From a virus: a stretch of 64,000 nucleotides of DNA. Positions 1 to 64,000 of this stretch are shown one piece after another. A program made the position numbers and the translations under genes. Below the pieces are notes generated by a model that was not told the origin of the DNA, did no database searches, and worked only from the letters and a program-made list of their open reading frames with translations. Where the stretch lies: positions 17,892 to 81,891 of the IMG/VR virus record IMGVR_UViG_3300027917_000034, one strand, 5' to 3'. Positions within the stretch are counted from its first letter, which is position 1. Every line of letters starts with the position of its first letter.

Positions 1-420
1 CTGAAGAAGGTGCTGGAGAAGAAGGTCCGGAGCGCCCAAGAGGTGCATCAGGAGCTTGCCACGGCCGTCGATCGGGAGTGGTCCTGGCACGACCTGGAGG
101 ACGAGGAGCAGGCCACTCTGAGCGAGATGGTCACGCTCGTCCACGAGGCCACGACGGAGTGGCGCGGCATGTACGACGTCCCGATGCTTCTGGACAGGCT
201 CGTCGTCGTGGACTTCAAGAAAGAGACCATGCTGGGGACGTGCGACCGGAAGACCGGGCAGGTGAAGATCACCAGACGCCTGCTCGTCTCCCCAGAGGAC
301 GCGCTCACGACGCTCGTGCACGAGGAAGCGCACGCGCTCTCGGCCGCAAGCGACGGGGCGAAGCAGCACATAGCGATGATCGAAGCCATCTGGTCCCGGC
401 TGTACTTCTCGAAAAGTTGA
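1..420 (+). CDS. Zincin-like metallopeptidase domain protein, probably 5'-truncated
   Basis: The reading frame is open to the first base of the window. The first usable start, GTG at 10, has no Shine-Dalgarno site, so this is probably the C-terminal end of a longer gene. Counting from that GTG, residues 104-108 read HEEAH, the zinc-binding and catalytic HExxH motif of zincins, with a possible third ligand at D115 or H120. The surrounding helix resembles SprT/IrrE-type peptidase domains. A zinc peptidase fold is well supported; substrate and role are unknown. The gene is followed 31 nt later by a small hypothetical gene. Confidence 0.6.
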   Translation: MKKVLEKKVRSAQEVHQELATAVDREWSWHDLEDEEQATLSEMVTLVHEATTEWRGMYDVPMLLDRLVVVDFKKETMLGTCDRKTGQVKITRRLLVSPEDALTTLVHEEAHALSAASDGAKQHIAMIEAIWSRLYFSKS

Positions 421-451
421 CTATCGCCGGGCTTTATGGGAAGGGTGGTCC

Positions 452-703
452 ATGGCTGACGAGAAGACCCTGCAAGACGAAGTGTCCGAGACCACGGACC
501 AGGAGCGCCGCATGCGCGCCCTGAAGCTGATCCGCCTCATGAAGGGCGACATCGTGACGTGCATGCAGACCGGAGCCCCGCTCGTCGTGGAAGGGGAGGG
601 TCCGCTGAAAGCTCTCATGACCGTGGTAGAGGTGGCCGAGCACGCGACCCTGAAGGAGATGGCCCCGGTTCTCGGAGCAGACGGGAAGGTCGTGAAGCTG
701 TAA
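452..703 (+). CDS. Small hypothetical protein (83 aa)
   Basis: An 83-residue protein with an acidic N-terminus and a compact mixed C-terminal part; I recognise no family. Its ATG has GGG-rich sequence upstream and its TAA stop overlaps the next ATG by one base, so it is translationally coupled to the following gene. A TTGACT hexamer at 417-422 resembles the -35 boxes of other phage promoters here, but the matching -10 is poor. The opening residues (KTLQDEV) echo those of the tail assembly chaperone at 60970 (ETLQDEV), probably by chance. Confidence 0.6.
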   Translation: MADEKTLQDEVSETTDQERRMRALKLIRLMKGDIVTCMQTGAPLVVEGEGPLKALMTVVEVAEHATLKEMAPVLGADGKVVKL

Positions 704-1338
704 TGGGCGACGTGGTGGAGATGAAGAGGAAGGTCCGGGCGCAGGTGGCCCGGTTCGGCCATACGTTCCGTGCCGAGTACCAGGCCGGAGGGCACCCGTC
801 ACAGGCGGACCCGCAGGCGGCCCTGTACGTGGACGGCGCCTTCTTCGCATGGCTCGCCGTGGGCTTCCACGTCCTCGACTGGAAGGCCCTGTACCTGGAC
901 CTGGACGACGACCACGTGCTGGTCCCTCCGGACATGGTGGGCATGAGCCCGACGACCGAGGACACCAAGGACCACCGCTTCCTGTTGGAGGCCGAGGACT
1001 ACATCCTGGCCCTACTCACAGAGGGGCTCGTGCGGGCGCTGGGAGCCTCCGAGACGGGCGGAGAGGAGCCCCAAGGAACGGTGGACCCCCGGAACCTTCA
1101 CCCGCGCGAGAGGGCCTCCAGAGCCGTTGCCATCTGGCACGACCACGGCAAGGACGAGGAGCGGCTCCCGGACCTCATCGCCATAGAGATTTACGACGCG
1201 CTGGACGGGATGGGCATGACCCTGGCCGACGCCGTGGACGAGCACATCGAAGAAGGCGGCGAGCGGACGGAGTGTGGCGACCTGATCCGCGCTCTCGTGG
1301 ACGACACCCTTCAAGCGTGGCGTGGAGGTGAGTCATGA
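703..1338 (+). CDS. Hypothetical protein (211 aa)
   Basis: The start is taken as the ATG at 703, which overlaps the upstream TAA (taATG). A longer open frame extends upstream but only as a shadow of the previous gene. The product is acidic, has aromatic-rich segments near residues 45-75, and an acidic C-terminal third. I recognise no domain. The stop overlaps the next start in an ATGA arrangement, so it sits inside the operon that opens the window. Confidence 0.65.
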   Translation: MGDVVEMKRKVRAQVARFGHTFRAEYQAGGHPSQADPQAALYVDGAFFAWLAVGFHVLDWKALYLDLDDDHVLVPPDMVGMSPTTEDTKDHRFLLEAEDYILALLTEGLVRALGASETGGEEPQGTVDPRNLHPRERASRAVAIWHDHGKDEERLPDLIAIEIYDALDGMGMTLADAVDEHIEEGGERTECGDLIRALVDDTLQAWRGGES

Positions 1339-1544
1339 AGCAGTGGACGACGGAGAATCTGATCGTCGCGGTCTTCTTCGCGGTCATCCTGTCGTTCGCC
1401 GTGTTCGGCGTCGTCGGGTCGTGTCGCGTGCGGGAGGCACAGGCGCAGGTCGGACAGACGCACGAGGAGAGGCAGACGATCGCGCTCGAAAAGATCGCGA
1501 ACGAGCTAGGGAGGATGAGGCGAGATGGGATCAAGTGCCGATAG
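1335..1544 (+). CDS. Small single-pass membrane protein (69 aa)
   Basis: Residues 9-28 form an uninterrupted hydrophobic helix, followed by a polar, charged helix of about 40 residues, so the protein is predicted to sit in the inner membrane with a short coiled tail. Cysteine 30 lies at the membrane exit and cysteine 68 near the end. It starts in an ATGA overlap with the previous gene. The size and layout would fit a small holin, antiholin or inner-membrane spanin component, but no lysis cassette is evident next to it, so the role is open. Confidence 0.6.
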   Translation: MKQWTTENLIVAVFFAVILSFAVFGVVGSCRVREAQAQVGQTHEERQTIALEKIANELGRMRRDGIKCR

Positions 1545-1737
1545 GGAGAAGGCGATGACGGTGGCCGGGCGACTGGCCCCGCAATTCTTCGCGGAAGGTC
1601 ACGAGCGCGTCTACGTGGCGTGGTGCTGCGGTCGCGTGATCGTCAAGCCCGCCGAGGTGAAGGCGTGCAAGACGTGTGAGAAGGTGCCGGAGGGAGAGTG
1701 GCTGACGCCCGACAATCTCCACTCGACGGTCGGGTAG
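1525..1737 (+). CDS. Small cysteine-containing protein, possible zinc binder (70 aa)
   Basis: The protein carries a CC pair at residues 34-35 and a CxxC pair (CKTC) about 15 residues later, a spacing that could bind one zinc ion. ATG at 1525 overlaps the upstream gene by 20 nt; ATG at 1555 is an alternative start that avoids the overlap. It lies in a run of small overlapping genes. No family is recognised. Confidence 0.5.
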   Translation: MGSSADREKAMTVAGRLAPQFFAEGHERVYVAWCCGRVIVKPAEVKACKTCEKVPEGEWLTPDNLHSTVG

Positions 1738-2042
1738 TAGCTCGACCCTGTATCGGCTGCGGCTTCTGCTGCATGAAGGCCCCCTGCGCCATCTTCACAG
1801 AGGCGATGAAGAAAGCCACGCAGGACGGGTGGCCGAGCGGCTGCCCCGAGTTGGCTTTCGAGGAAGGGAGGCACTGGTGCGGCGTACTCAAGAGCATGAA
1901 GACGGCCAAGAGCCGGAACCTCGTGAAGGGGGTTCTGAGCATCGGGGAGGGGTGTTGCTCCGGCCTCAACAGTTGGCGCCGCGAGCCGATCAAGGACCGC
2001 AGGTCCGGCCAGAGCTACTCCTCCGATTCGTCCAAGCGCTGA
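1698..2042 (+). CDS. YkgJ-like cysteine cluster protein
   Basis: Near the N-terminus (residues 18-25) is CxxCxxCC, with further cysteines at about 30, 49, 61 and 86-87, including a second CC pair. This is the pattern of the YkgJ (UPF0153) zinc or iron-binding cluster family. The chosen GTG at 1698 has GGAGG four bases upstream and overlaps the previous gene by 40 nt; no other start lies before the first cysteine. Function in phages is unknown. The last 25 residues are basic and serine-rich and may be non-conserved. Confidence 0.6.
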   Translation: MADARQSPLDGRVVARPCIGCGFCCMKAPCAIFTEAMKKATQDGWPSGCPELAFEEGRHWCGVLKSMKTAKSRNLVKGVLSIGEGCCSGLNSWRREPIKDRRSGQSYSSDSSKR

Positions 2043-2200
2043 TCCGGAACACGTTCAACGGCGATGCCATTCGGCTCGCTCTCATGTGGGCTCAGTCCGA
2101 GTCCGGGGCCTCCGATGAAGAGGTCCAGCTACTCGTCCAGGCTATCCGAAACGAGCACCCCGGCTGCAACGCCGGGGGCGGCATGTTCGAGCCCTTCTGA
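1952..2200 (+). CDS. Small hypothetical protein, start uncertain (about 82 aa)
   Basis: After the stop at 2042 a different frame (-1 relative to the upstream gene) continues with natural composition to a stop at 2200, containing a helical segment rich in E and Q and ending in FEPF. No ATG lies early enough. GTG at 1952 or TTG at 1955, just after a GGGGAGG site, would start it inside the upstream gene. The alternative is a frameshifted extension of the YkgJ-like gene. The unique part is roughly 2040-2200. The palindromic operator-like site begins immediately after its stop codon. Confidence 0.4.
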   Translation: MLLRPQQLAPRADQGPQVRPELLLRFVQALIRNTFNGDAIRLALMWAQSESGASDEEVQLLVQAIRNEHPGCNAGGGMFEPF

Positions 2201-2215
2201 GCGACCAGTGGTCGC
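2201..2215. promoter_or_regulatory. 15-bp palindromic site, copy 1
   Basis: GCGACCAGTGGTCGC is a perfect palindrome with arms GCGACCA/TGGTCGC around one central base, directly after a stop codon and upstream of the gene at 2266. The same site occurs at 10186, 19645 and 50305, each time between genes. The dyad symmetry suggests a site for a dimeric DNA-binding protein. An extended -10-like TGC-TATTCT lies downstream at 2238-2246. Confidence 0.65.
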
Positions 2216-2265
2216 AGGCGATCTGCCTGACATTCCGTGCTATTCTGGAAAACTCAGGAGGCACC

Positions 2266-3138
2266 ATGTACGACCTGGACAACACCAGCCTCGGGCTCTG
2301 GGTAGACCTGCCGAGGCGGATGGTTCTCACCCCTGACTTCTTCCGCTGGTTCGCTGAGACGCTCCGGTTCGACCTCATGTCGATCATGATCGATGACGCG
2401 GACCCAGCGGTGGAGTTTTCTTGGACTGAGAAGGATGTCGAGCGAGCCCTCAAGATGGCCGACCCTTACGCCATCGAGATCGCGCTCACGACCTGGCCGT
2501 ACCCGGACGTGAACCTGCTTCGCCTCATGGAGCAGAAGATGGACGCGCTGCTCGGCGTTGGGCCGGTGGGCGAGTGGGAGACGGACCAGGAATTCAACTG
2601 GCAAGAGGACGACGTGAACGGCTTCGCCAACCTCGACAAGGCGGGCGATGCGTTGGTCGATATCAAGGGCCGGCTCTGCGACAAGCACGGCTGCCGGAAC
2701 ACGATGACGACCTTCACCTACCATCGGGAGAACAGCCCGAAGGCTGACACCGCGCAGCACATGGACCGTGTGATGGTCCAGGCGTATGCGACCGACGAGC
2801 GGGACGGCAAGCCGGTCACGTGGGACCACCGCTTCGGCCCTGGCCGTATGCAAACTCTCACCCTCAACCGCACGATGAAGGTGCCAGGTGTCGCGGCCGG
2901 CGTGGTCGAGCTAGGTGTGGGTCATGCGGCGTGGAATCAAGACGGCTTCCGGCGCCGGGTGGACGGAGAGTGGGTCGTCATGCCGGCCAACGACGCGATG
3001 GTGGCATCGTTCGAGGCATCGCTCCACTACAAGCCCGTGGCGCACAACTGGTGGAGCGCGAAATTCTGCTACCCACAGAGCCGCCGGTTCCTGTCCTACG
3101 CCGAGACCTTCCTCGTCGGGCTCCGGGAAGCCGCCTAG
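2266..3138 (+). CDS. TIM-barrel glycoside-hydrolase-like protein (290 aa)
   Basis: The sequence alternates hydrophobic strands ending in acidic residues: LMSIMIDDAD near 37-46, IALTTW near 72-77, EWETDQEFNW at 103-112, MTTFTY near 147-152 and VMVQAY near 169-174. This is the rhythm of an 8-stranded barrel with E103, E105, D107 and E109 as candidate catalytic acids. Such barrels are typical of glycoside hydrolases, including peptidoglycan-cleaving ones, so a role in host lysis or cell-wall remodelling is possible but inferred. It has its own AGGAGG site and a short intergenic region with the 15-bp palindrome. There is no signal peptide. Confidence 0.55.
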   Translation: MYDLDNTSLGLWVDLPRRMVLTPDFFRWFAETLRFDLMSIMIDDADPAVEFSWTEKDVERALKMADPYAIEIALTTWPYPDVNLLRLMEQKMDALLGVGPVGEWETDQEFNWQEDDVNGFANLDKAGDALVDIKGRLCDKHGCRNTMTTFTYHRENSPKADTAQHMDRVMVQAYATDERDGKPVTWDHRFGPGRMQTLTLNRTMKVPGVAAGVVELGVGHAAWNQDGFRRRVDGEWVVMPANDAMVASFEASLHYKPVAHNWWSAKFCYPQSRRFLSYAETFLVGLREAA

Positions 3139-3149
3139 ACCCTTTGCTC

Positions 3150-3178
3150 TTGACGTGAAGGCCCGTTTCTGCTAGGTT
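3150..3178 (+). promoter_or_regulatory. Promoter for the gene at 3222
   Basis: TTGACG at 3150-3155 and TAGGTT at 3173-3178 are separated by 17 bp. Predicted transcription start is near 3185, just before a hairpin-forming palindrome. Confidence 0.55.
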
Positions 3179-3186
3179 CTAGTCAG

Positions 3187-3205
3187 ATGCGAGAAGTTTT
3201 CTCGC
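3187..3205 (+). promoter_or_regulatory. 5'-leader palindrome/hairpin
   Basis: TGCGAGAAGTTTTCTCGCA has 8-base arms around GTT and would form a hairpin at the very 5' end of the predicted transcript, directly before the GGGAGGA ribosome-binding site. It could stabilise the mRNA or serve as an operator. A related sequence, GCGAGA-n6-TCTCGC, lies at 38173-38190. Confidence 0.5.
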
Positions 3206-3221
3206 AGGGAGGAAGACGACC

Positions 3222-3890
3222 ATGGAACCGGAGCAGATCACCATCGAAGCCGCCGTGAAGGCCATGGACTGGCCCGTGGAGAAGTGGGAGGGCAACTGCT
3301 TCGCGGTCGCCACTCAACTTGTCAAGAGCGGGCTCGTGAAAGGCGAGGCGGTCTACGGCGCCTGGTACGGGGAGATCAACCCCCTCGGTTATTGGGGAGG
3401 CCGGGCCGGCGGGATGTTCGTCCGGCACGGTTGGGTGCTCCTGCCGGACGGACGCATCCTGGACCCGACGCGGTGGTCGTTCGAGGGTGTGGAGCCCTAC
3501 ATCTGGATCGGCTCTGGGGATGCCAAGGAGTACGACCACGGCAACAACCGGCTCCAAGAGATGGTGATCAACCGGACCCCGTGGCCGCACTTCGATGACG
3601 GTACCGGAGAGTACCTGTTCGAGCTACTCCCCGAGATCGTGGACGACCTGGAGAACGGCGGGGCGGTGCTCCGTGACCCGTTCGACCCGGAGCAGATGGA
3701 ACGTGACCCGCTGGACTTCTCCCACTACCGGCTGACGCTCACGCGAGAGCAGGTGTTCTGGATCGCAAACTTCCCCCTGACGCGGTTCTCCACCAAGCAA
3801 CACGCCCGGGAGGTCTACATTCAGATCGGGGAGCACAAGTTGGATGCGTACATCCCGATCGACAACCGACGAGCGGTGCTCGGCAAATGA
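3222..3890 (+). CDS. Papain/transglutaminase-like Cys-His-Asp protein (222 aa)
   Basis: The segment GNCFAVA puts C26 at the start of a helix, and RHGWVLLPDGRILDPT supplies H69 and D81. Cys-His-Asp in this order, with the His on a strand followed by an Asp 12 residues later, is the arrangement of papain-like proteases and transglutaminase-like enzymes. The family is not identified more closely, and the catalytic reading is inference. The gene has its own promoter and a hairpin leader, and its stop overlaps the uracil-DNA glycosylase start (ATGA). Confidence 0.6.
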   Translation: MEPEQITIEAAVKAMDWPVEKWEGNCFAVATQLVKSGLVKGEAVYGAWYGEINPLGYWGGRAGGMFVRHGWVLLPDGRILDPTRWSFEGVEPYIWIGSGDAKEYDHGNNRLQEMVINRTPWPHFDDGTGEYLFELLPEIVDDLENGGAVLRDPFDPEQMERDPLDFSHYRLTLTREQVFWIANFPLTRFSTKQHAREVYIQIGEHKLDAYIPIDNRRAVLGK

Positions 3891-4567
3891 GGTGGGAGTG
3901 GATATGGTCGTGTCCCTACCCGGATGAGGTCTGGAGGCAGTGGATGGATGAGAACATCGGCAAGGTGGCCCTACAGACGACCTGGGAGCAGAAGGTCAAG
4001 GACTGCACCCGCTGTCGTCTCCACGAGGGCCGGAACCAGATCGTCTACGGCATCGGGAACGCCGAGGCCCCGGACTTCCTATTCATCGGAGAGGGGCCAG
4101 GAGCCCACGAGGACCAGGAAGGGGAGCCGTTCGTCGGCCCGGCCGGGAAACTCCTGGACACGATCCTGAAGCACATGGGCTACACTCGGGAGGACGTCTA
4201 CATCTGCAACGTGGTCTCCTGCCGGCCACCGGGCAACCGTGACCCGAAGCCCGACGAGCTAGAGGCGTGCATGCCGGTCTGGACGTCTCAGGTCGTCGCC
4301 GTCCGGCCGAAGATGATCATCGCGCTCGGCAAGATCGCTGGGAACGTGCTTCTGGGCACCAAGGGACAGGCCATCGTCCAGATGCGGAAGAAGATCCACA
4401 CGTGGAACAAGACACCCGTGCAGATCACCTACCACCCGGCCGGGATGCTGCGGAACGAGCAGTACAAGCAACCGGCATGGGACGACCTGCGGAAGGCCAT
4501 GGCGCACGTGAAGGCGATGAAGGAGCGCGCACAGGACGCCGGGCCGCTGTTCGGAGGTGAGGCATGA
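3887..4567 (+). CDS. Uracil-DNA glycosylase, family 4 type (iron-sulfur)
   Basis: The protein carries the family 4 motif GEGPGAHED at residues 68-76 followed by EGEPFVGPAGK, and the second active-site motif around H183-P184. C40, C43, C112 and C128 match the four ligands of the [4Fe-4S] cluster. The enzyme removes uracil from DNA, produced by cytosine deamination or dUTP incorporation. At 226 residues it has the usual family length. Phage relatives include the N-terminal domain of the SPO1-type DNA polymerase, but here it is a separate gene. It is coupled to neighbours by overlaps at both ends. Confidence 0.93.
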   Translation: MRWEWIWSCPYPDEVWRQWMDENIGKVALQTTWEQKVKDCTRCRLHEGRNQIVYGIGNAEAPDFLFIGEGPGAHEDQEGEPFVGPAGKLLDTILKHMGYTREDVYICNVVSCRPPGNRDPKPDELEACMPVWTSQVVAVRPKMIIALGKIAGNVLLGTKGQAIVQMRKKIHTWNKTPVQITYHPAGMLRNEQYKQPAWDDLRKAMAHVKAMKERAQDAGPLFGGEA

Positions 4568-5241
4568 ACGAGGTGGAACCCATCCTCATGGACGCGGACG
4601 GGAACCGGGTGCTGCCCAAGGATCGCGTGATGGTGCTCCGTGGGAAGCACAAGGGGGAGCTTGCGATCGTCACACGCATCGGCCTGAAAGACTGGAAGGG
4701 CCAGAGTGGACGAACGCCACGGACCTGCGCCGTCGTAGACGTTGTTGGGAACAGATGGGGGCCGTTCGGCATCCTCGGGGATGGCGTCCGGCTCCTAGAA
4801 AGACACGAGGACAACATGGTCAAGGCGAACACGGTGCCGGCGTGGCTCCACGTCTACAGGTTCAACCTGCGTTTCTACTTCACGAGCGCGATGAGCCATC
4901 TGGACTACGACACCAAGGATGTGGGCGCGATGGTCGCGGCAGTCACGTCGCGCGGGTTCGAGTTGTGGCGCGGCATCGTGCCGGGCAAGAACCTGCTTCA
5001 AGAGATCGGGGAGGCGGACAAGGTGACGGCGACCCTGATGGACCAGGAAGGCGAAGCCGGTCGCTGTGTCGTCATGAAGATCGCGGACCCGGACTACCTG
5101 CCTTTCGGCATCGGCATCGAGCTAGGTGGGCAGCGTGTCGGCAGGCTAGACGCCACGGACTCGGAGATTGCGCTGGAGGGCGTCGTCTTCCGCACCTGCG
5201 AGGTGATCGGAGTCGAGGACGACGTGCCCGGCGATGACTGA
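4564..5241 (+). CDS. Hypothetical protein with KOW-like N-terminus (225 aa)
   Basis: Residues 18-42 (DRVMVLRGKHKGELAIVTRI) resemble a KOW motif, a small barrel that binds RNA or ribosomal proteins in NusG and L24. The rest is mixed alpha/beta with no recognised family. It starts in an ATGA overlap with the glycosylase gene. An almost equally long frame at 4557-5237 is rejected because its composition is Arg/Gly-rich, as expected for a shadow in GC-rich DNA. Confidence 0.6.
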   Translation: MNEVEPILMDADGNRVLPKDRVMVLRGKHKGELAIVTRIGLKDWKGQSGRTPRTCAVVDVVGNRWGPFGILGDGVRLLERHEDNMVKANTVPAWLHVYRFNLRFYFTSAMSHLDYDTKDVGAMVAAVTSRGFELWRGIVPGKNLLQEIGEADKVTATLMDQEGEAGRCVVMKIADPDYLPFGIGIELGGQRVGRLDATDSEIALEGVVFRTCEVIGVEDDVPGDD

Positions 5242-5476
5242 CGACGGGAAAGACCTCGGCCCTTTCGACCGAAAGGCGATGCTGGCCAAGTTGCCTTCGG
5301 ATGCGAAGGTGATCGACCGGGCGAACGTGGAGCAGGTAGCGCGCATCTGCGGTCCGTCCTCGCACGCGGCTCAGGCGCTCGCACGCGCGGACGCACACGG
5401 CGGACCTGTCCGGTTCTGGCACTCGGCCGAGTTGGGCATGCTGTGGTTGGAATTGCCCGAGGACAAGAGGCATTAG
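5234..5476 (+). CDS. Small hypothetical protein (80 aa)
   Basis: An 80-residue protein that overlaps its upstream neighbour by 8 nt and ends just before a promoter at 5477. It has a helical middle and an aromatic, acidic C-terminus. No family is recognised. Confidence 0.55.
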   Translation: MTDDGKDLGPFDRKAMLAKLPSDAKVIDRANVEQVARICGPSSHAAQALARADAHGGPVRFWHSAELGMLWLELPEDKRH

Positions 5477-5505
5477 TTGTGACTACCAGCAAACTTCTCT
5501 ATAGT
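5477..5505 (+). promoter_or_regulatory. Promoter for a leaderless GTG gene
   Basis: TTGTGA at 5477-5482 and TATAGT at 5500-5505 are 17 bp apart. The predicted transcription start at about 5512-5513 coincides with the GTG start codon of the next gene. Confidence 0.55.
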
Positions 5506-5512
5506 CAGGAGC

Positions 5513-5740
5513 GTGAACGCGAAAGACCAGAGCCGCTGCGTCGTCTGCGGCAAGCCCATCGAAGGCAAGGGAGTCCGCATCGCGAAGGGCACGCTCCGCA
5601 ACGGCGAGTGGCGGCAACGCTCCGTCTTCGGAGACGCCCACGAGACGTGCTTCGCCTCGGCAGTCGAGTCCCCCAAGATGGTGGTGGACGAGTTGCGGAG
5701 GGCCGCTCGTGAGCCGTGTACTGGACAACCTGCGCGTTGA
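5513..5740 (+). CDS. Small zinc-finger-like protein (75 aa)
   Basis: The protein has CVVC near the N-terminus and HETC about 35 residues later, a CxxC...HxxC arrangement likely to bind one zinc ion. GTG at 5513 lies seven bases after the -10 box, so the message is probably leaderless; no usable Shine-Dalgarno spacing is present. The C-terminus overlaps the next gene by 32 nt. Function is unknown. Confidence 0.55.
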   Translation: MNAKDQSRCVVCGKPIEGKGVRIAKGTLRNGEWRQRSVFGDAHETCFASAVESPKMVVDELRRAAREPCTGQPAR

Positions 5741-5963
5741 GCTAGAGGCCGCTGGCCTGAAACCGGGATCGCCTCCGTTCGAGAAGGAGTTTCGATCCCG
5801 GAAGGTACAGCTATGCAAAGAGGCCAAGCGGATCGGCTCATGTTGGGACTGCGACTACTTCGACCACTGCGAATTGGTGAAGGCACACCTTCGCGATCTC
5901 TACAAGGTCGAGCAGGGGGAGAAAGGAGGGCCAGGTGGAGGCTCGACCTCAACACGCTCTTGA
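5709..5963 (+). CDS. Small cysteine-rich protein (84 aa)
   Basis: GTG-started protein with four cysteines at about 36, 45, 48 and 54 (CWDCDYFDHC being the core), suitable for one zinc or iron site. The start lies inside the preceding gene and the end overlaps the KH-domain gene, so three genes here are tightly coupled. The tail after residue 68 is Gly/Ser-rich. No family is recognised. Confidence 0.5.
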   Translation: MSRVLDNLRVELEAAGLKPGSPPFEKEFRSRKVQLCKEAKRIGSCWDCDYFDHCELVKAHLRDLYKVEQGEKGGPGGGSTSTRS

Positions 5964-6201
5964 GGACCGGGCGCTCCTGGCGGAGATTGCCAGGGCGCTC
6001 GTAGATGCGCCCATTCACGTTCGCGTGGAGGAAGAAGACCAGGGATCGAAGCTGGTCCTCTACCTCTACGTGCTCCCTTCCGACCGGGGGCGGATCATCG
6101 GCAAGCGAGGCCGCACCATCCGCGCCCTGCGTCAACTGTTCTCAGCCATCGGCATGGCAGACGGCCGGCAGGTCGTTGTCGAGGTAGACGAATCCGATTG
6201 A
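5935..6201 (+). CDS. KhpA-like KH-domain RNA-binding protein (88 aa)
   Basis: The segment GRIIGKRG (residues 52-59) with its G-K-R-G loop is the GxxG signature of KH domains, set between a preceding strand (LVLYLYVLP) and a helix (TIRALRQLFSAIG), with a final strand (VVVEVDE). The length and architecture match bacterial KhpA, a small RNA chaperone of roughly 80 residues. It should bind single-stranded RNA, perhaps host or phage messages. It starts at GTG 5935 inside the preceding gene and is the last gene of its transcript; the next promoter overlaps its stop codon. Confidence 0.85.
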   Translation: MEARPQHALEDRALLAEIARALVDAPIHVRVEEEDQGSKLVLYLYVLPSDRGRIIGKRGRTIRALRQLFSAIGMADGRQVVVEVDESD

Positions 6202-6226
6202 CAATCGCACCCCTTTATGGTACAAA
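6198..6226 (+). promoter_or_regulatory. Promoter for the 6.3-10.2 kb operon
   Basis: TTGACA at 6198-6203 and TACAAA at 6221-6226 with 17 bp between, the -10 preceded by TGG. Transcription would start near 6233 and give a 64-nt leader with a GGGGCA-CGGT-TGCCCC hairpin near 6253-6268. Confidence 0.6.
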
Positions 6227-6296
6227 AGGGATGTGAATCGGGCATTGTGGCCGGGGCACGGTTGCCCCCGCCCGCTGCTAGAAGGAGAGGAAGACC

Positions 6297-6872
6297 ATGA
6301 CGTTCGATGAAGCGATCCACACGTATGTCGAGTCCCTGTTGACGGGCGACCTCATGACCGCCGACGCGGAGACGGCCAACGTCGAGTCCGTGGTCCAGGC
6401 ATGGGTTCTCCTGAAGTACACCCAGGACCGTATCGAGGCTCGCCTGAAGGGCCTGCGGAACGTGCTTCTGGACCGCGCCGAGGAATTCGGCAAGTCCACC
6501 GAGAAGGGAGGGAACAAGCTCTCGGTCGATGGCACCGTCGTCCTGCGGGAGAAGCGGGTCGCGGCGCTCCCCGAGGAGAAGGGGCTCCGGGCTCTCCTAG
6601 AGGACCGAGGGATCAAGCCGACTGAGGCGTTCTCCAAGGTCACGAAAGTCGTCCTGGACGCCTCCAAGGTCCAGGCGCTCGTGGACCTGGGGAAGTTGCC
6701 CGAGGACAAGGTGCAGGCGCTCAAGAAGGTCACGTGGGCTCTCCGCGTGAAGGAGTCGTTCGAGTTGGCCGAAGCCCTCGACGCGATCGTCGGTGAAGCC
6801 GGCGAAGAGATCGTGGAGAAGGCCCCCCGCGCCAAGCGCTCCAAGCCGTCCGGCTCTCGAAAGGGGGAGTGA
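6297..6872 (+). CDS. Hypothetical protein, Gp157-like layout (191 aa)
   Basis: A helical N-terminal half is followed by a short strand region (LSVDGTVVLREKR) and a helical C-terminus ending in a lysine/arginine tail. The helix-then-beta layout resembles siphovirus Gp157-type proteins linked to recombination genes, but similarity is weak. It is the first gene after the promoter at 6198, with GGAGAGGAAG upstream of the ATG, and precedes the MoxR ATPase by one base. Confidence 0.55.
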   Translation: MTFDEAIHTYVESLLTGDLMTADAETANVESVVQAWVLLKYTQDRIEARLKGLRNVLLDRAEEFGKSTEKGGNKLSVDGTVVLREKRVAALPEEKGLRALLEDRGIKPTEAFSKVTKVVLDASKVQALVDLGKLPEDKVQALKKVTWALRVKESFELAEALDAIVGEAGEEIVEKAPRAKRSKPSGSRKGE

Positions 6873-6873
6873 C

Positions 6874-7713
6874 ATGGGCGACATGACCGTCGAGAGGCTT
6901 CCGAGCAGCGCGTTCGCACCGAAGACCGACCTCGTGTACGAGGATGTGAACAAGCTCCTCCCACTGTTCGACCAGATCGCCTTCAAGGCCAACCTCATCC
7001 TCGTCGGTCCGAAGGGCGTGGCGAAGACGCTCTCGATCGCCTCGTGGGCCGCGTCCAACGACTGCCCCATCGTCACGTTCGACTGCTCCGAGGACGTGCG
7101 CCGGGCACACCTGCTCGGCATGTTCACGCTCCGGGGCGACGAGTCGCCATTCGTGCTCGGCCCGCTGCCGACCGCCATCGAAGTCGCGAACGAGGTGGGC
7201 CGGTGTGTCCTCTGCCTGGAGGAGATCAACGCGCTCACTCCCAGCGTCCAGAAGATGCTGAATGCGATCGGAGATTACCGGCGGCGCATCGAGGTGCCCG
7301 AGTGCCAGCGCGTGTTCGAGTTGGACCCGAAGGCGAAACTGTGGCTCTGCGGGACCATGAACACGAGCGTCTACGGCGGCGTCTACGAGTTGAACGAGGA
7401 CTTGAAGTCCCGGTTCCGCATGCTGCCGGTCGGCTACCCGGGCAAGGGCGAAGAGACGCGCATCCTGAAGGCGTGCGTCGGCAACGGGGTGAAGAAGGAG
7501 ACGGTCAAGGACATCCTCACCCTCGCGCACGAGACGCGCCAGAAGTCGCTGGCCTACTCGCTCTCGCCTCGTGACACGGTGCAGATCTTGGAGGACGTCG
7601 GCCACTGCGGTCTGGAGAGCGCTCTGTTGCTCGCCAGCGGCAAATTCGAGGGCCAGGACAGGGACTTCTTCCTGACCCGCGTGTCGTCGGTCTTCGGCAT
7701 CACACTGAAGTAG
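6874..7713 (+). CDS. MoxR/CobS-like AAA+ ATPase (279 aa)
   Basis: Walker A is GPKGVAKT at residues 45-52, Walker B is VLCLEEIN near 112-119, sensor 1 lies in CGTMN and the arginine finger in LKSRFR. These place it in the MoxR clade, whose members act as hexameric chaperone ATPases working with VWA-domain partners. The VWA/metallopeptidase gene follows 10 nt later, matching the CobS-CobT and MoxR-VWA pairing. The start is ATG 6874; upstream frame is a shadow. The client of this chaperone is unknown. Confidence 0.88.
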   Translation: MGDMTVERLPSSAFAPKTDLVYEDVNKLLPLFDQIAFKANLILVGPKGVAKTLSIASWAASNDCPIVTFDCSEDVRRAHLLGMFTLRGDESPFVLGPLPTAIEVANEVGRCVLCLEEINALTPSVQKMLNAIGDYRRRIEVPECQRVFELDPKAKLWLCGTMNTSVYGGVYELNEDLKSRFRMLPVGYPGKGEETRILKACVGNGVKKETVKDILTLAHETRQKSLAYSLSPRDTVQILEDVGHCGLESALLLASGKFEGQDRDFFLTRVSSVFGITLK

Positions 7714-7723
7714 CGGGGGCGCC

Positions 7724-9694
7724 ATGTCTGAGATCGACGTTGACGCCCTCATGGGCGCAGAAGTGGAGACCTCTACCAAGGCGCTCTGCTACAAGACGGT
7801 TGACGTGTTCGCCGGGATAGTGGACCGCAAGCTCTGGCTCAAGGACGCCCCGCACGGCCAACCCCAGACGAACGGCTTCCTGATCGAAGTGCCTTTCTCG
7901 CACCCCCGCGCGTACCAGTACACGGAGCACGAGATCAGCCACATCCTCTTCCAGTCCGATTTCCTGGCGAAGCAGAAATTCATCGAAGAGTACAGCCAGA
8001 AGATCGGGCAGGTCGCGAAGAAGGCCGGGGCTCCGATCAACGAACGGATGCTTCGCGCCGGGCTGGACGGGATCATCGGTGTGCTGGACGACGAGCGGGT
8101 CATCTCGCTCTGGGGGCTGCTCTATCGAGGCTCCGAGGCCATCATGCGCCACATGAAGGCCGAGGAAGCAGTGCCCCACATGGGCCGGGCTCACGAGGAC
8201 TTCATCACCCTGCTCCTGTGCGTGGCGAGCGGCAACGACGTGCCTCCGGGAAAGCTCGACCGATTCGTCCCGTACATGCTGGAGGCGCTGCGGAAGGTGC
8301 ACCTGCGGGACTACTTCGGCTGCCTCGTGACCGCGAAGTGGCTCATCGTCCAACTGGTCTCCGAGATCATCCGGAAGTCGAGGGGCGAAGACCCTCCCCC
8401 GCTGCCCTCATTCCAGCCCGGAGCCGGACAGGGCGGGGCCTTCGGGTCTCAGGGTGCCCCTGGGGGCCTCCAGGACGGCTCTGGAGACGAGGAGCCGCCA
8501 TCTATGCCCTGGGAGGCGGACGGAGCCTCAGAGGGCTCTGAGGCCCCTTCTGGGGGCCACGGAGAGGCTGCCTGGGAGCCGCCCGAGGTCCAGGCCGGTC
8601 TGGAGGACCGCTCCAAGGCCATGCAGGACGTGATCGATGGGCTCGGCAAGGCACCCTCGAACATCACGAGCGAGGTGGTCGAGGGCAAATTCAAGCGGCG
8701 GGGTGAAGAGGCCGCAGCCAACCGCCGGGCTCGTGCGGCGATCAACGCGGACGTGAAGGATTCGAGCAAGTTGGAGGACGCGCTGGAGATTTCGGCCGGG
8801 CAGATGTTCCGCATCGTGGACAAGGCCCGCCACGCGACCAAGAACGCGCCGAATCACGACGACCGCATCCGGCACGAGAGCTACGCCAAGGTCGTCTTCA
8901 AGGACGTGAACCCTTCGGAGCACCGCGACCCTCACGCGAAGCTGGACGATGGGAGGGACGACGACACCGTGGCCCGGCTCCGCGCTCTGTTCCACCGGGT
9001 CATGGGCCGGCGTGTCAACGCGCTGGAGGAAGCTGGTTCGCAGATCGACATTCCGGCCTACATCGAACGCCGGATGACGAACGAGCCGCTGCCCGTCTTC
9101 CGCGTGGACCGCTTCGGCCGTGGGTTCCGCACCCTCATCCTCGTGGACCGCTCCTCGTCCATGTCCGGCCGCCGCACGGCGCAAGCGGAGAGAGCTTGCA
9201 GGGTCATCACCCGGGCGCTGGACTTCCCGTTCGTCACGCGCTCCGTCTGGGGCTTCCAGTCCTGGAAGGAAGGGCAGGTGGACATCACGCGGTTCCGGGC
9301 CGGGCAAGAGGTGTTCGAGTCGGAGTCGGCAGCAGTCGGCGGCGTCACTCCTCTCCACACGGCCATCCGAGTCGCCCTGAAAGAGTTGGAGGACGGCACG
9401 GACCGGAAGCACCTGTTCGTGATCAGCGATGGCTTCCCCGTCTTCGCTCGAAAGGACGGCGCGCACTTCGGGACCAAGACGCTCATGGGGTTCGTCCGAG
9501 GCAACGTCATGAGCGCCCGCGCGAAGGGCATGGGCGTCACCGGGGTCATGATTGGACGCGACCTGCCGGCCAAGTCCATGTCGTTCATGTTCGGCCCGTC
9601 GAAATACTGGCGCATCATGGGTGAGGACTCTTTCGGCAACGACCTCGTTCAACTGGTGACGGGCGCCTTTGTCGAGTACCTGAAGTCGAGGTGA
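7724..9694 (+). CDS. VWA-domain protein with HEISH metallopeptidase-like N-terminus (CobT-like, 656 aa)
   Basis: The C-terminal domain has a complete MIDAS site: D475-R-S477-S-S479, a threonine in GVTPLHTA and an aspartate in ISDGFP. The N-terminal region has HEISH at residues 69-73, as in the putative metallopeptidase domain that precedes VWA-like domains (DUF2201 type). The middle (about 225-290) is a low-complexity Gly/Ser/Pro/acidic linker. Together with the MoxR ATPase directly upstream it should form a AAA+/VWA remodelling complex, as in CobS-CobT chelatases; the substrate here is not known. Confidence 0.82.
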   Translation: MSEIDVDALMGAEVETSTKALCYKTVDVFAGIVDRKLWLKDAPHGQPQTNGFLIEVPFSHPRAYQYTEHEISHILFQSDFLAKQKFIEEYSQKIGQVAKKAGAPINERMLRAGLDGIIGVLDDERVISLWGLLYRGSEAIMRHMKAEEAVPHMGRAHEDFITLLLCVASGNDVPPGKLDRFVPYMLEALRKVHLRDYFGCLVTAKWLIVQLVSEIIRKSRGEDPPPLPSFQPGAGQGGAFGSQGAPGGLQDGSGDEEPPSMPWEADGASEGSEAPSGGHGEAAWEPPEVQAGLEDRSKAMQDVIDGLGKAPSNITSEVVEGKFKRRGEEAAANRRARAAINADVKDSSKLEDALEISAGQMFRIVDKARHATKNAPNHDDRIRHESYAKVVFKDVNPSEHRDPHAKLDDGRDDDTVARLRALFHRVMGRRVNALEEAGSQIDIPAYIERRMTNEPLPVFRVDRFGRGFRTLILVDRSSSMSGRRTAQAERACRVITRALDFPFVTRSVWGFQSWKEGQVDITRFRAGQEVFESESAAVGGVTPLHTAIRVALKELEDGTDRKHLFVISDGFPVFARKDGAHFGTKTLMGFVRGNVMSARAKGMGVTGVMIGRDLPAKSMSFMFGPSKYWRIMGEDSFGNDLVQLVTGAFVEYLKSR

Positions 9695-9696
9695 CG

Positions 9697-10182
9697 ATGG
9701 GGCGGGCGAGGAAAGGGAAGAAACAAGCTCCGGCCAAGGGGCGGACCGTCTACGAGGGGCCTGTGGGCCGCTGTCCGTGCTGCGACAAGCCGACAGAGGT
9801 GCGTCTGGGGAGCACGCTCGGCATGCCGGAGCCGGCAGGCTGGACGGTCCCTGCCGACGTCCTGGCAAGGCTCTACAGGGCCGTGGCGACCCGTATCCAG
9901 GAGAAGGGTGGGAAGCTGTACGTGACCGACCCTTCGGAGTACGACGCCACGCGCCGGGCGAAGCTGTTCTTTGTGGACGGCGACGACGGCATCGCTGGCC
10001 CCTTCGGGCAACTCGGTCTGAAGGTCTTCCTCGGCTCGCACTTCGGGGAGGACCACGCCGACAACATCCATGTCTACGTCGTGACGACGACGCACCGGGC
10101 ACTGGCTCGCATCCGAGAGTCGCCCTACGCGAAAGAGCAGGACGACCCCGGTGATCTCGACGGCTCGGCCGACCTGTTCTAG
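9697..10182 (+). CDS. Hypothetical protein with one CxCC cluster (161 aa)
   Basis: A basic N-terminus precedes a CPCC cluster near residue 27, then a mixed alpha/beta domain and an acidic end (DLDGSADLF). ATG 9697 is preferred to GTG 9691 because GAGG is spaced six bases from it. It closes the operon headed by the MoxR/VWA genes; the next stretch has the palindromic site. No family recognised. Confidence 0.6.
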   Translation: MGRARKGKKQAPAKGRTVYEGPVGRCPCCDKPTEVRLGSTLGMPEPAGWTVPADVLARLYRAVATRIQEKGGKLYVTDPSEYDATRRAKLFFVDGDDGIAGPFGQLGLKVFLGSHFGEDHADNIHVYVVTTTHRALARIRESPYAKEQDDPGDLDGSADLF

Positions 10183-10185
10183 GCT

Positions 10186-10200
10186 GCGACCAGTGGTCGC
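10186..10200. promoter_or_regulatory. 15-bp palindromic site, copy 2
   Basis: GCGACCAGTGGTCGC flanked by T and A (17-bp dyad), located between the stop at 10182 and the GGAGG of the metzincin gene. There is no room for a promoter between the site and the start codon, so it may act on elongating polymerase or as an RNA hairpin. Confidence 0.65.
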
Positions 10201-10214
10201 AAATGGAGGTAGGC

Positions 10215-10919
10215 ATGTCTTGGTTCAAGAAACCGATCAACATCGGCATCACCATCGGAGCAGCCATCCTGGCCGTGGTCGCCATCGTCCTGATCGTCTG
10301 GGGAGTGACACATCACACCGAAGGCGGCATGCTAGAAGTTTGCTGGTCCGCCGATGGGCGGGCTCAGTATGTGGCAGGCTCGGAGGATGACGATGGCCCA
10401 TGTGAGGGGGCTCAAGAATTTCGTTGGCCGCAGGAGCAGATACCGCTCACCCTCGCGCCCGTCACGTCTGAGGGACAACTGCTGGGAGCGGACGCGCCTC
10501 AAGTCCGCGTGCTCGGACAGGCCGTCACCGACCTCAATCGTCAAGTCGGATTTGAGTTGTTTCGGGTGGGAACCGGACTACAGCCCTCCGACGCGGAAGT
10601 CCGATTTGGTGGAGCGTTTCTTGGCGGTCCGGAGAGAGCCGACTCCCCGCCGCCCGGACACGTCACCCACTTCCGGCTGGGCGGAACATCCACATACCGA
10701 GGCCACGTGTGGATACGGGCAGACGTGGGGTCCGTCGATCGTCTTCTATACCTTGTCCTCGAACACGAATTGCTCCATCTCGCCGGGCTAGCCCACGACG
10801 ACTTCACAGCGTCGATCATGTACCCCCTCACGCGCGAGGATTGGGACCAGGAAGTCATGTCCACCGCGCACGTAACCGACCAGGATCGCAGTAATCTCCA
10901 ACGACTCTACCGCCGGTAG
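10215..10919 (+). CDS. Membrane-anchored metzincin-type zinc protease (234 aa)
   Basis: The motif HELLHLAGLAHD at residues 184-195 is the full HExxHxxGxxH zinc site of metzincins (matrixin-like), followed by a met-turn segment SIMYP. Residues 8-30 form one membrane helix, so the catalytic domain is probably outside the cytoplasm, anchored in the inner membrane. ATG 10215 is chosen over ATG 10203 because GGAGGT is correctly spaced only from it. The host target is unknown; it could modify envelope proteins. A probable lipoprotein gene lies one gene downstream. Confidence 0.85.
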   Translation: MSWFKKPINIGITIGAAILAVVAIVLIVWGVTHHTEGGMLEVCWSADGRAQYVAGSEDDDGPCEGAQEFRWPQEQIPLTLAPVTSEGQLLGADAPQVRVLGQAVTDLNRQVGFELFRVGTGLQPSDAEVRFGGAFLGGPERADSPPPGHVTHFRLGGTSTYRGHVWIRADVGSVDRLLYLVLEHELLHLAGLAHDDFTASIMYPLTREDWDQEVMSTAHVTDQDRSNLQRLYRR

Positions 10920-10928
10920 TGAGTGATC

Positions 10929-10957
10929 TTGACTAGACACCCGTTAGCTGGTATGGA
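10929..10957 (+). promoter_or_regulatory. Promoter for the gene at 10967
   Basis: TTGACT at 10929-10934, 17 bp, TATGGA at 10952-10957 preceded by TGG. The start codon at 10967 lies nine bases after the -10 box. Confidence 0.5.
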
Positions 10958-10966
10958 GGACACCAG

Positions 10967-11293
10967 ATGAAGGCTCTGAGAGGCATGAGCAAGGCCGACA
11001 CCTTGCGGCTGGCCGAGATCGAACACTACGTCGCGACGGGCAAGCGCCCGGACGACTTGCACGTGACCGACGAGTGGGTAGACGAGGCCATGAAATTCCT
11101 CGCAGGCGAGCTACGCCCGACCATCGACGCATGGGGTGAGGCCGCCGACGAGCAGGAGCGGGAGGCCATGGTCGCCATGGAGGCTCGGAAGCTGTGCCGG
11201 CTGTGGAGAAAGGGCGTGAACGGGGAGCAACGGGAGGCCGCTTTCAAGAGCCTCGACAAGGCAATCCAGAACGCAGAGGCCGCCCGGAAGTAG
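10967..11293 (+). CDS. Small helical hypothetical protein (108 aa)
   Basis: A mainly helical, charged protein without recognised domain. ATG 10967 has GGAGG upstream, but that sequence overlaps the predicted -10 box; ATG 10985 is an alternative start giving a short leader. Transcribed from its own promoter. Confidence 0.6.
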   Translation: MKALRGMSKADTLRLAEIEHYVATGKRPDDLHVTDEWVDEAMKFLAGELRPTIDAWGEAADEQEREAMVAMEARKLCRLWRKGVNGEQREAAFKSLDKAIQNAEAARK

Positions 11294-11417
11294 CAAGATC
11301 GGCTATCCCTGTGCTATGTTCTGCGACCGTGATTGAAGCCTTGCACACCGATCTTTCCCCAGACATCGAGTAGCGACGACTGACCCCGGTGTGCCGGGCT
11401 CAGAAGGGAGGTAGCCA

Positions 11418-12503
11418 ATGGCTACGTGGAGCGGCTTGTCGAGAAAACTCAGGGGGGCGGCGGTGATCGGAGCCATCCTGGTCGCTGTTGCGGCTGGGGC
11501 GTCCGTGACCCCTTTCCTCATCTCCTGCGAAGACACTGCGGAGGCTGGGGAGACCACCTGGGAGGAGCGGCGCCAGAAGGTGAGGGAGAGGCGAGCGAAA
11601 GAGGCCGCCGACTTCCGCCTGCGATGGGAGCAACGCGAACAGGCGTGGGAGGAGCGCCGGGCGAAGCAACTGGCCGAGGACGAGGCGCGGAGAGCGCGGT
11701 GGGAGAGGGAGCTTGCGAAGGCGCCGCCCCAAAAGCGTGTCCGCCGTGTCCGCCGGTTCCGGTGGGAGAGCCCAGCCGAGACGCGGGGCAAGGTCTGGAA
11801 TGTGCCTGTCGAGGAGACCGTGGAGTCGCTGGAGACGGCCCTGCTCCGGGTGTGCATAGCCGAGGCCGATGGCAACCCGCAGGACTGCGCCGGCATCTGG
11901 CAGGTGATCAAGAGCAACCGTCGCCGGTCGTGCGACCGAGGGATGATCCGCCGAATCACGGAGTGCGTGGACGGCGAGGGCGAGACCTACCTCTCCGCCA
12001 TCCGTCGCCACCAGCGCCACGTGCTCGGGATGATCAAGGCCCGCAACCAACGCGCGACGTGGGTGAGAAATCTCACCACGGACTGTGAGATGCCAGAGGG
12101 GTGGCCCGCCAGCCGAGAGCGGTGGGACTCGCAGTACGGCACCAAGACCTGCCCGCAGACCGTGGCCGACGTTCGCCGGCTACTCGCCGGGAAGTTGCCC
12201 GAGTCGAGGCCGGGAGCCCGCGTCCGATGGCTGCCAGGCCGCCCCGTGACGTGGGGAGGTCGCTGCGAGACCGGCAGAGGGGCCTGTGACGACCGGATCG
12301 CCTGTGCCAGGGGTCTGGCTCGCATCCCGGGCACGGACACTCTGAATGCCTTCTGGTGCCGTCCAGGACGTGCCGGTTGCCCGGAGGATATCGACCCGAT
12401 CTGCATTCAGATGGGGTATCCGAGCCGCCTGAAGGCGCCCGAGCCGGCCGAGACGGTGACGGCGATCGATCCCGTGGAGGAGCCCTCAGACGAAAACTCT
12501 TGA
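11418..12503 (+). CDS. Probable lipoprotein with coiled-coil and Cys-rich domain (361 aa)
   Basis: Residues 1-37 form a lipoprotein-type signal: a basic start, hydrophobic core (AAVIGAILVAVAAG) and a lipobox-like LISC ending at C37. Residues 45-110 are a highly charged coiled coil. The C-terminal 230 residues hold about ten cysteines, suggesting disulfides outside the cytoplasm. The segment CIAEADGNPQDCAGIWQV recalls secreted hypothetical proteins of other large phages, but I cannot assign an enzyme. The leader contains a CCCGG-TGTG-CCGGG hairpin at 11385-11398. Outer-membrane spanin or envelope-modifying roles are possibilities only. Confidence 0.7.
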   Translation: MATWSGLSRKLRGAAVIGAILVAVAAGASVTPFLISCEDTAEAGETTWEERRQKVRERRAKEAADFRLRWEQREQAWEERRAKQLAEDEARRARWERELAKAPPQKRVRRVRRFRWESPAETRGKVWNVPVEETVESLETALLRVCIAEADGNPQDCAGIWQVIKSNRRRSCDRGMIRRITECVDGEGETYLSAIRRHQRHVLGMIKARNQRATWVRNLTTDCEMPEGWPASRERWDSQYGTKTCPQTVADVRRLLAGKLPESRPGARVRWLPGRPVTWGGRCETGRGACDDRIACARGLARIPGTDTLNAFWCRPGRAGCPEDIDPICIQMGYPSRLKAPEPAETVTAIDPVEEPSDENS

Positions 12504-12575
12504 CCTCGTGCTCCGAGGGGAGCAGTATCGTCCTCCGGTCTTGTGGAGGCCCACCACTAGACCGGGGAAAAAGGC

Positions 12576-12604
12576 ATAGCTATGAAGCCTCTATGTGATA
12601 TAGT
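12576..12604 (+). promoter_or_regulatory. Promoter for the structured RNA
   Basis: TATAGT at 12599-12604 is a strong -10. At the -35 position (12576-12584) sits ATAGCTATG instead of a TTGACA box; this 9-mer recurs at 12696-12704 within the RNA. Predicted start at about 12611 falls two bases before the first stem. A TTGACC hexamer at 12500 is a possible second promoter with a poor -10. Confidence 0.45.
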
Positions 12605-12610
12605 CCGTTT

Positions 12611-12750
12611 CTGCACGAGCCCGCTTGGAGTACGGGTTCGGGGATTGGCGTTGGCGTAAGCCACGCCCAACGGCGCTCCAAGCGCCGACGTCACAATAGC
12701 TATGCGGTCCCCGTTCTCCGTTGGGCCTCCAAGTGGGCTCGTGCTTTTTT
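12611..12750 (+). ncRNA. Structured non-coding RNA or long leader, about 140 nt
   Basis: An 18-nt arm at 12613-12630 (GCACGAGCCCGCTTGGAG) pairs with 12727-12744 with one G-U pair. Inside are a second stem (CGGGGA 12639-12644 with TCCCCG 12708-12713), a hairpin with a GTAA tetraloop and one bulge (12647-12667), and a 7-bp hairpin with a CCA loop (12671-12687). Six T residues follow the closing stem. The fold begins almost at the predicted transcription start. It could be a free small RNA or an attenuator controlling the replication initiator 32 nt downstream. I match it to no known RNA family. Confidence 0.7.
12727..12750 (+). terminator. Intrinsic terminator of the structured RNA
   Basis: The 3' strand of the 18-bp closing stem is followed directly by TTTTTT at 12745-12750. 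Because the 5' strand is over 95 nt away, termination probably depends on the whole RNA folding, so it may be conditional. Confidence 0.6.
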
Positions 12751-12781
12751 ATGTGCGAGCCACAAGGGAGGAAGGTGGTTC

Positions 12782-14176
12782 GTGCGAGTCGGTCCCGAGC
12801 AATTCATCTACCGCGACTTCGCGTTCATCGACGCGATGATCCTGCCCGTCGTCGGTCCCAAGACCGTCGCCATCTACGACGTCCTCCGTCGCTACATCTG
12901 GCGCGCATCCGACAAGGGGGCGAAGAGGTCGAGAGACGCCTTCAAGAAGGGAAAGCTCTCTGCCTCCATCACCCGTAGCAAGTTGGCCGAGATGTCTGGC
13001 GTCTCCGTCCGAACCGTCCAGCGCCATCTCAACCGGCTCCGGGATATCTCGTGGGTGCGCTGGGAGAGCGGGAACGGGACCGGGGAAACGGTCGTCTACG
13101 AGCTAGGCTTCCGCACCCCGGACGGGGCCGAGGTGTTCTACGCCGACGCCAGCGCCAGGAAGCTGTGGCTCGGCCTGGAAGAGTTGGCCGTGCAGAGTGA
13201 GGTGGAGCGGGTGAACGACCTGCCCTGCGATGTGCGCCTGGCATTCACCCGGGGGTGGTTCGACCCAGAGGGGGGTGGTGACAAAAATGTCACCAGGGAG
13301 GTGTCATCGGTGTCACCAGGGGTGGTGACAGAAATGGCACCTAGTAATAGAGAACCCTTCGGGGAAGAAATAGAGAAGGGTTCCGAATATGCTGGGCGCT
13401 CCGCGCCAACACAGCCAACCGGCCCCGGACCAAAGCATTGGGACCAGCCCGCCGGACAAGAACGTAGAAGAAGGTCTCGGAAGAAGAAGGATCGAGAAAC
13501 AAGTGGCGCCGAGTTTGCTATTGACTCTGCTCTTGACTCCAGGCAGGATGAAGAGGACAGGCTCGAACGCGCGGCGGCGGCCGGGAAGATCGGCAAGTCC
13601 AAGGCCGACAAGCAACACGAGGCTGACGTGCGGCGGGCGCAGAGGCGGTTGGAGGAGAAGCGGACGGAGCAGGTGGAGAAGGGTCAGGCGAACGAGCAGC
13701 GAGCCAAGAACCTGAAGGGCGGGACCAAGTACACGCACGCGGTACTGAAGGCGGCTCGTCGTGCGTGGGACGTCTACTCCGACCTGATCAGAAGTGACTT
13801 CCCCGGCATGCCGGTGGTGAGGTGGAACGCGGATGGCAATGCGAAGGCGCGTGGTCAGATGTGTCGCCTCGTGGATATGTATGGTGGCGATGCCACGGTG
13901 CAAGCGATACGCTATGTGGTAGGAAATTGGGACGCGATCAACAAGCGCTTCTTCAAAAAAGGGCCGGGGAGCGTTCCAAACTTCGGGCTGCTCCTGTCCA
14001 TGCACGAGTCTCTGTTCCGAGAGTCGGCGCTGTGGGGGCAACACCGGGAGGTCGTGGAGGAGTGGGAGGCGTGGCAGCACGAGCACGAGGACGACGACGA
14101 GACGCCTCCCTCCGAGTTGCAGGGGCGCTATGAGCAGGCAAGGACAGCGTTGGAGTCTCTCGGGCTCGGGGGTTGA
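12782..14176 (+). CDS. Winged-helix replication initiator (464 aa)
   Basis: Residues 60-95 contain a helix-turn-helix (SKLAEMSGVSVRTVQRHLNRL) followed by a wing, typical of phage replisome organisers. The middle (about 160-330) is charged and low complexity, and the C-terminal domain (about 320-410) is helical and resembles DnaD-like or initiator C-termini. GTG 12782 has GGGAGGAAGG upstream. The loader, helicase and primase genes follow in order, fixing its role in replication start. The linker coding sequence carries iteron-like repeats, as in lambda O, where the origin lies inside the initiator gene. Confidence 0.75.
   Translation: MRVGPEQFIYRDFAFIDAMILPVVGPKTVAIYDVLRRYIWRASDKGAKRSRDAFKKGKLSASITRSKLAEMSGVSVRTVQRHLNRLRDISWVRWESGNGTGETVVYELGFRTPDGAEVFYADASARKLWLGLEELAVQSEVERVNDLPCDVRLAFTRGWFDPEGGGDKNVTREVSSVSPGVVTEMAPSNREPFGEEIEKGSEYAGRSAPTQPTGPGPKHWDQPAGQERRRRSRKKKDRETSGAEFAIDSALDSRQDEEDRLERAAAAGKIGKSKADKQHEADVRRAQRRLEEKRTEQVEKGQANEQRAKNLKGGTKYTHAVLKAARRAWDVYSDLIRSDFPGMPVVRWNADGNAKARGQMCRLVDMYGGDATVQAIRYVVGNWDAINKRFFKKGPGSVPNFGLLLSMHESLFRESALWGQHREVVEEWEAWQHEHEDDDETPPSELQGRYEQARTALESLGLGG
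13277..13383. other. Candidate replication origin with iteron-like repeats
   Basis: Two inverted repeats, GGTGACA-AAAA-TGTCACC (13277-13294) and GGTGACA-GAAA-TGGCACC (13324-13341), lie 47 bp apart. TGTCACCAGGG recurs at 13288 and 13311, 23 bp apart, about two helical turns. They are followed by a less GC-rich stretch bounded by GAACCCTTC (13352-13360) and GAAGGGTTC (13375-13383). The cluster sits in the linker-coding part of the initiator gene. The origin reading is inference. Confidence 0.55.
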
Positions 14177-14194
14177 CGATGCCGGGAGGCCAGC

Positions 14195-14803
14195 ATGAGC
14201 GGCACCGCGCAATTCAGACGAAAGCTCGGTCGTGTAGACCTGGAGCGCATGAACCTGCCGGAAGACCTCTGGACGGCCAAGGTGCAGAACGTCAGCGAGG
14301 CGGTCCGGGAGAAGGTCGAGACGTACCTCCGGAACGTGGACGAGGCGGTGGCCAACGGTGCCGGGCTCGTCATCTACGGATCGAAGGGGGTTGGCAAGAC
14401 GGCTATCGCTGCTCTCGCAGCGAAAGAGGCCCGGTCCCGGGGTTACACGGCCCTGTTCGTCCGCATCTGGGAGCTACGGGAGATGATCCGCTCCCGCATG
14501 GAATTCGACATGGACTCGTCCATGGCCGAGCGTGCCCGGGAGGTGGACGTGCTTGTCCTGGACGACCTTCGGCCGGAAGACGCTGGCGAGAAGTTTTTCA
14601 CCCTCTCCGAGATCACAGAGATGGTCCGGTACAGGGCTTCTCGGAGGCGAGTGACGATCATCACGACACGGCTCGACAAGGGGGCGCTCACTGTGCCTCC
14701 CATGAATGGGCTGTTGGACGTCTTGCTCCTGTTCAAGGTGTCAGGCCCCGACCTGCACGACAGCCGGAAGCGAGCACTGAAAGAAGCGGTCCTGGGCAAC
14801 TGA
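14195..14803 (+). CDS. dnaC: DnaC/IstB-like helicase loader ATPase (202 aa)
   Basis: Walker A is YGSKGVGKT near residues 61-69, Walker B is VLVLDDL near 124-130, and the C-terminal part contains the sensor region (IITTRLD). Length and motifs match DnaC/IstB AAA+ loaders, which deliver the replicative helicase to the origin. It lies between the initiator and DnaB genes. A nearly co-extensive frame at 14173-14811 is an Arg/Gly-rich shadow and is rejected. Confidence 0.85.
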   Translation: MSGTAQFRRKLGRVDLERMNLPEDLWTAKVQNVSEAVREKVETYLRNVDEAVANGAGLVIYGSKGVGKTAIAALAAKEARSRGYTALFVRIWELREMIRSRMEFDMDSSMAERAREVDVLVLDDLRPEDAGEKFFTLSEITEMVRYRASRRRVTIITTRLDKGALTVPPMNGLLDVLLLFKVSGPDLHDSRKRALKEAVLGN

Positions 14804-14824
14804 GATCGTAGGCGGGGGTAGGGC

Positions 14825-16222
14825 GTGGACCTGGACACCATCTTTGTCGCTAGTGCGCTGAAAGGCGGGCGAGCGGCTGTCAGACTGGCCATCGACAAGG
14901 GCGTGGATGAGGACTGCCTGGCTGGGCAGGGCCTCAAAGCCTGGCGGTTCGTTCTCGACTACCTGAAGCAGTACCACGACGTCCCCGATCCAGCGATGGT
15001 ACAGGGGAAGACCGGCGTGAAGCTGGACGACCCTCCCCCCGGCACGCCACCGGAGTTTTACATAGACGAGGTGCTCAACCGCCGGCTCCACAATGCCATC
15101 GGGGCGCAACTCTCAGAGATCGTCAAGCACTTCAAGGCTCGCGACCCACAGGCGGCCTACGCGGAGTACGAGGATGGGCTCCGGGAGCTACGGAAGCTGG
15201 GCACCCACGCCGCGAGGACGGTGAGCCTCCCCTCACTCGGGTCGGAATTCCTGGACTACTACGACAAACTCAAGGCCGGGTACCGGGGCATCCTCACCCC
15301 GTGGCCAACGATCAATGAGGCGACTCTCGGCTTCTGGCCCGAGGATTTCGTCCTGTACGTCGCTCGCCTCGGGGTCGGCAAGACGTGGGCGCTGGCGATC
15401 ATCGCGGACAACGTGTGGACGGTACAGAAGAAGCGCGTTCTGTTCGCCACGACAGAGATGGCGCAACTGAAGATCATGCAGCGGTGGGTCGCCATCCACT
15501 TCAAGTACCCGTACAACGATCTTCGGAAGGGCCTTCTCTCCGCGTTCGCGGAACAGAAGATGCGCGACCGTCTGGGAGAGATGGCGAAAGAGGAAGGGCT
15601 CTATATCATCGGCGGCGATTTCGACTTCAGGATCGAATCCCTGGAGGCGGCGATCGAAGAGGCCGAGCCCGACGTGGTGTTCATGGACGGTGCCTACCTC
15701 TTGAAGGTCAAGGGAGAGGGCCGGACCGAGAAGGCGGCCAACTCGTTCGATGAATTGAAGCGTGTGGCCAAGCGCAACCACCTCCCGCTCGTCGCCTCGA
15801 CGCAATTCAACCGCGAGGTGAAGGGGAACAAACTCTCCTCGGCAGGCCCCGAGAAGATCGCCCTCTCCGACGCGGCCGGATGGAACGCTGATCTCATCTT
15901 CGGGCTGGTGCGGACAGACGACATGAAGCGCGACAAGCGCATGGTCCAGCTACCCCTGAAATTCCGAGAGGGGGAGGGTGAAGAAATCGAGACGCATTGG
16001 GACTTCGATACGATGAATTTCGATGAGCTACCAAAGGGCGCTGCGGCGGCCGTAGCGGGCTCTGGAGGCGCCGGAGGCTCTGGGGGTGCCGGAGGCGGTC
16101 AGGCGGGCTCTGGAGGCGGCTCAGGGGCCTCTACGGGCGGTTCTGGACCGGACCCGGACCCCTATGGAACCGGGCTCCTGTTCGGGGACGATGACGATAC
16201 GAAAGACCAGGTGCCTTTCTGA
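14825..16222 (+). CDS. dnaB: DnaB-type replicative helicase (465 aa)
   Basis: The RecA-fold core has Walker A in ARLGVGKTW (about residues 181-189), Walker B in VVFMDGAYL and the H3-like VASTQFNR segment. An N-terminal helical domain precedes it, as in DnaB, which unwinds DNA at the fork and contacts primase. After about residue 405 there is a long Gly/Ser/Ala linker and an acidic tip DDDDTKDQVPF, unusual for DnaB and like the C-terminal tip of single-stranded DNA-binding proteins. GTG start; the stop overlaps the next ATG. Confidence 0.88.
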   Translation: MDLDTIFVASALKGGRAAVRLAIDKGVDEDCLAGQGLKAWRFVLDYLKQYHDVPDPAMVQGKTGVKLDDPPPGTPPEFYIDEVLNRRLHNAIGAQLSEIVKHFKARDPQAAYAEYEDGLRELRKLGTHAARTVSLPSLGSEFLDYYDKLKAGYRGILTPWPTINEATLGFWPEDFVLYVARLGVGKTWALAIIADNVWTVQKKRVLFATTEMAQLKIMQRWVAIHFKYPYNDLRKGLLSAFAEQKMRDRLGEMAKEEGLYIIGGDFDFRIESLEAAIEEAEPDVVFMDGAYLLKVKGEGRTEKAANSFDELKRVAKRNHLPLVASTQFNREVKGNKLSSAGPEKIALSDAAGWNADLIFGLVRTDDMKRDKRMVQLPLKFREGEGEEIETHWDFDTMNFDELPKGAAAAVAGSGGAGGSGGAGGGQAGSGGGSGASTGGSGPDPDPYGTGLLFGDDDDTKDQVPF

Positions 16223-16683
16223 TGGCCAAAGCCGACATGCCGGTCCTGGTCAAGCACTGTGCGCTGGCGATCTACAAGTCGGGCTACTGCTCTGGCACCA
16301 AGGTCGAGAAGGTCCAGCAAGCGCTCCGAATCGCGGTGAGCCGGCTCGTGGAGTACGGCTTCCTCTGGAAGAATGCCGGCAAGGTGGCACCGGAGAAGAT
16401 CAAACTCCGAGCCAAGGGCCAGAAGGCCGAGAGCCGGCACCGCCGAGAGAAGGGCGGGAAGGTCAAGACTGCGGAGTGGGACGCGCTCTACAAGTTGACG
16501 CAGGAAGAGGCAGAAGAGGACGAGGGTGCGGGGGCCACGTCGGACGACGCCGAGCCGGTAGCGGCGGAGCGGTACGAGAGCCGGCCCCAACAGAGACGAC
16601 GCCGCCTGGCAAAGGCGGCCCGCTCGTCGGCACGCCGCATGCCCAAGAGGGTGAAGCGAGCCAAGCGAGCAAAGCGACGGTGA
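16222..16683 (+). CDS. Basic hypothetical protein (153 aa)
   Basis: A small N-terminal helical domain, possibly winged-helix (VSRLVEYGFLWKNAGKV), is followed by a charged region and an arginine/lysine tail from about residue 122. It overlaps the helicase stop by one base and lies 4 nt before the primase gene, so it probably assists replication, perhaps by binding DNA. No family recognised. Confidence 0.6.
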   Translation: MAKADMPVLVKHCALAIYKSGYCSGTKVEKVQQALRIAVSRLVEYGFLWKNAGKVAPEKIKLRAKGQKAESRHRREKGGKVKTAEWDALYKLTQEEAEEDEGAGATSDDAEPVAAERYESRPQQRRRRLAKAARSSARRMPKRVKRAKRAKRR

Positions 16684-16687
16684 GGAC

Positions 16688-17752
16688 ATGGACGTTGGCG
16701 AGATCCGACAATTCCTGCATGCGCTGGGATGCCAGAAGATTTCGGTCGGGACCAAGTGGGTGCGCTCCACATGCCCTATGGGGCACCTTCACGCGGGCGG
16801 AAAAGATCGGCAGCCCTCGTTCGCCATCTGCATAGACCCTGGCGACGAGAGCAACTGTCGGTGCCAGGCGTGCGGCATTTACGGCGGGCTCATCCCCCTC
16901 GTGTGGCGCATCTCAGCCGATGGAAGGCGGCCACGGCCTGACCTGTTCGACTTCCTGGTCAAGCACAATCAGATGGACGTGGAGAAGCTGGACCTGGACC
17001 CACCGGAGCCGGCCCCGGACGACCTGGAGGGGCAGATACGAGCGGCGCGGAAGTACGTGCCCAACCCCAAGCGCAAGAGCAAATTCGTCCACCCGGACGA
17101 CGAGCCCCAAGCCGAGGTTCCCGAGGACGTCCTACGGCAGATGATCGCGGACATGCCGGACTACGTGCTCGACTACCTGACCAGGAAGCCGGACCCGATC
17201 ATGGGGGTCGATGGGAGGGGGTTGGAGCCGCTGACGATCGCGGAGTGGGAATTGGGGTGGCACAAGGTCAACCGGCGCGTCTGCATTCCCATCCGAGATG
17301 AGGACGGCAAACTCGTGGCGATCAGCGGGAGGGCATTCGAGGATCAACAGCCGAAGTACCTCCACAGCCGATTCAAGCGGGACCGCGTACTATTCGGGGA
17401 GCACAAGCACGATGCGACCGTTCGCTCTGGCTCCCTGTTCGAGGGCTTCTTCCAGACCATCTACACGTGGCAGTACGGCTACGTGAACACCCTTGCTCGG
17501 ATGGGCACGCACCTGAGTCGGCAGCAGTCCGAGAAGCTGGTCCGATGGTTCGATCACCTGCTCATCGTACCGGACGGAGATGCGGCCGGACGCAACTCGG
17601 CCGAGCAGATACGGGACACCCTGGCAGCCCTCGAAATCGACGGTCACAGGATAGAGCAGATCGACATCGCTCCGATGCCGAACAAGAAAGACGCCGACAC
17701 CCTGAAACCTGAGAAGTTGATAGAGGTTATGGGGCCTCGAAATAGCGCTTGA
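16688..17752 (+). CDS. dnaG: DnaG-type DNA primase (354 aa)
   Basis: The N-terminus has a CHC2-type zinc finger: C29, H33 or H35, C59 and C62, with RQPSFAI between, as in DnaG. A TOPRIM core follows with EGFF near residue 252 and VPDGDAAGRNS near 296-306, the acidic metal-binding residues. It lacks the C-terminal helicase-binding domain of full-length DnaG and is shorter than bacterial DnaG, as is usual for phages. It follows the helicase in the same operon; the next promoter overlaps its stop. Confidence 0.9.
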   Translation: MDVGEIRQFLHALGCQKISVGTKWVRSTCPMGHLHAGGKDRQPSFAICIDPGDESNCRCQACGIYGGLIPLVWRISADGRRPRPDLFDFLVKHNQMDVEKLDLDPPEPAPDDLEGQIRAARKYVPNPKRKSKFVHPDDEPQAEVPEDVLRQMIADMPDYVLDYLTRKPDPIMGVDGRGLEPLTIAEWELGWHKVNRRVCIPIRDEDGKLVAISGRAFEDQQPKYLHSRFKRDRVLFGEHKHDATVRSGSLFEGFFQTIYTWQYGYVNTLARMGTHLSRQQSEKLVRWFDHLLIVPDGDAAGRNSAEQIRDTLAALEIDGHRIEQIDIAPMPNKKDADTLKPEKLIEVMGPRNSA

Positions 17753-17777
17753 CAATCCCGGGGCTACCGGGTAGTTT
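17749..17777 (+). promoter_or_regulatory. Promoter for the gene at 17826
   Basis: TTGACA at 17749-17754, 17 bp, TAGTTT at 17772-17777 with GGG before it. Predicted start near 17784, leader about 42 nt. Confidence 0.6.
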
Positions 17778-17825
17778 GCAAGATGCCGTGTAGGCAATGA
17801 GCGGCCTTGGGCCGGGAGGTGACAG

Positions 17826-18494
17826 ATGACGATCCGAACGAATTCCGTCCAGCAGTGCGACCGCTGCCTGAAACCATTCAAGGAAGCACACCTGAAAGCA
17901 GGGGACGCAGTGCCCGCTTTCAAACAGAAGGGCCTTGTCGTCACGGAGACGACTGGCACGAACAAGGAAGAGGAGCCGAAGTACACGGTCCTGTTCTCGT
18001 TCGATGACCTGTGCCCTGCCTGTGAGAAGGCGGTGGACGGGCTTCTCAAGAAGCTCCGTCTCGACGGCGCCACCGCGAAGAAGTCTCGGAAGCGACGATC
18101 GAAGAAGAAGACGGAAGAGACTCCGCCCAAGCCGCCGGAGTACACCGAAGATCCTCCGGCCGAGGCCGAGGCCGAGCCTGCCGAGGAGCCCCCGGCGGAG
18201 AAGCCGGGACCGGATGGCGAGCCTGCCGCCTCCGAGGGCGAGCCCCAGGAGAGCCAGGAGTCCAAGGACACCACGGACGAGGATTTCGAGGAAGCCGCGA
18301 AGCAGACCGACGCGGATGTGGCGGATGCCGAGGCGACGGAAAGCTCCGATGGTGGCAACGGAGCGGAAGCAGGTTCCGACGACAACCTCGTGGAAGACCC
18401 CGCTACCGGCGACAAGTACGACCCCGAGACCGGGGAAGTCGTGGTGCGAGGAGACAAGGGACAGAACGGGGCGCCGGAAAAGCACCCCTTCTAG
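17826..18494 (+). CDS. Zinc-finger protein with long acidic tail (222 aa)
   Basis: CDRC near residue 11 and CPAC near residue 63 make a two-knuckle zinc site, then a lysine/arginine patch (about 85-98) and some 120 residues of acidic, Pro/Glu-rich disordered sequence ending in HPF. It lies between the primase and an ssDNA-binding candidate, has its own promoter and a GGGAGG site. An accessory replication or DNA-mimic role is possible; no family is recognised. Confidence 0.6.
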   Translation: MTIRTNSVQQCDRCLKPFKEAHLKAGDAVPAFKQKGLVVTETTGTNKEEEPKYTVLFSFDDLCPACEKAVDGLLKKLRLDGATAKKSRKRRSKKKTEETPPKPPEYTEDPPAEAEAEPAEEPPAEKPGPDGEPAASEGEPQESQESKDTTDEDFEEAAKQTDADVADAEATESSDGGNGAEAGSDDNLVEDPATGDKYDPETGEVVVRGDKGQNGAPEKHPF

Positions 18495-18538
18495 GCCGGG
18501 TGGCCACATAGCGATCACTGGATCGAGAGGAGAGAACC

Positions 18539-19342
18539 ATGGGTGACGGATCTTGGTACGAGACTGGTTTCGATGGGATCGGTGACGAGGAGCGGCGTCT
18601 GGACGAGGCGCAAGGCCCGCACCGGCTCTGGATTCCAGGCGGAGCGTCGAAAGACATCGTGTGGTGCGACGACGAGCCCGTGTGCATCCACGAGCACAAC
18701 CCGAAGATGAACGGCAACTACCGCAACTGGCTCACCTGCCAGCAGGGAGTTTACGACGAGGTGGTGTGCTGCCAGAAGATCGGTCCGAAGGGCCGCTACT
18801 ACGTCGGCTACCTGACCGGCGTGGACTGCTCCGAGTGGAAGGATCAGCGAGGCAACACGCACCAGTACGAGATGCGGCTGGTTCCGATGAAGCTGCGCTC
18901 GCTCAAGAAATTCCGCCGGAAGAAGGACGACCGGGGCTCCATGGTCGGGACCATGTGGTCCATGCACCGCGAGGACGACAACGCGGCGTCCATCGGAGAC
19001 GATTGGGACTTCCAGCGCGACGTGGACATGGAGAAGATGTTCGATTACGTCAACTATCGGGGGTCGCTCCTGTCCGAGATGTGGGAGCAGGCCGAAGGCG
19101 ACCCCGAGCAGATGGCCCGCGTGCTGCGGATCTTCCAGATCAAGCCGGATGAGGAGGGCAAGCTCCCTCGCATCATCCCGCCGTTCAACTACATGGAGGT
19201 CTTGAAGCCGAAGACCCCGAAGGAGATGCGACTGCTTCTCGGCGCCGTCCAGGACGACGACGAGGACACGGGCAGCCGGCGCTCCTCGGGCTCGTCGGGT
19301 GGCGGGGGTGGGGCCGCGAAGCAGGACGACGTTCCCTTCTAG
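18539..19342 (+). CDS. Candidate single-stranded DNA-binding protein (267 aa)
   Basis: The body is mixed beta with cysteines and histidines near residues 43-80 (C-x-H-x-H then C...CC) that may bind zinc, as in T4 gp32. The C-terminus is a Gly/Ser linker followed by the acidic tip KQDDVPF, the hallmark with which SSBs recruit partners. Its place between the primase and UvsW-like helicase fits. No sequence match to a named SSB family is certain, and an OB-fold SSB is encoded separately at 26178. Confidence 0.6.
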   Translation: MGDGSWYETGFDGIGDEERRLDEAQGPHRLWIPGGASKDIVWCDDEPVCIHEHNPKMNGNYRNWLTCQQGVYDEVVCCQKIGPKGRYYVGYLTGVDCSEWKDQRGNTHQYEMRLVPMKLRSLKKFRRKKDDRGSMVGTMWSMHREDDNAASIGDDWDFQRDVDMEKMFDYVNYRGSLLSEMWEQAEGDPEQMARVLRIFQIKPDEEGKLPRIIPPFNYMEVLKPKTPKEMRLLLGAVQDDDEDTGSRRSSGSSGGGGGAAKQDDVPF

Positions 19343-19644
19343 GCTCCCAAGGACGATGGTGATAGGGGCGTGTCTCCCGCGCCTTCCTCGGGTTGGCCAT
19401 CCGAGGAGAAGCCGGTTGGCAGGGGGTAGCACAAAGGGCGCAAGCCCCCGCGCCTTCCACGGGTCGGCCAGCCGGGGAGAAGCGGGATGCCGCAGGGGGC
19501 ACTGGATTTGAAAATCGGGTAGGAGTCGAGGGCGAGGATCAGTGGTGGAGCAACCGCGCCATGGAGCGGCCACTCGGCCACCTCGCTAGCGGGGATTGCT
19601 GGGCGACTCCAGCGGTGGGTCCGGGTGGAGGCACCGCACTCATA
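19343..19644. repeat. Non-coding stretch with tandem 70-71 nt repeats
   Basis: About 300 nt without a convincing gene. Two copies of an element starting at about 19366 and 19436 share CGCGCCTTCC (19378 and 19449), CGGGT-GGCCA and GGAGAAGC blocks. Copy 1 can form a CCTCGG/CCGAGG hairpin, and GGGGG near 19421 can pair with CCCCC near 19446. The rest, 19504-19644, shows nothing clear apart from leading to the palindromic site at 19645. Short frames here are Pro/Gly/Arg-rich shadows. Confidence 0.55.
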
Positions 19645-19659
19645 GCGACCAGTGGTCGC
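19645..19659. promoter_or_regulatory. 15-bp palindromic site, copy 3
   Basis: GCGACCAGTGGTCGC, 11 nt before the ATG at 19671 and directly before its GGTGAGAGG ribosome-binding region. Identical to the copies at 2201 and 10186. Confidence 0.65.
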
Positions 19660-19670
19660 AGGTGAGAGGC

Positions 19671-19910
19671 ATGGACAAGACACCCAAACTCCAATTCGTT
19701 CGCGTGTACCTCGGTGAGCAGCGTATGGACGTGGGACTCCACGATCCGACGCTGGACGACCCGCGCAGGCTCGTGAGGTACGAGTGGCACGAGAAGGATG
19801 CCACGGACACCCCTCCGGAGGACTGGTACGCAACCGTTCTCGGGGAGGTGCAGTACCAACGGGGCCAGGAATTGAAGGCGGCGACGGGGCGTCTGGTACC
19901 GAGGGGGTAG
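19671..19910 (+). CDS. Small hypothetical protein (79 aa)
   Basis: Begins MDKTPKLQFVRVYLG and is followed by the UvsW-like helicase after 3 nt. ATG 19671 is chosen because the upstream open frame crosses the non-coding repeat region and palindromic site. The product is a compact mixed alpha/beta protein of unknown function. Confidence 0.6.
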   Translation: MDKTPKLQFVRVYLGEQRMDVGLHDPTLDDPRRLVRYEWHEKDATDTPPEDWYATVLGEVQYQRGQELKAATGRLVPRG

Positions 19911-19913
19911 GGA

Positions 19914-21254
19914 GTGGACGTCACTATTGACGGGTGGGCTTGGCTGCCCAAGACCGATCTCACACCAGACCAGATCGTGAACATGGAGCGTATGCTCACG
20001 GTCCATCCTCAGAAGGTCGGGGACTATCCGGGCGACGAGCCCAAGCCGATCCCTCTCTACCAGCACGACGGGAAGCATCGGTTTGGTGTCCCTCGTGAAT
20101 TCTTCTTCGCCAACAGGCGCCACGTTCATGATGTGGACCTCCAGGTGACGGAGGGCTCCAAGGACTGGTGGCCGGCGGAGTTTGTCGGCACCCTCCGGCC
20201 GGAGCAGAAGGTCGCCACGAACGAGGTGGTGTCCATGTTCCGGGCCGGGCGTCTCGGCGGCATCGTCCAGGCGAAGCCCGGGTGGGGCAAGACGGTGGCC
20301 GCGCTCGCCATCGCTGCCGAGTTGGGGTTGCCCACGCTCGTCGTGGTCCACAAGGAATTCCTCATGGACCAGTGGACGGAGCGAATCGAGAAATTCCTTC
20401 CGGCGGCGAAGATCGGGCGTGTCCAACAGAACGAGTGCGACTTCCGAGGTAAGACGGTGGTGATGGGCATGGTTCACTCCCTCGGCGGAGACCAGCCCTA
20501 CCCGGACGACCTGTGGGAGTGGCCGGGACTGCTCATCGTGGACGAGTGCCACCGGATAGGGGCTCGCACGTGGGCGCCCGTGCCTCCGAGGTTCATGTCC
20601 AAGTACCGTCTCGGGTTCACGGCGACCCCGCGCCGCAAGGACGGCGCCGATGACGTCTTCTGGCAGCACATCGGGCCGATCGTGTTCGCCGGAAAAGAGG
20701 AGCGGCTACGCCCCGTGATCAAGCGGGTGTGGACGAAATTCCGCCTCGTGAAGACGGACAGGTTCAACCCCCACCTGGCCCCGAAAGCTCTCATCACGCG
20801 GTTCCTGGTCAAGAGCCGGCACCGCAATGACCTGATCATCGACCAACTGATCGCTGCTCTGGAAGCCGGAAGGAAGATCCTGGTCCTGAGCGAACGCCTT
20901 CAACACCTGACGGACCTGGAGGCCCAGCTTCGCAAGATGTGGCCAGCGGTGGCTGGGGCCATCTCAATCGGGCAGTACGTTGGCGGCCGGTCCAAGGCGC
21001 AACTCGAACGGTCGGCCGAGGCCAAGGTCATCTTCGCGACGATCCAATACGCTGCCGAGGGGCTGGACATTCCGGCCCTGGACACGCTGTTCCTTACAAC
21101 CCCCATGAGCGACGTGGAGCAGGCAGTCGGGCGCATACAGCGTCCCTTCCACGGCAAGAAAGACCCGATCGTGGTGGACTTCAGGGACGACGCTATCCCG
21201 ATGTTCGAGGCGATGGGTCGGAAGCGGGATCGCTTCTACGTGAGGGTGACTTGA
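19914..21254 (+). CDS. UvsW-like superfamily 2 DNA helicase (446 aa)
   Basis: Motif I is KPGWGKT (about residue 121), motif II is DECH (about 209), motif III TATP (about 236) and motif VI QAVGRIQR. These define an SF2 DEAD/DEAH-like translocase; length and the short N-terminal domain match T4 UvsW, which remodels branched DNA and R-loops during recombination-dependent replication. GTG start 19914. The next promoter overlaps the end of the gene. Confidence 0.85.
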   Translation: MDVTIDGWAWLPKTDLTPDQIVNMERMLTVHPQKVGDYPGDEPKPIPLYQHDGKHRFGVPREFFFANRRHVHDVDLQVTEGSKDWWPAEFVGTLRPEQKVATNEVVSMFRAGRLGGIVQAKPGWGKTVAALAIAAELGLPTLVVVHKEFLMDQWTERIEKFLPAAKIGRVQQNECDFRGKTVVMGMVHSLGGDQPYPDDLWEWPGLLIVDECHRIGARTWAPVPPRFMSKYRLGFTATPRRKDGADDVFWQHIGPIVFAGKEERLRPVIKRVWTKFRLVKTDRFNPHLAPKALITRFLVKSRHRNDLIIDQLIAALEAGRKILVLSERLQHLTDLEAQLRKMWPAVAGAISIGQYVGGRSKAQLERSAEAKVIFATIQYAAEGLDIPALDTLFLTTPMSDVEQAVGRIQRPFHGKKDPIVVDFRDDAIPMFEAMGRKRDRFYVRVT

Positions 21255-21278
21255 CAATCGGGGCCTATTTGGTAGAGG
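21251..21278 (+). promoter_or_regulatory. Promoter for the tandem-MerR gene
   Basis: TTGACA at 21251-21256, 16 bp, TAGAGG at 21273-21278 preceded by TTGG. The ATG at 21286 is seven bases after the -10 box. Confidence 0.6.
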
Positions 21279-21285
21279 TTGGGGC

Positions 21286-22086
21286 ATGCCGCGCGCCCCG
21301 AAAGCTCAGGACTATTTCCAGGAGTGGTACGACGACAACCGCGAGGACTTGAACGAGCGGCGCCGGGCTCGCTACGCGACGGACCCGGAGTACAGAAGGA
21401 AGGTCCAGAAGTGGAATCGGGAGGCCCGGGAGCGGCGCAGGAAGGAATCCGAGAAAGAGGATCGGAAGGCGAAGCGAGCGGTGAAGATCAAGACGGCAGG
21501 GTCATGGAAGACGGTCGAAATCGAGGTGGATGGCGTCATGGTACGCATGTTCACCATCGGGGCTCTCGCGCGTGCGATAGGCAAGGGCATCTCGACCATC
21601 CGCGTCTGGGAGCGCAACGGCACCCTGCCGGAGACACCGTACCGATCGAAGAAGGGAGACCGTCTCTACACGCTGGAGATGGTCGAGTCGATCCAGAGCG
21701 CGCTCCGCAAGGCAGGAAAACTCGACATCGGTGTCCTCAAAGAGAGGAAGCGACCGGCCTACGTGGAGAAAGACGTCCGGTTCAAGGGGCGGAAGAAGCT
21801 GGTCCGGATGCGGCTCTACAAGATCGGCACGCTGGCCAGGGCGGTCAACAGGACGGTGGTAGCTCTCACGCAGATGGAGAAGCGTGGTGTGCTGCCGAAG
21901 ACGCCACTCGCGGCGTCCTCGCTGGAGTACCGGCTCTACACGCTCGACATGATAGAGGTCGTGCAGTCCGCGTTCGACAAGCGGGGAGGAGTGATCCGAG
22001 GGCAGTCCGAGTGGGAAGATTTCCACGATGAGATCGTGGATGGATGGACGAGGCTAGGAATCATGGACGCGAGGTTGGAAGAATGA
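21286..22086 (+). CDS. Tandem MerR-like helix-turn-helix regulator (266 aa)
   Basis: After a very basic N-terminal helix (residues 1-65) come two MerR-type modules: FTIGALARAIGKGISTIRVW...LYTLEMVESIQ and, about 95 residues later, YKIGTLARAVNRTVVALTQM...LYTLDMIEVVQ. Each has the turn and arginine/tyrosine recognition pattern of MerR DNA-binding domains. No effector domain is visible. A protein with two linked modules could bind a dyad as a monomer. It is a candidate regulator of this phage's promoters. The message is probably leaderless. Confidence 0.72.
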   Translation: MPRAPKAQDYFQEWYDDNREDLNERRRARYATDPEYRRKVQKWNREARERRRKESEKEDRKAKRAVKIKTAGSWKTVEIEVDGVMVRMFTIGALARAIGKGISTIRVWERNGTLPETPYRSKKGDRLYTLEMVESIQSALRKAGKLDIGVLKERKRPAYVEKDVRFKGRKKLVRMRLYKIGTLARAVNRTVVALTQMEKRGVLPKTPLAASSLEYRLYTLDMIEVVQSAFDKRGGVIRGQSEWEDFHDEIVDGWTRLGIMDARLEE

Positions 22087-22532
22087 AGGCAAAGCCGGTG
22101 AAAGACGACCACCCGACCGCTGAAAAGCAGGTCGAACAGGACATGGCCGAGGTCGAGGAAGCGTTGGCCGACGCGGTGAGCGGGACGGTCGAGATGCGGC
22201 CGATCGTGCTTCGCGTGCGCCGCCAGTACAAGCACAGCGGCGATCTCGTCATCGACCCGGAGGAAGAGGTCGAGGAGATCCAGGTGCAGGACTTCCACGT
22301 GGACCCGGCGCATGCTGGCCTGCGTGTGAACCACACCTTGAACCTTGGCAACTTCTGGTCCCTGTCGGTCCAGGTATCGCTCGACGTGCCGTGCTACCGG
22401 GAGGAGTACGCCGAGGCCATGAAGTTTGTGGCCAAGACGGTCGCGGACCGCCTGGGAACGGAAATCGAGAAGGGTCAGGAACGTGCTTCCGAGCTTCGCA
22501 AGTCGCGCGGCACCGGATCGAAGCTGTTCTAG
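22083..22532 (+). CDS. Hypothetical protein (149 aa)
   Basis: ATGA overlap with the MerR-like gene. An acidic helical start precedes a beta-rich middle (IVLRVRRQYKHSGDLVID, LRVNHTLNLGNFWSLSVQVSLDVP) and a helical end. The layout suggests a DNA- or nucleotide-binding accessory protein, but I recognise no family. It precedes recA/uvsX by 9 nt. Confidence 0.62.
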   Translation: MKAKPVKDDHPTAEKQVEQDMAEVEEALADAVSGTVEMRPIVLRVRRQYKHSGDLVIDPEEEVEEIQVQDFHVDPAHAGLRVNHTLNLGNFWSLSVQVSLDVPCYREEYAEAMKFVAKTVADRLGTEIEKGQERASELRKSRGTGSKLF

Positions 22533-22541
22533 GGAGGCACC

Positions 22542-23648
22542 ATGGCCAAGCAAGAGGACCGATTCAAGGCGCTCATGGCGAGCGACCTGATCGCGAAGAT
22601 CCAGAAGAAGCACGGCAAGAGCATCCTGACGCCGGCCAGTGACTTCCACATCCGGCACATCCCACGCATCCCCACTGGCGTCTTCTTCCTGGACTACGCG
22701 CTCGGAGGTGGGGGGTTCCCTGCCGGACGCACGAACATCGTCTGGGGCCACAAGAGCACGGGCAAGACGGTCATCTGCCTGCGGGCTATGGGCAATGCTC
22801 AGAAGCTCTGCGCCAACTGCTACACGTTCCCCGACGAGGAGACGGGGAAGTGCCAGTGTGGGGACTTCCGCGAGACCATCTGCTCGTTCCTGGACGTCGA
22901 GGGCTCGTGGGATCAGGAGTGGGCGCAGCTACACGGGGTCAACACGGAGCGAGTGCTGCTCTCCGTCCCCGAGTACGCCGAGCAAACTCTGGACATCGCA
23001 GAGGCGCTGCTCCGGTCCGGAGACGTGGACTTCCTGGTCATCGACTCTCTGGCCTTCATGACCCCGGCGAAGGAGATCGAAGAGAGTGCCGGCAAGGCTC
23101 TCCAGGCCGAACAGGCGCGTGTCCTCGGGAGAGGCATCCGCAAATTCGGCGCCGCCTTGAACCACATGGGCAACGTGACGGGGAGGCGTCCGACGCTCCT
23201 GTTCACGAACCAGATTCGGATGAAGGTTGGGCTCCTCTTCGGCAACCCGGAGACGCAGCCCGGGGGGTACGCGCCCGGGTTCTCCGCGACGACGGAGACC
23301 AAGACCTACGGCGGCAAGTACGAGATGGACGACGTGACCGGGCGGCCGATCCATGTGGACATGAGCTACAGGGTCGAGAAAAACAAGTCGTCCGGCGCTA
23401 AGATCGAAGGCGAATGGCGGCTCATGCTCGCGGACACCTCGATCAAGAAGAAGGGCGAGGTCTACGAGGAGCCCGCCATGATAGAGATGGGGATCAAGAT
23501 CGGGCTCGTGGAGAAGCAGGGGAATGGCTGGGTATGCCTCGGAGAGAAGTACAAGTCGAAATCTCTCCTGGTCAAGACGATGGTGGAGAACGCGGGCCTG
23601 AAGAAGCAGTACGGGGACACTCTGATGAGCGTCCTGACGGCGGGGTAG
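22542..23648 (+). CDS. RecA/UvsX-type recombinase with zinc-finger insertion (368 aa)
   Basis: Walker A is GHKSTGKT (residues 69-76), Walker B is FLVIDSL, and the conserved Gln/Asn switch lies in LLFTNQIR. The protein would form strand-exchange filaments on ssDNA. Between Walker A and the next strand there is an insertion with CxxC...CxC (CANCYTFPDEETGKCQC), a probable zinc knuckle absent from standard RecA. The gene ends GCG GGG TAG, and a nuclease frame without a clear start continues in the -1 frame. Confidence 0.9.
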   Translation: MAKQEDRFKALMASDLIAKIQKKHGKSILTPASDFHIRHIPRIPTGVFFLDYALGGGGFPAGRTNIVWGHKSTGKTVICLRAMGNAQKLCANCYTFPDEETGKCQCGDFRETICSFLDVEGSWDQEWAQLHGVNTERVLLSVPEYAEQTLDIAEALLRSGDVDFLVIDSLAFMTPAKEIEESAGKALQAEQARVLGRGIRKFGAALNHMGNVTGRRPTLLFTNQIRMKVGLLFGNPETQPGGYAPGFSATTETKTYGGKYEMDDVTGRPIHVDMSYRVEKNKSSGAKIEGEWRLMLADTSIKKKGEVYEEPAMIEMGIKIGLVEKQGNGWVCLGEKYKSKSLLVKTMVENAGLKKQYGDTLMSVLTAG

Positions 23649-24034
23649 ACGGCCCACGGCCGAAGGCGTTCGATCCCAACTATGACCGGGCGAAGAAGTC
23701 CACGCGAGAGGAGCGCAAGGTCGCGAAGCGTCTTGGCGGGCGCACCCACAAGCGATCTGGTGGTCTCCCATGGTCGAGGCACGACCCCACGACGGCGTGC
23801 GGCGACGTCACTACTCCGGATCTTCACATAGAGCACAAGCGGGCCGAGCCCGACACCAAGTCGATAGGTGTGACTCGGGCCTGGCTCGCCAAGGTGAGCG
23901 AGGGAGCCCGGAGGCGCATGAAGACCCCGGCCATGGTGCTCCACTATGAGGGTGCCAAGGGGCACGCCGAGGACTGGCTCATGATGCCTTTGGACGTGGC
24001 GGAGCGGCTCCTGGCCGTCCTGAAAGAGGACTAG
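23534..24034 (+). CDS. PD-(D/E)XK-like nuclease, start unresolved
   Basis: The unique part (about 23649-24034) encodes a small alpha/beta protein with LHIEHKR, an E-x-K pair preceded by an acidic residue in PDLH, as in PD-(D/E)XK nucleases and phage resolvases. From 23537 to well past this motif no ATG, GTG or TTG exists in frame. ATG 23534 lies 115 nt inside recA with a poor ribosome-binding site. A -1 slip at G GGG TAG at the end of recA would instead create a RecA-nuclease fusion. The coordinate given is the first ATG option. Confidence 0.55.
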   Translation: MPRREVQVEISPGQDDGGERGPEEAVRGHSDERPDGGVDGPRPKAFDPNYDRAKKSTREERKVAKRLGGRTHKRSGGLPWSRHDPTTACGDVTTPDLHIEHKRAEPDTKSIGVTRAWLAKVSEGARRRMKTPAMVLHYEGAKGHAEDWLMMPLDVAERLLAVLKED

Positions 24035-24388
24035 ATGACTGGCAAGCCGATGCTCCTGAGAGACCTTGAACGCCTGCGCCCGCACCTGCATGTGCCGGCC
24101 TTCGATCGGGTCCGAGTCCTCATCGCGGGGGACTCCGGCAATCTCCGTCTGGACCTGGAGTGCATTGCGTGTGAGGACTTGCTAGAATGGGACGCCTCCA
24201 AGGGATGGTGGGTCTGTCCAGGCTGTCAACAAGAGACGACAGACCGAGAAGGCGCGGCCCTACTCCGAGCCTGCTACAAGGGCCTCGGAGAGGTGCTGGG
24301 CGAGACGACGGACGACGGCGAGACCGAGGATGAAGGGAAGGGTATCGGACGATGGGTACAGAAATTCATGGGGATCTCAAACCGCTGA
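24035..24388 (+). CDS. Zinc-ribbon hypothetical protein (117 aa)
   Basis: CIAC near residue 44 and CPGC near residue 61 make a classical zinc ribbon, preceded by a helical N-terminus and followed by an acidic segment. It overlaps the start of the Cas4-like nuclease by 37 nt. Function is unknown; the position suggests a recombination partner. Confidence 0.6.
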   Translation: MTGKPMLLRDLERLRPHLHVPAFDRVRVLIAGDSGNLRLDLECIACEDLLEWDASKGWWVCPGCQQETTDREGAALLRACYKGLGEVLGETTDDGETEDEGKGIGRWVQKFMGISNR

Positions 24389-25194
24389 TCCGTAGCGCCA
24401 TTCCAGAGCAACGGAAGAAGCCCCCACTCACCAAAGACGACTGGATTCGGGTCTCGGGACTGGCGATGCTCTGCGCCCGGGAGGAAGTGCTCGCCTCTCG
24501 TCTCGGGGTCGTGAGAGACGACAACATCGACGCCGATCTCATGCTCATTTTCGAGCACGGGCACGGGCTCCACTGGGACTTGCAGAACCGTGTTCTCCCG
24601 CTGACGAAAACTCTCCTCGGTCGCTGGCTCTGCGGGGCCTGTGGGACGTACCACGGCGGGGAGGACACGTGGGAGACGCCGATGGCCGGGTTCGAGGAGT
24701 CACAGATCCTTCGCCCCCTCACCTGCCCCAACTGCGGGGCTCCCATGACGTCGGACAACAGCCTCTACCACGAGCAGTGGATCAAAGACCCTCAGTACCG
24801 CCTGGCTGGCCACCCTGACGGCTTTCTGCGCCTGGAAGGCATGCCAGGGCTCGGAGTCCTGGAGGTGAAGTCGATCAGCCCGAGAGGGGCCTACGAGGTC
24901 CGCAACTGCGCGAAGCTGGACCACGTGACGCAGGCGCAGTGCTATATGTGGATGACCGGCTGCCAGTGGGGCAAGGTGCTCTATTGGGACAAGGGCACGG
25001 TCGGCATGAAGGGCCTCATCGAACACACCATCGAGTACGACGAGGACCACGTGGAGGCCATGCAGAACCTCGTGAGGGACATCTGGTCCGGCATCGAGGG
25101 CGGCAAGCTCCCGGAGCGCATCTGTGCCTCTCCGGACTGCAACCGCGCCGACCTGTGCGCCTGCTCCGAGCCGTGCTTCAAAGAGGCTGCGTGA
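24352..25194 (+). CDS. Cas4/RecB-like PD-(D/E)XK exonuclease (280 aa)
   Basis: The nuclease core reads GHPDGFLRL...LGVLEVKS (motif II D and motif III E-x-K) followed by a QAQCYMWMTG helix, the order seen in RecB/Cas4 nucleases. C-terminal cysteines CASPDCNRADLCACSEPC could, with an upstream cysteine (SGLAMLCARE), hold an iron-sulfur cluster as in Cas4 and AddB. A second pair of CxxC knuckles lies in the middle (CGAC, CPNC). It probably resects DNA ends for RecA/UvsX, in a recombination operon. Confidence 0.78.
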   Translation: MGTEIHGDLKPLIRSAIPEQRKKPPLTKDDWIRVSGLAMLCAREEVLASRLGVVRDDNIDADLMLIFEHGHGLHWDLQNRVLPLTKTLLGRWLCGACGTYHGGEDTWETPMAGFEESQILRPLTCPNCGAPMTSDNSLYHEQWIKDPQYRLAGHPDGFLRLEGMPGLGVLEVKSISPRGAYEVRNCAKLDHVTQAQCYMWMTGCQWGKVLYWDKGTVGMKGLIEHTIEYDEDHVEAMQNLVRDIWSGIEGGKLPERICASPDCNRADLCACSEPCFKEAA

Positions 25195-25631
25195 TGGACG
25201 AGCGCCACAAGGCTATCGTGGACCACCCGGCCTTCCTGCAACCTGTCCCGAAGGCGGTGTTCTTGGAGCCGAGGTTGCTCCGGCCGCTCCCCCAGGCGCT
25301 CTGGGGCATGTCCTGTTCGCACTGCGACAAGCGGCAGTCGGTCTGGGAGCACTGGCGTCCGGAAGCACCTTCCAACGCGAAGAAGGGCGACCCCATGTGC
25401 TCGCTGTGCTGGCTCTACGAGTCGGCGTGGGGGAAGGAGAGGCGTGAGGACATAGACGGAATGATCCGCGCCGTGGAGGTGCACACGGGCGAGATCTTCC
25501 GCAAGATGGACGACGGACGGCTCTGGTCATGCCGAGACGCAGATCGTATTCTGGGCGCTATCGCTGTGACGTCCAGGATCATAGCCCAGAGGGCGACGTT
25601 GCAGCGGCTCGGAGGGGGCGGTGGGACGTGA
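25194..25631 (+). CDS. Zinc-knuckle hypothetical protein (145 aa)
   Basis: CSHC near residue 44 and CSLC near 73 form a zinc site with aromatic neighbours (SVWEHW, CWLYES); the C-terminal half is helical. ATG 25194 shares bases with the upstream TGA. It overlaps ruvC by 11 nt. No family recognised. Confidence 0.62.
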   Translation: MDERHKAIVDHPAFLQPVPKAVFLEPRLLRPLPQALWGMSCSHCDKRQSVWEHWRPEAPSNAKKGDPMCSLCWLYESAWGKERREDIDGMIRAVEVHTGEIFRKMDDGRLWSCRDADRILGAIAVTSRIIAQRATLQRLGGGGGT

Positions 25632-26181
25632 AGTTTTCATACTCGGGACGGACCCCGGCTTCGCCTCTTTCGGTCTGAGCGTCGTGCAGTTGTCCCCGAC
25701 GTCCGAGATGGTGATGCACACTGACGTCATCCGGACAAAGAAGTCCCCGAAGAAGCTGAATGTGAAGGCCGCCGACGACAACTTTCGGCGGTCTCAGGCC
25801 ATCTCGGCGGTGCTCCACGAGACGGTGAAGAAGTGGCAACCCGTGGCCATCACAGCCGAGGCCATGTCGTTCCCTCGCAACGCGAGTGCGGCGGCCAAGG
25901 TCGCCATGACGTGGGGTATCCTCTCGGACCTCTGCTACATCTACCAATTGCCGATGGTCCAGGCGACCCCGCAGGAGATCAAGAAAACTCTCTGCGGGAA
26001 CAAGTCGGCCACCAAGGCGGATATCCAGAAGGTGCTTGAACACCGCTACCCTAACCAATTCCTGCGGTTCACGCAGACCCTCCCGGCCGGGCAGTGGGAG
26101 CACGGGTTCGACGCGGCGGGCTCCGTTGTGACCTGCCTGGACAGCGACGTCATCCGCATGGCAAGAGGGATGGCAGCATGA
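25621..26181 (+). CDS. ruvC: RuvC-like Holliday junction resolvase (186 aa)
   Basis: An RNase H fold is shown by LGTDPGFASFG with D11, ITAEAMSF with E80, and the C-terminal pair H161/D164 in EHGFDAAG. These are the catalytic acids of RuvC, which nicks four-way junctions symmetrically. Length matches bacterial RuvC (about 170-190). GTG start. It should process recombination intermediates before packaging; its stop overlaps the SSB start (ATGA). Confidence 0.85.
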   Translation: MGREVFILGTDPGFASFGLSVVQLSPTSEMVMHTDVIRTKKSPKKLNVKAADDNFRRSQAISAVLHETVKKWQPVAITAEAMSFPRNASAAAKVAMTWGILSDLCYIYQLPMVQATPQEIKKTLCGNKSATKADIQKVLEHRYPNQFLRFTQTLPAGQWEHGFDAAGSVVTCLDSDVIRMARGMAA

Positions 26182-26489
26182 GGGGTATCAACAGGACGGT
26201 CCTCTCTGGCAACGTGTCCAGGGAGATCAACTACGACAAGATGCCGGATGGCTCGCCCGTCTTGTCGTTCACGATGGCTTCGGATCGTCCAGCGAACGGA
26301 ACCGTCGTCACAGCGTGGGTGAAGGTGAACGTCTACATCGACACCCTGGTCGAGCAGTGCCGGATGCACCTTGGGTGTGGCGGGTACGTCATCGTGGAAG
26401 GTGAGTTGATGAACCGCGACGGTCGCCACGGAAAACTGACGGAGGTACGGGCGAAGGAAATCATCTTCGTGAAGGAGGGTCGGAAGTGA
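26178..26489 (+). CDS. OB-fold single-stranded DNA-binding protein (103 aa)
   Basis: The sequence begins MRGINRTVLSGNVSREI and continues with strand patterns and WVKVNVY, YVIVEGEL and VRAKEIIFV segments typical of the SSB OB fold. It is only 103 residues and lacks the acidic tail of full SSBs; the C-terminus stops right after the barrel. ATG 26178 overlaps the ruvC stop. It may bind ssDNA in recombination, while the protein at 18539 has the acidic tip. Confidence 0.82.
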   Translation: MRGINRTVLSGNVSREINYDKMPDGSPVLSFTMASDRPANGTVVTAWVKVNVYIDTLVEQCRMHLGCGGYVIVEGELMNRDGRHGKLTEVRAKEIIFVKEGRK

Positions 26490-27355
26490 ATAGTGCCGCA
26501 GCAATCGCTGAGTTGCCGGGCTCGGAGGCGTGGGGAGCGAAGATCCGGAAGCGGGCTCGGAACCTCGTCAAGTCGATCAACCAAGGCTACATGGAATTGG
26601 CCGAGATCATCCACACGGTCTGGGCCACCCCGATCAACGGCGAAGCCCACAACGCCTGCGTGACGGTGGCGTGGGGCTACGAGAATTATAAGCAATGGGC
26701 CGAAGAGGAGCTTGGACTCCACGTGCGGAAGGCCGAGCGCCTGAAGGCCATCTGGCACCACCTCCATGTTACGCTGGAGGGGAAGCTGGACCGTCGCATC
26801 CGGAAGAAGATCATCGCTCTCGGCTGGACCAAGGTGCGAGAGTTGATCCGGGTGATCGACGCGGACAACGCGGAGCAGTGGGTGGAAGTGGCAGAGCACC
26901 TCAACTACAACGAATTGTGCGAGGTCATCCGTCGAGCCCTGGAGGACCAGGAGAAGCAGGAGCAGGCCAAGGCGGTCGGCACTGCGGATGACGACGATGA
27001 CGATGAGGACTTCCGGGGCACCGCGCCGCCCGACGACATGGACCGCTTCAAGGAATTGAGCTTCCTACTCACTCCGGAGCAGAAGGCCAACGTCGAGATG
27101 GCCATCGAGCGCGCGAAGCAACTGGCAAACTCCGAGAAGCGTGGGCACTGCCTGGACCTCATCTGCACCGACTTCCTCTCGACCAACGACTTCCGCAAGG
27201 CTGACGACCCGACGACCCCGCTACGCTTCCTGGCGAAATTCGAGCGCCTCATGGGCAAGCGGCTCGTCGTCATCGACGCGACGACGTGGGTGATCGAATA
27301 TGGCATGGACGCCCTGTCGAAAGCCGCCGAGGCGCTGGAGGCGAACGATGAGTGA
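26486..27355 (+). CDS. Helical hypothetical protein with acidic linker (289 aa)
   Basis: N-terminal helices (residues 20-90, including YENYKQWAEEELGLHVRKAE) resemble DUF3102-type or phage DNA-binding proteins. An acidic stretch DDDDDDED separates this from a helical C-terminal domain. GTG start with coupled overlap to the SSB gene. No function is assigned; the operon context suggests DNA metabolism. Confidence 0.6.
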   Translation: MNSAAAIAELPGSEAWGAKIRKRARNLVKSINQGYMELAEIIHTVWATPINGEAHNACVTVAWGYENYKQWAEEELGLHVRKAERLKAIWHHLHVTLEGKLDRRIRKKIIALGWTKVRELIRVIDADNAEQWVEVAEHLNYNELCEVIRRALEDQEKQEQAKAVGTADDDDDDEDFRGTAPPDDMDRFKELSFLLTPEQKANVEMAIERAKQLANSEKRGHCLDLICTDFLSTNDFRKADDPTTPLRFLAKFERLMGKRLVVIDATTWVIEYGMDALSKAAEALEANDE

Positions 27356-27590
27356 CCTGAGCATGACCCTTCCGATCACACCGGACAACCTGCACACCGA
27401 ATTGGAGCACGTCGAGGCCATCGTGAGGAAGTGGCGCGAATTCATCGGCAACAAGGGTATCCCCGGGATCGACGCCCCGGCCCAAGATGCCGAGGCGAAG
27501 CTGGACGCCTTCATTCGGCAATTCACGGGCGAGATGTTCTACGTCGCCGGCAAGTGCCAGAACGTCGCCGTGGTGATGTCCGAGCGATGA
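27348..27590 (+). CDS. Small helical hypothetical protein (80 aa)
   Basis: Begins MSDLSMTLPITPDNL and is mainly helical with a C-terminal CQN segment. ATG 27348 overlaps the end of the upstream gene; the stop overlaps the ParB-like start (ATGA). No family recognised. Confidence 0.6.
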   Translation: MSDLSMTLPITPDNLHTELEHVEAIVRKWREFIGNKGIPGIDAPAQDAEAKLDAFIRQFTGEMFYVAGKCQNVAVVMSER

Positions 27591-28393
27591 CGAAGAAGAA
27601 GGCCAGGACCAAGTTGGAGAGGCTGTCTCCGACTCTCATGGACCCGAATCCATGGAACCCAAACACCATGGACCAGGACGACTACGATCGTCTCGTGAAG
27701 GAGATTGATGAGGTCGGATTCATAGAGGCTGTCCAAGTCATCCCTCTCGAAGACGGACGGTACAGGATCATAGGGGGAGAGCATCGGGTGGCAGCGGCAT
27801 GCGACCTGCGCCTGAAGACGATCCCGGCCATGGTGCTGGACGGGCCGCGCTGGAAGGACGAGGAGCTACAACAGCTTGTCACGGTCCGTCTGAATGTCCT
27901 GTCCGGGCGTATCAACCCAGAGAAGATGGCGATCCTCTACAACCGCTACGCGAAGAAGTACGGTGAGGACGCCCTTCAAAACCTGTTCGCGTTCACCAAT
28001 CAGGATGCGTGGAAGAAGCTGGTCAGCGGGGTCAAGCAAGGGCTCTCCAAGGCCGCCATCCCGAAGGAGAAGCAGCAAGAGTTTGCCGACAAGGCGAAGG
28101 AAGCCAAGACCCTCAAAGACCTCGAACGAATCCTGAACGAGCTATGGTCCAGCTACGGCGACACGGTGCAACTCTCGTTCATGATCTTCACCTACGGCAA
28201 GAGGGAGCACTTCTACGTGGCCATGGACAGCAAGACCCGCAAGGCCGTCAAGCGCATCGGGGAGCACTGCAAGGGCCACGCGAAGGATATCAACACCGTC
28301 CTCGGGCCGGCTCTCCAGGCCCTCGCAGACGTCCTCGACAAAGAGGACAAGCCCACCAAGCAAGCGCCCCGTCAAGATGACGTTGGCTTCTGA
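27587..28393 (+). CDS. ParB/sulfiredoxin-fold protein (268 aa)
   Basis: The N-terminal domain has GFIEAVQVIPL and YRIIGGEHRVAAA, the GEHR box of the ParB/Srx superfamily, which in ParB binds CTP and in relatives cuts DNA. A helical domain follows, and the protein ends RQDDVGF, like an SSB-type tip. Roles in DNA segregation, nicking or regulation are possible; no ParA partner is in the window. It is the last gene before the giant gene at 28443. Confidence 0.78.
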   Translation: MTKKKARTKLERLSPTLMDPNPWNPNTMDQDDYDRLVKEIDEVGFIEAVQVIPLEDGRYRIIGGEHRVAAACDLRLKTIPAMVLDGPRWKDEELQQLVTVRLNVLSGRINPEKMAILYNRYAKKYGEDALQNLFAFTNQDAWKKLVSGVKQGLSKAAIPKEKQQEFADKAKEAKTLKDLERILNELWSSYGDTVQLSFMIFTYGKREHFYVAMDSKTRKAVKRIGEHCKGHAKDINTVLGPALQALADVLDKEDKPTKQAPRQDDVGF

Positions 28394-28442
28394 CCTGTGG
28401 TACTCATAGACTCGACCGAGAGATCGGTAGAGGTAGGGAACC

Positions 28443-31400
28443 ATGGGCATGATGAGCGCGACCGTTCCGACCGAGGCTCGGCCCTCCCTCATGGAGGCGA
28501 AAGGGCAGCCGAACCCGGAGAATTTCGTGCCGGTGTTCGATTGGGACGCCAAGCGGGTGTGGGTGTGGGTGAAGAAGGCTGGTGGGAAGGTCATCGGCCC
28601 GACAGAGATCCCCCACTCTCAGGTCAAGAAGTACAAGGGAAAGCTCGGCTGGATCGCGAAGAAGGTCCAGATCATCGCGCTCCTCGACCCCTCCACCTAC
28701 GACGACCCGGCCTACCTCTACCCGCCGACCTGGAAGCCGGGTGACTCGCTGGACCCAGAACAGTCCCTCGGGAAGCCGATCAAGGCGAAGTTTGAACCCT
28801 TCAAGATCGAGCCCGCAAAGCCGGCGCCGATGGAGCCCCCGGAAGGGTTCGAGCTACCACCCAACTACACGATCAAGAACGTCACCCCGTCCCACGTGAT
28901 AGCCACCACCCCGGAAGGGACGGACGTGAAGTGGATCAAGGTCACGGACCATTGGGTCCACGCGGACGACCCGACCAAGGACCACGAGCCACTCCAGGCT
29001 TCCGTTCCGAAGAAGGCCAAGCCGAAGGCCAAGGCCAAGCCGAAGAAGAAGCCGGCCAAGTCAACCGCAGCGGCGGCGAAGGCGGCGAAGGCTGCGGCCA
29101 CGGGAACGGAAGCACCTTCCACACCGAAGGCGAAACCATCCACCGGGAAGCCGAAGGGAAAGAAGGTCGTCTCGAAAGACCCGGAGAAGGCCCCGCACCT
29201 GACCAAGTACATCGGCCAGGTAGACCCGAACGGGCTACCCCTGGTGGACGAGCAGCCGGAGGGAGATTTCGAGGAAGAGGAAGCGGCCAAGGGGCTGACG
29301 CTCCTGCCAGACGATCGCGTGGCCAGGTGGCGCCCCAAGCACGGGTACTACCTCATCTACGACTACGACCCGCACTACGGATTCATGTTCTCCAAGAGCG
29401 GGGAGATGGTCTACCCCGAAGACGCCAAGCAACTCATGGACGCCCTACACCTGACGGTGAAGAATGGGCGCTACCACAAGTACGACGTGGCCGGAGACGA
29501 GAAGGAGCAGCCCGGCACGTACTCCGCCCCGCTTCCGCCGAATTGCGAGCCCATCGAGGACAAGGACACGAACGGGCTCCCGATGGTGAAGTCGATCCCG
29601 TCCGACGAGTGGGACGACCCGCAAGTCCTGACCCTGCTCCCGAACAGCCGGCTCGGTCGTTGGGATGAGGTCGCGGAGAAGTACCTCTATTTCGAGTGGC
29701 GGGACATCCTGGGGGACTACAACTACTACCCGACGCAGCCTGAGCAATTCGTGGGCCTCAAAGAGGTCCAGAAGATGCAAGCTCAGGGGGCTGCCCCAGC
29801 CGTCACCCCGAAGGCCCCGCCTCCCACCAAGCCGAAGGGCAAGCCGGCGCCGGTCCCTTCAAAGGCGACGACAGCACCGATCCCGGCGAAGAAGCCGGCC
29901 TCCCCGCCCGTGCTCGCGGGCCAGTTGAAGCCCACCGGGGACAAAGACCCGAAGGGGTACGACATCGGCTCCTACAAGGGCAACACCTACTCCATGCTGC
30001 CGGACAAGAAGGTCGGCGTGTGGTCGGCCTCGAACGGGGGCTACATCCTCTACAAGTACGAACCTGTTGGGGATGCGTTCTACAACACTGCGACGGTGTG
30101 GACGCCTCCAGGCCACCACAAGGCGCTCTCCTACGTGCCCATAAGCGGTGTGGATCACGCCCAACTGTCGGACAGCGAGGGAACGGACGTTGTTGTCCTC
30201 TCGAACGGGAAGTTTGCTCGCTACGAGAAGGGCGGCTGGTGGGCCTACAAGGTGGACCCGACGCAGGGCAAGAAATTCGTTCCGACAGGCGAAGAGATCG
30301 ACACGGACACAATGATCGATCTCTCCGAAGACCCTGCTTACAACACGCTCAGTCCGGCTGGCACTGTCGATGAGAACAGCCTCCCGCAGTACAAGGTCAC
30401 GAGCGGCGCATCGAAGGGCAAGGTCTTCACGATGCTCCCCAATGGGGAGATGGCCCACTACAACCCGAAGTCCAAATTCTACCGGCTCATGACGTTCGAC
30501 CCGGACATCCAAGGGTGGGAAATCTCCTGGCCGAAGGAGACGTTCACTCTCCAGGATATCGACGCCATGTACCTGAAGGCGGGGGCCACGCCGATCAAAC
30601 ACCCGGAGGCCCCACCGAAGGCCAAGCCGAAGACGGCCCCGAAGTCCAAGCCGGACACCGGACCTGAGCCGGAGCCGGCGTTCGTCACTCCAGAGGGCAC
30701 GCTCCCGGACCCGAACACCTTGGACGACATGGGTGCCAAGGGCCTGAAGGGCACGACCCCGGGCCGGACGGTCCTGCAAGACCCGAAGACGGGCCAGCGG
30801 TACCTGTTCAAGCCGGCGATCCAGAAATTCGGAGCCGGCAAGTTGCAGCCGTACAAGGCGAAGTCGCAGGAAGGGTTCGCCGCCATCGCGGCCATCGCCC
30901 GCCCGGACGCCCACGTGCCCGTCGAGACGGTGGAGTACAAGGGTCAACTCGGGACGATCCAGCCCATGATGGACGTGGACCCGAACCAGCCAGATCTGAA
31001 TGGCGTCTCTCCGAACGACCTCACCGATCAGCAGAAGGTGGACATCGCCTCGGAGCACATGCTCGACTGGCTCATGTCGCAGCACGATTCCTTCGCGTCA
31101 AACTTCATCATCACCAAGGAAGGGCGCGTCGTCGGCATCGACAAGGAACAGGGCTGGCGATACGTCAACGACAAAGAGCACCCTGATCGGCTGGCGACGG
31201 ACTACAAGCCGAACACGGAGATCTACGGCGAGCAGGAGCCGTACTACAACAAATTCTGGCGGGCGTTCGCGCAGGGGAAGATGGACTTCAACCCCGAGCA
31301 GATGGCCCCAGCGCTGGCGAAGCTGGAGGCCATGGACGCGACTAAGCTGGAAGGTGTGCTGGAGGACTACGCGGCCACCGTCACGCGCATGAAGGGGCCG

Positions 31401-33266
31401 GCGAAGGCATACGAGCGCTACGCATTCGTGAAGCAGATGCTCTCCCGCCGCGCCACGCTCCGCGCGGATTTCGAGAAATTCATCACGCGCCAGTACGAGA
31501 AGCGGGAGGGGACTCCTGGGAAATTCACGTTCGACCAGGGGTGGATTCCGGAGGGAGCGGAGGCACGGGAGAAGACCCACGAGACCTTGACGCTCACGGC
31601 TCGCGATTGGGCGCTCCGGGAGTTTGGATCTTCGGCACTGAAGCCGCACAAGGACTACCCCGAGTACATCCTCGTCCGGGTGACGCGCGACGAGCCCGTC
31701 ACCAAGGTCCAGGAATTTCTCGCCAAGATGGGCGTGGAGCCGGTGCAGACGGCTCCCGGTGGAGGCCCGCTGCCGACCACGAACCCAATCATGGGTACCA
31801 ACTACAACAGCGTCATCGTGCGTGTGTCGGACCTCGAAAAGACGGTCACGCGCAAGGTGGAGATCAAGCAAGAGAAGGGGCAGAAATTCGCGAACCACAA
31901 GGGCGCCCCGACCTACTTCTCGGCCGCGCTCGCTCCGCCGGCTGCTCCTGGGGACGTCAAGGCGTTGGCCACGGCGCACACGGAGAAGCTGGGCTCCCTC
32001 GGCAAGAATTTCACCCTGGACGCCGACGCTGTGGAGCAGCAGACGGCCTCGGTCCAGCGGGTCATCTCTCCGGAGGGGGAGACCTACTACACCGTCCATT
32101 TCAAGCTCCGCAAGCCCTACTGGAAGCCGCTCATGAACGCGGGCAAGTCCGGGGCGTACACGTGGCCCCTCGGAGCCTACGACGAGACGCAGGACGCCCT
32201 CGTCGCGTCGTCCTACCAGGGCGGCGCTCACTCGGAGTCGGGGCGAGTGTTCACGTCCGGCAAGCACAAGATGGTCATCCTCGGGGACTCCTCTCAGTGG
32301 GCATTCCGTGGTTCCGTCTACGCGGACATCCACGTCAAGGGGAGCACCAGCGTTCTGTCGGCTCTGACGACGCTCATGAAGATGGCCGGGCTGGACAAGA
32401 AGGTGATCAAAGATCCGACGCCCGAGGACATCGAAGTTTACAACATGACCCAGGCGCTCTGGTCGCTGTCCCCGAAGAAGCACAAGGCCCTGACCGATAG
32501 CGACTTGAACGTGGAGACGCTGCGGAAGAAGCTGAAAGGCGTCCTCACCAAGGATCAGATCGCGTCCATCCGGCAGGTCAAGGGCACGGTCGGACGCGGT
32601 GCTCCGATCATTCCGGGGCTGTGGAAGACCCTCGGCGGCGGGACACCGGACAAGCCGGTCGTTCGCTTCCTCTTCTGGACGGTCAACACGACGAGCCCGG
32701 CGCGGATTATCAAGTCGGCTGCTACGGGCATCCATGAGCGTCTGCGCCTCGGCGTCGGCGTCGGCAAGGGCACCTCGGAGTCGTCAGACATGGCGTCCGG
32801 CGGCGCAGACGCGACGACGGTGCGGATCGCCACGGTCGGCGGCAAGCATCATGGAGTCAGCAACGTCGGGAGCGTGAGCCGTCCAGTCAAACTCATCATC
32901 GCCCCGGAGATCCTGGACAGGCTGGACATCCACATCGCCAGCAATGACTCCTACGGGTGCACGAACCCGAACAACTCGAACGCTTCCTACTTCACCGGGC
33001 GCAAGGGCCTGAGCCAGGCGGTGAAGCACTTCAACGATCAGGGCAACTACGGAGGGAGCACGGAGGTCGTCATCCGTCGCGGGGTTCCGCCGGAGATGAT
33101 CAAGCGTATCTGCTGCTCGAACGAGAGCGACCGGAAAGACATTCTGGAGCGCATGGAGAAGGCCGGCGTGACGGAGTGGAACGGCTGCCCCATCGAGGAT
33201 TTCGTCGTGGTGGAGAACAACCAGGATGCAATCTATAATAAGTACCTGAAGCCGCTGGGGTACTGA
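28443..33266 (+). CDS. Giant multidomain protein with repeat array and kinase-like core (1,607 aa)
   Basis: The N-terminal 700 residues have Lys/Pro/Ala-rich linkers and five units built on L-P-D/N-x-K/R-V/L-x-x-W/Y then Y-x-x-Y-x-Y-D/E-P, with cores near residues 286, 397, 517, 585 and 663. A kinase-like segment follows: YLFKP with K790, H881-D882-x4-N887, and GID with D900, the order of ATP-binding Lys, catalytic Asp/Asn and metal Asp in HipA/PI-kinase-like folds. The C-terminal 500 residues, with EVVIRRG near 1541, may be another enzyme domain, possibly ADP-ribosyltransferase-like. It could be an injected effector; this is inference. Confidence 0.75.
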   Translation: MGMMSATVPTEARPSLMEAKGQPNPENFVPVFDWDAKRVWVWVKKAGGKVIGPTEIPHSQVKKYKGKLGWIAKKVQIIALLDPSTYDDPAYLYPPTWKPGDSLDPEQSLGKPIKAKFEPFKIEPAKPAPMEPPEGFELPPNYTIKNVTPSHVIATTPEGTDVKWIKVTDHWVHADDPTKDHEPLQASVPKKAKPKAKAKPKKKPAKSTAAAAKAAKAAATGTEAPSTPKAKPSTGKPKGKKVVSKDPEKAPHLTKYIGQVDPNGLPLVDEQPEGDFEEEEAAKGLTLLPDDRVARWRPKHGYYLIYDYDPHYGFMFSKSGEMVYPEDAKQLMDALHLTVKNGRYHKYDVAGDEKEQPGTYSAPLPPNCEPIEDKDTNGLPMVKSIPSDEWDDPQVLTLLPNSRLGRWDEVAEKYLYFEWRDILGDYNYYPTQPEQFVGLKEVQKMQAQGAAPAVTPKAPPPTKPKGKPAPVPSKATTAPIPAKKPASPPVLAGQLKPTGDKDPKGYDIGSYKGNTYSMLPDKKVGVWSASNGGYILYKYEPVGDAFYNTATVWTPPGHHKALSYVPISGVDHAQLSDSEGTDVVVLSNGKFARYEKGGWWAYKVDPTQGKKFVPTGEEIDTDTMIDLSEDPAYNTLSPAGTVDENSLPQYKVTSGASKGKVFTMLPNGEMAHYNPKSKFYRLMTFDPDIQGWEISWPKETFTLQDIDAMYLKAGATPIKHPEAPPKAKPKTAPKSKPDTGPEPEPAFVTPEGTLPDPNTLDDMGAKGLKGTTPGRTVLQDPKTGQRYLFKPAIQKFGAGKLQPYKAKSQEGFAAIAAIARPDAHVPVETVEYKGQLGTIQPMMDVDPNQPDLNGVSPNDLTDQQKVDIASEHMLDWLMSQHDSFASNFIITKEGRVVGIDKEQGWRYVNDKEHPDRLATDYKPNTEIYGEQEPYYNKFWRAFAQGKMDFNPEQMAPALAKLEAMDATKLEGVLEDYAATVTRMKGPAKAYERYAFVKQMLSRRATLRADFEKFITRQYEKREGTPGKFTFDQGWIPEGAEAREKTHETLTLTARDWALREFGSSALKPHKDYPEYILVRVTRDEPVTKVQEFLAKMGVEPVQTAPGGGPLPTTNPIMGTNYNSVIVRVSDLEKTVTRKVEIKQEKGQKFANHKGAPTYFSAALAPPAAPGDVKALATAHTEKLGSLGKNFTLDADAVEQQTASVQRVISPEGETYYTVHFKLRKPYWKPLMNAGKSGAYTWPLGAYDETQDALVASSYQGGAHSESGRVFTSGKHKMVILGDSSQWAFRGSVYADIHVKGSTSVLSALTTLMKMAGLDKKVIKDPTPEDIEVYNMTQALWSLSPKKHKALTDSDLNVETLRKKLKGVLTKDQIASIRQVKGTVGRGAPIIPGLWKTLGGGTPDKPVVRFLFWTVNTTSPARIIKSAATGIHERLRLGVGVGKGTSESSDMASGGADATTVRIATVGGKHHGVSNVGSVSRPVKLIIAPEILDRLDIHIASNDSYGCTNPNNSNASYFTGRKGLSQAVKHFNDQGNYGGSTEVVIRRGVPPEMIKRICCSNESDRKDILERMEKAGVTEWNGCPIEDFVVVENNQDAIYNKYLKPLGY

Positions 33267-33267
33267 G

Positions 33268-33690
33268 ATGGGAATTCCGTTCGAGAGAGTCTACAGGTCA
33301 AAGCGGGATGGAGACCCGCACTGGTCCATCGTCATGGGCTTGACGCCACTGCCCGGCAGGAAGGGCGTGTGGATGTGGAGGGCGAGCGAGACTCACCCCG
33401 AGATCGCCCTTCGCGGGGAGGTGTTCGAGGGTGAGGACGGCAAACTCGTCCTCGTCGGTCCCGATGGACGCCACACGTTCGAGCCCCTCACGATCGAGAC
33501 GTGGGAAGACATGCGCGATGACGTGGGAGGGTTCGAGGAAATCCGGAAGGCGATCAACACCGACACCTTCCTCCAGTCCTGGTATTGGGACGAATTCGCG
33601 CACGACGGGGCAGGCAATGAGATAGGCCAGGCCGAAGTGCTCGCCCGGCTGACAGAGCGCGAACGTCCCGACGAGCGCGCCGAATCGTGA
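33268..33690 (+). CDS. Hypothetical protein following the giant gene (140 aa)
   Basis: Starts one base after the stop of the giant gene, so it is certainly co-transcribed. A beta-rich N-terminus precedes a helical acidic C-terminus. It could be a partner or chaperone of the giant protein, judged only by position. No family is recognised. Confidence 0.6.
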   Translation: MGIPFERVYRSKRDGDPHWSIVMGLTPLPGRKGVWMWRASETHPEIALRGEVFEGEDGKLVLVGPDGRHTFEPLTIETWEDMRDDVGGFEEIRKAINTDTFLQSWYWDEFAHDGAGNEIGQAEVLARLTERERPDERAES

Positions 33691-33965
33691 CCCGCACGCT
33701 GATCGTCATCGTTCCTTCCACGCGCGTCCCGGCGTCGGAGTTTGTGACCATCCTGTCTGCCAACGGCATCGACACTATCAGCCTCGGCACGGGGACTGCG
33801 AAGGTACGGACAGCGCAGGGCCGTGAGAACAGGGTTGCGGGCGCGCTCGTAGCTGCTATCCTGTCGGCCGATCTGAGGCGTGCCAGAGCGCACGCGAAGC
33901 TGTGCGGTGTGCATCTCTCGACCCTCGAAATAAACGGGTGCCCTTCAAGAGCAAACGTGGTATAG
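33687..33965 (+). CDS. Small hypothetical protein (92 aa)
   Basis: GTG start in a GTGA overlap with the preceding gene. The N-terminus (TLIVIVPSTRVPASEFV) and a helical second half suggest a small alpha/beta fold. Its last codons overlap an extended -10 box TGG-TATAGT at 33957-33965 that probably drives the next gene. Confidence 0.5.
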   Translation: MTRTLIVIVPSTRVPASEFVTILSANGIDTISLGTGTAKVRTAQGRENRVAGALVAAILSADLRRARAHAKLCGVHLSTLEINGCPSRANVV

Positions 33966-33999
33966 TCCCCCCATGGATGTTGGGAGTGATCGCTCCCAT
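33957..33999 (+). promoter_or_regulatory. Extended -10 promoter and palindrome before the H1-like gene
   Basis: TGGTATAGT at 33957-33965 is a strong extended -10 without a good -35. GGGAGTGATCGCTCCC lies about 20 nt after it, a near-perfect dyad that could be an operator or leader hairpin for the gene at 34018. Confidence 0.45.
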
Positions 34000-34017
34000 G
34001 GATAAGGAGATCGGACG

Positions 34018-34488
34018 ATGGCAAACGAGACGTCCCAAGTCGCAGGTGTGGCCGAAGCCGTGAAGAAGGCGAAGGGGAAGCCGGCGAAGAAGCGCAGCAA
34101 GGCCAAGGCGAAGCCCCCGAAGGCGACCAAGGCGCGGAAGAAGAAGGGCGCCACCCCCAGGAAGAAGGCCCCGAAGATGACCTCCGAGAAGACAGCCCCG
34201 ACGAGCGGGCAGAGCGGGCCGCCCATAGAGCTTTCCGTGGAGGGCCTCAACACGAAAGAGGCCAAGATCTTCTCCGCGCTCAATGGCTCGGGCTCCGGCG
34301 TTCGGACGATCATGACGATCACCGAATTGGCGGCGGAGTGCTTCAAGTCGCGCGGGAAGAAGCAGGCCAACTCGTGGACGCGGAATTCGCTTCGGCGCCT
34401 CGTGCAGTCTGGCCTCGTGGAGAAGGTGGAGCGCGGCAAGTACCGCGTGTCGGACGCCGGCCGGAAGAAGCTGGCCCGCGCCGCGTAG
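34018..34488 (+). CDS. Histone H1-like tail plus winged-helix DNA-binding protein (156 aa)
   Basis: Residues 15-55 are a Lys/Ala/Pro-rich tail like eukaryotic H1 and bacterial H1-like proteins. Residues 75-155 are a winged helix (MTITELAAECF...NSLRRLVQSGLVEKVERGKYRVSDAG). Tail and wing together suggest a nucleoid-type or regulatory DNA-binding protein. It has its own promoter region and precedes DNA polymerase by 6 nt. Confidence 0.7.
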   Translation: MANETSQVAGVAEAVKKAKGKPAKKRSKAKAKPPKATKARKKKGATPRKKAPKMTSEKTAPTSGQSGPPIELSVEGLNTKEAKIFSALNGSGSGVRTIMTITELAAECFKSRGKKQANSWTRNSLRRLVQSGLVEKVERGKYRVSDAGRKKLARAA

Positions 34489-34494
34489 TCCCAC

Positions 34495-36294
34495 GTGTTG
34501 GACTACGACTTCATCACGCGGGCGGACGACCTCGACCGCATCGCGCAGGACGTCCTACAGGCGGACGTCGTAGGGCTCGATATCGAGACGACGGCCCTGG
34601 ACCCGCGCTTCGGTGACATACGTTTAGTCCAGTTGATCGTGCCTGGCGTGGAGAACGACAGCCGGGGACGCATCTACGTCATCGACCTCTTCCAGACCAA
34701 GACGCTCGGCCCGGTCCTTGCGGCCATGCGGGAGACGAGCGCAATCTTCGTCATCCACAACGCGAAATTCGAGCAGAAGTGGATGTGGTGGAAATTCCGC
34801 TTCCGCATGTGGCCGGTGTTCTGCACCTTCCGGGCGTCGGCCATGACGTACAATGGGAAGAAGGGGATCAAGCACGACCTGGACTCCGTGATCATCCGCG
34901 AGTTGGGGGAGCACCCGGTCAACACCGGGCAGGGAGCCTCTGACTGGTCGAAACCCAACCTCACGCAGGAGCAGAAAGACTACGCGGCCGAGGACGTGCT
35001 GCGGCTGCTCCGCCTCCGTGTCGCCTTGAAGGGCAAGTTGACCGAGTACGGCTTGCTCACAACGGCCCTCGTGGAGTTTGGCGTGGTGTTCGCGGAGGGC
35101 CGGACCGAGTTGAACGGCTTCGCGCTCAATCAGGAGAAGTGGAAGGCGCTGGCCGAGACGAACATAGAGGCCCGCACACGTGCGCGGGAGGAGCTACTCT
35201 ACGAGCTACCTCACCCCAAGGATCAACTCGCCCTGCCCGGGTTCGGCGGACAGTGGAACGTGGACTCTCCACAGCAGATGCTCGCCTCCCTGCAACGGCT
35301 CGGCCTCAAGATCGAGAACACGCCCGAGATCGTGCTGGCGCAGCACGCGGGCAAGTACCCCCTCGTGAAGAAGGTGCTGGACTACCGGCACATCGCCCAG
35401 CGCGTCAAGACGTTCGGAATGACGTTCCTGCGGCACATCGACGCGGACGGGCGCATCCACCCCGAGTATTTCGGGCTGCTCGTCACAGGGCGCTACAGCG
35501 CCAACAAGAGCATGCAGCAGATACCCCGGGGCGCGGAATTCCGGGACTGTTTCGAGCCCCTGGAGGGGAGGCGCCTGGTAGGTGCGGACTACTCCGGGAT
35601 CGAGATGCGCCTGTGCGCGGAAATCTCCGGGGACAAGGCGCTCACGCTGGTCTTCGTGAACGGGGAGGACGCGCACCGGGCGACGGCTGCGGTCATCATG
35701 GATATCGACCCATCGCAGGTGTCGAAAGGCGACCGCCAGAACGCCAAGCCCGTCAACTTCGGGTTCATCTACGGCATGATGCCCGACAAACTCATCCTCT
35801 ACGCCATGAGCAACTACGGCGTGACCCTGACCCCACACCAAGCGAAGACCTATCGGAAGCGCTATTTCGAGCGCTACGAGGGAATCGGCCACTGGCACAA
35901 GAGGGTGCTTCGGGACGGGCAGCGGAACGGCTTCTCCAGGACTCTCTGCGGGCGTATCCGCTACCTGGACCCGAACGAGGCGTTCAACGAATTCTACAAC
36001 ACCCCTGTCCAGGGTTCCGGGGCGGACGCTCTGAAGACCTCGCTGGCCATCGTGCAGGACGCACTGGACGCGCGGTACGGCATCACCCCAGCCGAGACAC
36101 CGGATGGCCCGGTCCAGATCGTCCACCACGTGCACGACGAGATCATCCTGGAGGCGGACGACGACCACGAGATGGTGGCGGACACGGAGCGGTTGCTCCA
36201 CGACGGGATGAAGGAAGGCATGGAGAAATTCGTCAAGACCGTGCCTGTTGTGGTAGACCCGTCCAACGGGCGATCGTGGGCTGAGATACATTGA
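34495..36294 (+). CDS. DNA polymerase I-type, family A (599 aa)
   Basis: The 3'-5' exonuclease motifs are DIETT (Exo I, near residue 29), IHNAKFEQKW (Exo II) and YAAEDV (Exo III). Polymerase motif A is GADYSGIEMRL, motif B is RQNAKPVNFGFIYG with phenylalanine at the nucleotide-selecting position, and motif C is HVHDEI. There is no 5' nuclease domain. This is the replicative polymerase of the phage. GTG 34495 starts it; TTG 34498 follows directly. Confidence 0.95.
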   Translation: MLDYDFITRADDLDRIAQDVLQADVVGLDIETTALDPRFGDIRLVQLIVPGVENDSRGRIYVIDLFQTKTLGPVLAAMRETSAIFVIHNAKFEQKWMWWKFRFRMWPVFCTFRASAMTYNGKKGIKHDLDSVIIRELGEHPVNTGQGASDWSKPNLTQEQKDYAAEDVLRLLRLRVALKGKLTEYGLLTTALVEFGVVFAEGRTELNGFALNQEKWKALAETNIEARTRAREELLYELPHPKDQLALPGFGGQWNVDSPQQMLASLQRLGLKIENTPEIVLAQHAGKYPLVKKVLDYRHIAQRVKTFGMTFLRHIDADGRIHPEYFGLLVTGRYSANKSMQQIPRGAEFRDCFEPLEGRRLVGADYSGIEMRLCAEISGDKALTLVFVNGEDAHRATAAVIMDIDPSQVSKGDRQNAKPVNFGFIYGMMPDKLILYAMSNYGVTLTPHQAKTYRKRYFERYEGIGHWHKRVLRDGQRNGFSRTLCGRIRYLDPNEAFNEFYNTPVQGSGADALKTSLAIVQDALDARYGITPAETPDGPVQIVHHVHDEIILEADDDHEMVADTERLLHDGMKEGMEKFVKTVPVVVDPSNGRSWAEIH

Positions 36295-36302
36295 GTTTGC
36301 CA

Positions 36303-36331
36303 TTGACTATCCCCCGCCTTGCTGGTAGTGT
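36303..36331 (+). promoter_or_regulatory. Promoter for thyX and bS21 operon
   Basis: TTGACT at 36303-36308, 17 bp, TAGTGT at 36326-36331 preceded by TGG; start near 36338 and a good GGGAGG before ATG 36353. Confidence 0.6.
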
Positions 36332-36352
36332 GGCGGCTCTGGGAGGGGAACC

Positions 36353-37000
36353 ATGCCAGAGTTGATAGCGCCGCAGTACGTCATCCTGGAGTGCCCAGAC
36401 AACGCCGCCCTCAGTATCGAGCGCGCGGCCCGGACCTGCTACAAGAGCGAGGACAAGATCACGGAGGGGTCGGCCGAGAAGCTGACCAAGGGCCTCATCG
36501 AACGCGGCCACCACGCGATGGTCGAATTCGGCGGATGGATCGTGGTCAAATTCTTCTCCAACCGGGGCTTCACGCACGAGTTGGTCCGGCACCGCATCGC
36601 CAGCTTCGCGCAGGAGAGCACCCGCTACTGCAACTACGGCAAGGGGAAGTTTGGCGGGGCGATCACGTGCATCGACCCTTCGGCTATGCTGGAGGCCAAG
36701 ATCAAAGACCCGGAGAAGCGTGCCGAATACAAGGCACACCTCATCGAAACGTGGGCCATCTGCGAGGAGCGCTACATGGACCTCGTGGGTCGTGGCTGCC
36801 CGGCTGAGATCGCCCGCGAGGGGCTGCCCATCGGCGTGAAGGCCGAGATCGTGATCGGGGCGACCGTCCGGGAGTGGCGCCACATCTTCTCTCTTCGGTG
36901 CTCAAAGAAGGCCCATCCCCGCATGCGTGAATTGATGATCCCGCTCCGCGATGAGCTACGCGATCGGCTTCCGGTCGTGTTCGATGACCTCGGAGAGTAG
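36353..37000 (+). CDS. thyX: Flavin-dependent thymidylate synthase ThyX (215 aa)
   Basis: Residues 79-92 read RHRIASFAQESTRY, the RHRx7S signature that binds FAD and dUMP. The length of 215 is typical. The enzyme methylates dUMP to dTMP using methylene-tetrahydrofolate and NADPH, supplying thymidine for phage DNA. It heads an operon from the promoter at 36303 and abuts the bS21-like gene, whose ATG follows its stop directly. Confidence 0.96.
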   Translation: MPELIAPQYVILECPDNAALSIERAARTCYKSEDKITEGSAEKLTKGLIERGHHAMVEFGGWIVVKFFSNRGFTHELVRHRIASFAQESTRYCNYGKGKFGGAITCIDPSAMLEAKIKDPEKRAEYKAHLIETWAICEERYMDLVGRGCPAEIAREGLPIGVKAEIVIGATVREWRHIFSLRCSKKAHPRMRELMIPLRDELRDRLPVVFDDLGE

Positions 37001-37279
37001 ATGGACCAGTACCCGCCGCCCCCTATCGAGCCCGGAGAGCCCTACCGCCGGGAGCACGACACTGTTGTCCTGAAGCCGCTGGAAGTGGTGGTCGTAGATG
37101 GTCGGCTGGACAAGGCGATCCGAAAACTCAAGAAAAAGATGTCCACCGAGGGCGTCCTGAAGGAATTGAAGCGGCGCCGCCGGGCCACCAAGCCCAGCGA
37201 TGCAAAGCGCCGGAAACGGATCGACGCAGCACGTAGACGGCGGAAGCGAGAGCGAGCCGCCGCGAAGAGGAAGGCATGA
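37001..37279 (+). CDS. Ribosomal protein bS21 homologue (92 aa)
   Basis: From about residue 28 the sequence VVVVDGRLDKAIRKLKKKM, then TEGVLKELKRRR and a basic helical tail follow the bS21 pattern: a short strand, an amphipathic helix with paired basics, the G-x-L-x-E-x-R-R-R turn and an Arg/Lys-rich C-terminal helix. A 27-residue proline-rich extension precedes it. bS21 binds the small subunit near the mRNA exit and anti-Shine-Dalgarno region; phage copies may bias host ribosomes toward phage messages. Confidence 0.82.
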   Translation: MDQYPPPPIEPGEPYRREHDTVVLKPLEVVVVDGRLDKAIRKLKKKMSTEGVLKELKRRRRATKPSDAKRRKRIDAARRRRKRERAAAKRKA

Positions 37280-37761
37280 AAGGGAACGGCAGGAAGGGCA
37301 ACGACAAGCGGACTCCCATCGACCATTGGGAGACCTTGAAGGTGCTCCACAGCGACTCCAAGCCGGTCGGCAGGGACGGCGACCTTGGGGTTGTGATCGA
37401 AGTCCAGCGGCCCGTGTTCGAGGGAGGCAGAACAGGGCGCTCCACGATGGGCGTGATCATCCGGCGCGGTGAGCGGATGCTGCGACTGTTCTGCCGCAAC
37501 GGGGACACGCACGAAATCTCCGCGCTCCGGGACATGCTGGCGGACCTCCCGGACACGGTGCTGGACGAGTACGCCTCGGAGTACGACACGCTCCGGGCCG
37601 AGAACGACCCTCCCCCGCGCGAGAGGGGCGGTGGTGGTCGGGAACGAGGTTCCGGACCGCGCCCCGGTGAGGTGGGCGGGGGCCTGAGCCGGTTCTCCGG
37701 CGAATCCAAGCGGGACCGCAAGCGGCGGAAGCGCCAGGAGCGGGAGCAGGACCACGGATGA
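37276..37761 (+). CDS. Hypothetical protein with Gly/Arg-rich tail (161 aa)
   Basis: An N-terminal beta-rich domain (LGVVIEVQRPVFEGG, MGVIIRRGERMLRLFCRNGD) is followed by a helical segment and a disordered Arg/Gly/Pro tail from about residue 115. It overlaps both the bS21-like gene and the DUF3850-like gene (ATGA each). The basic tail and context suggest RNA or nucleic-acid binding, but no family is recognised. Confidence 0.6.
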   Translation: MKGNGRKGNDKRTPIDHWETLKVLHSDSKPVGRDGDLGVVIEVQRPVFEGGRTGRSTMGVIIRRGERMLRLFCRNGDTHEISALRDMLADLPDTVLDEYASEYDTLRAENDPPPRERGGGGRERGSGPRPGEVGGGLSRFSGESKRDRKRRKRQEREQDHG

Positions 37762-38033
37762 AAGAGCACGACCTCAAGACCTGGCCCAATGAGTTTTCCG
37801 CCGTCGCGGATGGCAGCAAGCGATTCGAGTGGCGGAGAGACGATGGGCGCGGGTTCGAGGTCGGGGACGTGCTCATCCTGCACGAGTGGGAGCCGACGCC
37901 CGGGAAGTACACCGGCCGCGTGCTTCGGGCCACGGTGACGTACCTGCTCCGGGGGCCAGCCTTCGATGCGCCGAGCGGCTACGTGATCATGTCCATCCTG
38001 CCCGACCCTCTGGGGGAGCCGTGGAACGTGTGA
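37758..38033 (+). CDS. DUF3850/ASCH-like PUA-fold protein (91 aa)
   Basis: The pattern HDLKTWPNEFSAVADGSKRFEW, then GFEVGDVLILHEW and YVIMSIL, matches the DUF3850 family, small ASCH-related PUA-like domains thought to bind RNA or modified nucleotides. Its position directly after bS21 and a basic-tailed protein suggests a group of RNA or translation-related proteins. ATGA overlap upstream, GTGA overlap downstream. Confidence 0.8.
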   Translation: MKEHDLKTWPNEFSAVADGSKRFEWRRDDGRGFEVGDVLILHEWEPTPGKYTGRVLRATVTYLLRGPAFDAPSGYVIMSILPDPLGEPWNV

Positions 38034-38239
38034 CGCTGGACGTCTCCCCCGAGGAAGCGGCCCGACTCATAGCGGAGCTACGGGAGCGAGTGGAGAAGGC
38101 CGAGCGCCGCGCCGACCGCTGCAAAGAGTTGGCTGAATCCTCGCTCGCCATCGTGCGCCGATACCAGGACGAGCGAGAGAGTTTTCTCGCCCGCGTAGAG
38201 GCCGCGCTGCTCGGAATCGCCTCCACCTCCCAGGACTGA
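38030..38239 (+). CDS. Small coiled-coil protein (69 aa)
   Basis: GTG 38030 (GTGA overlap) gives a 69-residue, nearly all-helical protein with heptad spacing through ARLIAELRERVEKAERRA; GTG 38021 is an alternative. Near its 3' end the DNA contains GCGAGA-n6-TCTCGC (38173-38190), like the leader palindrome at 3187. No family recognised. Confidence 0.55.
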   Translation: MTLDVSPEEAARLIAELRERVEKAERRADRCKELAESSLAIVRRYQDERESFLARVEAALLGIASTSQD

Positions 38240-38288
38240 CATGCACCTACACTATCCGACAAAAATGCACGGGGGCCAACGTTTGCTC

Positions 38289-38318
38289 TTGACAGCCCCC
38301 GCCGGGGTGTGCCATGCT
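38289..38318 (+). promoter_or_regulatory. Promoter for small regulator genes at 38.4-39.8 kb
   Basis: TTGACA at 38289-38294, 18 bp, CATGCT at 38313-38318. The -10 is weak, but the -35 is perfect and lies in the only gap upstream of the gene at 38364. Confidence 0.45.
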
Positions 38319-38363
38319 GGTCTCATCGGGTCGCGGATGGGTTCCGCGAAGGAAGGAAAGGCC

Positions 38364-38831
38364 ATGACGACCAAGGCGCAACTCAAGAAGCTGGACGACG
38401 CAGTGCTCACGGGCATGCAGGCGCACGACTGCCACGGCGCGGTGAAGTGGATTCGCTACGCCGCGAACGAGACCGTCACGGGCGAACGATTCGGACGCAC
38501 GCCTTACTCGGAGGCGCAGGTGCGCGGCTCCCTGAAGCGCCTGGAGAAGGCCGACAAGGTGGAGAACCACGGTTGGTCCAAGGCGCGCTGGCGCGTCATC
38601 ACCGACGAGATGCGCGCGAAGCGAGAGGCAGCCCGGCAGGAGCGCGCCCGGTGGAACGCAGAGGCGGCGGCGATCCAGAAGGCGCTCGGCCTCGGTATGG
38701 GCGGCTTCGATGCGGACGGCGACCCGGACGGCGACGAGCACGTGACGCCGACCAAGCACGGCGGGTTGGAATTGTCCCCCCGCGCGGTGGCGGCGCTGGC
38801 CGAGATCCTCAACGTCAACGTGAGCAACTAA
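38364..38831 (+). CDS. Winged-helix-like small DNA-binding protein (155 aa)
   Basis: ATG 38364 is chosen because it lies downstream of the promoter and has AAGGAAAGG before it. Residues 15-75 look like a winged helix (YSEAQVRGSLKRLEKADKVENHGWSKARWRV), then a helical charged segment and an acidic region. Likely a regulator or nucleoid-associated protein; the layout is similar to the second half of the protein at 34018. Confidence 0.6.
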   Translation: MTTKAQLKKLDDAVLTGMQAHDCHGAVKWIRYAANETVTGERFGRTPYSEAQVRGSLKRLEKADKVENHGWSKARWRVITDEMRAKREAARQERARWNAEAAAIQKALGLGMGGFDADGDPDGDEHVTPTKHGGLELSPRAVAALAEILNVNVSN

Positions 38832-38842
38832 GGGGGCGAGTC

Positions 38843-39145
38843 ATGGCATACGAGGCAGAAGGCGAGCGCGTGTGGAACGTGGAGCGACAGGCGGACGGAT
38901 GGCCGAAGGGCATGAGCGACGAGAACAAGGCCCGGCTCACGGCGGCGGTCCAGCGCGTCCTGGAGGCGAACCCGGACGGTCTCTCGACCATGCAGATCTA
39001 CGAGACGATCAAGCGCGGTGACAAGGACGGGCGCAAGGCGTTCGTGAGCCCCCTGTGGTCGTGGCTGCTCTGCGCGACCGAGCGCGCCTGTCGTGAAGTG
39101 AACGGCACCCTGCAAGTGTGGGTCGTTCGACCGAATGCGTACTAG
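38843..39145 (+). CDS. Small hypothetical protein, helix-turn-helix-like (100 aa)
   Basis: The middle (LTAAVQRVLEANPDGLSTMQIYETIKRG) has the spacing of a winged-helix domain and is followed by a short strand end (GTLQVWVVRP). It lies 11 nt after the gene at 38364. ATG 38843 is chosen; upstream frame is a shadow. No family assigned. Confidence 0.58.
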   Translation: MAYEAEGERVWNVERQADGWPKGMSDENKARLTAAVQRVLEANPDGLSTMQIYETIKRGDKDGRKAFVSPLWSWLLCATERACREVNGTLQVWVVRPNAY

Positions 39146-39181
39146 ATCGGGCACGTCTGCCCGAAGGATAGGAGAGAGGAC

Positions 39182-39841
39182 ATGCCGAGAGTCAACACAG
39201 TGAACAAGGCGCGGAAGGCGCAGGGGACGTGCGGACGGTGCGGGGCCGAGATCAACGTGGGCGACGGCTACCGCTGGATCAAATTCCGGCACGGCGGCAA
39301 GCGCATCCGGTGTCTCGCCTCGGAGTGCAGGTTCCGCGCGTCGGACCTCACGCAGTCCAAGATGAGCGGCGTCTACTCCGCGCAGGAGAACGCCGAGGAC
39401 AGCATCGGGGACTGCGAGTCGATCGCAGACCTGAAGGCGCTGGCCGAGGAGACGGCCGAGTCGGTCCGAGAGGTGGCGCAGGAGTACCAGGACAGCGCCG
39501 ACGCCATCCACGAGCACTTCGATACGAGCGACACCGCCGACGAGTGCGAGGAGAAGGCCCAAGAGTTGGAGGGGTGGGCCGACGAGATCGAGAACGCCCT
39601 GGACGAATTCGGGGACGAATTCGAGCCGACCCAGGTGGACGACCCCGAGTGTCCCGAGTGCGGTGGCCCGATGACCGAGCGCGAAGGCGACGACGGGACG
39701 TGGGACTGCAACGACGCGGAGTGCGGCAAGCGCGGCATCACGTTCGAGAACGACCGCGACGACGAGGGACGGACCGAGGACGAGTACCTGGACGCGGCCC
39801 GCGAAGCCCTGGAGAGCGTCATCTCCGAGTGCCCCGTCTAG
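39182..39841 (+). CDS. Two-zinc-finger protein with coiled-coil middle (219 aa)
   Basis: CGRCG near residue 17 and later cysteines form an N-terminal zinc finger with a GYRWIKFRHGGKRIRC segment, a pattern I associate with small proteins of many phages. A long acidic coiled coil (about 70-145) leads to a second finger (CPECGGPM...CNDAECG). Function is unknown. It ends just before a CT-rich, gene-free stretch. Confidence 0.66.
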   Translation: MPRVNTVNKARKAQGTCGRCGAEINVGDGYRWIKFRHGGKRIRCLASECRFRASDLTQSKMSGVYSAQENAEDSIGDCESIADLKALAEETAESVREVAQEYQDSADAIHEHFDTSDTADECEEKAQELEGWADEIENALDEFGDEFEPTQVDDPECPECGGPMTEREGDDGTWDCNDAECGKRGITFENDRDDEGRTEDEYLDAAREALESVISECPV

Positions 39842-40012
39842 CCCCTTCTCCCGCGCGCCCGAGCGACCCCTTCTCCCGAGCCCCCTGACAGCCCCTCAGA
39901 GCCCCGAAGCCCACGGCGGCCCCCAGGTGCCTCCCGAGCCCTACGCGCCCTCAGAGGCCCCTCAGAGCCCCGGGACGGTGCCTCTGGCTGGCCACGCCTG
40001 CCAGGTTGCTCT
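39842..40012. repeat. CT-rich gene-free stretch with short direct repeats
   Basis: The + strand is strongly pyrimidine-rich. GCCCCTCAGAGCCCCG occurs twice, at 39891 and 39957, and CCCCTTCTCCCG twice, at 39842 and 39867. No gene is supported. It separates the early/middle genes from the terminase and virion genes. Confidence 0.5.
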
Positions 40013-40024
40013 ATGATGGTCAAG

Positions 40025-40681
40025 ATGGGTAGGAAACGATCCAACGGGAAGCCCCCCGGCCGGAGCACCCGGTTCAAGAAGCTGAGAGCCCTCACCTGCT
40101 ACCAAGAGGTCTACGAGCGCATCTGCGCGGGCTGGCCGCTGGCGCAGGTGGCGCGCTTCATCCAAGAGGAGCGCCGCGAGTACACCACAATCTCCCGCCA
40201 CGGGCTCGAACAGCAGTTGGCCGACTTCCGGAAGCAGATGCCTCCGGGCGATCTGGTCCAGAAGCGGTTTCCGGATGTGTTCGACAAGGCCAAGGAAGCG
40301 GTGGAGCACGGCATTGACGAGCTAGCTGAGTTGGAAGAGTTGTACCGAATCCAGATGCACCGCATCGGCGTGGACTTCGCCACGGAGAAGGGGATCGGAA
40401 AACTCATGCCGTCGATGACGGCCGAAATTCGGGAGGCTCGGAACCTGCTCAAGGACATGGCCGAGTTGAAGATGGAGATGGGTGTGCTCGGTCGAGCGCC
40501 CAAGGGCGTGGACGTGAGCGTAGGTGTCGAGGTGGAGGCCACGCTGTCCGAGGACATGATGGCCCGGTTCGGGGACGGCGCGGTCAAGGAAGTGCTCCAA
40601 GACCCCGAGTCACGCCGGAAGGTCATGGGGGTGGTGGAGCGGTTCCTGAAGCTACCGGCGGCCTCCGAGGAAGTCCACTAG
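40025..40681 (+). CDS. Terminase small subunit candidate (218 aa)
   Basis: A basic N-terminus precedes a helix-turn-helix-like region (YERICAGWPLAQVARFIQEE) and long helices. The gene lies 7 nt upstream of the large terminase, the usual place of the DNA-recognising small subunit. ATG 40025 is seven bases after a TATGAT -10-like box (40012-40017), suggesting a leaderless message; ATG 40013 and 40016 fall inside that box. Assignment rests on position and general fold. Confidence 0.62.
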   Translation: MGRKRSNGKPPGRSTRFKKLRALTCYQEVYERICAGWPLAQVARFIQEERREYTTISRHGLEQQLADFRKQMPPGDLVQKRFPDVFDKAKEAVEHGIDELAELEELYRIQMHRIGVDFATEKGIGKLMPSMTAEIREARNLLKDMAELKMEMGVLGRAPKGVDVSVGVEVEATLSEDMMARFGDGAVKEVLQDPESRRKVMGVVERFLKLPAASEEVH

Positions 40682-40688
40682 GCCCGAG

Positions 40689-42707
40689 ATGATCGAATAC
40701 GAGAACGGCCACTGGCGGTCAGTACGGACGCCGAAGGAGAGCACCGGGCTTCTGGAGAAAGACCTGGAGACGCTCTCCCCGGCCGAGCGCGAGACGATCG
40801 AATTGATCGTGGCCGAGCTATCGGACCCCTCGGCATCGGCCGGGCTCCTCACGACGATCGGGAACCTGGAATGGATTCGGACTCCGGTGGACATGGAGAC
40901 GTTCTGCATGGACCCCCACTACCTTGGGAACACATGCGACAACCTGTACCCGAAGCTGATGGAAGACCTCACGACCCTCTTCGATGAGGGGTACCGAGAG
41001 GCAGTTTTCACGGGGGCCATCGGTTGGGGAAAGACGTTCGCCGCGTCCATCGGTATCTGCCGGCTGCTCTACATCCTGTCGTGCATGAGAGACCCGCACC
41101 GCTCCTTCGGCATCGCGGCCAACTCGAACATCTCTATCGTCTGTCTCTCCGTGAACGAGATCCTGGCCACCAAGGTCGCCTACGAGAACATCGCGACCAA
41201 GATCGAAGCCAGCCCGTATTTCCAGGAAAACTTCCCATTCGAGAAGACCAAGAAAGAGCTACGGTTCCCCCGCAAGGTGTGGGTGGCGGCGCGGGCCTCG
41301 AACGACGGCTCCGTCCTCGGTCTCAACGTGATCGGCGGGCTCCTGGACGAGACCAACTTCATGCCCAAGGCCAGCAAGGGGCAAGACCCTCGGTTCAACC
41401 TTCAGGATCGCGCCGAGGTGCTCTACAACGCCATGCAGCGCCGGATGAAGTCCAGGTTCGAGCGCAAGGGGAGGCTGCCGGGCATCCTGTTCGTCGTCTC
41501 ATCGAAGCAGACCAACGACGATTTCACGGCCAAGCGGATCAAGGAATCGACGCTCGACCCCACGGTGTTCGTCCGGGACTACGCCCTGTGGGACGTCAAG
41601 CCGGACATCTACTACTCCGGCGACTGGTTCCATGTCGTGGTTGGGAACGAGCAAGCTCCTAGCCGGATCATCGAGTCGGATGAAGACCTGGACGAGGTGA
41701 AGGTCACGCTCCCAGAGGACTGCGTGGTCATCGAAGTGCCGGAGGACTTCCGGGGCGATTTCGAGAACGACCTGGAGGGAGCCATCCGAGACCTGGCAGG
41801 GGTGGCCACGGTGTCGGTGAGCCCGTACATCCAACGGCGCACCAAGATCATCGACGCCATCCGCCCGGACATGCGGCACCCATTCAGCGTGGAGATTTAC
41901 GACCCCTCGCAGCCGGGCAGGTTCTACTGGCACAAGATGTTGCGACCGGCGGCCGACGCCGAGGGAGGAAACAGGCCGATCCTGAGCCCCTACGCTCCAC
42001 GACACATCCACATCGACCCTTCCATGACCGGGGACTCGACCGGCTTTGCCATGGGTCACATCTCGGGCTGGAGGGAGGTGGTGCGCCGCGACGACGATGG
42101 GAACAAGTACCCTGAGCGTGCTCCGGAAGTTACTTTCGACCTGCTCCTGAAGATCGTCCCGCCCATCGGCGGGGAGATCATCCTGGGAGACGTCCGCAAG
42201 CTCGTCTACCAGCTATCGAAGCACGGGTACATGATCACCTGCGTCTCCATCGACTCGTGGAATTCGGCCGACGCGATCCAGAAGTTGAACCAGCGCGGGT
42301 TCAACGCCATCCAACTGTCAGTGGACCGCACGATGGGTCCATACGACCTGCTCAAGACCGGGCTCTACGAGGATCGGGTGTACTACTACGAGTACGAGCC
42401 TTTCCTTCAGGAGCTACGCGAGCTAGAGCACGATCGCGTGAAGCGGAAGGTAGACCACCCCCTTCGGGGCTCCAAGGATGTGGCGGACGCGGCGGCTGGC
42501 GTCATGTGGACGCTCACTGAAAACTCATCGGCCCTCCCCCTGGCTATCCTCCGCAGCATGCCCGATCACGGGGATGCGTGGATGCTAGAGCACCAGCAAG
42601 CGGCGCTGGCTCGGAGCTACGGGAGCGAGGACGTATCGGATATGTCCGAAGACCTTACGGCTTTGCCTCCATTTCTGGTAGGCTCTGGAAGCGGCTGGGG
42701 AGACTGA
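40689..42707 (+). CDS. terL: Terminase large subunit (672 aa)
   Basis: The ATPase has Walker A GAIGWGKT (about residues 110-117) and Walker B GGLLDET (about 216-222). The RNase H-like nuclease has HIDPSMTGDSTG (about 440), IDSWNSADA and KDVADAAAG with the expected aspartates. At 672 residues it is near the size of T4 gp17. It powers DNA packaging into proheads and cuts the concatemer. It opens the virion block. Confidence 0.94.
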   Translation: MIEYENGHWRSVRTPKESTGLLEKDLETLSPAERETIELIVAELSDPSASAGLLTTIGNLEWIRTPVDMETFCMDPHYLGNTCDNLYPKLMEDLTTLFDEGYREAVFTGAIGWGKTFAASIGICRLLYILSCMRDPHRSFGIAANSNISIVCLSVNEILATKVAYENIATKIEASPYFQENFPFEKTKKELRFPRKVWVAARASNDGSVLGLNVIGGLLDETNFMPKASKGQDPRFNLQDRAEVLYNAMQRRMKSRFERKGRLPGILFVVSSKQTNDDFTAKRIKESTLDPTVFVRDYALWDVKPDIYYSGDWFHVVVGNEQAPSRIIESDEDLDEVKVTLPEDCVVIEVPEDFRGDFENDLEGAIRDLAGVATVSVSPYIQRRTKIIDAIRPDMRHPFSVEIYDPSQPGRFYWHKMLRPAADAEGGNRPILSPYAPRHIHIDPSMTGDSTGFAMGHISGWREVVRRDDDGNKYPERAPEVTFDLLLKIVPPIGGEIILGDVRKLVYQLSKHGYMITCVSIDSWNSADAIQKLNQRGFNAIQLSVDRTMGPYDLLKTGLYEDRVYYYEYEPFLQELRELEHDRVKRKVDHPLRGSKDVADAAAGVMWTLTENSSALPLAILRSMPDHGDAWMLEHQQAALARSYGSEDVSDMSEDLTALPPFLVGSGSGWGD

Positions 42708-42711
42708 TCGG

Positions 42712-42740
42712 TTTCCACGGTCGGTCGCACGTGGTATTAG
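42712..42740 (+). promoter_or_regulatory. Promoter for the gene at 42747
   Basis: TTTCCA at 42712-42717, 17 bp, TATTAG at 42735-42740 preceded by TGG. The ATG lies six bases after the -10 box and has no Shine-Dalgarno site. Confidence 0.5.
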
Positions 42741-42746
42741 AACAGC

Positions 42747-43088
42747 ATGGACAGCGCACTCAAAGAGCAACTCACAGAGGTCTTCGGAGGCGACATGAAC
42801 GTCGCGCCCGGGGGCACGGGGGCGGTGCTCACGCGCCCGTCCAAGCTGTCCTTGGAGGTGGCACAGCAAGCCGTCCGGTCCATGCCAATCGACGGCTTGT
42901 ACCGGGACGTTGGAGCGGTGGCAGCGCGGGTCTTGGCGGATGAATTGGAGAGCCGATCTCTCCGGCCGGCGGACTACGCTAACCTCCCCGATCTTCCGAA
43001 GGTGGTGGCGAAGAGGATCGTCGGCTACCTTCTGAGGTCTGAGGAGTTTGCTCGGTCGTTCTCCGAGCACCTGGCCGCGAGGGGATAG
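42747..43088 (+). CDS. Small hypothetical protein between terminase and portal (113 aa)
   Basis: A mainly helical protein ending directly before the portal start (stop and GTG share a base). It probably is translated from a leaderless message. Position suggests a head-related role, but no family is recognised. Confidence 0.6.
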   Translation: MDSALKEQLTEVFGGDMNVAPGGTGAVLTRPSKLSLEVAQQAVRSMPIDGLYRDVGAVAARVLADELESRSLRPADYANLPDLPKVVAKRIVGYLLRSEEFARSFSEHLAARG

Positions 43089-44881
43089 TGGGCGCCGTAC
43101 AGAACGTCATCGACCGCCTCCGTGGCGCGTTCATTGCCGACAAGGAACGAGGGGGACAGCTACTCGCCAAGGGCAGCACATCCCCAACCTATCCGGACTC
43201 CGGGTACGACCTGCTTCAAGCCTACGGGTACGACGCTCTGTCGGACTACCTTCGGTTGGAGCACGATCTCCTGTCCCGCTACGTGGACTACGAGGAGATG
43301 GACGACTACCCGGAAATAGCTTCTGCGATTGACATCTACGCCGACGACGCCTCGCAGCCGGACACTCAGCTACAGCGGACGGTCTGGGTATCGAGCCCGG
43401 ACAAGACCCTTCAGGGCGTCCTGGACGACCTGTTCCACAAGCGCCTGCGCCTGGACGAGGAGATCTGGGAGATTGTCCGATCGCTGGTGAAGTACGGCAA
43501 CGACTACGAGGAGCTACTGGTCAATCAGGACGGCGTGGTCGGCCTGAATTTCCTTCCGGCGCCGACCGTGCGCCGGGTGGAAGGCCCGCGTGGCGAGTTG
43601 TACGGGTTCGTCCAGGACTTCAAGGGACGATTCGGCTACTCCCCACAGGAATTCCAGAAGATCCTGGCCCAGCGGACAGACGCCATCCGCCAGGCCATGC
43701 AGCCCGGCTCGGCCCGGCCCCCTGGGAACATCCTCCAGCGTGTCTCCGCCTTGGAGCCCTGGGAGGTGGCCCACTTCCGGCTGCGTGGGAAGCATCGCCG
43801 GAGCGTGTACGGCTACTCCGTCCTCGAACCAGCGCGATGGATATGGAAGCGGCTCATGCTCCTGGAAGATGCCGCGATGATCTACCGTCTCCAGCGCGCC
43901 CCGGAGCGCTACGCCTTCTACGTGGATGTGGGCGACCTGCCTCCGGCCGAAGCGTTGGCGTTCGTCAACAAGATCCGGCAGCAGCACAAGAAGAAGCGGT
44001 TCGTCAACCCTTCCACTGGAAAACTCGATCTGAAATTCGAGCCCCTCTCCCAGGACGACGACTTCTGGGTTCCCGTCCGCAAGGGCGTGGAGGGGACTCG
44101 GATCGAAGTGCTCGGCGGCCCGTCCTGGCAGCACATGGAGGACGTAGAGTATTTCCAGACCAAGTTGTTTACCGCAGTGAAGGTGCCCAAGGCGTACCTC
44201 GCTCAAGACGAGAACACGGCACGGGCGGTTCTATCCAGCGAGGACGTCCGATTCGCTCGCTCGGTCCTCCGTGTCCAGCGTGAGGTCCGGAACGGTCTCC
44301 GCAAGGTAGCGCGCACGCACCTGGCAGCGCTCAACATCGACCCCTACGCGAACGAGTACACCATCCACATGACCGTGCCTTCGGCCATATTCGAGTTGGC
44401 CCAACTGGAGGTGCGGAACGCGAGAGCCGACCTGGCTGCTCGAATGAAAGAGCACGTCTCGCTTCGGTGGGTGCTGGAGAACGTCTACCTGCTCTCGGAT
44501 GAGGATATCAAGATCATCATTCAGGAGCGGTCGGAGGACGTCATCCGGGAGGGGAAAGCTCAGGCCGAGGTCGAGAAGATGAGCGCCCAGGCACAGGCGG
44601 ACGTGGAACAGGCGTCGGCTGCGGCCCAAGGTGGCGGCGGCATGGAGTCGCTCGGGCCTCCGTCTGGCATGAAGATCCTCGAACGGAAGCTGGCTGCCTT
44701 GCCCCGGCAGTTGCGGGGAGCCATCACAGAGCGAGAGCTTCTGAGTGGGAGCCGCGAGGCTGAGAAGAGGGCCGAAGGGAAGCTGGACAGCATCATGCGA
44801 TCCAACGATGCCAACACCCGCCGTCTGAGGGAAAGCGTGGCCCTACTCCGAGAGGTCGTGGCGGCGGGCCGGGGGCGGTAG
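43088..44881 (+). CDS. Portal protein, T4 gp20-like (597 aa)
   Basis: The segments YRLQRAPERYAFYVDVGDLP, VNKIRQQHKKK and DDFWVPVRKG-GTRIEVLGG are the conserved core of gp20-type portals, which form the 12-fold ring at the packaging vertex. Length is near the 524 residues of T4 gp20, with an extra C-terminal helical tail. GTG start overlapping the upstream stop by one base. Followed by prohead core genes as in T4. Confidence 0.93.
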   Translation: MGAVQNVIDRLRGAFIADKERGGQLLAKGSTSPTYPDSGYDLLQAYGYDALSDYLRLEHDLLSRYVDYEEMDDYPEIASAIDIYADDASQPDTQLQRTVWVSSPDKTLQGVLDDLFHKRLRLDEEIWEIVRSLVKYGNDYEELLVNQDGVVGLNFLPAPTVRRVEGPRGELYGFVQDFKGRFGYSPQEFQKILAQRTDAIRQAMQPGSARPPGNILQRVSALEPWEVAHFRLRGKHRRSVYGYSVLEPARWIWKRLMLLEDAAMIYRLQRAPERYAFYVDVGDLPPAEALAFVNKIRQQHKKKRFVNPSTGKLDLKFEPLSQDDDFWVPVRKGVEGTRIEVLGGPSWQHMEDVEYFQTKLFTAVKVPKAYLAQDENTARAVLSSEDVRFARSVLRVQREVRNGLRKVARTHLAALNIDPYANEYTIHMTVPSAIFELAQLEVRNARADLAARMKEHVSLRWVLENVYLLSDEDIKIIIQERSEDVIREGKAQAEVEKMSAQAQADVEQASAAAQGGGGMESLGPPSGMKILERKLAALPRQLRGAITERELLSGSREAEKRAEGKLDSIMRSNDANTRRLRESVALLREVVAAGRGR

Positions 44882-44894
44882 TGCTGACTTTCGT

Positions 44895-44924
44895 TTGACA
44901 GAGGGTTTGTGGAGCAGCTAGTGT
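44895..44924 (+). promoter_or_regulatory. Promoter for the prohead core gene at 44933
   Basis: TTGACA at 44895-44900, 18 bp, TAGTGT at 44919-44924; predicted start at about 44931-44933 coincides with the ATG. Confidence 0.58.
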
Positions 44925-44932
44925 CGGCCAAG

Positions 44933-45814
44933 ATGATCGAGAGTCAAAACAAACTCCTCCCAGGCGCCGAGTTGAGGCGGCTGCGTATGGGGAGCTACGA
45001 GGCTCGGATCGAAGAGATGAGCAGGGTCGTCCACGCGAGCCTTGGTGATGAGCCGTTCGAGATCGTGGCGACACAGGACAGCGGGGCCGTCGTGTACGCA
45101 GACGGCCGGTTCCTTCGGCTGGAATTGACCGAGGACGGTCCGTCGCTCACAGACCTCGACGTGGAGACTTTCGACGCGGCCAGTCTGTACGCTTTCATGG
45201 AGCGCGAGGCTGGTGTAGTGGCCGATCTCTTTCTCCGTGGCTCCGTGAAGTCGGCGGTAGCGCGGTTGGAGAACCTGGTTCCGGCAGTCCCGCTCCCGAG
45301 CGGGGCCACCGCGAAGATCGAAGCCTTGATTGCTGCTCCGCGACCGTGGAGACGACTGTTCGAGGCTCGCAGAGACTACATCGTCGGCTTCATCGGAGAG
45401 GACGCAGAGGCCCTGGAAGAGGGTCGGTTGCGCCCCAACTTCGGTAAGTTGTATGATGGGTCGATCGAAGAAGGCAAACTCGACAACTACGAGGATCGGG
45501 TATCAGAAGGTCTGGGGATCGTGCTTGACAGGTTGGGACAGATTCGGGACGAGGTTGGGTCTGCGCTCGCGTCAGCGACCGACGCGCTCTCCGAGTCCAC
45601 AGAGCCTATCGCAGCGCTGTTCTCCCGGTTCGCGGATGATCTGTACGCCGATCTTTTCGCCCTCCACGAGTCGGCTTCCCACGCAACAGAAGCAGTAGAC
45701 GATATCGGGACTCGTGGTAAACTCTGCGACACGCTTGCCGAAGGGCTGTACGATCGTGAGGTCGCCAGCCGCTTCGTCGTCGTGGTGGCCGACAAAATGG
45801 TCGAGGCCAGCTAG
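44933..45814 (+). CDS. Hypothetical head-region protein (293 aa)
   Basis: ATG 44933 is chosen because GTG 44909 lies upstream of the -10 box and GTG 44921 inside it. The N-terminal third is beta-rich (GAVVYADGRFLRLELTEDG), the rest helical with many acidic residues. It sits between portal and the acidic core protein; a prohead or internal protein is likely by position only. Confidence 0.6.
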   Translation: MIESQNKLLPGAELRRLRMGSYEARIEEMSRVVHASLGDEPFEIVATQDSGAVVYADGRFLRLELTEDGPSLTDLDVETFDAASLYAFMEREAGVVADLFLRGSVKSAVARLENLVPAVPLPSGATAKIEALIAAPRPWRRLFEARRDYIVGFIGEDAEALEEGRLRPNFGKLYDGSIEEGKLDNYEDRVSEGLGIVLDRLGQIRDEVGSALASATDALSESTEPIAALFSRFADDLYADLFALHESASHATEAVDDIGTRGKLCDTLAEGLYDREVASRFVVVVADKMVEAS

Positions 45815-45826
45815 GGAGGAATGAAA

Positions 45827-46735
45827 ATGGGTCTGCTACTGAGACACCCGGTTGTGATCACTTCCTTGGAGGAAGACTTCCGGCGCATTGGCCTCATCAA
45901 GACCGAAGAGGCCCGCGACGAGGGAGACGACCTGCAAGAGCACCTCATGGAGTCCACCGAGGACTTCGATGCCGAGGACGAGCCCGAAGAGGGTGAGGAC
46001 GAGGCCACCGAGGATGCGGACGAGGACGACGAGGCCATGGCCGAAGCCGTCGCCTTCCACGAGGACGCCATGTCCATGTGGCAGGAGTTTGGCGAGTCTG
46101 GCGTCGAGACTCTGTTCATGGACGAGGAGTCCATGGCCGAGTTGGAGTCCATGGGCGAGTCCATCACCGAGCTTCCCCTCGCGGTCGTCGGCGCCTCCAT
46201 CGAGGAGTACGGCGACGAGTACGAGGGCGAAGAGGTCCACGAGGACGACGAGGCCGAGGACGACGAGGAAGAGGGCGAGGAGTACGGCGAAGACGACGAG
46301 CCGGCCAATCCCTTTGCCTCCGTTGCAGAGGCCATGAGCGCGATCGAGTCCATCCTGGACGAGGACGCGCAGCCGACCGACTCGCTGGAGGAAGCGACTC
46401 CGGCGTTCGCCAACCTGGCTCTCATCTCGGAGAAGCTGTACGGCTTCTTTGCCGAGACGGCCGAGATCCAGGAAGACGCGGAGTACGCGGAGATTGCCGA
46501 GGCGTACAAGCAGATCGCACACTACTCGGCGGCGATCGTGGACACCCTCCAGAAGGAGAGCCCGGACACGATCAACTTCGATGCCCTGACCGAGACCTTC
46601 CAGGACTACCTCGGGACGGTCCTGCAAGGGCTGGAGACCTACGCCATTCTGCGCGAGGCCGACGAGAGCGGCGACGAGGACGGCGAGACGGACGAGGGCG
46701 AGGAGCAGGACGAGGGCGACGAGGGAAACGAATAG
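45827..46735 (+). CDS. Highly acidic prohead core protein candidate (302 aa)
   Basis: Asp/Glu dominate residues 30-80, 125-165 and the C-terminus, with a helical segment (about 185-275). The gene order portal, acidic protein, small basic protein, protease, capsid matches T4 20-67-68-21-22-23, where gp67 is a small acidic core protein, so a prohead core role is inferred. ATG 45827 is preferred over 45821 for better spacing to GGAGG. Confidence 0.62.
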   Translation: MGLLLRHPVVITSLEEDFRRIGLIKTEEARDEGDDLQEHLMESTEDFDAEDEPEEGEDEATEDADEDDEAMAEAVAFHEDAMSMWQEFGESGVETLFMDEESMAELESMGESITELPLAVVGASIEEYGDEYEGEEVHEDDEAEDDEEEGEEYGEDDEPANPFASVAEAMSAIESILDEDAQPTDSLEEATPAFANLALISEKLYGFFAETAEIQEDAEYAEIAEAYKQIAHYSAAIVDTLQKESPDTINFDALTETFQDYLGTVLQGLETYAILREADESGDEDGETDEGEEQDEGDEGNE

Positions 46736-46751
46736 ACCGGCGGCGCCCCTT

Positions 46752-46770
46752 GCCGCCCAAGAAAGGCGGC
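46752..46770 (+). promoter_or_regulatory. Intercistronic hairpin
   Basis: GCCGCC and GGCGGC flank a CAAGAAA loop between the acidic core gene and the 47-residue gene. There is no U run, so it is a processing, stability or pausing element rather than an intrinsic terminator. Confidence 0.35.
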
Positions 46771-46824
46771 TCTTGGCGGCGGCGTCGGACGGCGTATTCC
46801 TCGGGTAGACGGGAGGAGATCGGT

Positions 46825-46968
46825 ATGGAAAAGAGCCCGGTGAAACGGAAGACACGGAAGGTCGGACCATCCGGCGCCGTGCTCGACCGCCCCGGGTTCG
46901 GTGGCGTGCTCGACACCATCGTCGGGCGAACGCCGTTCCGGTCCAGCTTCCGATGGAAGAGGTCGTGA
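46825..46968 (+). CDS. Small basic head protein candidate (47 aa)
   Basis: A 47-residue protein (MEKSPVKRKTRKVGPSG start, FRSSFRWKRS end) with GGGAGGAG well placed before ATG 46825 and a stop sharing a base with the protease start. It is positively charged at both ends. In position it matches T4 gp68, a small prohead core protein; the assignment is positional. Confidence 0.62.
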   Translation: MEKSPVKRKTRKVGPSGAVLDRPGFGGVLDTIVGRTPFRSSFRWKRS

Positions 46969-48629
46969 TGGGCGCGCAGACTACCCCGGCCCCTGAGAAC
47001 CAGTTGATCGATGAGCAGGTTCATCACTGCAAGCTCACACTGGTCGAGGGGGAAGGCGAGAAGAAGGGTCGCGTGTACGCACGCGGCGAATTCGGCCACG
47101 CGGCCAAGCCGACCGCGAACGGCCGCTTCTACCGGCACAACATCTGGGAGAGCAACATCGCCCGCCTGCGGCCCAACCTGGAGTCGAGGAAGGTTCTGGG
47201 CGAGTTGGACCATCCGACTGACGGGCGGACGGCCCTCCAGCGTGCCTCCCACGTCATCACCGATCTTCGCCTGGAAGGCGATCAGGTGTTGGGCGAGGCG
47301 GAGATCCTGGACACGGCCAAGGGGCGTGACCTGAAGGCCATCCTCGCAGCGGGCGTCCCGGTGGGCATCTCGTCGCGCGGTTTCGGAAGCACCAAGCCGA
47401 ACAGCGAAGGTGTGGAGGAAGTCCAAGAGGACTACAAACTCGTCACCTTCGATTTCGTCGCGGAGCCGGCGGACCCAACGGCCTACCCGGAAGCGGTGTT
47501 CGAGAACGCCGAGCAGGGTGTGGCCATGATGTTCGAGGGCGTGGCTTTCGAGACGGCCGAGGCGGAACCAGCTTCCGAGCCCGAGCCCGAGCCCGAACCC
47601 GAAGGTGATGAGCCGTCCGAAGGGGAGGAAGAGGCCGACGAGAGCGTGGCTCCGAACGTCGGCTCTGCCCCGCCCGGAGAAGCGGAGATGGCCCAGCGCT
47701 TCGCGGAGCGCGTCATTGCCGATGCGGAAGGCAACTCGGTCGATGTGGAGGCGCTCCGTCAGGAGTTTGCGGATCAGATCGTGTCCCGCATCGCGGCCCT
47801 CCGTGCCGACGTGGAGAAGCAGGTCCGGGCTGAGATGGCATCGGACCCGGCTGTCGCGGGCGCGCGGGCTGCTTTGGAGCAGGTACAGCGTGCCTTACTC
47901 CCCTTCGCCCTGACAGAGGATGCCAACGCGCTCATCGCGGAGCGCGACGACGAAATCCGCGTCCTGCGGTCCCAACTGGCCGAGGCCGAGCAGACCATCG
48001 AACAGCACGAGACGCTGATCGAAACGCTGGCGGAGGCGGCCAAGGAAGCCGGCTACAAGTACCACCTGGAGTGCCTGCTTCACGAGGACGACGCGGACAT
48101 CGAACGCCTGAGAGCGATCGTCGGGGACGTCTCGCAGTACGACAGCCCGGATGCGCTCCGCGAGCGGGTCGAGGAAGCCTACGGAGAGATGCAAGCGTTC
48201 CGTCTGGAAGAGGAGCGCGTGCAACAACAGCGCACGGCGGAATCCGATCGTCTGCGCGGCAAGAACCGCGAGTTGGCCGAGGGCCTGGAGAAGGCGCTCG
48301 TGGCCAATCGTGACCTCGCTCTCCAGGTGTACGCATCCGAGAGGTTGCAAACTCACCCACAAGGTGCGAAGATCCTCCGCATGCTCAAGCGATCTGGAAT
48401 CCAGTCGCGCGAGCAAGTGGACGCGATGATCGAGGACTTCCGAGAGCCAGAACGTGACGCAGAAGACCTGGAAGCGGTTCGAGCCAGGGTTCGCGCACGG
48501 CTGCATGGCGGGCGGGAGTACCTGGAAGAGGACGTTCAACCCGCACGCGGCCGGGGGGCCGGGGCGGGCAACTACAACGGGCTCGGAGCATCCCTGGCGG
48601 AGCTAAAGCACCTCTCTGGGATGGACTGA
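46968..48629 (+). CDS. Prohead protease fused to coiled-coil scaffold (553 aa)
   Basis: Residues 20-200 form a gp21-type serine protease: ELDHPTDG with H82, VGISSRGFGS with the catalytic serine at 135 or 136, and FDFVAEPADP closing the core. An acidic Pro/Glu linker (about 205-240) leads to a long coiled-coil domain (about 250-540), the layout of a scaffold. T4 keeps these as separate genes 21 and 22, so this looks like a protease-scaffold fusion, known in other phages. ATG 46968 has GGAAGAGG before it. Confidence 0.85.
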   Translation: MGAQTTPAPENQLIDEQVHHCKLTLVEGEGEKKGRVYARGEFGHAAKPTANGRFYRHNIWESNIARLRPNLESRKVLGELDHPTDGRTALQRASHVITDLRLEGDQVLGEAEILDTAKGRDLKAILAAGVPVGISSRGFGSTKPNSEGVEEVQEDYKLVTFDFVAEPADPTAYPEAVFENAEQGVAMMFEGVAFETAEAEPASEPEPEPEPEGDEPSEGEEEADESVAPNVGSAPPGEAEMAQRFAERVIADAEGNSVDVEALRQEFADQIVSRIAALRADVEKQVRAEMASDPAVAGARAALEQVQRALLPFALTEDANALIAERDDEIRVLRSQLAEAEQTIEQHETLIETLAEAAKEAGYKYHLECLLHEDDADIERLRAIVGDVSQYDSPDALRERVEEAYGEMQAFRLEEERVQQQRTAESDRLRGKNRELAEGLEKALVANRDLALQVYASERLQTHPQGAKILRMLKRSGIQSREQVDAMIEDFREPERDAEDLEAVRARVRARLHGGREYLEEDVQPARGRGAGAGNYNGLGASLAELKHLSGMD

Positions 48630-48688
48630 AAAGGATTCTGGCGGGCGACGACGATCCGCCGTGGTAGGAGAAACTAAGGAGGCAAGCC

Positions 48689-50182
48689 GTGGAAGCTCGA
48701 CAGATGCTTCAGGAAGAGGGTCGTCGAACGATCGCCGACCAGAGCTATGTCGGGGCTCTCATTCGGAAGTGGGGAGACTTCCTGGAGGGCCTGGCAGACC
48801 ATTCCGAGCAGGACAGGTACATCCTCGGGTGCACCGCCATGCTCATGGAGAACGAGTCCCTGTGGCTCCAGTCCCTCACGGAGGAGACTCGGACCGTCAA
48901 CGTCGGCTCGTTCACCAAGTTCATTTTCCCCGTTCTGCGTCGAGTTTTCCCCAACTTGATCGCGAACGAGATCGTCTCGGTCCAGCCGATGACGGCGCCC
49001 ATCGGCGCGGTCTTCTTCCTGGACTACGTGTACGGCTCGACCAAGGGCGGGACGACCGAGGGCGCGGTGTTCCCCCGCGACTTCGATCGGGACTACTCCT
49101 CGGAGTACGTCAACGGGGAGCCCCTCGTCACGGGCGATGGCGTCAACTTCGGTGGCGTCGGCACCCCGCTCGACGCCGTGATGGCGTGGACCCCGGTTCG
49201 GCCGCTCGACGCGCAGCGCGGCTTCTCGGTCATCGTGCAGGAGATCGACGCGGCGACGGGCGAGCCCGTGGCTGGCCAGATCATGACCGACGATGGAGCG
49301 GGCGGCTTCACAGGCGGTGCGGCTGGCTCGATCAACTACTCGAACGGCTCGATCACCGGGCTCCTGTTCACCGCCGCGCCGGCCCTGGGGAACCAGGTCA
49401 AGGCGTACTACTACTTCGACGGCGAGTTGAACACCAAGGTTCCCGAGGTGAAGCTCGACGTCAAGAAAGCTCCCGTGGAAGCCGTTCCGCGCCGGCTCAA
49501 GGCTCTGTGGTCCTCCGAGGCCGCCGAAGACCTCCGGGCGTTCCACGGCCTCGACGCCGAGACCGAGATCGTGTCGATCATCGCGCAGGAGATCGCGCTG
49601 GAGATCGACCGTGAGATCATCCAAGACCTGTTCCTGTCCTCGACGGGCACGACGGCCACGTTCGACCGCATCCCGCCCGGTGGCATCGCGGAGATCGACC
49701 ACCTGCGGGCCATGCTGACGCAGATCAGCACGGTCTCGAACCTCATCCACAAGAAGACGCTCCGTGCGCCGGCCAACTGGATCGTCACGAGCCCCGAGAT
49801 TTCGGCGCTCCTGACGCAGTTGACCACCCACGGCGACTTCAAGCCCATCTGGTCCGGGGACATGAACCCCAACAGCCCGATGGACACGATGAGGCCGCGC
49901 ACGGCTCATGGGCAATTCTCGATCTACAAGACCGGGACGCTCATGAACAAGTGGGTCGTCTACGAAGACCCCTTCTTCACGACCAACAAGATGATGATCG
50001 GTCTGAAGGGCGGGAGCTTCCTGGAGTCCGGCTACTGCTGGGCGCCCTACGTGCCCCTCCAGGTCACGCCGACCTTCCTCGACCCGAGCGACTTCAGCTT
50101 CCGCAAGGGCCTCCGGACCCGCTACGCGAAGAAGCTGCTTCGCCCGGACTTCTACGGCCAGATGACGGTCACGAACCTGTAG
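48689..50182 (+). CDS. Major capsid protein, T4 gp23-like (497 aa)
   Basis: Conserved gp23 segments are visible: FPVLRRVFPNLIANEIVSVQPM, the RRLKALWSSEAAEDLRAFHGLDAE region and the EIDREI helix, plus the C-terminal ALEDP-like strand area (KTGTLMNKWVVYEDPFF). A beta-rich insertion (about 180-250) likely lies in the surface-exposed insertion domain. It forms the HK97-fold capsid shell; the N-terminus may be trimmed by the protease. GTG 48689 follows AAGGAGG. Confidence 0.93.
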   Translation: MEARQMLQEEGRRTIADQSYVGALIRKWGDFLEGLADHSEQDRYILGCTAMLMENESLWLQSLTEETRTVNVGSFTKFIFPVLRRVFPNLIANEIVSVQPMTAPIGAVFFLDYVYGSTKGGTTEGAVFPRDFDRDYSSEYVNGEPLVTGDGVNFGGVGTPLDAVMAWTPVRPLDAQRGFSVIVQEIDAATGEPVAGQIMTDDGAGGFTGGAAGSINYSNGSITGLLFTAAPALGNQVKAYYYFDGELNTKVPEVKLDVKKAPVEAVPRRLKALWSSEAAEDLRAFHGLDAETEIVSIIAQEIALEIDREIIQDLFLSSTGTTATFDRIPPGGIAEIDHLRAMLTQISTVSNLIHKKTLRAPANWIVTSPEISALLTQLTTHGDFKPIWSGDMNPNSPMDTMRPRTAHGQFSIYKTGTLMNKWVVYEDPFFTTNKMMIGLKGGSFLESGYCWAPYVPLQVTPTFLDPSDFSFRKGLRTRYAKKLLRPDFYGQMTVTNL

Positions 50183-50304
50183 CCGTCGCTGCGTCGTCCC
50201 CCTTCGATTTCACACCCATACGCTCGTAGTCCCTCCAGCGGACAGGCTTGCTCTGCCCACGTCTCTCAGAGTAGGATGGGCCAGATCGCACTCACGGTGA
50301 GGCT
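50183..50304. other. Gene-free spacer after the capsid gene
   Basis: About 120 nt with no open gene and no hairpin-plus-T terminator. It leads to the fourth palindromic site. Confidence 0.5.
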
Positions 50305-50319
50305 GCGACCACTGGTCGC
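50305..50319. promoter_or_regulatory. 15-bp palindromic site, copy 4 (inverted)
   Basis: GCGACCACTGGTCGC is the reverse complement of the other three copies, with the same flanking T and A. It lies between the expected -35 and a TGG-TAGGGT extended -10, so a bound protein would act directly on this promoter. Confidence 0.65.
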
Positions 50320-50320
50320 A

Positions 50321-50329
50321 TGGTAGGGT
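50321..50329 (+). promoter_or_regulatory. Extended -10 box before the gene at 50337
   Basis: TGGTAGGGT (TAGGGT at 50324-50329) is seven bases before the ATG; there is no Shine-Dalgarno site. No good -35 is visible where the palindrome sits. Confidence 0.42.
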
Positions 50330-50336
50330 ACAGACG

Positions 50337-50954
50337 ATGGCGAAGACGAACGCGGACGATGTGTTGGCCGACCTCAAGAGCGTCGGCGCTGTGGGCGGTC
50401 CCACAAAAACTCCAGACATTTCGGAGTCGGTGGTCACGGAGGTCGAAATCGAACAGGGGCCTCCGAGCGTTTCCGTGCGCGACCTCCGAGGTGGCCGGGC
50501 TGTCGAGGCCATCGACGCCGCCTTGGAGGGCATTGACGAGGCGGTGAGAGGGTTGGAGGCTACGAGAGAGGCCCTCGTGTACCTCCGAAGGGTCTGGGAG
50601 CCGGTCGATTCGGCCGAGGAGCCCCTGGACGTGCCCGTGGAGACGCCTGAGACGGTCCTGAGCGGGCCGGAGCCTCCGGAAGCGCCTTCCACCTCCCAGA
50701 CGTCTGCGGAGCCCTCAGAGGGCTCCCAGGAGCCAAGAGAGGTCACACCAGAAGAAATCGCCCGCGTCCGCGAGTTGGCTCGGAGGAAGATCCTCGGAGA
50801 GGACATGACTCCGGAGCAGCGGGCAGCGGCCGAGGAAGAGGACAGCGCCCCGTTCGTGGGGCAGGTGCGGGCACTCCCTCCGGGGCAGGAGCCCGAAGAA
50901 ATCACGATCGGCACGGTCGGCACGATCAAGCCGAGTTTTCCAGCGGAGGGATGA
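50337..50954 (+). CDS. Hypothetical protein after the capsid gene (205 aa)
   Basis: A short helical region (about 50-85) is flanked by acidic, Pro/Ser/Glu-rich disordered sequence. It is separated from the capsid gene by the palindromic site and probably translated without a leader. A decoration or head-tail function is possible by position only. Confidence 0.6.
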   Translation: MAKTNADDVLADLKSVGAVGGPTKTPDISESVVTEVEIEQGPPSVSVRDLRGGRAVEAIDAALEGIDEAVRGLEATREALVYLRRVWEPVDSAEEPLDVPVETPETVLSGPEPPEAPSTSQTSAEPSEGSQEPREVTPEEIARVRELARRKILGEDMTPEQRAAAEEEDSAPFVGQVRALPPGQEPEEITIGTVGTIKPSFPAEG

Positions 50955-50956
50955 GG

Positions 50957-51334
50957 ATGGCACGTCGATTCAAGAAGAAGGCAAGTATCCCCGGAGCGCT
51001 GAGTCTCCCTGGTCTGCCCGGCCTCGGGAACGACACGATCGTAGAGGGCGACGAGTACGCCCGGTTCTGCCCGGCGGTCCTGGAAGAGGTCTTCGATGAG
51101 GCTCCGGCCAAGCCGGCGGCGAAGAAGCCGGCGGCGAAGAAGCCAGCGCCACCACCTCCCCCGCCCGAGCCCGAAGATGAGGAGCCCGAGGACGACGAGG
51201 ACGACGAGGGTGAGCCCCCGAGCATGGACTGGCTCAAGTCCGAGTTGGTCGAGTACGCCGAAGGTCTCGGCCTCAACGTGGACGGCATGACCAAGGCCCA
51301 AATCCTGGAGGCCATCGAAGAGGAAGAGGGGTAG
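50957..51334 (+). CDS. SAP/HeH-like domain protein A (125 aa)
   Basis: A short N-terminal domain is joined by an Ala/Lys/Pro linker and acidic stretch to a C-terminal helix-extension-helix of about 35 residues: SMDWLKSELVEYAEGLGL then MTKAQILEAI. This SAP/HeH-type fold binds DNA or protein. The same layout appears in the gene at 55283. ATG 50957 fits the GGAGG spacing better than 50951. Confidence 0.7.
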   Translation: MARRFKKKASIPGALSLPGLPGLGNDTIVEGDEYARFCPAVLEEVFDEAPAKPAAKKPAAKKPAPPPPPPEPEDEEPEDDEDDEGEPPSMDWLKSELVEYAEGLGLNVDGMTKAQILEAIEEEEG

Positions 51335-51338
51335 CGCC

Positions 51339-51503
51339 ATGAAGTGCCCGAAGTGCGGCCACCCGGAAGCCTTGGTCGAGAGCAAGCCGAACGGCGACGT
51401 GCACGTCAAGTGCCCGAAGTGCGGCCTGGACGAGGTGCGTGACAGCAAGGGGCGAAAACTTCTCCTCGACACTGTAGGGAGCGGCGACGTCCTGCTATCC
51501 TGA
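51339..51503 (+). CDS. Very small double CPxCG zinc-ribbon protein (54 aa)
   Basis: The sequence begins MKCPKCGHPEALVES and repeats KCPKCG 22 residues later, giving the four cysteines of one zinc ribbon. It lies 4 nt after the SAP-domain gene and 16 nt before the neck gene, in frame from ATG to TGA with good codon use. Most likely a small structural or regulatory zinc protein; function unknown. Confidence 0.72.
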   Translation: MKCPKCGHPEALVESKPNGDVHVKCPKCGLDEVRDSKGRKLLLDTVGSGDVLLS

Positions 51504-51519
51504 TCAGTGAGAGGTGAGC

Positions 51520-52257
51520 ATGGCCCGTCCGCCCGGCAACAAGCTGATGAACCGGGACGAGTTGTATGAGTGGATTCTCAGACGACTCGGCGCCCCGTTC
51601 TGGGATATCGAGTTGTGTCAGCAGCACGTCAGGGACGCTGTGGAAATGGCCGTCCGCTGGTTCGCTGCGAAGAAGGGCGTCTCCAAGCTATTCACGATCC
51701 GGGTACAGCCAGCCGTGGTCGAGTACCAGCTTGACTCAGAGATCGACCGCGTGATCGACGTCGCCTACGAGACGCACAAGCTGGACCTCTCCCTCATCTT
51801 CTCGCCGTTCACGCTCTTGGAGGAGAAGATCCCCTACGACGTTTTCGCGTCGGGCGGCTCGGGCGGCCTCTACTCCAGCTACGTGCAGACCCTCCAGTAC
51901 ATCGAACAGGCGAAGCGGGTTCTGAGCGCGGAATTCGAGTGGACCGAGATCAACGACAAACTCTTCATCGCGCCGCCTCCGGTGGATGCCAGGAACCTCG
52001 TCGTCTGGGCCAAGATCAACTTCACGCAGATCGAAGAGTTGGAGGAGCGCGACCACGAGTTGGTCAAGCGCTACGCGCTCGCCAAGGCACAGATCGACCT
52101 TGCGTGGATTCGAGGCAAGTATGGCGAGTACCCGAGCGCGCAGGGCACGACGACCCTGAATTGGGACCGCCTGCTCGACACGGCTCAGACTGAGATCGAA
52201 AAGCTGGAAGAGGAGATCATGGGCGCTGGCTACCCCATGGGGTTCGTCACCGGCTGA
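51520..52257 (+). CDS. Neck protein, T4 gp13-like candidate (245 aa)
   Basis: An N-terminal helical part (WILRRLGAPFWDIELCQQHVRDAVEMAV) is followed by a beta-rich domain (VEYQLDSEIDRVIDVAY; FEWTEINDKLFIAPPP) and a helical end, the layout of gp13-like head-completion proteins. The location between capsid and tail genes supports it. ATG 51520 has AGAGGTG upstream. Likely binds the portal to close the filled head. Confidence 0.65.
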   Translation: MARPPGNKLMNRDELYEWILRRLGAPFWDIELCQQHVRDAVEMAVRWFAAKKGVSKLFTIRVQPAVVEYQLDSEIDRVIDVAYETHKLDLSLIFSPFTLLEEKIPYDVFASGGSGGLYSSYVQTLQYIEQAKRVLSAEFEWTEINDKLFIAPPPVDARNLVVWAKINFTQIEELEERDHELVKRYALAKAQIDLAWIRGKYGEYPSAQGTTTLNWDRLLDTAQTEIEKLEEEIMGAGYPMGFVTG

Positions 52258-52270
52258 ATGGAGGTGCGAA

Positions 52271-52855
52271 GTGCCCATCACGAAGAAGTGCTCCGGCATC
52301 GTCAGTTGTGAGTTTGCCAAGCTCAGAAAGAGCGGCCCCCAGACTTGTGGCCCGTTCGCCCTGGACGGGCGCGATTCGGCCATGTTCGATCACTTCGCTC
52401 AGGAGCACGTAGAGGCCAGCGGGACAGACCTGCTTCTGTGGCACCAAGACCTCGAACACTCGCTCCGCGATCCGCTCTACGACGAGCCGATCGATCGGGA
52501 GTGGCTCGGCCCATTCAAATTCAAGGGGTGGGTGGAGTACATCGCTGGCTCTCCCATGATGCGCGAAGAGGGCATGACGGTCCGGTGGCAGGGCTCCATC
52601 TGGGTTGCCAGGAAGACCTTGGAGGACACCGGAACACCGGCCCCGCTGGAAGGCGACGTGATCCGCTATTGGGACAACAAATTCTTCACGGAGCACGGCG
52701 TCAACGCGGAAGAAGGTGTCGAGGGCGGGTACTACTTCGATGTGATCAACGTGGATGACGACGGCCACGTCCAGGATTCGGACCAATTCGTCGGCCTGAC
52801 GATCACGGTCCTGCGCCGCACGGAGTTTACGCCTGAGCGGCGTCTCGACGGATAA
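52271..52855 (+). CDS. Head-tail neck or completion protein candidate (194 aa)
   Basis: A GTG-started protein with CSGIVSCEF at the start and a beta-rich second half including GDVIRYWDNKFF and YYFDVINVDDDGH. It follows the gp13-like gene, where T4 has gp14, a neck protein. Assignment is by position and general beta-rich fold. Confidence 0.58.
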   Translation: MPITKKCSGIVSCEFAKLRKSGPQTCGPFALDGRDSAMFDHFAQEHVEASGTDLLLWHQDLEHSLRDPLYDEPIDREWLGPFKFKGWVEYIAGSPMMREEGMTVRWQGSIWVARKTLEDTGTPAPLEGDVIRYWDNKFFTEHGVNAEEGVEGGYYFDVINVDDDGHVQDSDQFVGLTITVLRRTEFTPERRLDG

Positions 52856-52872
52856 CGGACAAGGGTGAGGAC

Positions 52873-53331
52873 ATGGACATGGTGAGAGTAGGGCAGGCCA
52901 TTGCGAGTGGCGTGTCCATCGTGTGCGCGACGTGCAAGCGGTATTGGGAGGGCCGAGAGAAGCAACTTCCAGAGCCGAAGTGCACTGCGGAGAGACCGTG
53001 TGGGTCGCCGCTCGCTTCGATGACGTTTCCGGAGTACGACGGTCCGATGACCGACTTCACCCGCTGGTGTTTCGTGTGCGGGGCGAAGGCCACCAAGGGC
53101 GTGAAGGTCCGGGAGGAGCCCCGCGTGGTCGGAATGTGCGACACTCACATCCCCTGGCTCGGGAAGGTGGAGCCGGTTGGCTTGAAGCTCAACGGGGAGA
53201 ACCTGACCGATATCATCGACCGAGAGATGGGGAGGGTGGCGAAGGAGCGCTTCATCGGACCGGAGAAGAAATCTCTCTTCCAGGCCATCGCAGAGCACGA
53301 GGCCGGAATCGCTGACGAGGAGAGCCGGTGA
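52873..53331 (+). CDS. Zinc-binding hypothetical protein (152 aa)
   Basis: CATC near residue 18 with later C, then CFVCG near 66 and CDTH near 90, enough for two zinc sites. The C-terminal third is helical. It lies in the neck-tail operon and overlaps the next gene by 4 nt. No family recognised. Confidence 0.58.
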   Translation: MDMVRVGQAIASGVSIVCATCKRYWEGREKQLPEPKCTAERPCGSPLASMTFPEYDGPMTDFTRWCFVCGAKATKGVKVREEPRVVGMCDTHIPWLGKVEPVGLKLNGENLTDIIDREMGRVAKERFIGPEKKSLFQAIAEHEAGIADEESR

Positions 53332-54155
53332 AGCTGGAGGTCCAGACGACAGAATTCGAGCAGGCGTATGCCCTCGTGAGAGAGTGGCAGGCCAGGGCTC
53401 GGGCCGTTCGGCGCCAATTCCTCTTCAGGGCCGTCAGCAAGGCATACGACGATCTCCTCGGTCTCATCCCATCGGACAGGAAAGAGCTTCGCGGGTCGCT
53501 CCGGATGGACCGGATACGCGGGTTGCCTGATTCACTCGACGGCTACCTCATCCACTCGGTACCGAAGGGCCGGGGCATCTCCAAGGCCGAAGAGGAGTCC
53601 ACCGTCATCTACGTGTCGGTGAAAGACAACCTCATGAAGGCCCCTCCGGAGTCGATGATCATTCTGGAGGACTACAGCCCGTGGACCATGGAAACTCTCC
53701 CCTACGCCCCTGACCCGAAGACCACGGACGTCATCTCCAGGCGAGTGAGCCCACGAGAGGTGGGGCGTGTCCGACGAATGCGGAAGCGCGACAAGCCGGA
53801 GTGGAAGCGTCGAGCAATAAAGGCCGGTGTCAAGGTGGCGGGCGCCGGCCTCGCGCCACGACCTCGTGGGATGGAGGCCATTCCAGACACCGCGTTCGAG
53901 TCGCTTCGGCTGGAATTTGGGCTCGGGGGAGAACCGGCGAAGCCACACTGGCGCAGAGCGATCCTCAAGTTGGCTTTGCGTGGTGGGGCTGGTATGATCG
54001 CCCGGAAACGAGAGTTTACAAGAGCGATGACCAACTTGTCTTTCAACGCTTGGGAGCGGTGGCCGAGACGAACCACGAAATTCGCCACCGTTGCGACGGC
54101 GAAGAAGTACGTCCCCTTCCAGAAGAAGCTGGGGCTCCGGGTGGGGAGACAATGA
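53328..54155 (+). CDS. Hypothetical tail-completion-region protein (275 aa)
   Basis: A helical N-terminus (EQAYALVREWQARARAVRRQF), a beta-rich middle (STVIYVSVKD; MIILEDYSPWTM) and an Arg/Lys-rich C-terminus. The order helix-strand-basic tail in this position recalls gp10-type tail completion proteins, but I cannot confirm it. GTG start in a GTGA overlap. Confidence 0.55.
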   Translation: MKLEVQTTEFEQAYALVREWQARARAVRRQFLFRAVSKAYDDLLGLIPSDRKELRGSLRMDRIRGLPDSLDGYLIHSVPKGRGISKAEEESTVIYVSVKDNLMKAPPESMIILEDYSPWTMETLPYAPDPKTTDVISRRVSPREVGRVRRMRKRDKPEWKRRAIKAGVKVAGAGLAPRPRGMEAIPDTAFESLRLEFGLGGEPAKPHWRRAILKLALRGGAGMIARKREFTRAMTNLSFNAWERWPRRTTKFATVATAKKYVPFQKKLGLRVGRQ

Positions 54156-54436
54156 GGGGTCGGAAGCGGGCGCGCGAGGAGCGCCAACGCGCGAACCGTG
54201 TTCAAGAGGCGTTCGACAGCTACCTGGACCACACGTTGGGCAGGCTCACCGACCTCGGGGCGGACGAGCCCATGGCGATCGAAGCCATCTTCCAGACAGT
54301 GAAGTACCTCGGGGATGAGGGCGTCTTGCCGGTGTTCCCTGAAGGCAACGTGAGCTACCAGACGATGGGCCAGTGGCTCGTCGCTGCGGCCGACTTCGGG
54401 CTCGCTGACTTCATGGTGGAGGCCATCCAAGAATGA
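54152..54436 (+). CDS. Small hypothetical protein (94 aa)
   Basis: ATG 54152 shares bases with the upstream TGA. A basic start is followed by helices and a FGLADFMVEAIQE end. Coupled to both neighbours by overlaps; unknown function within the neck-tail block. Confidence 0.6.
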   Translation: MRGRKRAREERQRANRVQEAFDSYLDHTLGRLTDLGADEPMAIEAIFQTVKYLGDEGVLPVFPEGNVSYQTMGQWLVAAADFGLADFMVEAIQE

Positions 54437-55269
54437 CCCACGACCCGCAGACACCGACCGGCGACGTCGAGTCGCGAGAGGCAGGGACATCCCCAGCCGG
54501 AATCGTCGGACTGCGGAATTTCGACGCAGGTGTGGTGGAAACTCTCGGCGCCGAGGTCCACGAGGTGGACACTGGCAAGGGACCGCACTCCAACTACTAC
54601 ATCGGAACGAAAATCCTCCCCATAGAGCCGGCTCCTGGCCTACCTGGAGTGCCGGTCACATTCTCTCACCCGGAAGACATCTACGCCCGGTACAGGCAGC
54701 CTGTGATCGTCGTGCGGCGCGATGACATCTCGCCGGCCATGAACCGCTGGCACCCCGGGCACAAGTCCTGGAAGGCCCCGGCGCAGGAAGCGAACCCCGT
54801 CACCGTGACCATCTATCCGGGCACGTTTGGGGAGGTCCAGCTTCACGGGTATGACCGCTACGAGACAAAGGACACCGGGGTTCCGTTCGATATCACCTAC
54901 TCGATTCAAATCTTCGCCAGGCACAGGGGCCGAGGCCCGCTCCCGAAGAAGGGGACGCCGACAGGCTTTGAGGACTCGCCGGGTTCCTACGCGGCGGGCT
55001 CTCCTCGGAACCAGGTCAACTCGGTCCTGGACTTCGTTCTGCGCCGCTACGCTCCCTACTGCCAGGTGTTCGTGGAGGACAGCCTTGGTGATCGGCGCAA
55101 GTATTCGGCCTTCATGGAAGCTGTTTCTCATTTGGATGAGGTTCCCGAAGTCACGGAGCGTGTGCTAGGATTCGCCGTAACGCTGCGGGTTGAAGCGGAG
55201 CTTGATCTGTCCGATCCTGTAGTGCAGCGGGCCGCGACGGGATTGACGATAAGGTCCGAAGTGCTGTAA
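54433..55269 (+). CDS. Tail terminator/sheath-terminator candidate (278 aa)
   Basis: The second half shows FDITYSIQIFARHRG, LDFVLRRYAPY and VLGFAVTLRVEAELDL, alternating strands and a helix as in tail terminator proteins that cap tube and sheath. It lies two genes upstream of the sheath gene, where T4-like phages often carry gp15/gp3-type proteins. Assignment is by position and pattern. Confidence 0.55.
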   Translation: MTHDPQTPTGDVESREAGTSPAGIVGLRNFDAGVVETLGAEVHEVDTGKGPHSNYYIGTKILPIEPAPGLPGVPVTFSHPEDIYARYRQPVIVVRRDDISPAMNRWHPGHKSWKAPAQEANPVTVTIYPGTFGEVQLHGYDRYETKDTGVPFDITYSIQIFARHRGRGPLPKKGTPTGFEDSPGSYAAGSPRNQVNSVLDFVLRRYAPYCQVFVEDSLGDRRKYSAFMEAVSHLDEVPEVTERVLGFAVTLRVEAELDLSDPVVQRAATGLTIRSEVL

Positions 55270-55282
55270 AGGATGGTGGAAT

Positions 55283-55654
55283 ATGGCTAGCTATTTCAAC
55301 AAAACTCGTGGTCCGGTCACAGTGTCTCTGAGGACCGGCGAATCAGCGCTCGTCGGCCCGAAGAAGGTGCTCACCGTGACGCCCGAGCAGGACCGATCGG
55401 CTAGCCTTCTCTCGCGGGTCCGCAAGGGCCTGCTCATCCCGCTCAAAGACAAGGCGCCCAAGGCAGCCCCGGAGCCCGCTCCGGAGCCAGCCCCCGCGCC
55501 CGAGCCTGTCCCCGCCGAGGAGCCGGCGGAAGTACCTTCCATGGAGTGGACGAAAAGCCGGCTGACGGAGCACGCCGAGTCTCAGGGCTTGGAGGTTCCG
55601 TCGAGTTGGACTAAGGTGGAGATCCTGGAGGCGATCACGGAGGCAGGCGAATGA
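55283..55654 (+). CDS. SAP/HeH-like domain protein B (123 aa)
   Basis: A beta-rich N-terminal domain (VTVSLRTGESALVGPKKVLTV), a Pro/Ala/Glu linker (about 58-85) and a C-terminal helix-extension-helix (SMEWTKSRLTEHAESQGL; WTKVEILEAITE) closely matching the end of the protein at 50957. The pair frames the neck genes. It may be a tail or head accessory protein. Confidence 0.68.
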   Translation: MASYFNKTRGPVTVSLRTGESALVGPKKVLTVTPEQDRSASLLSRVRKGLLIPLKDKAPKAAPEPAPEPAPAPEPVPAEEPAEVPSMEWTKSRLTEHAESQGLEVPSSWTKVEILEAITEAGE

Positions 55655-55713
55655 CGATCGCGATCATGAAAACTTCACGGCGCAACGGTCGCCAACAGAG
55701 GAGGGACTAGGCC

Positions 55714-58293
55714 ATGGCCGAAATTCTGTCGCCAGGCGTGTTCATCGAGGAGGTGCCGAGCGCCGTCCAGGTCGTGCAGCCGGTCTCCACGTCGAACATG
55801 GGCATCGTCGGCGCGACCAAGCGAGGCCCCACGAACGAGGCAACGCTGGTCACGTCGTTCGCGCAATTCACGCGCATCTTCGGAGAGTTGATCTCCGATT
55901 CGCGTACCGGCCTCACCATGGCCGCGTACTTCGCCAACGGCGGGAGGCGGGCCTATGTGGTCCGCGTCATGCCAGGCGATGCTGTCGAGGCGGGGACGGA
56001 TCAGTCCGGCGCACCTTCGGCCTACGACAAGGGCCAACTGACGAGCGCTCGGAGAGATTTCCAGTGCAACATCGGGGATGGTGTTACGGCTGCCGTCACG
56101 GAGTCGGTTCTCACCCCGACCGCGCTCATCACCGACCTCGTGGCGGAGCCCGGCGTGGCAGGAGTCACCTTCCGGTGGCGCTCTGACGACACGCCGGTCG
56201 TGGCCGAGGCTCTCTACGAGCGCGACGGCGTGACCGCCCTCGTGCAGGACACGGTGGGGCACCCGCTCCACCACTACGAGGGCCGCATCGTCACGTCGAT
56301 CCCGAGCGATGGGGTGGACTCCGCGCTGCCGAGTGTCATGCCCGGTGGAACGATCACCCTGAATTGGGATCCGGACGGGGCGACCCCGACGACCCTCAAC
56401 CTGACGCAGGTTGGCACGACCATGCGGGCGACCGGGACGTCCGGCGCCGGCACCACGGCCGAGCTTGACCTCATCACCGGCATCCTCGTCATCACCTTCG
56501 CAGGCGTCGAGGTTCCGGTGCTCGCAGGCGATGGCACGGCGATCACCCTCGACTTCACGCCGGGGACCGACGTGCGGTCAATCTCCGACGACGGCAGCGG
56601 AGCCATCCCGGACGTGGGGCCGATCCTCACGGCAGCCGGGTCGGTGGACTACGTGGGTGCCACGGCTGGCGACTACGCCTTCACCACGGCGGCCGGCTAC
56701 GAGCCGGGGACGGACTGCCCGGTGCTCTGCGACTACGACGTCCAGGCGTGGGATCTCGACCCCATCTCGGTCGGCTCGTGGGCCAACGACATGCTCGTGG
56801 AGGTCATCGGCAACGACGACTACTACGACGTGACGACGGACACGTACTCCCGGTTCAACATCAACGTCCGGCTGCTCAACTCCTCGACTGGCCTCTACGA
56901 CATCGTGGAGACCTACGAGGAGATCACCTTCACGGACACCACGTCGGCGCAGTATTTCCCCGACGTGATCAACGACCTCTCCGATCTGGTGAACGTCGTG
57001 GAGCCGGCCCTCAACGCCGAGGGACCACAGCACCTCAACGGGGAGGCTCGGAGCCTCATCGTCGCGGCCGGCGACGAGTTGGCCGGAAACCGGCAGATCA
57101 CGACCACGCTGCTCGACGCGCCGGTCGTGCCGAGGACTTTCAGCCTGTCGTGGACCGACCCGACCGGGACCGCCTACACCATCACGGACGATGGTGCGGG
57201 CAATCTCATCGGGGACGTGGACGTCGCTGGCAACAACACCATCGACTACACGACCGGCGCCGTGGACGTGCTGCTCGGGTACGCCATCGACCAGGACCAA
57301 CTGGTCCCGGCCGTCTACCGCTCGGTCTCCGAAGAGGACAGCCACCTCGACGGGTTCGCTGGCGGGTCGGACGGCACGTTCGATGCGACCAACTACGGGC
57401 GGAGCCAATTCACGGCGATCACCCTGGAGCCCAACTTCCAGGGGCTCTACGCGCTCAACAAGATCGAGGAGCTTATGCAGGTGATCATCCCCGACTTCGC
57501 CGGGGACATTCAGATCACCAAGGACATGCTCGACTACGTGGACAGCCGCGAGGTGCTGCCGTCCGGCGGCGACCGCTTCGCCATCCTCATGGTCCCGCAA
57601 GGCTCCAACGCGCAAGAGGCCGTGGACTTCCTCCGCATCGACGTCGGGCAATACTCCAAGTTTGCCGCGATGTACTGGCCGTGGGTCAAGATCGCGGACC
57701 CGCTCGCGGACAACCGGCCGGTGGTGTTCCCGCCGCTCGGGCACATCGCGGGCATCTACGCCCGGACGGACTCGACCCGCAACGTGGGCAAGGTGCCGGC
57801 GGGCACCGTGGACGGCGCTCTCAGCTTCCTCGTCGGCCTGGAGATCGACTCCATCAGCCAGGGGGAGCGCGACGTCGTGTACCCGGCGCGGATCAACCCG
57901 CTGGTAGCCGGTCCGCAGACCGGGCTGGCCGTGTGGGGCGCTCGGACCATCTCTCTCCAGAGCGAGTGGCGCTACATCAACGCGCGGCGCCTCTTCATGT
58001 TCGTGGAGAAGTCGGTCTACAACGCCACGCACTGGATCGTGTTCGAGAACAACGGTCCGGGCCTGTGGGCGAGGATCAAGGCCCAGATTCAGGGCTTCCT
58101 CACCAATCTCTTCAACGACGGCCTCTTCGCGGGGACGACGCCGGCACAGGCGTTTTTCGTCACCTGCGACGAGAGCAACAACGACCAGGCGTCCATCGAC
58201 GCCGGCCAGGTGATCATCGACGTCGGGATCGCGCCGAACAAGCCCGCCGAGTTTGTCCGGTTCCGCTTCCAGCAGAAGACGCTGGACTCATAG
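55714..58293 (+). CDS. Tail sheath protein (859 aa)
   Basis: The N-terminus AEILSPGVFIEEV and the segment MAAYFANGGRRAYVVRV are classical sheath features, and the C-terminal third (ISLQSEWRYINARRLFMFVEKS; NDGLFAGTTPAQAFFVTCD) matches the sheath handshake domain. At 859 residues it exceeds T4 gp18 (659), mainly through beta-rich insertions between about 130 and 560. It forms the contractile sheath around the tube. Strong GGAGG before ATG. Confidence 0.95.
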   Translation: MAEILSPGVFIEEVPSAVQVVQPVSTSNMGIVGATKRGPTNEATLVTSFAQFTRIFGELISDSRTGLTMAAYFANGGRRAYVVRVMPGDAVEAGTDQSGAPSAYDKGQLTSARRDFQCNIGDGVTAAVTESVLTPTALITDLVAEPGVAGVTFRWRSDDTPVVAEALYERDGVTALVQDTVGHPLHHYEGRIVTSIPSDGVDSALPSVMPGGTITLNWDPDGATPTTLNLTQVGTTMRATGTSGAGTTAELDLITGILVITFAGVEVPVLAGDGTAITLDFTPGTDVRSISDDGSGAIPDVGPILTAAGSVDYVGATAGDYAFTTAAGYEPGTDCPVLCDYDVQAWDLDPISVGSWANDMLVEVIGNDDYYDVTTDTYSRFNINVRLLNSSTGLYDIVETYEEITFTDTTSAQYFPDVINDLSDLVNVVEPALNAEGPQHLNGEARSLIVAAGDELAGNRQITTTLLDAPVVPRTFSLSWTDPTGTAYTITDDGAGNLIGDVDVAGNNTIDYTTGAVDVLLGYAIDQDQLVPAVYRSVSEEDSHLDGFAGGSDGTFDATNYGRSQFTAITLEPNFQGLYALNKIEELMQVIIPDFAGDIQITKDMLDYVDSREVLPSGGDRFAILMVPQGSNAQEAVDFLRIDVGQYSKFAAMYWPWVKIADPLADNRPVVFPPLGHIAGIYARTDSTRNVGKVPAGTVDGALSFLVGLEIDSISQGERDVVYPARINPLVAGPQTGLAVWGARTISLQSEWRYINARRLFMFVEKSVYNATHWIVFENNGPGLWARIKAQIQGFLTNLFNDGLFAGTTPAQAFFVTCDESNNDQASIDAGQVIIDVGIAPNKPAEFVRFRFQQKTLDS

Positions 58294-58304
58294 GGAGGTA
58301 GGCC

Positions 58305-58652
58305 ATGCAGGTCACATTCACGAACGCTTCTACGGAAGACATCTTCCTGAGCCTGCTCTACAAGACGCTGGCTCCGGGCGCTTCGGTCACGGTCTCCAAG
58401 TCCCGCTCCGAGTTGGACATGGAGCAGCCTCTCAAGGCGCTGGTCCAGGCCGGAGACATCGTGCTCTCGTTCGCGGTCGAGGACGGCGACGACGCGGCTC
58501 TGGGAACCGAGCCGTGGCCACCCTTCACGGACATCACGCGGCCACTGGCCGCCGACTGGCCGCTGTTCGGGGCGATCTGGAACACGGACGACAACGCGCT
58601 CAACTGGACCGACGGGACCAACTGGCGCGATGCGGCCGGGGTCATCACCTGA
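58305..58652 (+). CDS. Small structural protein candidate between sheath and tube (115 aa)
   Basis: A beta-rich N-terminal domain with SPGxSVTV-like pattern (LAPGASVTVSKS) resembles small Ig-like or decoration domains, and the C-terminus is Trp/Asn-rich. It follows the sheath gene by 11 nt. A minor tail protein is likely by position. Confidence 0.6.
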   Translation: MQVTFTNASTEDIFLSLLYKTLAPGASVTVSKSRSELDMEQPLKALVQAGDIVLSFAVEDGDDAALGTEPWPPFTDITRPLAADWPLFGAIWNTDDNALNWTDGTNWRDAAGVIT

Positions 58653-58702
58653 TAGGTGAGGAGACCTTGGGCGCCCTTGCCCCCTGTTCGAGAAAACTCG
58701 AC

Positions 58703-58732
58703 TGGACGGGCTCGGGGATCGTACTGTAGGTT
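58703..58732 (+). promoter_or_regulatory. Possible promoter for the tail tube gene
   Basis: TGGACG at 58703-58708, 18 bp, TAGGTT at 58727-58732 (the same -10 as at 3173). It is preceded by a TCGAG-AAAA-CTCGA hairpin at 58688-58701. Confidence 0.4.
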
Positions 58733-58752
58733 TGAGGTAAGGGAGGCTGCAC

Positions 58753-59280
58753 ATGGCCAGGCCAGTAGCAGAAGACTTTCTCCACTCGATGCGCTTTCAC
58801 GTCGAGGTGATCAGTGGTGACGGGCCGAATTTCGGCCCACCAGAGGCCGGGTTCTCCATGTGCTCGGTCCCTGAGCCAACGACCGAGGCGGTCGAGTACA
58901 AGGAAGGCACGTACATCTACACGCGGAAGCAGCCGGGGAACACCACGTTCGCGGCCATCTCGCTCTCGCGTGGCGTGGCGATCACGGACTCTGCCTTCTG
59001 GCAGTGGATGAAGATCGTCATCGAAGGCGCGGGGGAGTACCGGCAGGACATCCGGATCAAGCACTACCACCGGGAAGAGGCTCTCCCCGGGAGCGGTGAC
59101 GTGACGGCGAACCTGACGGCCATCCCCACGAGCGTCCCGGCGGCGCGCACCTACGAGGTGTTCAACGCCTTCCCAGCCCGGCACAAGGTGGCCGGCGATC
59201 TCGATGCTACAGCGTCCGAAATCTCCATCATGGAATTGGACCTGGAGTACGAGTATTTCAACCTGATCATCAACACGTAG
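58753..59280 (+). CDS. Tail tube protein, gp19-like (175 aa)
   Basis: The pattern FHVEVISG, FSMCSVPEPTTEAVEYKEG, TTFAAISLSRGVAITDS and the end VFNAFPARHKVAGDLDATASEISIMELDL match the gp19/tail-tube family that stacks as hexameric rings inside the sheath. Length of 175 is near T4 gp19 (163). It follows the sheath as usual. Confidence 0.88.
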   Translation: MARPVAEDFLHSMRFHVEVISGDGPNFGPPEAGFSMCSVPEPTTEAVEYKEGTYIYTRKQPGNTTFAAISLSRGVAITDSAFWQWMKIVIEGAGEYRQDIRIKHYHREEALPGSGDVTANLTAIPTSVPAARTYEVFNAFPARHKVAGDLDATASEISIMELDLEYEYFNLIINT

Positions 59281-59350
59281 CAGCCAGCCGCACGCGGGCC
59301 TCGGTCCGGGCGCGGCCTTGCTGCGAGGGGCTTTACCTAAGAGTTGAAAG

Positions 59351-60133
59351 ATGCGATCGTCGCTCACTGACTACCTCCAGAATTACCCGTTCTGGCTCAT
59401 GGACATCGCGCCGATCGAACCCTTGGCGATCCCCCTCTTCACGCCCCTGCTCGGCTTCTCTTCGATCTCGGCGCCTGAGATCACCCTCGAAATCCAGGAC
59501 ATCACAGAGGCAAACTGGTTCTTCAAGCGCAAGGTCGTTCGGGGCGGCGACGTCGGCAACATGACCCTCATGCGGGCCTCAAAGTGGTACGACAGCGACT
59601 TCTACAAGTGGACGCTGGCGGCCCTGGCAGGGAACACCGGAGGCAGAGGCCGGCTCCACGCTCTCTCGACCGGCGGTGCCACCCCGAGGAGAGACCTGCT
59701 CCTGGTCCATTTCATGTCTCGGAACCCCCTTCCGGCGGGGGCTGCGGCAGGAGCGGTCGCTGCGGCGGGCGTATTGGCCCTTCAGGGCACGGCAACGGCT
59801 CTGGTAGGGGGTACGTCCACCCTGGCTTCCGGGGCCTTCATAGGCGGCGGAGCGGCCACAGCGGCGTCTATCGCTTCTTCGGCGGCAGGGGCACCCCTCG
59901 GTCCATTCGAGTTTGCGCCTCGACTGCCCGCCAAGGCGTGGGTGCTCTACGGGTGCATCCCGGCCAGGTACAAGCCGGCAGGGGACTTCGATGCGTCGGA
60001 CGGGGCCATCTCTATCCAAGAGCTAGAGATCGCCATCGAATCCTGGGATGAGTTGTCGCTGGGCACGACGGCCGGTGTCGCGGCCTACGGTATCGCCATC
60101 GCGGACGCGGTGCGGACACCAAGAGCGGAGTAG
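59351..60133 (+). CDS. Second tail-tube-like protein with hydrophobic insertion (260 aa)
   Basis: The N-terminal part (SAPEITLEIQDITEANWFFKRKVVRGG, ASKWYDSDFYKWTLAALAG) and the C-terminal part (VLYGCIPARYKPAGDFDASDGAISIQELEIAIESW) are gp19-like. Between them, residues about 125-185 form an Ala/Gly/Thr-rich, strongly hydrophobic segment not found in the first tube protein. It may cap the tube or form its tip. The insertion could be a membrane-active stretch used at injection, which is inference. Confidence 0.75.
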   Translation: MRSSLTDYLQNYPFWLMDIAPIEPLAIPLFTPLLGFSSISAPEITLEIQDITEANWFFKRKVVRGGDVGNMTLMRASKWYDSDFYKWTLAALAGNTGGRGRLHALSTGGATPRRDLLLVHFMSRNPLPAGAAAGAVAAAGVLALQGTATALVGGTSTLASGAFIGGGAATAASIASSAAGAPLGPFEFAPRLPAKAWVLYGCIPARYKPAGDFDASDGAISIQELEIAIESWDELSLGTTAGVAAYGIAIADAVRTPRAE

Positions 60134-60136
60134 GTC

Positions 60137-60319
60137 ATGGGCAAGGATTGGGAAGACCTCGACACGGAGAAGCTACTTCGCCAGCGGCAGGACCAGCACG
60201 AGCAGACCACTTCCGGAGGCGTCGGCGGGTATGAGGTGCCTCTCGGAGGCCCGCTCCGACCGCCAACCCCGCCCTACCAGCCAGTCGAGAAGCCGAAGAA
60301 GAAGCCGAAGAAGAAGTAG
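60137..60319 (+). CDS. Small protein with proline/lysine tail (60 aa)
   Basis: Starts 3 nt after the tube-like gene. A short helical N-terminus is followed by a Pro-rich segment and a lysine tail (KPKKKPKKK). Likely a small tail accessory protein; unknown. Confidence 0.55.
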   Translation: MGKDWEDLDTEKLLRQRQDQHEQTTSGGVGGYEVPLGGPLRPPTPPYQPVEKPKKKPKKK

Positions 60320-60391
60320 GAGAGGAGCGCCCTGCGCCGGGAGCTTGGTGCGGTTGGCTTTACATCAGAAATGCAGTAAAAGGAGCGCATG

Positions 60392-60973
60392 ATGGACGAT
60401 AGAGCAGAGATCCTGAAGGCGACCACGGACGACCGAAAGGACGCATGGACCACGCGCGTATTCGATGCGTGCGGCGGCAAGTGCTCCAACTGCGGCTCCA
60501 AGGATCGTCTGAAGGTGAGGATGATCGTGCCGGAAGCATCGGGAGGGAAGCGTGTCGTGAGCAACGGCACGCTCCTCTGCCGGACCTGTGAGTTGGCTCG
60601 CGAGATCAACCTCAAGAAGCCGCAACCCGCGTCAGGGGAGCGCACGAGGCCGATCAACTTCTTCGTGAGCCAAGAGCTACACACCAAACTCCAGAACGGT
60701 CTGGCCACGGACTACGGGTTCCGGAGCGTGTCGGCGCTGGTGCGCTTCCTCATGTCGAAATTCGTGGCCGGCGCGGACGAATTCGATGACCTGTCCCTCT
60801 ACCAGACGGGGGGCTCGGACGTGAAGGTCAACGTCTGGGTCGGGCGGGACGTCTACGCCCGGTTCAAGGCGATCACGGACAGAAACGGGACGACGGTGAC
60901 AGACACCCTGAAGGGCCTCATCTGCATGTACGAGGCAGAGGCTCACAGGATCGCAGGGAGGACGAGGACATGA
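60392..60973 (+). CDS. Degenerate HNH-like zinc protein with ribbon-helix-helix-like C-terminus (193 aa)
   Basis: CSNCGSKDRLKVRMIVP, then a GG turn, NGTLLCRTC, follow the HNH nuclease layout, but the catalytic DH pair of HNH (usually LEVDHIVP) is replaced by VRM, so the nuclease is probably dead. The C-terminal half has two repeats of a short strand plus two helices (RPINFFVSQELHTKL; VKVNVWVGRDVYARF), ribbon-helix-helix-like. Likely a DNA-binding regulator in the tail operon. ATG 60392 fits the AGGAG spacing better than 60389. Confidence 0.62.
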   Translation: MDDRAEILKATTDDRKDAWTTRVFDACGGKCSNCGSKDRLKVRMIVPEASGGKRVVSNGTLLCRTCELAREINLKKPQPASGERTRPINFFVSQELHTKLQNGLATDYGFRSVSALVRFLMSKFVAGADEFDDLSLYQTGGSDVKVNVWVGRDVYARFKAITDRNGTTVTDTLKGLICMYEAEAHRIAGRTRT

Positions 60974-61824
60974 GCGGCGACGAAACTCTTCAGGACGAGG
61001 TAGGCGGCGGAACCCACGAGGCCCCGGTCGGCGGTGCGTTCGAGCAGATGCACACCGTCCGGCAGATGGAGACCCCGAAGGGCTCGAACGGTGTGTTCGA
61101 GTTGCCGTGCGGGTACCTGGACCCTCACACGCAAGAGCTATTCACGGAGGTCCAGATTCGAGAGATCACGGGGAACGAGGAAGACATGCTGGCTTCGCAG
61201 CAGATCCCCTCGGCCCAGAAGATTTCTCAACTTCTGTCCGGCTGCGTCACGCGGATCGGAACGGTCACGGACAAGGGGCTCATCGCCGGCATGGTGCAGA
61301 ACCTCACGGTGGGCGATCGTGTCTTCCTCATCTTCTCCATCCGTCGTGTGACGCTGGGGGACGAGCTACCCGTCCGGGAGAAGTGCCCCGAGTGCGGCGT
61401 CAAGACGCTGTTCATGGTGGACCTGGCGGAAGACCTCTCGCCCAAGCCGATGCCGGACCCTCGGAAGCGGGTTTTCGACGTCACGCTTCCGTCTGGTATG
61501 GAGGCACGGTTCCGGGTCTCGACAGGGCAGGACGAGACCAACCTGGCGAAGCTGGTTCGGCGCCAGAAGCACAAGTCGGACAGCCTCTCTCAGGCCATCC
61601 TCATGCGGCTGGAGATGCTTGGGGATGAAAAGCCCACGCTCAAGATGGTAAAGTCTCTTGGAATGCGTGATCGTAACTTCCTCCGGGAGCAGTTTCAGGA
61701 AGTGGAGGGAGGCGTAGACACCACGCTGGAATTGGAGTGCCCGGCGTGTGGGAACGAGTGGGAGAAAGACCTCGACCTGAGCGCGGCCAATTTTTTCTTC
61801 CCTGGGGGTCGGCGGAGGCCCTAG
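60970..61824 (+). CDS. Tail assembly chaperone, short form (284 aa)
   Basis: The protein has PCGYLDPHTQELFTEVQIREITGNEED, a GDRVFLIFSIRRVTLGDEL core and two zinc knuckles (CPECG, CPACG), a pattern of gp26-like or gp51-like baseplate/tail assembly proteins. It lies directly upstream of the tape measure, like lambda gpG. Near its end is T TTT TTC (61791-61797), a -1 slippery site, after which the second frame is open. Unslipped ribosomes end at 61824. Confidence 0.72.
   Translation: MSGDETLQDEVGGGTHEAPVGGAFEQMHTVRQMETPKGSNGVFELPCGYLDPHTQELFTEVQIREITGNEEDMLASQQIPSAQKISQLLSGCVTRIGTVTDKGLIAGMVQNLTVGDRVFLIFSIRRVTLGDELPVREKCPECGVKTLFMVDLAEDLSPKPMPDPRKRVFDVTLPSGMEARFRVSTGQDETNLAKLVRRQKHKSDSLSQAILMRLEMLGDEKPTLKMVKSLGMRDRNFLREQFQEVEGGVDTTLELECPACGNEWEKDLDLSAANFFFPGGRRRP
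61791..61797 (+). other. -1 ribosomal frameshift site TTTTTTC
   Basis: In the chaperone frame the bases read aaT TTT TTC, an exact X XXY YYZ heptamer. Slipping by -1 continues into the open frame ending at 62006. Confidence 0.7.
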
Positions 61825-62006
61825 AGAAGGAAATCTTCTTCCTTATGGAGTGCTGGTCGGGTCTGCCCTACGAGTCGATCATGGCGATGCCGGTCACTCG
61901 TCGCCACCGCCTCATGCTCGAAAAGAGCAGTCTGGAGCGGAAGCGACATGAGGACCAGAAGTCGGCCATGGCCCGCGCGAAAGCTCGTGCGAGACGACGG
62001 CGGTAG
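61797..62006 (+). CDS. Frameshift extension of the tail assembly chaperone (69 aa)
   Basis: Read after -1 slippage, the extension begins LPWGSAEALEKEIFFLMECW and ends in a basic tail (RAKARARRRR); the fused product would be about 345 residues from 60970. The helix EIFFLMECWSGLPYESIMAMPV is typical of the T part of G-GT chaperones. It ends 9 nt before the tape measure start. It could also start independently, but no good start with a ribosome-binding site is visible. Confidence 0.66.
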   Translation, partial: LPWGSAEALEKEIFFLMECWSGLPYESIMAMPVTRRHRLMLEKSSLERKRHEDQKSAMARAKARARRRR

Positions 62007-62015
62007 GAGGCGGCA

Positions 62016-64000
62016 GTGGCTTTGAATTTCATGGGGCTTGGCTTCTCGTTCGGTGCGAAAGACGCCGGCCTTGACGATGCCCTTGGGGGCGTCAACGACA
62101 AATTCAAGCAACTGAATGATTCGATCAAGGACTTCCAGGTCAACGCCGCCGAGGGCCTCTCCCCGGCCGAGGGGATGTTCGAGGACATCACCGATCAGCT
62201 AGACGATCTGATGGTGGGGGAGGACAAGTGGTCGTTCAAAGACCTCGACTTGGACCTCCCGACCGACCCGAAAGACCAGGTAGACGACCTCTCCAACGCC
62301 ATGGGAAGTATGGCGGAGGGGGCGGCGCTCGGAGGGACGAAATTCGGGCGTATGGCAAACTCCGTTCTCGGCGGGGCTGGCAAGATCACCGGAGCGCTGG
62401 GCTGGGTCGGCATGGCCATCGGCCCGGTCATCTCAGGGTTCGGGCAGGCGGCCGAGACGGCCGGCAACATGATCGACACTGTGGCCGGCATTCCAGGCCG
62501 CGTCTCGGACCAGATACACCGGCTCGCCAACGACGGCATCAACCTGACCAACAGCCTGGAGGGGGAGGCCGTAGCGCTCGGGCAGACGGCCAGGTCGGTC
62601 GGCGTCAACATGGGCTACACCGGGGCCAACCTGCGCCGCTTCATCGGGCAGGCGACCGGCATGGCGATGGGGCTCAACATCGGCGCCGACGAGGCGGCCC
62701 GCGCCATCCGCGCGTGGGATGAGTCGGCCGAGACGCTTGGAGCGACAGGGCTGAGTAGCGCACAGGACGTAGCTCGGCTCACGGCCGCGTTGGGCATCAA
62801 CGCCGACGTCCTCCGCAACTCAACCCTCGAATTGAGAAATCTCGGTGCCGAGGACGAGCAGATACACCTCGTCACGTCAGCCCTGGCTCAGATGGGTCGG
62901 GAGACCGGCGATGTGTCCGGGGCCTTGAACGAGCTACCCCAGGTCTTGCAGATGCTCGAACGCCGCCGGGCGCTGGGGGACACCCCGGAGCAGATGGCGG
63001 CCTTCGCTGCGGACACGGCGGCGGCTGCGCGGGGCCTCTTTGAATTCACGCAGGACTCCGAGCGCGCCCGGCAGATGGCGTCTGAGTTGGCGGGAACAGT
63101 CACGGAGAGCCGCGAGGCATTCCAGAATATGTTCGCTGGCACAGAGGACCAGCTTCCGCAGTTGGCGACCGAGCTAGCGATCACGACCGGCGACGTCCAG
63201 CGGTCGTTCCAAATGATGCGGGAGGGGCCTGGCGGCCTCATCCAAGGTATCGGGGAGCTTGTCCAGCAGACCGGAGGCCAGGGCGAGCGGTTCGAGCGGC
63301 TCATGGGGTTCATGCGAGGCCGGTTGCAACAGGTCTTCGGTCCCGAGATGACGGGCACGCTGGTCAACTTCTGGCGGACGATGGACTCCGAGACCGTTGG
63401 GGCTATGCAAGCGATTCGCGGTGCCTCAGTGGACCTCGGAGAGATGGGCCGGGAGGCCCACACGACAGGCCGGACGCTGGACGAGGTGTTCGAGCGCATG
63501 CGAGCGGGCTTCCAAACTGCCTTCCGACGCATCGCGCGTCCGGCCGTGCGGGATTTCGTCCGCGACACGGGGCGCCAGCTTCGCCGGCTGCGACGGTCCA
63601 TGAACGCAGCGGCAGCGGACTCTGGCGCTCTCGGCACCGTCATGGAGCAACTGTCGCTCGCCTCGCAGATCGGCGGCCTAGCGCTCCTGCCCGAGGAGCT
63701 ACGGGGTACGGCCATCGCTGCCGACGAGCTACAGGGCATGGTGACGCCCCTCATCCAAGCGTTCGGGACGTGGGGCGGGCTCGTGGAGACTGTCGGCGCG
63801 TACATCGCCCTGTTCGCCACCGAAGTCATCATGGCCCGGGAGGAAGTAGGTTCGTGGGGTGAGGCCATCGACCGCACGGCAGACCGCTTTGCCGGGATGT
63901 TCGTTGAATGGCTCGATGAGGCGGAGCGATTCCTTGTGCAGTTTGCCGAGGGGTTCGCCACGTTCGATTGGGATGCCCTCTTCGGCCGCGCGGGAGAGGA
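62016..64000 (+). CDS. Tail tape measure protein, 3'-truncated by the window
   Basis: GTG 62016 follows AGGAGG with five bases spacing and the frame is open to the last base, at least 661 residues. The start MALNFMGLGFSFGAKDAGLDDAL, a hydrophobic segment near residues 115-145 (ALGWVGMAIGPVISGFG) and long helical stretches fit tape measure proteins, which set tail length and help injection. It follows the frameshifting chaperone. The remaining part lies outside the window. Confidence 0.82.
   Translation, partial: MALNFMGLGFSFGAKDAGLDDALGGVNDKFKQLNDSIKDFQVNAAEGLSPAEGMFEDITDQLDDLMVGEDKWSFKDLDLDLPTDPKDQVDDLSNAMGSMAEGAALGGTKFGRMANSVLGGAGKITGALGWVGMAIGPVISGFGQAAETAGNMIDTVAGIPGRVSDQIHRLANDGINLTNSLEGEAVALGQTARSVGVNMGYTGANLRRFIGQATGMAMGLNIGADEAARAIRAWDESAETLGATGLSSAQDVARLTAALGINADVLRNSTLELRNLGAEDEQIHLVTSALAQMGRETGDVSGALNELPQVLQMLERRRALGDTPEQMAAFAADTAAAARGLFEFTQDSERARQMASELAGTVTESREAFQNMFAGTEDQLPQLATELAITTGDVQRSFQMMREGPGGLIQGIGELVQQTGGQGERFERLMGFMRGRLQQVFGPEMTGTLVNFWRTMDSETVGAMQAIRGASVDLGEMGREAHTTGRTLDEVFERMRAGFQTAFRRIARPAVRDFVRDTGRQLRRLRRSMNAAAADSGALGTVMEQLSLASQIGGLALLPEELRGTAIAADELQGMVTPLIQAFGTWGGLVETVGAYIALFATEVIMAREEVGSWGEAIDRTADRFAGMFVEWLDEAERFLVQFAEGFATFDWDALFGRAGE

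What the first reader, a model, noticed from the sequence alone, without database searches (positions are those of the whole stretch)
12611..12750. A 140-nt structured RNA with its own promoter and terminator upstream of the replication initiator
The gap of about 280 bp before the initiator gene encodes an RNA with an 18-bp closing stem, an inner stem, a GTAA-tetraloop hairpin and a 7-bp hairpin, followed by six T residues. A TATAGT box puts the start within two bases of the closing stem. It ends 32 nt before the initiator start codon, so it could be a free small RNA, a decoy, or an attenuator that controls replication start. I know no RNA family with this layout.
Basis: partly seen in the sequence, partly recalled or inferred. 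Interest (0 to 1): 0.82.

Follow-up and report, generated by a model that had tools for sequence, protein, structure and literature searches.

The report
Phage replication leader-peptide RNA switch
The folded RNA in front of this phage's replication-starter gene is not a stand-alone small RNA: it is a control leader that encodes a hidden 25-residue peptide and can refold so that translating the peptide should open, and the leader's own RNA should close, production of the replication starter.

Summary
The stems are real (12613-12744; z = -5.4; no Rfam match), but the "own promoter" is not supported. The same leader, with a 25-27-codon ORF, lies upstream of the replication operon in four other phage lineages. 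The likely transcript starts near 12535 at a promoter conserved in three of the four relatives. Two RNA layers emerge. (1) The leader peptide's initiation region (SD plus AUG) pairs with the apical 3' strand of the big hairpin; its sequence differs in each lineage yet always matches its own partner (0-2 of 2000 shuffles as strong). (2) A chain of exclusive helices, C:D (the 18-bp stem), D:E and E:F, where F holds the initiator's GUG start codon. Masking C with a ribosome in silico swaps C:D for D:E and dissolves E:F in the window and one relative, partly in another. Best reading: a self-locking leader-peptide attenuator controlling replication-initiator synthesis. It works like plasmid rep leader peptides or erm attenuators, with different anatomy; I found no phage example in the papers searched.

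The parts
12500..12528 (+). Probable promoter P1: TTGACC - 17 nt - CAGTAT; predicted start near 12535
   Evidence: Same spacing and similar hexamers in L001, L007 (CATCAT) and L011. The -35 overlaps the upstream stop codon; the -10 is non-coding. The -10 matches the consensus at only 3 of 6 positions.
12535..12565 (+). 5' hairpin H1, loop AGGCCCA
   Evidence: Stem kept with changed pairs in L001, L007 and L013, weaker in L011. Loop GCCCA is kept in all five and is complementary to the unpaired bulge UGGGC 12722-12726 (possible second pseudoknot; invariant, so untested by covariation).
12563..12583 (+). Segments B (12563-12568) and A (12574-12583): SD and start-codon region of the leader ORF
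   Evidence: Complementary to the apical 3' strand 12696-12713 in all five lineages; 0, 0, 0, 2 and 0 of 2000 shuffles as strong.
12582..12659 (+). Leader peptide ORF, 25 codons, MKPLCDIVRFCTSPLGVRVRGLALA*
   Evidence: ORFs of 25-27 codons at the same place in L001, L007, L011 and L013. In the SPLGVRVRGLA part, pairwise differences by codon position are 6/3/18, with 14 synonymous and 9 non-synonymous codon differences.
12613..12630 (+). Segment C: 5' strand of the closing stem, within leader codons 11-17
   Evidence: Pairs with D; 15-18 bp kept in all five lineages.
12639..12644 (+). 5' strand of inner stem P3b (CGGGGA), same sequence as segment B
   Evidence: Pairs with 12708-12713; pairs change together between lineages. 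Exact duplicate of B in the window, L001 and L007.
12647..12667 (+). P4 hairpin with GUAA loop; the loop contains the leader stop codon UAA
12671..12687 (+). P5 hairpin CGGCGC-UCCAA-GCGCCG
12696..12713 (+). A' (12696-12705) and P3b 3' strand (12708-12713): anti-initiation strand for the leader ORF
   Evidence: 10 of 10 A:A' pairs have two-sided changes across five lineages (segments chosen by hand). Unselected windows give the same. A is the only site with a 10-nt match to A' in the 82-kb genome.
12727..12744 (+). Segment D: 3' strand of the closing stem; can pair with C or with E
12745..12750 (+). U6 tract after the stem (possible intrinsic terminator)
   Evidence: Present in window, L007 and L011; interrupted in L001 and L013.
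12753..12763 (+). Segment E GUGCGAGCCAC: pairs with D or with F
   Evidence: D:E as strong in 1/1000 shuffles here, 14 in L001, 19 in L011.
12775..12785 (+). Segment F GUGGUUCGUGC, containing the initiator GUG start codon (12782-12784)
   Evidence: E:F 11 bp here and in L011, with an A-U to G-C exchange. The hairpin beats all but 5, 10 and 8 of 1000 shuffles in window, L011 and L013.
12782..14176 (+). Regulated gene: replication initiator (winged-helix, O-like)
   Evidence: HTH_24 and phrog_678 O-like matches, both weak; followed by DnaC-like loader, DnaB-like helicase and primase.

Best explanation
A leader-peptide attenuator controls synthesis of the phage replication initiator. Transcription from P1 makes a leader with a short ORF. 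With no ribosome on the ORF, C pairs with D, E pairs with F, and the initiator's GUG start is closed; the stem plus U-tract may also stop some transcripts. When a ribosome reads or pauses on about leader codons 8-20 it covers C, D moves to E, F is released and the initiator can be translated. Once the apical 3' strand (A' + P3b-3') has been made, it pairs with the leader's own SD/AUG (B + A) and shuts off further leader translation, so each transcript would get only a brief window of activity. Shown here by sequence: leader ORF conservation, lineage-specific A:A' complementarity, the exclusive helices. Inferred: that the ORF is translated, the order of events, translational rather than transcriptional output, and the trigger that makes ribosomes pause (unknown).
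For: Leader ORF in five lineages with a third-position and synonymous bias in its C-terminal part. Start-region:apical-strand pairing significant in all five; in the 5x5 cross table every partner pair on the diagonal is the strongest in its row. 10/10 A:A' pairs with two-sided changes. Closing stem kept in all five. D:E and E:F alternatives with significant energies in window and L011, E:F also in L013. Simulated ribosome occupancy in the window: C:D 0.97 to 0.00, D:E 0.01 to 0.84, E:F 0.88 to 0.01; L011 likewise, with start-region openness 0.35 to 0.82. The leader is kept while the first downstream gene changes: initiator, an extra small HTH-like gene, or a different initiator.
Against: Only five lineages, no expression data, host unknown. 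In the window, start-region openness rises only from 0.03 to 0.36. L007 has no convincing E:F; L001's E:F is weaker (64/1000) and its switch partial; L013's default fold without pseudoknots already has D:E. D:E is not significant in L007 (146/1000) or L013 (319/1000). The leader's third-position bias overlaps stem constraints. The leader SD is weak in L013.
Confidence: 0.7

Rival explanations
1. Transcription attenuation: the 18-bp stem plus U6 is a terminator. Leader translation prevents it and lets polymerase enter the replication operon; translational release at E:F is secondary.
For: Stem followed by T6 in window, L007 and L011; terminator-like hit; the leader ORF runs through strand C.
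Against: U-tract interrupted in L001 and L013. D:E forms downstream of the U-tract, so it cannot act as an antiterminator. It does not explain the conserved E:F over the initiator start.
Confidence: 0.15
2. A trans-acting short RNA released by the stem and U-tract carries A' and binds the leader initiation region of sibling genomes, as an immunity or copy-control RNA in the manner of P4 CI or P1 c4.
For: A/A' sequences are highly diversified yet lineage-specific, as expected for a specificity code. The target site lies on the same leader.
Against: A is the only clear complementary site in the window and L001 genomes, with no obvious second leader target in L007; there is no second target as in P4. 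Cis pairing explains the same covariation. No lysogeny context was examined.
Confidence: 0.08
3. One reading: an independent structured 140-nt RNA from the TATAGT box, working as a decoy or regulator of replication proteins.
For: An extended -10-like sequence TG-N-TA-NN-GT is kept in the four close lineages; strong fold.
Against: The kept letters are leader codons; there is no -35; conserved structure and pairing start upstream of it at about 12535; the 5' half is coding.
Confidence: 0.04
4. DNA-level inverted repeats, either operator or origin elements for the initiator, read by chance as RNA structure.
For: D/E and E/F are palindromes beside the start codon; iteron-like repeats lie 500 bp downstream.
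Against: Partner sequences change on both sides between lineages while complementarity is kept; the iteron-like sequence is separate; the leader ORF is conserved; G-U pairs are kept.
Confidence: 0.03

Closest known systems
Leader-peptide/pseudoknot control of plasmid initiators (ColIb-P9 repY-repZ, IncB/IncL/M repB-repA, R1 tap-repA)
   Same: Replication initiator; a short leader ORF whose translation is needed for initiator synthesis (expected here, shown there); a long-range pseudoknot-type pairing in the leader (PMC10286972; Asano and Mizobuchi 1998 as cited in PMC10724649).
   Different: Here the long-range pairing covers the leader ORF's own start, not the initiator's activation site. No antisense RNA was found. 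The leader ORF does not overlap the initiator. No sequence match to an Rfam family was detected.
SGI1 S004-repA leader peptide
   Same: Translation of a leader in cis is essential for Rep synthesis from a start codon inside a stem-loop (PMC7826253).
   Different: There the leader overlaps repA and couples directly; here the leader stops about 120 nt before the initiator and would act through a C:D/D:E/E:F exchange.
erm/cat translational attenuators
   Same: 1:2, 2:3, 3:4 helices, with the downstream start hidden in 3:4 and released when a ribosome sits on strand 1 (leader-stalling control: PMC8274638; helix scheme from my own knowledge).
   Different: Not antibiotic resistance; the inducer is unknown; there is an extra start-codon-masking helix for the leader itself.
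IsrK-orf45-anrP of prophage Gifsy-1
   Same: Prophage leader with alternative folds, an upstream ORF, and terminator-derived short and long forms (PMC4825925).
   Different: IsrK acts in trans to turn on an antiterminator pathway; layout, ORF and target differ.
P4 CI / P1 c4 antisense immunity RNAs
   Same: Short complementary segments on a phage leader upstream of replication or lytic genes (from my own knowledge).
   Different: No second target site here and no Rfam match.

Membership tests
Leader-peptide translational attenuator (erm/cat type) | Short ORF upstream, overlapping strand 1 | tested here: met
   ORF covers strand C in five lineages; translation itself not shown.
Leader-peptide translational attenuator (erm/cat type) | Mutually exclusive 1:2, 2:3, 3:4 helices with the target start in 3:4 | tested here: inconclusive
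   Met in window and L011; L001 weaker; L013 has E:F but a different default fold; absent at E:F in L007.
Leader-peptide translational attenuator (erm/cat type) | Inducer-dependent ribosome stalling | not testable with these tools
   Needs toeprinting or ribosome profiling.
IncI/IncB-type rep control | Antisense RNA transcribed opposite the leader | tested here: inconclusive
   No minus-strand promoter pattern except one weak site in L001.
IncI/IncB-type rep control | Pseudoknot that activates the initiator start | tested here: not met
   The conserved long-range pairing covers the leader start instead.
P4 CI / c4 immunity RNA | Target sites outside the RNA, including one downstream | tested here: not met
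   Only one strong complementary site, upstream.
P4 CI / c4 immunity RNA | Match to the known RNA families (Rfam) | tested here: not met
   No Rfam match at gathering, and only chance hits at E up to 10 in the region.
Group I intron | Conserved P7 core (AUAUAGUC) and Rfam match | tested here: not met
   Motif not conserved in L001, L007 or L013; no Rfam match.

The most novel reading that the evidence does not exclude
A previously undescribed phage RNA control element in which a leader peptide's start region and its RNA lock co-evolve as a fast-changing, lineage-specific code, so that the same RNA acts both in cis as a one-shot translation timer and in trans as a specificity tag that silences replication-starter synthesis from sibling genomes in the same cell.
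Probability: 0.12. Interest if true: 0.85.

Novelty: new variant of a known kind. Interest (0 to 1): 0.62.

Why it matters
Control of initiator supply by a leader peptide is classical in plasmids. I found no phage example in the papers searched. A phage with this device would link the start of genome replication to the state of the host's ribosomes through RNA alone, without a dedicated repressor. The self-masking of the leader start, kept through near-complete sequence turnover in five lineages, gives a ready set of compensatory variants for testing how fast a nascent RNA locks itself.

Tried and rejected
Group I intron (GATATAGTCC resembles a P7 strand): the motif is not conserved and there is no Rfam match. 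RNA with homologues in known phages: no DNA match in 50,697 records. Two of the nearest cultured relatives by DnaB (Pseudomonas phage SM1, Rhodobacter phage RcZahn) have no gap before the gene at the initiator's position and thus no such leader. DNA pattern hits L004 and L023-L034: no credible match to the covariance model. A second, looser group of hairpins upstream of initiators (L014, L020, L021, L070) has long stems and 7-9-nt complementary loops; the 7-nt runs are within chance and no clear leader ORF is present in most; only L070 scores weakly with the model (E = 0.003). I do not claim these as members. Gathering more relatives by initiator alignment gave none new.

Full report
What was checked. 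No Rfam family matches the window and only chance-level hits appear in the region. The gene at 12782 is a winged-helix protein with a weak O-like initiator match, followed by a DnaC-like loader, a DnaB-like helicase and a primase.

Relatives. A homologous leader was found in IMG/VR contigs: L001 (83% identical initiator), L007 and L011/L012 (near-identical to each other). A covariance model of the core (R2) recovered a fifth, far more diverged lineage, L013, upstream of its initiator at E = 6e-6. In L007 and L011 the first gene after the leader is a small extra gene and not the initiator, and in L013 the initiator is of a different sequence type. The leader therefore belongs to the replication operon and not to one protein.

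The missed leader peptide. In all five lineages an ATG ORF of 25-27 codons begins about 30-40 nt before the closing stem and ends in or near the P4 hairpin: MKPLCDIVRFCTSPLGVRVRGLALA, MTRQFLYATVCFCASPLGVRVRGLA, MLTDLPLCDIVPLEASPLGVRVPGLA, MTINFLCDRVRFSASPLGIRVRGLALA and MRHLLCYDSDLTGLLGVPVRGPESLA. For the C-terminal eleven codons of the four closer lineages, pairwise differences by codon position are 6, 3 and 18, with 14 synonymous and 9 non-synonymous codon differences. Because these codons also form stems, the bias is not pure evidence of coding; the shared frame, start and stop add to it.

The self-masking pairing. The leader's initiation region (SD plus AUG) is complementary to the apical 3' strand of the big hairpin. 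In windows placed by position relative to the start codon and the inner stem, the duplex is stronger than 2000 shuffles in four lineages and than all but 2 in the fifth. In the cross table each leader start region binds its own partner more strongly than any other lineage's partner. In the hand-picked 10-bp helix, all ten pairs show changes on both sides (the choice of segments favours this number). The start region crosses the closing stem, so the pairing is a pseudoknot if both form together. In the 82-kb and 55-kb genomes the leader start is the best full-helix partner of A'; in the 109-kb genome a few equal or slightly longer partial matches to the flanks of A' occur elsewhere.

The exclusive helices. 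Strand D of the closing stem can pair instead with E just after the U-tract, and E can pair instead with F, which contains the initiator's GUG codon. E:F is 11 bp in the window and L011, with an A-U to G-C exchange. The 3' hairpin is stronger than all but 5, 10 and 8 of 1000 shuffles in window, L011 and L013, weaker in L001 (64) and L007 (97). D:E is strong in window, L001 and L011 and not significant in L007 and L013. When a 29-nt ribosome footprint is imposed on leader codons 8-20, C:D is lost, D:E rises to 0.84 and E:F falls to 0.01 in the window. L011 behaves the same; L001 partly; L007 exchanges C:D for D:E without an E:F; L013 has D:E by default because the pseudoknot-free program prefers its long A:A' helix.

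Transcript. A conserved promoter-like pair, TTGACC-N17-CAGTAT, sits at the end of the upstream gene in the window, L001, L007 and L011, with its start near 12535, at the first base of hairpin H1. The H1 loop GCCCA is complementary to the otherwise unpaired UGGGC bulge in all five, a possible second pseudoknot whose core does not vary and so cannot be tested by covariation.

Mechanism proposed. With no ribosome on the leader, C:D and E:F close the initiator start. A ribosome on the leader shifts D to E and opens the initiator. The apical strand, made about 110 nt after the leader start, then closes the leader itself. The kinetic order and the inducing signal are inferred, not shown. Transcription termination at the stem and U-tract may contribute where the U-tract is intact.

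Comparison. The function is like the leader peptides required for initiator synthesis in IncI-complex plasmids (PMC10286972) and in SGI1 (PMC7826253), and the helix exchange is like erm attenuators (PMC8274638). It is not a member of the plasmid type by the features tested: the long-range pairing covers the leader start rather than activating the initiator, and no antisense RNA was found. Gifsy-1 IsrK (PMC4825925) shows that phage leaders with upstream ORFs and alternative folds exist, with a different layout and target. The literature library is open-access only, so absence of a described phage case is weak evidence of novelty.

Limits. Five lineages, all virus contigs assembled from metagenomes; host unknown; no expression data. 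The looser group of hairpins in more distant relatives (L014, L020, L021, L070) is left out because the evidence for each is weak. Two of the nearest cultured relatives lack the intergenic leader.

Noticed in passing
window 13272-13341: Three 23-nt repeats with an internal palindrome (GGGGTGGTGACAAAAATGTCACC) inside the initiator gene, a likely lambda-O-like origin.
   Followed up: partly
L020 6177-8672 (also split DnaB in L019, L021, L022): The DnaB helicase of distant relatives is interrupted at the Walker A motif; in L020 the insert is an intein with a LAGLIDADG domain.
   Followed up: partly
L007 2580-3035; L008 1-190; L011 5787-5940: A small extra gene related to the initiator's N-terminal region sits between leader and initiator in some lineages and looks truncated in L011.
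   Followed up: partly
L014 610-713, L020 3866-3973, L021 4054-4157, L070 3360-3471: Long 28-33-position stems directly upstream of initiators, with short hairpin-loop sequences complementary to the apical loop; possibly a second, unrelated or very diverged leader class.
   Followed up: partly
window 12547-12553 and 12722-12726: Invariant GCCCA loop complementary to the invariant UGGGC bulge in all five lineages; possible second pseudoknot or protein site.
   Followed up: partly
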